Below, piece after piece: positions 1-11,115 of a stretch of 11,115 bases of DNA (its first letter is position 1; the number at the start of each line of letters is the position of its first letter). The notes under the pieces are model-generated. The model made no database searches. It saw nothing but the letters and a program-made list of their open reading frames with translations, and was not told where the DNA came from. A program made the position numbers and the translations under genes. Where the stretch lies: contig JAHDWA010000150.1 of the NCBI GenBank assembly GCA_023382535.1, positions 1-11,115 of the forward strand, written 5' to 3'. Source of the DNA: Anaerolineae bacterium (GTDB taxonomy: Bacteria; Chloroflexota; Anaerolineae; 4572-78; J111).

Positions 1-149
1 TGCCCCGGCTGGCCCTGATGATTTACCAGGGCCAGGCTAACTCCAATCGCACCACAATGATCACTAAAGTGGTCACCAGTTTTGTCTCCGCCATCATTGT
101 CGGATTTATCCTCTACAATATTCCCATGCCGATGATCTTCTTTTCATAA
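1..149 (+). CDS. C-terminal end of a small or membrane protein, function unknown (5' truncated)
   Basis: An open frame reading from base 3 to the TAA at 147-149 gives the last 48 residues of a protein whose start lies outside the window. The visible part has a polar stretch with an Asn-Ser-Asn-Arg-Thr-Thr segment and then about 25 hydrophobic residues (VVTSFVSAIIVGFILY and onward), ending in MPMIFFS. This looks like a final transmembrane helix with almost no tail after it. No family is recognisable from so short a piece. The other two + frames hit stops within the first 40 bases. Coding status rests on the coherent hydrophobic C-terminus and on the 240-base non-coding gap with a promoter that follows it. 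Confidence 0.5.
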   Translation, partial: PRLALMIYQGQANSNRTTMITKVVTSFVSAIIVGFILYNIPMPMIFFS

Positions 150-324
150 CCCAAGATTGCCACCCTGGACTGATTTTCACTGCAGACTGCGAAGCGAGCA
201 GAGGTACAGAGATTTTTGTTACTTTTCTGTGTGCCTTCATCTTTCTGTGGTAAATTTTGAGTTTGCTGAAGTGGGTATGAGTTATCGTAACTGGCCCGCC
301 ACGTAAAACACTGGCCTCCATAGG

Positions 325-353
325 TTTTCAAAAAATGATTCCAATCCTATAAT
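325..353 (+). promoter_or_regulatory. Sigma-70-type promoter for the 2TM-domain gene
   Basis: A perfect -10 hexamer TATAAT lies at 348-353 and TTTTCA (4 of 6 matches to TTGACA) at 325-330, with a 17-base spacer. Transcription would start near 360, giving a leader of about 30 bases before the ATG at 390. The rest of the 150-389 gap shows no clear terminator or RNA structure. Confidence 0.6.
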
Positions 354-377
354 ACCCTCTTATCTGGATGATTTTTT

Positions 378-382
378 GAGGG
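378..382 (+). promoter_or_regulatory. Ribosome binding site of the 2TM-domain gene
   Basis: GAGGG lies seven bases upstream of the ATG at 390. This fixes the start at the first Met, ahead of the first 2TM repeat. Confidence 0.6.
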
Positions 383-389
383 ATAACTT

Positions 390-1478
390 ATGGAAGATCT
401 AAGCAAAAAATGGCGCGGCTTTTGGGGACATTTGGGTGTGTATGTTATCGTAATTGGTATGTTAGGGATGATAAACTTGCTCGCAGAATCGCCTGATCTC
501 TGGTTTCTCTTTCCTGCTGTGGGTTGGGGAGCCGGGTTGGCCTTTCATCTTATGGGTATTTTTTTAGCATCCTTAAAGAATATGAGCGGAAAATGGCGGG
601 GGTTTCTAGGACATTTAGGTTCATATATTATTATCATTGGTATGCTGGGCCTAATTAATTTGCTCGCAGAGTCACCTGACCTTTGGTTTCTTTTTCCGGC
701 TACTGGCTGGGGCGCTGCGCTGGCGCTTCACTTTCTTGGAATTCTGCTGGGCAAAGAGGAAACCGAAGAAGAACGGCAAGCTCGTAAAGGGCTACGGCGC
801 GAACACCGGGAGCAACGGCGGGAACGCCGCGAACGGGGCTTTCGGCAAGATGAGGCAGAAAGTTCGGCTGACCTGCCTTCAGAACGCAAAAAAGAAGAAC
901 GCCCCCGGCAAGTCGCATATCCCTCCATCAATCAGGAGCAGACAAACCCGGTGATCCATGCCCATTTAGATAAAGCATTGGCGTACCAGGCGCAAATTGA
1001 AAATCTGATTAAGTCTACCTCCACTGTTAACACCCGCGCTCGCTTGCAGGATTTGGCGGCCCAGGTGGGCGAGTGGATTGAGGCAATTGAGGACTTGGTG
1101 AAACGGATTGACAGTTTTCAGGGAAACAATCTGATCCGCCAGGATTTGGAAGCAGTGCCGCAAGCGATTGCCAAACTGGAAGCGCAGCTAACCCAGGAAA
1201 GCGATCCGGCCATTCACAACCAACTGGAACGGACCTTAACCAGCCGCCGCAACCAGTTGGCCTCCCTGGAACGGCTGCAAACCACCATGAAGCGAGCAGA
1301 GATTCAAATCGAAAGCACCCTCTCCGCCCTGGGAACTATCTATTCCCAGCTCCTCACCGGCGAATCGACCGATCATGTCGCCGATTACAGCCGCCTCTCG
1401 GCTGAGGTGGATGAGGAGGTCCGCTTGTTGCAGGATCGCCTGGAAGCGTTGGAAGAGGTCAAGTTGGGCCGGACATAA
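390..1478 (+). CDS. Membrane protein with two tandem 2TM domains and a long charged coiled-coil tail
   Basis: This 362-residue protein of unknown function has three parts. Residues 7-59 and 68-120 are two copies of a 2TM-type domain: a KWRGF..HLG entry, a hydrophobic helix, NLLAESPDLWFLFP, then GWG and a second helix with a His. The copies match at 42 of 53 positions, so four membrane segments are predicted. Residues about 121-180 form a very charged linker rich in Arg and Glu. Residues about 185-362 are Ala/Leu/Gln/Glu-rich and helical, with heptad-like spacing typical of coiled coils. The 2TM domain family is known mostly as single copies fused to sensor, kinase or unknown domains, so a role as a membrane-anchored scaffold or stress protein is inference only. 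The gene has its own promoter and a good ribosome binding site. The helical tail vaguely recalls PspA-like proteins, but no signature supports that. Confidence 0.85.
   Translation: MEDLSKKWRGFWGHLGVYVIVIGMLGMINLLAESPDLWFLFPAVGWGAGLAFHLMGIFLASLKNMSGKWRGFLGHLGSYIIIIGMLGLINLLAESPDLWFLFPATGWGAALALHFLGILLGKEETEEERQARKGLRREHREQRRERRERGFRQDEAESSADLPSERKKEERPRQVAYPSINQEQTNPVIHAHLDKALAYQAQIENLIKSTSTVNTRARLQDLAAQVGEWIEAIEDLVKRIDSFQGNNLIRQDLEAVPQAIAKLEAQLTQESDPAIHNQLERTLTSRRNQLASLERLQTTMKRAEIQIESTLSALGTIYSQLLTGESTDHVADYSRLSAEVDEEVRLLQDRLEALEEVKLGRT
408..749 (+). repeat. Tandem duplication of the 2TM-domain coding segment (183-base period)
   Basis: Copy one spans 408-566 (residues 7-59) and copy two spans 591-749 (residues 68-120), offset by 183 bases or 61 codons. 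At protein level 42 of 53 aligned residues are identical. Of those 42, 22 use different synonymous codons. The duplication is therefore not recent, and the protein sequence has been held by selection. Confidence 0.9.
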
Positions 1479-1531
1479 AAATGGTTAAAAATATGTTAGA
1501 ATCACTCAAACCGTATAAGATGGGAGTCCTA

Positions 1532-1561
1532 TTGTCTGAGAAGTTAAATTAATGGTACACT
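1532..1561 (+). promoter_or_regulatory. Possible promoter for the large exported protein
   Basis: In the 155-base gap after the 2TM gene, TTGTCT (1532-1537) and TACACT (1556-1561) are spaced by 18 bases, each matching 4 of 6 consensus positions. The surrounding DNA is AT-rich. No terminator hairpin is evident after the upstream gene, so read-through from 390-1478 is an alternative. Confidence 0.3.
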
Positions 1562-1621
1562 AATACTAAATTAGCTGCACTTTTAAAAAAATAGGGGGTT
1601 AGTCCCTGGAATTAGGCTGAC

Positions 1622-1627
1622 AAGGAG
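1622..1627 (+). promoter_or_regulatory. Ribosome binding site of the large exported protein
   Basis: AAGGAG lies six bases before the ATG at 1634. It sets the start at the Met that opens a typical signal peptide. Confidence 0.7.
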
Positions 1628-1633
1628 TAAACA

Positions 1634-4600
1634 ATGAAGTTAGTTCAGCGACCCCTTCGTTCGTTAGCTAAGGTCACGGCTTTGGCGGGATTAGGTCTCG
1701 GCATGGTCTGTGGCCTTTTGTTGTTATTGGGCGGGTTAGCCACACCGGCAACAGCAGCGCCGCTAAACACCCCCCTTAGTTGTACCATTTCAAGCCCGAC
1801 CACCCTTACCTTGGCTGGTAGTCCCTACACGGTTAATTGCCCGGTGGATATACAGGCGCCTCTGACCATTCAGCCAGGAGTGGTTGTTTCTTTCACCAGT
1901 GTTGGCCAATTGATCGTTCAACCATCCGGCCAGTTGCTAGCCAGCGGCACACCCACTCAACCCATCACCTTTACCTCCAGTCCAGGGATTTGCGCCTGGC
2001 TCGGCATTGAACTACAAAGCGATAACAATGTTATTGACCATGCCTATTTTGAATACGCCAAGCACGCTATCAAAATTGAGGTCGGTTCCGATTTCAACAC
2101 AATTACCTTCAACTCCTTTCAAAATAATGGCGGCTGTGCCTCAAACCCTCTCAGCGGGGCCATAGTCGGTTCAACGGATAACAGCACCGTCAGCGATAAT
2201 ATTTTTAGTACAAACAACACGGCCATCTACTTGAGCAAGTCTTCTAATAATACAATCGCTCGCAATCTGATCTCGACGACAACTCAGGTGGGCCTGTCCT
2301 TCTTCCCTTCGGCCGGTACTCGCTCCAGTAATAACACGGTTGTCAGCAATACTGTGCGTAATGCCGGCACATTTGGCATCTACATGACAGTGGGCGACAA
2401 CAATTCAATCCTCAATAACAAAGTATTTAGTAACACCGCTGGTGGTATTGGACTTGAAGATCAAAACGCTACCACCGGCCGCCGTGTCACCGTTCGCAGC
2501 AATGATGTTTACAGCAACAGCGGTTTCGGCTTGTATATCACCGACACCGCTGGCCTTGATTTAGGCGAAAACCTGGTTCTGAATAATGGTCAGGGCATGT
2601 TGTGGGATTTGAATAATAATCCGGGCAGCGCCGTAATCACCCGTAACGTTATTTGTCGCAATCCGGTCTACCTTTTCCGCAACAACGATGCCGCCAGCGT
2701 CGCCGCCGCCCCTAACTGGTGGGGCAAAAATAATCCGGGCATCGGTACGGACATCCAGGGGCCGGTGGTGATTACCCCTTATATGGTCCTTTCGGCGGCG
2801 GCAGGAAGCTCATCCCTCCCGGCTAATGGCGTTTCGACCACTACACTGACGGTTTCCTTACAAGGGGGGAGCGAAACGGTGCCGCTTCGCGCCCGCGCCA
2901 TCACCTTGACCACCAGCCTGGGTACTATCTCACCCTCGGTCGTTACCCTCAATAACAGCGGCATCGCCACGGCAACTTACACCTCCGCACTCACACCCGG
3001 GTCAGTGGGAATAATTGCTACCGACATCTGCACCTCAACCTTGCTGACAACTACCCTGGCCCTTACCCCTGTCTACAACCTGGCAATTACTAAAACTACG
3101 GCTCTAACCTGGGCTGTACCGGGGCAGGTCGTCACTTATACCATCCAGTACAGCAATACCAGTAATTATCCAGCTTCCAGCGTGGTCATCAGCGATGCGC
3201 TGCCCGCTTTTAGCACCTATGTAGGTGATACCAGTATTTTCACCCGGAGCGGTTCAGGTACCGGACCTGTTTCGTGGACCGTAGGGACGTTACCACCCCA
3301 TACGGGTGGCAGCTTTGTCCTGACTACTTCGATAACCAGTACGGCCACCTGTAACAATCCCATCACTAATACCGTTTTTATCAGCGGGGCTGGCGGTGAA
3401 CCAAACCTCAGCGACAATTCCAGTTCGGCCTCGCGGCAGATCTTGTGCGGGGTAAATCTGGTAGTGGTCAAAAATGACGGCGTAGGTATCAACGATCCGC
3501 GCCTCAACGCGGCCGCGGGTGAATACATCACCTATACTATCAGCGTCAACAATATGGGCAACCAACTAGCCTCAAACGTCATCCTCAGCGACACCCTGCC
3601 GGCCAATACCGTTTTTAATGCCGCGCGCAGCACTTCCGGCTGGACTCTGGCCGGTGGCGTTTATACTATTAACCTGGGCAATCTGGCCGGTAACGGCGGC
3701 GGCACAGTGGTTTACTTTGTGGCGCAGGTTGACCCTAACCTGTCGTGTGCCATCACGCAGACGGTCAACACGGCCACAGCCAGCAGCAACGGCCCGGAGA
3801 TTTATCCTCCCGATAACACATCTAACGAACAGACGCCCGTCGTTTGCGCTCCCACCACACTGCAACTGTCAAAAGAGGATTTCGTTCCCTGCGCGATTCC
3901 CGGCCAACTCATTGACTATGCGATCACTGTAAATAACACCGGAACGGTCCCAGCTAACAACCTGATCCTGACCGAATTTTTGCCTACTAACACCTCTTTC
4001 CAAGGCCCGGCAGGTACGTGGACACCGGCTGGAGGCAATACCTATACTCACAACATCGGGACACTGAATAGCGGCCAGATTAATACCACCGGTTTCTCAG
4101 TCCAGGTTGCCACTTCTACCACCGCCTCGGCTATCACCAATGTGGTGACGTTGCAGCCAACCGGCTTAAACTTTACGCTAACCACCCCTATCTCGACCAG
4201 TGCCCCCGACCTGTACGTCATCAAAAATGACAACATCGAGCTGCTCAGTACCGCTACCGCTGCAACCATCGCTCGCCTGGAACAGAAACTTGGCCCGCTG
4301 CCCTGGCTGGAGGCGGTCAAAGGAGAGGGTCTCAGTTCCCAGGCCATCGCGGCCAGACCGGGCGATGTCATTTCGTACACCATAGCTTTTGGCAACGCCG
4401 GGACCAGCCCGGCCGCCAATGTGGTCATCAGCGAAACCTTGCCGGCCAACACAACCTTCCTCGGCCCAGCCTACTGGACAGCCGTCAACGCCAACACTTA
4501 TGTCTATACTATTTCGACCTTGCTGCCCGGTAATGGTGGCAATTTGGACTTCAGGGTACGGGTGGCTAACCCCTTCCCGACAGGCGCCCCTGGAGTCACT

Positions 4601-5854
4601 AACACGGTTCAGATAGCAGGCACAGGGCTATCAGAGTGTGATACCAGCAATAATATCAGCCGTGAGTTTACCCGGATTGATGGAACGACAGTGGGTTCAA
4701 TGACTGTCTATCTACCCCTTATCTTTAAAACCAGCCAAACAAGCCCTCCTCCTACTTCTACCCCCACCCCAACCCCTACCCCGACACCGTTAGCCCACGT
4801 CTCCGATGTCAAAGCCGACCCGGATACCAACCAGGTCTTTGTGGCCAGCCCGCGCCACGATTGGGTTTATGTCATCAACGGCAGCAACGATACCCTGGCC
4901 CGCAATGTACCGGTAGGTCATGGCCCAACCGGCCTGACTGTGCTTGACGGCAGCGCTCCGGCCAACAATAAAGTTTTTGTAGCGCACCAGTACGGAGCCA
5001 ACCAGTGGCATCCCGGGTTTATGGCATTTGGGGTCAACGATACAGCGGCGCATGTTACCGCCGACGGCGGTTACGCTGGTGCTGCCCCCATCAAAACAGC
5101 AGCCAACGCCGTTAATAACAACCGGGTGTACGTGTCGAACTATTTTGACAAACTGGCCGTTTTCAATGGAAATTCCGGACCGCCGGAGGCGCGGGTCGGG
5201 TGGGTTGTCCAAAAAGCGTTTCAGGGCGCCTACGGGATTGATACCAGCACTGCCACCAACCGGGTTTATCTGGCCACTCGTGATACCGGTGAACTGGTCG
5301 TCTTCGACGGCAATGGCGACCGTTTGCTCCAGAGCAACTACATCCCGACGCACGTGAAACCGCCGCAGGCGTGCAGCCTGTGGAGCGTGGCTGTCAATGA
5401 AACAACAGGCCACGTGTTTGTGCCCTGCCCCCAACTCAGCAAGGTTTTTGTGCTCCAGGAGAGCCAGGTTTCTGTTTTGGACCTGGAAGCTCTAGGGGCA
5501 CTGGAAGAACGAGACGGCTTTCTGGCCCTGGTGGTCTCCCCACAGGCCGCTCCCTGGTTGGCAGACATCAGTATCCCTAATGGTGCAAACCTGGGGCAAG
5601 AAGGCATCGCGGTAGACACCTCAACCGGGCGAGTTTTTATTACCAACGGGCAGAACAACAGCCTGGTTATTTTGCAGGATGGAACCACGCCAGCCTACAT
5701 GACGACCGTGGCCGCCGGGACAAAGCCACAGGGAGTGGATGTTAACCCGGTCACTCAGAAGGTTTATGTGGGCAATACCGGCAGCAACTCCGTGACAGTG
5801 TTGAATGCGGCCTCGCCTTTTGGCGTGATCAAAACGATCCCTTTAACGCCGTGA
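1634..5854 (+). CDS. Exported multidomain surface protein: beta-helix, Ig-like, four DUF11 repeats, seven-bladed beta-propeller
   Basis: This 1406-residue protein is very probably secreted or displayed at the cell surface. Residues 1-41 form a signal peptide: basic start, long Leu/Gly-rich core, and an Ala-Thr-Ala cleavage site. Residues about 55-375 are Asn-rich parallel beta-helix (NosD/PbH1-like) coils, closed by an NWWGKNNPG segment. Residues about 383-478 resemble a bacterial Ig-like (Big_1/invasin) domain. Four DUF11-type repeats follow, starting near residues 481, 606, 739 and 857, each with a PGQ/AGE..YTI..NN and SD.LP pattern. VYLPLIFK is at 1025-1032 and a Pro/Thr linker at 1038-1052. 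Residues 1055-1406 hold seven YVTN-like blades with VYV or VFV strands. The predicted mature chain has 14 cysteines, consistent with disulfides outside the cell. No LPXTG signal or C-terminal membrane anchor is seen. Adhesion or polysaccharide binding is possible, but no catalytic motif is evident. Confidence 0.9.
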   Translation: MKLVQRPLRSLAKVTALAGLGLGMVCGLLLLLGGLATPATAAPLNTPLSCTISSPTTLTLAGSPYTVNCPVDIQAPLTIQPGVVVSFTSVGQLIVQPSGQLLASGTPTQPITFTSSPGICAWLGIELQSDNNVIDHAYFEYAKHAIKIEVGSDFNTITFNSFQNNGGCASNPLSGAIVGSTDNSTVSDNIFSTNNTAIYLSKSSNNTIARNLISTTTQVGLSFFPSAGTRSSNNTVVSNTVRNAGTFGIYMTVGDNNSILNNKVFSNTAGGIGLEDQNATTGRRVTVRSNDVYSNSGFGLYITDTAGLDLGENLVLNNGQGMLWDLNNNPGSAVITRNVICRNPVYLFRNNDAASVAAAPNWWGKNNPGIGTDIQGPVVITPYMVLSAAAGSSSLPANGVSTTTLTVSLQGGSETVPLRARAITLTTSLGTISPSVVTLNNSGIATATYTSALTPGSVGIIATDICTSTLLTTTLALTPVYNLAITKTTALTWAVPGQVVTYTIQYSNTSNYPASSVVISDALPAFSTYVGDTSIFTRSGSGTGPVSWTVGTLPPHTGGSFVLTTSITSTATCNNPITNTVFISGAGGEPNLSDNSSSASRQILCGVNLVVVKNDGVGINDPRLNAAAGEYITYTISVNNMGNQLASNVILSDTLPANTVFNAARSTSGWTLAGGVYTINLGNLAGNGGGTVVYFVAQVDPNLSCAITQTVNTATASSNGPEIYPPDNTSNEQTPVVCAPTTLQLSKEDFVPCAIPGQLIDYAITVNNTGTVPANNLILTEFLPTNTSFQGPAGTWTPAGGNTYTHNIGTLNSGQINTTGFSVQVATSTTASAITNVVTLQPTGLNFTLTTPISTSAPDLYVIKNDNIELLSTATAATIARLEQKLGPLPWLEAVKGEGLSSQAIAARPGDVISYTIAFGNAGTSPAANVVISETLPANTTFLGPAYWTAVNANTYVYTISTLLPGNGGNLDFRVRVANPFPTGAPGVTNTVQIAGTGLSECDTSNNISREFTRIDGTTVGSMTVYLPLIFKTSQTSPPPTSTPTPTPTPTPLAHVSDVKADPDTNQVFVASPRHDWVYVINGSNDTLARNVPVGHGPTGLTVLDGSAPANNKVFVAHQYGANQWHPGFMAFGVNDTAAHVTADGGYAGAAPIKTAANAVNNNRVYVSNYFDKLAVFNGNSGPPEARVGWVVQKAFQGAYGIDTSTATNRVYLATRDTGELVVFDGNGDRLLQSNYIPTHVKPPQACSLWSVAVNETTGHVFVPCPQLSKVFVLQESQVSVLDLEALGALEERDGFLALVVSPQAAPWLADISIPNGANLGQEGIAVDTSTGRVFITNGQNNSLVILQDGTTPAYMTTVAAGTKPQGVDVNPVTQKVYVGNTGSNSVTVLNAASPFGVIKTIPLTP
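4745..4789 (+). repeat. Pro/Thr-rich low-complexity linker
   Basis: C-rich DNA encodes Pro-Pro-Pro-Thr-Ser followed by five Thr-Pro pairs (residues 1038-1052). It separates the DUF11 part and the VYLPLIFK motif from the beta-propeller. Such linkers in exported proteins are extended spacers and are often glycosylated. Confidence 0.85.
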
Positions 5855-5872
5855 TAACTGAGCTATGGATTC

Positions 5873-5905
5873 AAAAACGGGCTGTCAGCACGACAGCCCG
5901 TTTTT
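5873..5905. terminator. Bidirectional intrinsic terminator between convergent genes
   Basis: A perfect 14-bp inverted repeat (5873-5886 with 5892-5905) encloses a five-base loop. The arms begin with A5 and end with T5, so the hairpin is followed by a U-run on either strand. It lies 18 bases after the stop of the exported protein and 83 bases past the stop of parB, so it can end transcription from both sides. Confidence 0.9.
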
Positions 5906-5988
5906 ATTTAGGCAAAACAATGGTGCATCCTCCCCAAGCAATCAAAGATTTGGCCTCAGATTTATTGGGATCTACAACCAACCTATTC

Positions 5989-6873
5989 TTACAACTGCTC
6001 ATCCTCCCCCAAAATCGCGTTAAAGATCGCTTGCAGCTCTTCCTGAGAATAGAAGTGGATGACCAGCCGGCCGGTCTCCCCCTCGGCGCGGTTGAGTTCA
6101 ATTTTGGTACCCAGTTTCGACTCAAACTTAGCCAGCATGGTTTTATCGTGAGGGGTCAAAGGGGGGCGTTTGGGCTTGGCGTCGGCGTCGTCGCCCAGCA
6201 GGAGCTGGCGAGCCAGCGCCTCGGTCTGGCGAACATTGAGGCCGCGGTTGATAATCGTCGCCAGCAGGCTCAGTTGGTCGCGCTGCTTCTTCAGGCTGAG
6301 CAAGGCGCGGGCGTGGCCTTCGGAAATTTCGCCGGAAGCCAGCGCCATCCTGGCTTCCTCGGGCAGATGCAACAGCCGAACAGTATTGGCTACAGCGGTG
6401 CGACTTTTACCTACCCGCTCGGCGACAGCTTCTTGAGTAAGGCCGAACTCCTCCATCAGTTGGGCGTAGGCTTCGGCTTCTTCCAGGGGATTCAGGTCGG
6501 CCCGCTGGATATTCTCGACTAAAGCCAGTTCCAGCATTTGTTGGGGAGTGGTCTCTTTGACAATCACGGGCACAGTGGTCAGCCCGGCCAATTGGCTGGC
6601 CCGCCAGCGCCGCTCCCCGGCAATGAGTTGATACCTCCCACCCGTGCGCGTGACCACCAAGGGTTGAATCAGGCCGTGCGCCGCAATTGAGTCGGCCAAT
6701 TCCTGCAACTTTTCCTGGTTCATCGCCTGCCGGGGCTGGTGCGGGTTGGGCGAGATCTGTTCGACCGGGATTTCGACCGCCCCAGCCTGCACCTCCGCAC
6801 TGGCCAGCTTGGCTGTGGTCGGGGGAATGAGGGCCTCCAATCCTTTACCCAAACCTCGTTTTTTGGTCATCAT
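5989..6873 (-). CDS. parB: Chromosome partitioning protein ParB
   Basis: ParB is a CTP-dependent DNA clamp that loads at parS sites near the origin and works with ParA to segregate the chromosome. With the ATG at 6873 the protein has 294 residues, usual for the family. Residues 6-16 (RGLGKGLEALI) are the N-terminal ParA-contact motif. Residues 35-110 form the CTP-binding ParB/Srx domain, with NPHQPR at 43-48 and GERR at 86-89. ENIQR follows at 120-124, then a helix-turn-helix at about 145-168. The C-terminal 55 residues match the dimerisation domain. An AGAAGG ribosome binding site lies 5 bases before ATG 6873 and 8 before the adjacent ATG 6870; either could be used. A TTG at 6912 would add 13 residues with no family support. 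The gene follows parA after 83 bases and is probably co-transcribed. Confidence 0.96.
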   Translation of the reverse strand: MMTKKRGLGKGLEALIPPTTAKLASAEVQAGAVEIPVEQISPNPHQPRQAMNQEKLQELADSIAAHGLIQPLVVTRTGGRYQLIAGERRWRASQLAGLTTVPVIVKETTPQQMLELALVENIQRADLNPLEEAEAYAQLMEEFGLTQEAVAERVGKSRTAVANTVRLLHLPEEARMALASGEISEGHARALLSLKKQRDQLSLLATIINRGLNVRQTEALARQLLLGDDADAKPKRPPLTPHDKTMLAKFESKLGTKIELNRAEGETGRLVIHFYSQEELQAIFNAILGEDEQL

Positions 6874-6878
6874 AGATA

Positions 6879-6884
6879 CCTTCT
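6879..6884 (-). promoter_or_regulatory. Ribosome binding site deciding the parB start
   Basis: AGAAGG on the - strand is well placed for the two consecutive ATG codons at 6873 and 6870. It argues against the upstream TTG at 6912. Confidence 0.6.
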
Positions 6885-6905
6885 CTAAGGACAACACATC
6901 ATAAG

Positions 6906-6968
6906 GTAGCAAGGTAGCAAAATAATGAAGCTACATCCTGCAACTCTGCGACACTGCTACTTTGCTAC
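6906..6968 (-). repeat. Inverted repeat of GTAGCAA units between parA and parB
   Basis: GTAGCAAGGTAGCA at 6906-6919 is the inverse of TGCTACTTTGCTAC at 6955-6968 with a single mismatch, separated by 35 bases. Each arm is itself two near-copies of a 7-8 base unit. In the parA-parB message this would form a long-stem hairpin that includes the parA stop codon. No U-run follows, so it is not a normal terminator. RNA processing, attenuation or protein binding are possible. Confidence 0.6.
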
Positions 6969-7751
6969 TTGCTTACGCACCCGGCTCAACATTTCCTCGG
7001 TCAATGCCTGGTAAGCTTTACAGCCGGCTGAGTCAGGAGCATAGGCCAAGATATCCTCGCCGTAGCTGGGCGCTTCACTCAGGCGGATATTGCGCGGGAT
7101 AATAGTTTTGAAGATTTGCTCCGGGAAATGCTGGCGCACCTCGTTGACCACATCCATAGCCAGATTGGTGCGGCTGTCGAACATGGTCATGACGACCCCG
7201 GCCACCTCCAAAGCAGGGTTAAGATTCTCCCGGACCAGATTGATGGTGTGGACCAGTTGGCCCAAACCTTCCAGGGGCAGGTATTCACACTGGACCGGAA
7301 TAATAACGCCATGAGTAGAAGCGGTCAGGGCATTGATGGTCAACAATCCCAGGCTCGGCGGGGTATCAATTAACACAAAATCGTAATCTGGCAGGATGGG
7401 TTTTAAAGCTTTTTGGAGCAAGGTTTCCCGCGCCAGCAGTTGCACCAATTCGACTTCGGCGGCAGCCAGTTCCGGCGCGGCCGGCGCAATAAACAAGCGT
7501 TGGCGGCTTGTCGGCCGGATAATCTCGCTCACCGCAACCTTATTGACCAGCGCATCATAGAGTGACAGCATCTCATCGTCAGGCTTAAGCCCCAGGCTGG
7601 AGGTTGCGTTGGATTGCGGGTCGGCGTCAACAACCAGAACTCGCGCCTTGCGGGCGGCCATAAACGCGGCCAGGTTAACGGTGGTCGTTGTCTTACCCAC
7701 CCCACCTTTTTGATTAGCGATGGTATAAACAAAAGCCGAACGCTCGGTCAT
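6957..7751 (-). CDS. parA: Chromosome partitioning ATPase ParA (Soj)
   Basis: ParA binds DNA non-specifically as an ATP dimer and moves ParB-origin complexes along the nucleoid. The 264-residue protein starts directly with the P-loop fold. The deviant Walker A motif KGGVGKTT is at 15-22, with signature Lys15 and catalytic-site Lys20. The A' motif VDADPQ is at 41-46 and Walker B ([11 protein letters not shown]) at 125-135, with Asp129. The length and the lack of an N-terminal helix-turn-helix place it with the chromosomal Soj type, not the large plasmid type. No good Shine-Dalgarno sequence precedes the ATG at 7751, but the start position matches the family. parB follows in the same direction; the sugar kinase lies upstream, 136 bases away. 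Confidence 0.97.
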
Positions 7752-7809
7752 GGTTGGATCACATTAATGATTGTTGCCGGTTCCGGTTAAGGTTGAAAGC
7801 TAGCCTTTG

Positions 7810-7838
7810 ATTGTAACATGGCCCAGGACGACAAACAA
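7810..7838 (-). promoter_or_regulatory. Possible extended -10 promoter for parAB
   Basis: On the - strand, TGTTACAAT gives an extended -10 (TGnTACAAT, 5 of 6 in the hexamer at 7810-7815). A weak TTGTTT -35 (7833-7838) lies 17 bases upstream. The leader before the parA ATG would be about 50 bases. It would make parAB independent of the sugar kinase gene. Confidence 0.4.
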
Positions 7839-7887
7839 AACGGGAGAGGGTGAGGAGTTTAAAATGTACACAGAACTCCTGTTCGCC

Positions 7888-8745
7888 TCAAGCTCTTTCA
7901 GCCGGATGTTCGACCATGTACATTTCAACTTCCTCCCGCGTGGGTATTCCCTGCGGGCCGGCGCGCTCGATGGCCATGGAGGCAAACACATTGGCAAAGT
8001 AGGCCGACTGCCACAAGTCGTCAGTTTCATGGTAACGGATAAAAAAAGCGGCGGCAAAAACATCCCCTGCCCCGGTGGGGTCGGTCGGCACGGCGGGACG
8101 AGGCGGCACTGCCCAACGCCGGCCCTTACAAAACACGGTGCAGCCTTCTTTATCCTGGGTGACAATCAAAATGGAAGTCTGCGCCGCCCAGCGCTCGGCC
8201 ACGGCCCAATTGCCCTCGATATCCTCAATGCTAATCACCGTGACCTCTACCTGGGGTAAAATTTCAGCCGCGCCCTGCCAGTCGCCCAACGACACAATCC
8301 CGTGCGCGTCCCATTGGCGCAGCCAGCCTTGCGGAGTGGTCACCAGTAATGATTTCTGAAACAGGGTGGTCACCTCAGCTTCGACATCCTGAGCCAGAGG
8401 GCAAAGATGGACCAACGAAATAGTCCGGCAGTCAGCCGGGATATCGGCCGGGCCGATAGAACGAGCAATCGGCCCAACTGTCTGCTGCCGCCCGTGAGGT
8501 GTGTAAACATTCCGAAAAGTCGTCGTCGCCGCCGAAGCCAGAATATGCCAATCCGCATCGGCCAAGTAGGCGGGTGGCACAAAATCAGGAGCGGCAGCGG
8601 TAATAATAACCGGCTGCCAGCCCAACTGTTTGACCACTGCACCCGCGTAAGACACCGTACCACCGATGGTAAAGCGATTATCCGGCAGTAAATCCTTGGT
8701 CACAGTTCCAACTAATAGATAAGGTGGCTTACCGTTTTGAGCCAT
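7888..8745 (-). CDS. PfkB/ribokinase-family sugar or nucleoside kinase
   Basis: The enzyme transfers phosphate from ATP to a hydroxyl of a sugar, polyol or nucleoside; its substrate cannot be told from sequence alone. The second PfkB signature is clear at residues 222-228 (DPTGAGD), where Asp228 is the expected catalytic base and the Gly-Ala-Gly forms the anion hole. An N-terminal GG-rich segment at 28-42 fits the first substrate-binding region. At 285 residues it is slightly shorter than classical ribokinase (about 300-310). The N-terminus (LLVGTVTKDLL, then a GGT..YAG pattern) recalls the short PfkB subgroup that includes plant myo-inositol kinase; this is recollection, not a search. A GAGGGAG ribosome binding site lies 10 bases before the ATG. 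The gene sits between jag and parA, and a hairpin after jag suggests partial separation from the yidC-jag unit. Confidence 0.9.
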   Translation of the reverse strand: MAQNGKPPYLLVGTVTKDLLPDNRFTIGGTVSYAGAVVKQLGWQPVIITAAAPDFVPPAYLADADWHILASAATTTFRNVYTPHGRQQTVGPIARSIGPADIPADCRTISLVHLCPLAQDVEAEVTTLFQKSLLVTTPQGWLRQWDAHGIVSLGDWQGAAEILPQVEVTVISIEDIEGNWAVAERWAAQTSILIVTQDKEGCTVFCKGRRWAVPPRPAVPTDPTGAGDVFAAAFFIRYHETDDLWQSAYFANVFASMAIERAGPQGIPTREEVEMYMVEHPAERA

Positions 8746-8755
8746 GCAACGAAAT

Positions 8756-8762
8756 CTCCCTC
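8756..8762 (-). promoter_or_regulatory. Ribosome binding site of the PfkB-family kinase
   Basis: GAGGGAG on the - strand ends 10 bases before the ATG at 8745. Confidence 0.55.
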
Positions 8763-8776
8763 AATGGATTAAGCAC

Positions 8777-8802
8777 ATAAAACCCACCGCCGGGGGTGGG
8801 TT
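8777..8802 (-). terminator. Probable intrinsic terminator or attenuator after jag
   Basis: On the - strand an 8-bp GC-rich stem (AACCCACC with GGTGGGTT, 8781-8802) with a six-base loop is followed by a short T-run (the stem end plus TTA). It lies about 40 bases past the jag stop. The T-run is short, so some read-through into the kinase gene is likely. Confidence 0.5.
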
Positions 8803-8841
8803 CAGGATTAAACACTATATCATTAAATACGGTGTGACACC

Positions 8842-9630
8842 CTACTTGGGAATAATCGTAACTTTGCGGTTATCATCGCTGCCAACGCTTTTGGTAGTAA
8901 CCAACGGATGATCGCGGAGGGTAATATGGATGATCCGCCGTTCATGCGCCGGCATCGCCTCGAGTACGATTTTTTTACGGGTGGCAACGACCCGCTCCGC
9001 CATTTTCTCAGCCATCTGGCGCAGCGATTGACGGCGGCGCACCCGGTAAGACTCAACATCAACCACAATCGGCTGCCAGGCGCTCAGCTCTTTGCTGACC
9101 ATCAGGCGGACCATATCTTGCAAAGCCTGGAGGGTTTCGCTGCGCCGGCCAATCAAAATACCCAGGTCACCGCCGGTAATATCCAACACCAGAGGGGGTG
9201 CTTCACCCGGCTCCACCAAATCAGTACCCAGGCGGTAGGATACCTTGGCTTTGATACCCATCAACTTCAGCAACTGCGTTAAAAACTGGGCAGCAATCTC
9301 TCCCATTTCGGTCGGCTGGGTTGGCTCCACCTCACTTGGAGCGGGCAGAGCCGGTTCGACCGGTTTGGAGGTTGCTCTTGTTTCAACAGCAGGAATACCT
9401 TCCGCCTCAGCAATTTCAGTGGTTGGAGCAGCCTCGGCCGGGGTGGTCCTTTTCCGGGTCAGGCGAACTTGGGCCTCTTCAGAGCCGATGCCAAAAACGC
9501 CGCGTTTTCCTTCTTTGACGATTTCAACATCAACCTGTTCGCGGGTGAGGCCGAGTTGAGCCAGTCCTTGCTCGATGGCCTCGTCAATTGTTTTAGCGCT
9601 TACGTCGAGACTTTCGTTTTGATTTGACAT
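8842..9630 (-). CDS. jag: Jag/KhpB (SpoIIIJ-associated) RNA-binding protein
   Basis: Jag/KhpB proteins bind RNA, act with KhpA, and influence cell division and envelope growth in Gram-positive bacteria; the gene is classically next to yidC. With the ATG at 9630 the protein has 262 residues. The Jag-N domain is at about 5-57, with the family's EGKRGVFGIGSEEA stretch. A Pro/Ala/Glu-rich linker spans about 60-107. A KH domain follows at about 108-183 with an ILIGRRSETLQALQ core, and an R3H domain at about 190-262 with the R-x3-H pair Arg231/His235 inside ERRIIH. The last Gly of the KH GxxG loop is Ser164. A TTG at 9666 could add 12 residues but has no family support. The start overlaps the end of yidC by 38 bases, so translation is probably coupled. 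Confidence 0.93.
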   Translation of the reverse strand: MSNQNESLDVSAKTIDEAIEQGLAQLGLTREQVDVEIVKEGKRGVFGIGSEEAQVRLTRKRTTPAEAAPTTEIAEAEGIPAVETRATSKPVEPALPAPSEVEPTQPTEMGEIAAQFLTQLLKLMGIKAKVSYRLGTDLVEPGEAPPLVLDITGGDLGILIGRRSETLQALQDMVRLMVSKELSAWQPIVVDVESYRVRRRQSLRQMAEKMAERVVATRKKIVLEAMPAHERRIIHITLRDHPLVTTKSVGSDDNRKVTIIPK

Positions 9631-10948
9631 GGGTATCTTTACTATTTTCTTCGGGATTAGCCGCAACCGGGCTGCTGGCCGTCACCGGGGCGCTGAGACG
9701 TGTTCCAGTCGGGGCTGTCGCCGGTTTCATATTTGTTTGGGTAAAATATTGTTGAATCAGGGCCAGCAGATTACTGGTAAACCAGTACAGGGTCAGGCCT
9801 GAGGGGACAATCAGCGAAAAATAGCCAAACATAATCGGCATAATTTTCATCATCGAGTTCATGGACGCCTGCTGCGGGTCAGGGTTGGGCGGGGTCATCA
9901 TCTGCTGCATATAATACTGCGACACCACCAGCAGTACCGGCAAGACCAGGTAAGCCAGAGCCGGTCCCCAGCCAATCGAAGGAGGTAAAGGCCACAACCA
10001 ATTTAGGCCGCCGCCACGGTCCGCCACTGGCCCAGCCAGGCTGGGAATCCATAGAAAGCCCTCATACAATAACCCTTCGTGCGAGAGTTGGGTTAGGGCC
10101 TGGTAAAGCGCAAACCAGATAGGCATCTGGACCAGGGTGGGCAGACAGCCGCCCAACGGATTAACCCCGGCCTCCTTGTACAGGGCCATCTGCTCCTGAG
10201 CCAGTTTTTCCCGGTCATTTTTATACTTCTCTTGCAGCTCTTTCATCCGCGGCTGCAACTCTTGCATGGCCTTAGACGATTTGATTTGCTGCATATTCAA
10301 AGGGAAAGTAGCCACACGGACCAGGATGGTGAAGAGAATAATAGAGAAGCCGAAGGCATAAGGGAGGCCCCAGCCCTTTAGCACATTGTCCAGATAGACG
10401 AGAGACAGGGCAATGAAATTGACAAAAGATCCCCAGATACCCAGCTCTTGGGGCGTAGTTTTTACAGTGGCGCTGGCTTCCAGGGTAGTTTCGCCAAACT
10501 TTAATTGGGCCACATTGTTCAGCGTTTCGCCGGGTTCAGCCGTCGAAGGGGGAATGGCATGATAAATGATGGTCGCCGCCTGATTTTGCGGCAAGCTGCC
10601 CGACCAGGTAACTGTATTATTATGATTATCAAACGTGCCAAGTGTAACCGAAATGGAATGAGTTTGCAGAGCCAGGGACAGCCCTTTCGGCATCACGTCG
10701 GTGAGAGTAAAATCAATATCCCGGTTACTGCCGTTTTTAACAGTAACGGTATAGGTAACTACTTGACCCAGTGGGACGGTCTCAGAACTGGCCTTCTTCT
10801 CCAGGGTCACACCATTGGCCTGGGCTATAGGGTTAAGGGTAGTGGGTGACGGGTTGGGGAAAGCCGCGGTGGCGGGCTTAAATAACGCTAAAAACAGAAT
10901 AAGACCAACGACAATGAGGGGTAAAATCAACAACCTTAAAGATTTCAC
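9593..10948 (-). CDS. yidC: Membrane protein insertase YidC with an extra exported DUF11-type domain
   Basis: YidC/Oxa1 proteins insert and fold inner-membrane proteins with or without SecYEG. The 451-residue protein has an N-terminal hydrophobic segment (6-23), then a DUF11-type Ig-like domain at about 46-165 (VPLGQVVTYTVTVKN, then LTDVMPKGL). The Oxa1 core starts near 171: TM1 with conserved Arg211 in LVRVATFPL, the charged cytoplasmic hairpin (217-268), GVNPLGGCLPTLVQMP at 261-276, and TM3-TM5 to about 402. The tail is Pro/Ala-rich and ends in a very basic KSKRKSRRKR, expected to bind ribosomes. The start is a GTG; AGGAGG lies 17 bases upstream, which is long, but no other in-frame start is closer. 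yidD is 53 bases upstream and jag overlaps the 3' end. The DUF11 domain replaces the unrelated P1 domain of proteobacterial YidC. Confidence 0.95.
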   Translation of the reverse strand: MKSLRLLILPLIVVGLILFLALFKPATAAFPNPSPTTLNPIAQANGVTLEKKASSETVPLGQVVTYTVTVKNGSNRDIDFTLTDVMPKGLSLALQTHSISVTLGTFDNHNNTVTWSGSLPQNQAATIIYHAIPPSTAEPGETLNNVAQLKFGETTLEASATVKTTPQELGIWGSFVNFIALSLVYLDNVLKGWGLPYAFGFSIILFTILVRVATFPLNMQQIKSSKAMQELQPRMKELQEKYKNDREKLAQEQMALYKEAGVNPLGGCLPTLVQMPIWFALYQALTQLSHEGLLYEGFLWIPSLAGPVADRGGGLNWLWPLPPSIGWGPALAYLVLPVLLVVSQYYMQQMMTPPNPDPQQASMNSMMKIMPIMFGYFSLIVPSGLTLYWFTSNLLALIQQYFTQTNMKPATAPTGTRLSAPVTASSPVAANPEENSKDTHVKSKRKSRRKR

Positions 10949-10965
10949 GACTAATTTCTTTCCAT

Positions 10966-10971
10966 CCTCCT
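10966..10971 (-). promoter_or_regulatory. Distant Shine-Dalgarno of yidC
   Basis: A perfect AGGAGG on the - strand ends 17 bases before the GTG start of yidC. An ATG abuts it directly and opens a four-codon frame ending in TAG two bases before the GTG. The spacing is unusually long for efficient initiation. Confidence 0.45.
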
Positions 10972-11001
10972 AAAACAACCTAAAAAAACCGACAGGCATC
11001 A

Positions 11002-11115
11002 TCACGGCACGGGATCATAGCCACCAGGATGAAAGGGATGGCAGCGGCCAATACGTTTTACGGCCAACCAGCCCCCTTTAATCAGACCATACTTTTCTAT
11101 CGCTTGATAACTGTA
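11002..11115 (-). CDS. yidD: Membrane protein insertion efficiency factor YidD (C-terminal part)
   Basis: The last 37 residues are visible; the start lies beyond the window. The end [18 protein letters not shown] is the hallmark YidD C-terminus, with the conserved RC-HP and HPGG-DPVP signature. The segment before it ([19 protein letters not shown]) also fits the family. YidD is a small amphipathic membrane-associated protein that assists YidC-dependent insertion. It is typically encoded between rnpA and yidC, and that order holds on the yidC side here. Confidence 0.95.

Follow-up and report, generated by a model that had tools for sequence, protein, structure and literature searches.

The core of YidC is near-universal and its outer domain depends on lineage, with a purpose that is unsettled: the available text of PMC7618853 describes the P1 domain of Escherichia coli YidC as binding SecF and calls it required for Sec-dependent pathways via SecD and SecF, yet reports that E. 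coli YidC with a large P1 deletion still inserts Sec-dependent proteins. A locus of an Anaerolineae bacterium (phylum Chloroflexota) raises the question of what an outer domain of another kind is doing on this insertase, and how it came to be there. A first-pass annotation of the window (the whole analyzed stretch of DNA, 11,115 nucleotides) had read the encoded protein as a YidC with a DUF11-type Ig-like domain in place of P1.

The yidC frame encodes, in order, a signal or transmembrane segment, a DUF11 (CLIPPER-type) Ig domain, an EH1-type helix, the Oxa1/YidC core and a basic tail (table 1). Judged by core profile, fold and locus, the protein is a member of the YidC/Oxa1/Alb3 insertase family with predicted insertase activity: the Pfam profile 60KD_IMP matches residues 199–404 (E 2.9e-60; 203.4 bits, cut-off 35), the NCBIfam model TIGR03592 scores 217 bits (cut-off 84.3) and the fold of the core agrees with solved YidC structures. 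The C-terminal tail (9593–9736, minus strand) is variable but ends in a near-invariant basic block, KSRRKR (0.50 bits, residues 444–451), which might fit a ribosome-contacting tail. The surroundings are the usual ones, with yidD upstream and jag, a pfkB-type kinase, parA and parB downstream; the order yidD–yidC–jag recurs in 9/9 loci of the family (L001–L009), and the sister loci keep jag in 6/6 and yidD in 3/6, the latter count coming from a 37-residue query on short stretches. Each of eight genomes, five of them from the family, has a single 60KD_IMP match. At its 3′ end yidC shares up to 74 bases with the jag frame (9593–9666, minus strand); the matches overlap in loci L001 and L002 too, and translational coupling of the two genes is possible. 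Elsewhere in the window, a plus-strand frame at 390–1478 encodes two 2TM stretches (PF13239) followed by a long charged region.

Table 1. Coordinates of yidC, its parts and its immediate neighbors in the window
Feature	Position	Strand	Residues	Basis and remarks
yidD, 3′ part, cut by window end	11002..11115	−		PF01809, 59.2 bits
yidC, GTG start	9593..10948	−	451 aa	ORF call, profiles, structure model
N-terminal hydrophobic segment	10865..10948	−	1–28	Ends A26-T27-A28; signal-peptidase-I-like A-x-A, putative cleavage
DUF11/CLIPPER-type Ig-like domain, predicted extracytoplasmic	10454..10819	−	44–165	Profiles, structure model
Lys51, predicted first bond residue	10796..10798	−	51	Aligns with Lys of 9IFR; conserved
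Asp84, predicted catalytic residue	10697..10699	−	84	Alignment with 9IFR; conserved
E-F loop, PPSTAEPGE (consensus PPSTSxPGQ)	10526..10552	−	133–141	Conservation; orientation predicted
Asn145, predicted second bond residue	10514..10516	−	145	Alignment with 9IFR; Asn in 141/141 rows
EH1-type helix into core	10370..10438	−	171–193	Helix in model; EH1 named by position
60KD_IMP (YidC/Oxa1) core	9737..10354	−	199–404	Pfam profile
jag/khpB (Jag_N, KH, R3H)	8842..9666	−		Pfam; same neighbor in relatives; start position provisional

The identity of the outer domain proposed in the first-pass annotation (DUF11, residues about 46–165, flanked by a first membrane segment and the Oxa1 core) holds in the profile searches, which place these residues in DUF11 and related Ig-like families. 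From the main strands of the structure model, which span residues 47–165, the domain is taken as 10454–10819, two residues longer than first stated; the motifs it had pointed to (VPLGQVVTYTVTV, DVMPKGL and GETLNNVAQL) are all found in YidC. DUF11 (PF01345) matches residues 48–149 (40.5 bits, cut-off 24.6; E 3.9e-10), DUF7927 (PF25549) residues 53–154 (36.9 bits, cut-off 31), and the DUF11-type repeat TIGR01451 scores 32.7 bits (cut-off 24); the "isopeptide-forming domain" TIGR04226 passes its cut-off of 30 with the domain alone as query (32.3 bits) and falls below it with the whole protein (27.9 bits). Modeled alone, the domain matches CnaA-like Ig folds, with EbpB, BcpA and RrgB D2 among the best structural matches; the proteins to which those domains belong are pilus subunits, unrelated to YidC. 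DUF11 is matched at E 0.001 by 55 of 56 homologues selected from the best 120 of 4481 proteins, and DUF7927 likewise by 55. When the domain region was used as query, 37 proteins including that of the window were found, every one annotated with 60KD_IMP in Pfam; a search with a divergent member returned four, namely the query, two more members of YidC and a hypothetical protein of archaeal origin that carries numerous Ig-type families.

One could suspect an assembly chimera, or a local fusion confined to a single strain. This is refuted by an identical architecture in 12/12 genomes of one family and by DUF11 or DUF7927 annotations in 117 of the best 120 of the 4481 proteins, which come from several sources (the exceptions are P0038, a partial protein, P0108 and P0109), and we give it practically no credence. 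Because the profile scores are accompanied by conservation in all 12 genomes, chance is excluded as well, and the protein is confirmed as a genuine YidC, specific to its lineage, whose outer domain is of the DUF11/CLIPPER kind.

The P1 domain has a beta-supersandwich fold, and by profile the first-pass annotation was right to hold the new domain distinct from it: none of 11 Pfam hits to YidC up to E 1 is a P1 family, and full-length YidC models stay far under their cut-offs (e.g., 174 vs. 447 bits for an NCBIfam model). P1 entries such as 3BS6 are not among the structural matches listed for the domain model, though a P1 match of lower rank may exist. It is true that a full-length YidC profile aligns residues 121–286 with its positions 297–459, and that roughly the same residues align with E. 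coli YidC, so that the alignment takes in the last part of the domain; a diverged P1 that merely resembles DUF11 is nevertheless very improbable given these profile results, the CnaA-like fold of the model and the closest relatives, which lack any outer domain. The same relatives lend no support to the other part of the first-pass reading, that DUF11 stands in place of P1. Because they consist of a bare core without a leader, with no sign of a P1 that was replaced, the leader and DUF11 domain are an addition. The resemblance to E. coli YidC (6AL2, 3WVF) is thus one of layout: both proteins have an N-terminal segment, a large outer domain ahead of EH1 in the matching topological slot and a core of the same family, but the slot holds an Ig-like DUF11 domain here and the P1 fold, SecF-binding according to the available text of PMC7618853, there, and the nearest relatives inspected of the DUF11-bearing YidC have no outer domain. 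YidC2 of Bacillus halodurans (3WO7), a Gram-positive YidC, also has none.

The YidC type of Gram-positive bacteria, represented by B. halodurans YidC2, has a lipoprotein leader. Lipobox-like leaders occur on other Anaerolineae YidC proteins (L010–L013, L120–L122, L124, L125, L127–L132 and L138) and further ones are leaderless, so the type of N-terminus varies within the class. A search of 396 genomes of the class, run from the locus of an Anaerolineales bacterium (L002) with the class taken as Anaerolineae, found a YidC match in 389. Among the matches listed, which reach to about E 1e-46 and would let a very different Ig domain escape, those of 12 genomes cover the domain, starting no later than residue 31, and all others start at residue 150 or later. 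These 12 are 12 of the 25 genomes analyzed from the order and all 12 analyzed from one family. Of 400 genomes sampled evenly across the phylum, 387 gave a match; among the matches listed, only one aligns across the whole domain (G002), two reach into it across stop codons (G616 from position 89, G638 from 132) and G024 starts at 144. Twenty regions of other genomes, many picked for long open frames, were checked by eye for hidden N-terminal domains and contained bare cores, lipobox leaders or unrelated upstream frames; this check covered neither the long frames of the phylum sample (G137, G546, G686) nor G616, G638 and G024.

In a midpoint-rooted tree of 55 YidC cores, the 13 domain-bearing rows, including that of the window, form a single clade (support 100/99). 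A 100/99 fork joins this clade to six YidC proteins of its order that consist of the core alone; they are followed by seven further rows of the order, likewise core-only (96/96), and 14 lipobox rows lie elsewhere. The six sister proteins start right ahead of EH1 and are leaderless. One clade, leaderless sisters and a common gene neighborhood together mean a single gain of leader and domain, at a pre-existing locus; we regard the architecture and this single gain as practically certain.

A source for the domain lies close at hand. DUF11 is found in 30/30 genomes tested, with 12–103 matches per genome in the 12 family genomes and 1–72 in 18 others, and for four genomes, in which only 105 candidates were scored, the counts may be low. 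The closest non-YidC relative of the domain in the order, 39% identical over residues 44–160, lies in a 708-aa frame. The proposal of an origin by shuffling from the lineage's stock of surface domains may well hold with such numbers, and the lineage's exported DUF11 proteins, as putative donor stock, are probably the source, on the simplest reading. The window holds one such protein: at 1634–5854 (plus strand) Pfam finds the four DUF11 stretches that the first-pass annotation had listed. It has 1406 aa, with a signal-like N-terminus, a parallel beta-helix (NosD-like), the four DUF11 domains, a P/T-rich linker and C-terminal YncE-like beta-propeller repeats; in two of the DUF11 domains Glu stands where the catalytic Asp is expected.

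The density of DUF11 matches bears on a bolder reading, in which the DUF11 head would recognize DUF11 repeats as they leave the Sec machinery and act as a folding template or holdase dedicated to the many DUF11 surface proteins of the lineage; if so, the cargo's own domain would have adapted a core translocation component to a single class of cargo. Genomes with the DUF11-bearing YidC are not richer in DUF11 than sister genomes (median 9.9 vs. 7.9 per Mb, 12 vs. 6 genomes, p 0.89) and exceed seven deeper genomes, which have 2.6 per Mb (p 0.0003), in tests that ignore kinship and leave out five genomes outside the order. These densities suggest a DUF11 stock older than the fusion and lend no support to the chaperone role; we consider the holdase reading improbable.

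A feature overlooked in the first pass is that the domain keeps, by alignment, the Lys/Asp/Asn triad of an isopeptide bond. According to the available text of a 2025 survey (PMC12617251), DUF11 has been renamed CLIPPER and its structure 9IFR solved with a Lys715–Asn806 bond and a putative catalytic Asp748, DUF7927 is entered as a predicted isopeptide family, the bond residues of RrgB D2 are K193/D241/N318, and the bond is missing from some DUF11 domains. A combined profile of YidC and the window's four surface DUF11 repeats finds 9IFR among solved structures (E 0.00015) and puts K51, D84 and N145 on its Lys, Asp and Asn, the Lys-to-Asn distance of 91 residues equaling the published value and the Lys–Asp spacing being 34 in the chain and 33 by the paper's numbers, with Asp one off the printed number. 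Neither 9IFR nor the pilins are among the matches listed for a profile of YidC domains alone, whose best match is an unrelated half-domain (E 0.018). With CLIPPER domains of fibrillar adhesins (PF01345, 9IFR) the YidC domain has profile, fold and triad in common; it differs in having no disulfide (no Cys in 68/68 thinned rows), and it is a single copy on an insertase, whereas the copies described in the available text of PMC12617251 belong to long surface proteins, frequently as tandem arrays.

Over 141 rows (120 proteins and 21 locus copies, duplicates included) the triad reads K/D/N in 134, I/N/N in four, N/D/N in two and a gap in one partial protein; after the partial row and loci L001–L009 were dropped and the remaining 131 rows thinned to <80% identity, which took out L100 and one of three I/N/N rows, K/D/N stands in 66/68 and I/N/N in 2/68. 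Within the 141 rows, loss of Asp always accompanies loss of Lys, and some Lys losses leave Asp in place; outside them, P0122 has Q/D/N, with Lys changed to Gln and Asp kept. A Fisher test of joint K51/D84 loss on unreduced rows gives p 2e-6, a value made too small by kinship of the rows. Lys loss requires four changes on the tree, at least three by starred branches (P0122 not included). Because the triad is near-universal and Lys has been lost in some rows, the Lys51–Asn145 bond is likely ancestral and usual, yet dispensable. The domain is probably stapled in this way, and we would expect with good confidence that most family members form the bond.

The hydrophobic segment that the first-pass annotation took for a first membrane segment is there, with a helix at residues 2–22 in the structure model, but it may be a cleaved signal peptide: [A/V/G]-x-A stands at residues 26–28 in 63/68 thinned rows while the segment itself varies, which suggests cleavage by signal peptidase I, and the other 5/68 have a proline/threonine-rich stretch instead. 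The DUF11 domain would be exported and extracytoplasmic. Mean entropy is lowest in the core, at 0.54 bits; the domain has 1.45 bits, about as much as EH1 (1.56), the linker before the domain 1.94, the N-terminal segment 2.21 and the tail 2.25. Pairwise dN/dS is 0.08–0.35 in the domain (six pairs) and 0.01–0.07 in the core (five pairs, the sixth saturated), rough values since several dS exceed 1. Within the domain the E-F loop is well conserved (P133 91%, P134 97%, T136 85%), and strand order would put residues 133–141 on the membrane side, making this loop the best candidate docking site.

We propose that in an ordinary yidC, in its usual neighborhood, an ancestor of one Anaerolineae family acquired, once, a leader and one DUF11/CLIPPER domain; that the domain is exported and would sit outside the membrane directly ahead of EH1; and that, going by the 9IFR alignment and by conservation, a Lys51–Asn145 isopeptide helped by Asp84 would tie the first main strand to the penultimate strand. 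The stapled domain would form a rigid outer head, resistant to protease and heat, which may stand in for the role thought to belong to E. coli P1 by docking the insertase, via its membrane-side loops, to Sec partners or emerging chains (the weakest step), and would take no part in insertion proper. For 9IFR, melting is at about 80 °C, against 45 °C for the form without its bond. Because SecD/SecF-type genes with strong matches occur in 10/12 family genomes (G003 and G112 have weak matches in long frames only), a contact with SecDF like that of P1 is possible. In 9/12 genomes with the DUF11-bearing YidC and in 3/6 sister genomes, a single frame of about 815–842 aa appears to hold SecD and SecF fused; in 7/7 deeper genomes of the order the best SecD/SecF match lies in a frame of 317–338 aa, which fits a separate SecF, and one sister genome has it in a frame of 339 aa. 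The SecDF fusion may be older than the gain of the YidC domain.

As a whole we hold this explanation to be reasonably probable, and the docking or stabilizing head within it to be tentative. It has a serious rival, in which the domain is a recruited, largely structural spacer or a passenger of the leader, binding nothing specifically and kept chiefly since the protein now depends on leader and spacing for its topology. Its entropy far above that of the core would fit this, as would a preceding linker that varies still more, sister proteins that live without the domain, bond residues lost several times and the large P1 deletion tolerated by E. coli YidC in Sec-dependent insertion (PMC7618853, available text); it sits less easily with purifying selection on the domain, an entropy near that of the EH1 helix, domain loss in 0/12 family genomes and the conserved I-P-P-S-T at 132–136, which, like the E-F loop motif, is missing from all four DUF11 repeats of the 1634–5854 protein. 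We count the spacer, too, as a possibility that deserves some weight.

In the literature found on YidC outer domains, DUF11 and isopeptide bonds, as far as its text was available, there is no report of a YidC with a DUF11/CLIPPER outer domain; a search joining YidC, Chloroflexi and periplasmic domain returned nothing, nor did one on a BcpA isopeptide with Lys273/Asp312. PMC5898192 was rejected as a precedent, the sole DUF11-like word in its available text being DUF116. The available text of PMC12617251 describes isopeptide bonds in adhesin- and pilin-like surface proteins, and the words YidC, insertase, translocase, transmembrane and membrane protein are all absent from its main text to that extent. 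If the bond forms, a pilin-type isopeptide would lie inside housekeeping protein-insertion machinery. With a different fold in the slot of P1, a single gain, retention throughout one family and a sister group that lacks the domain, these bacteria offer a natural swap experiment on the outer domain of YidC.
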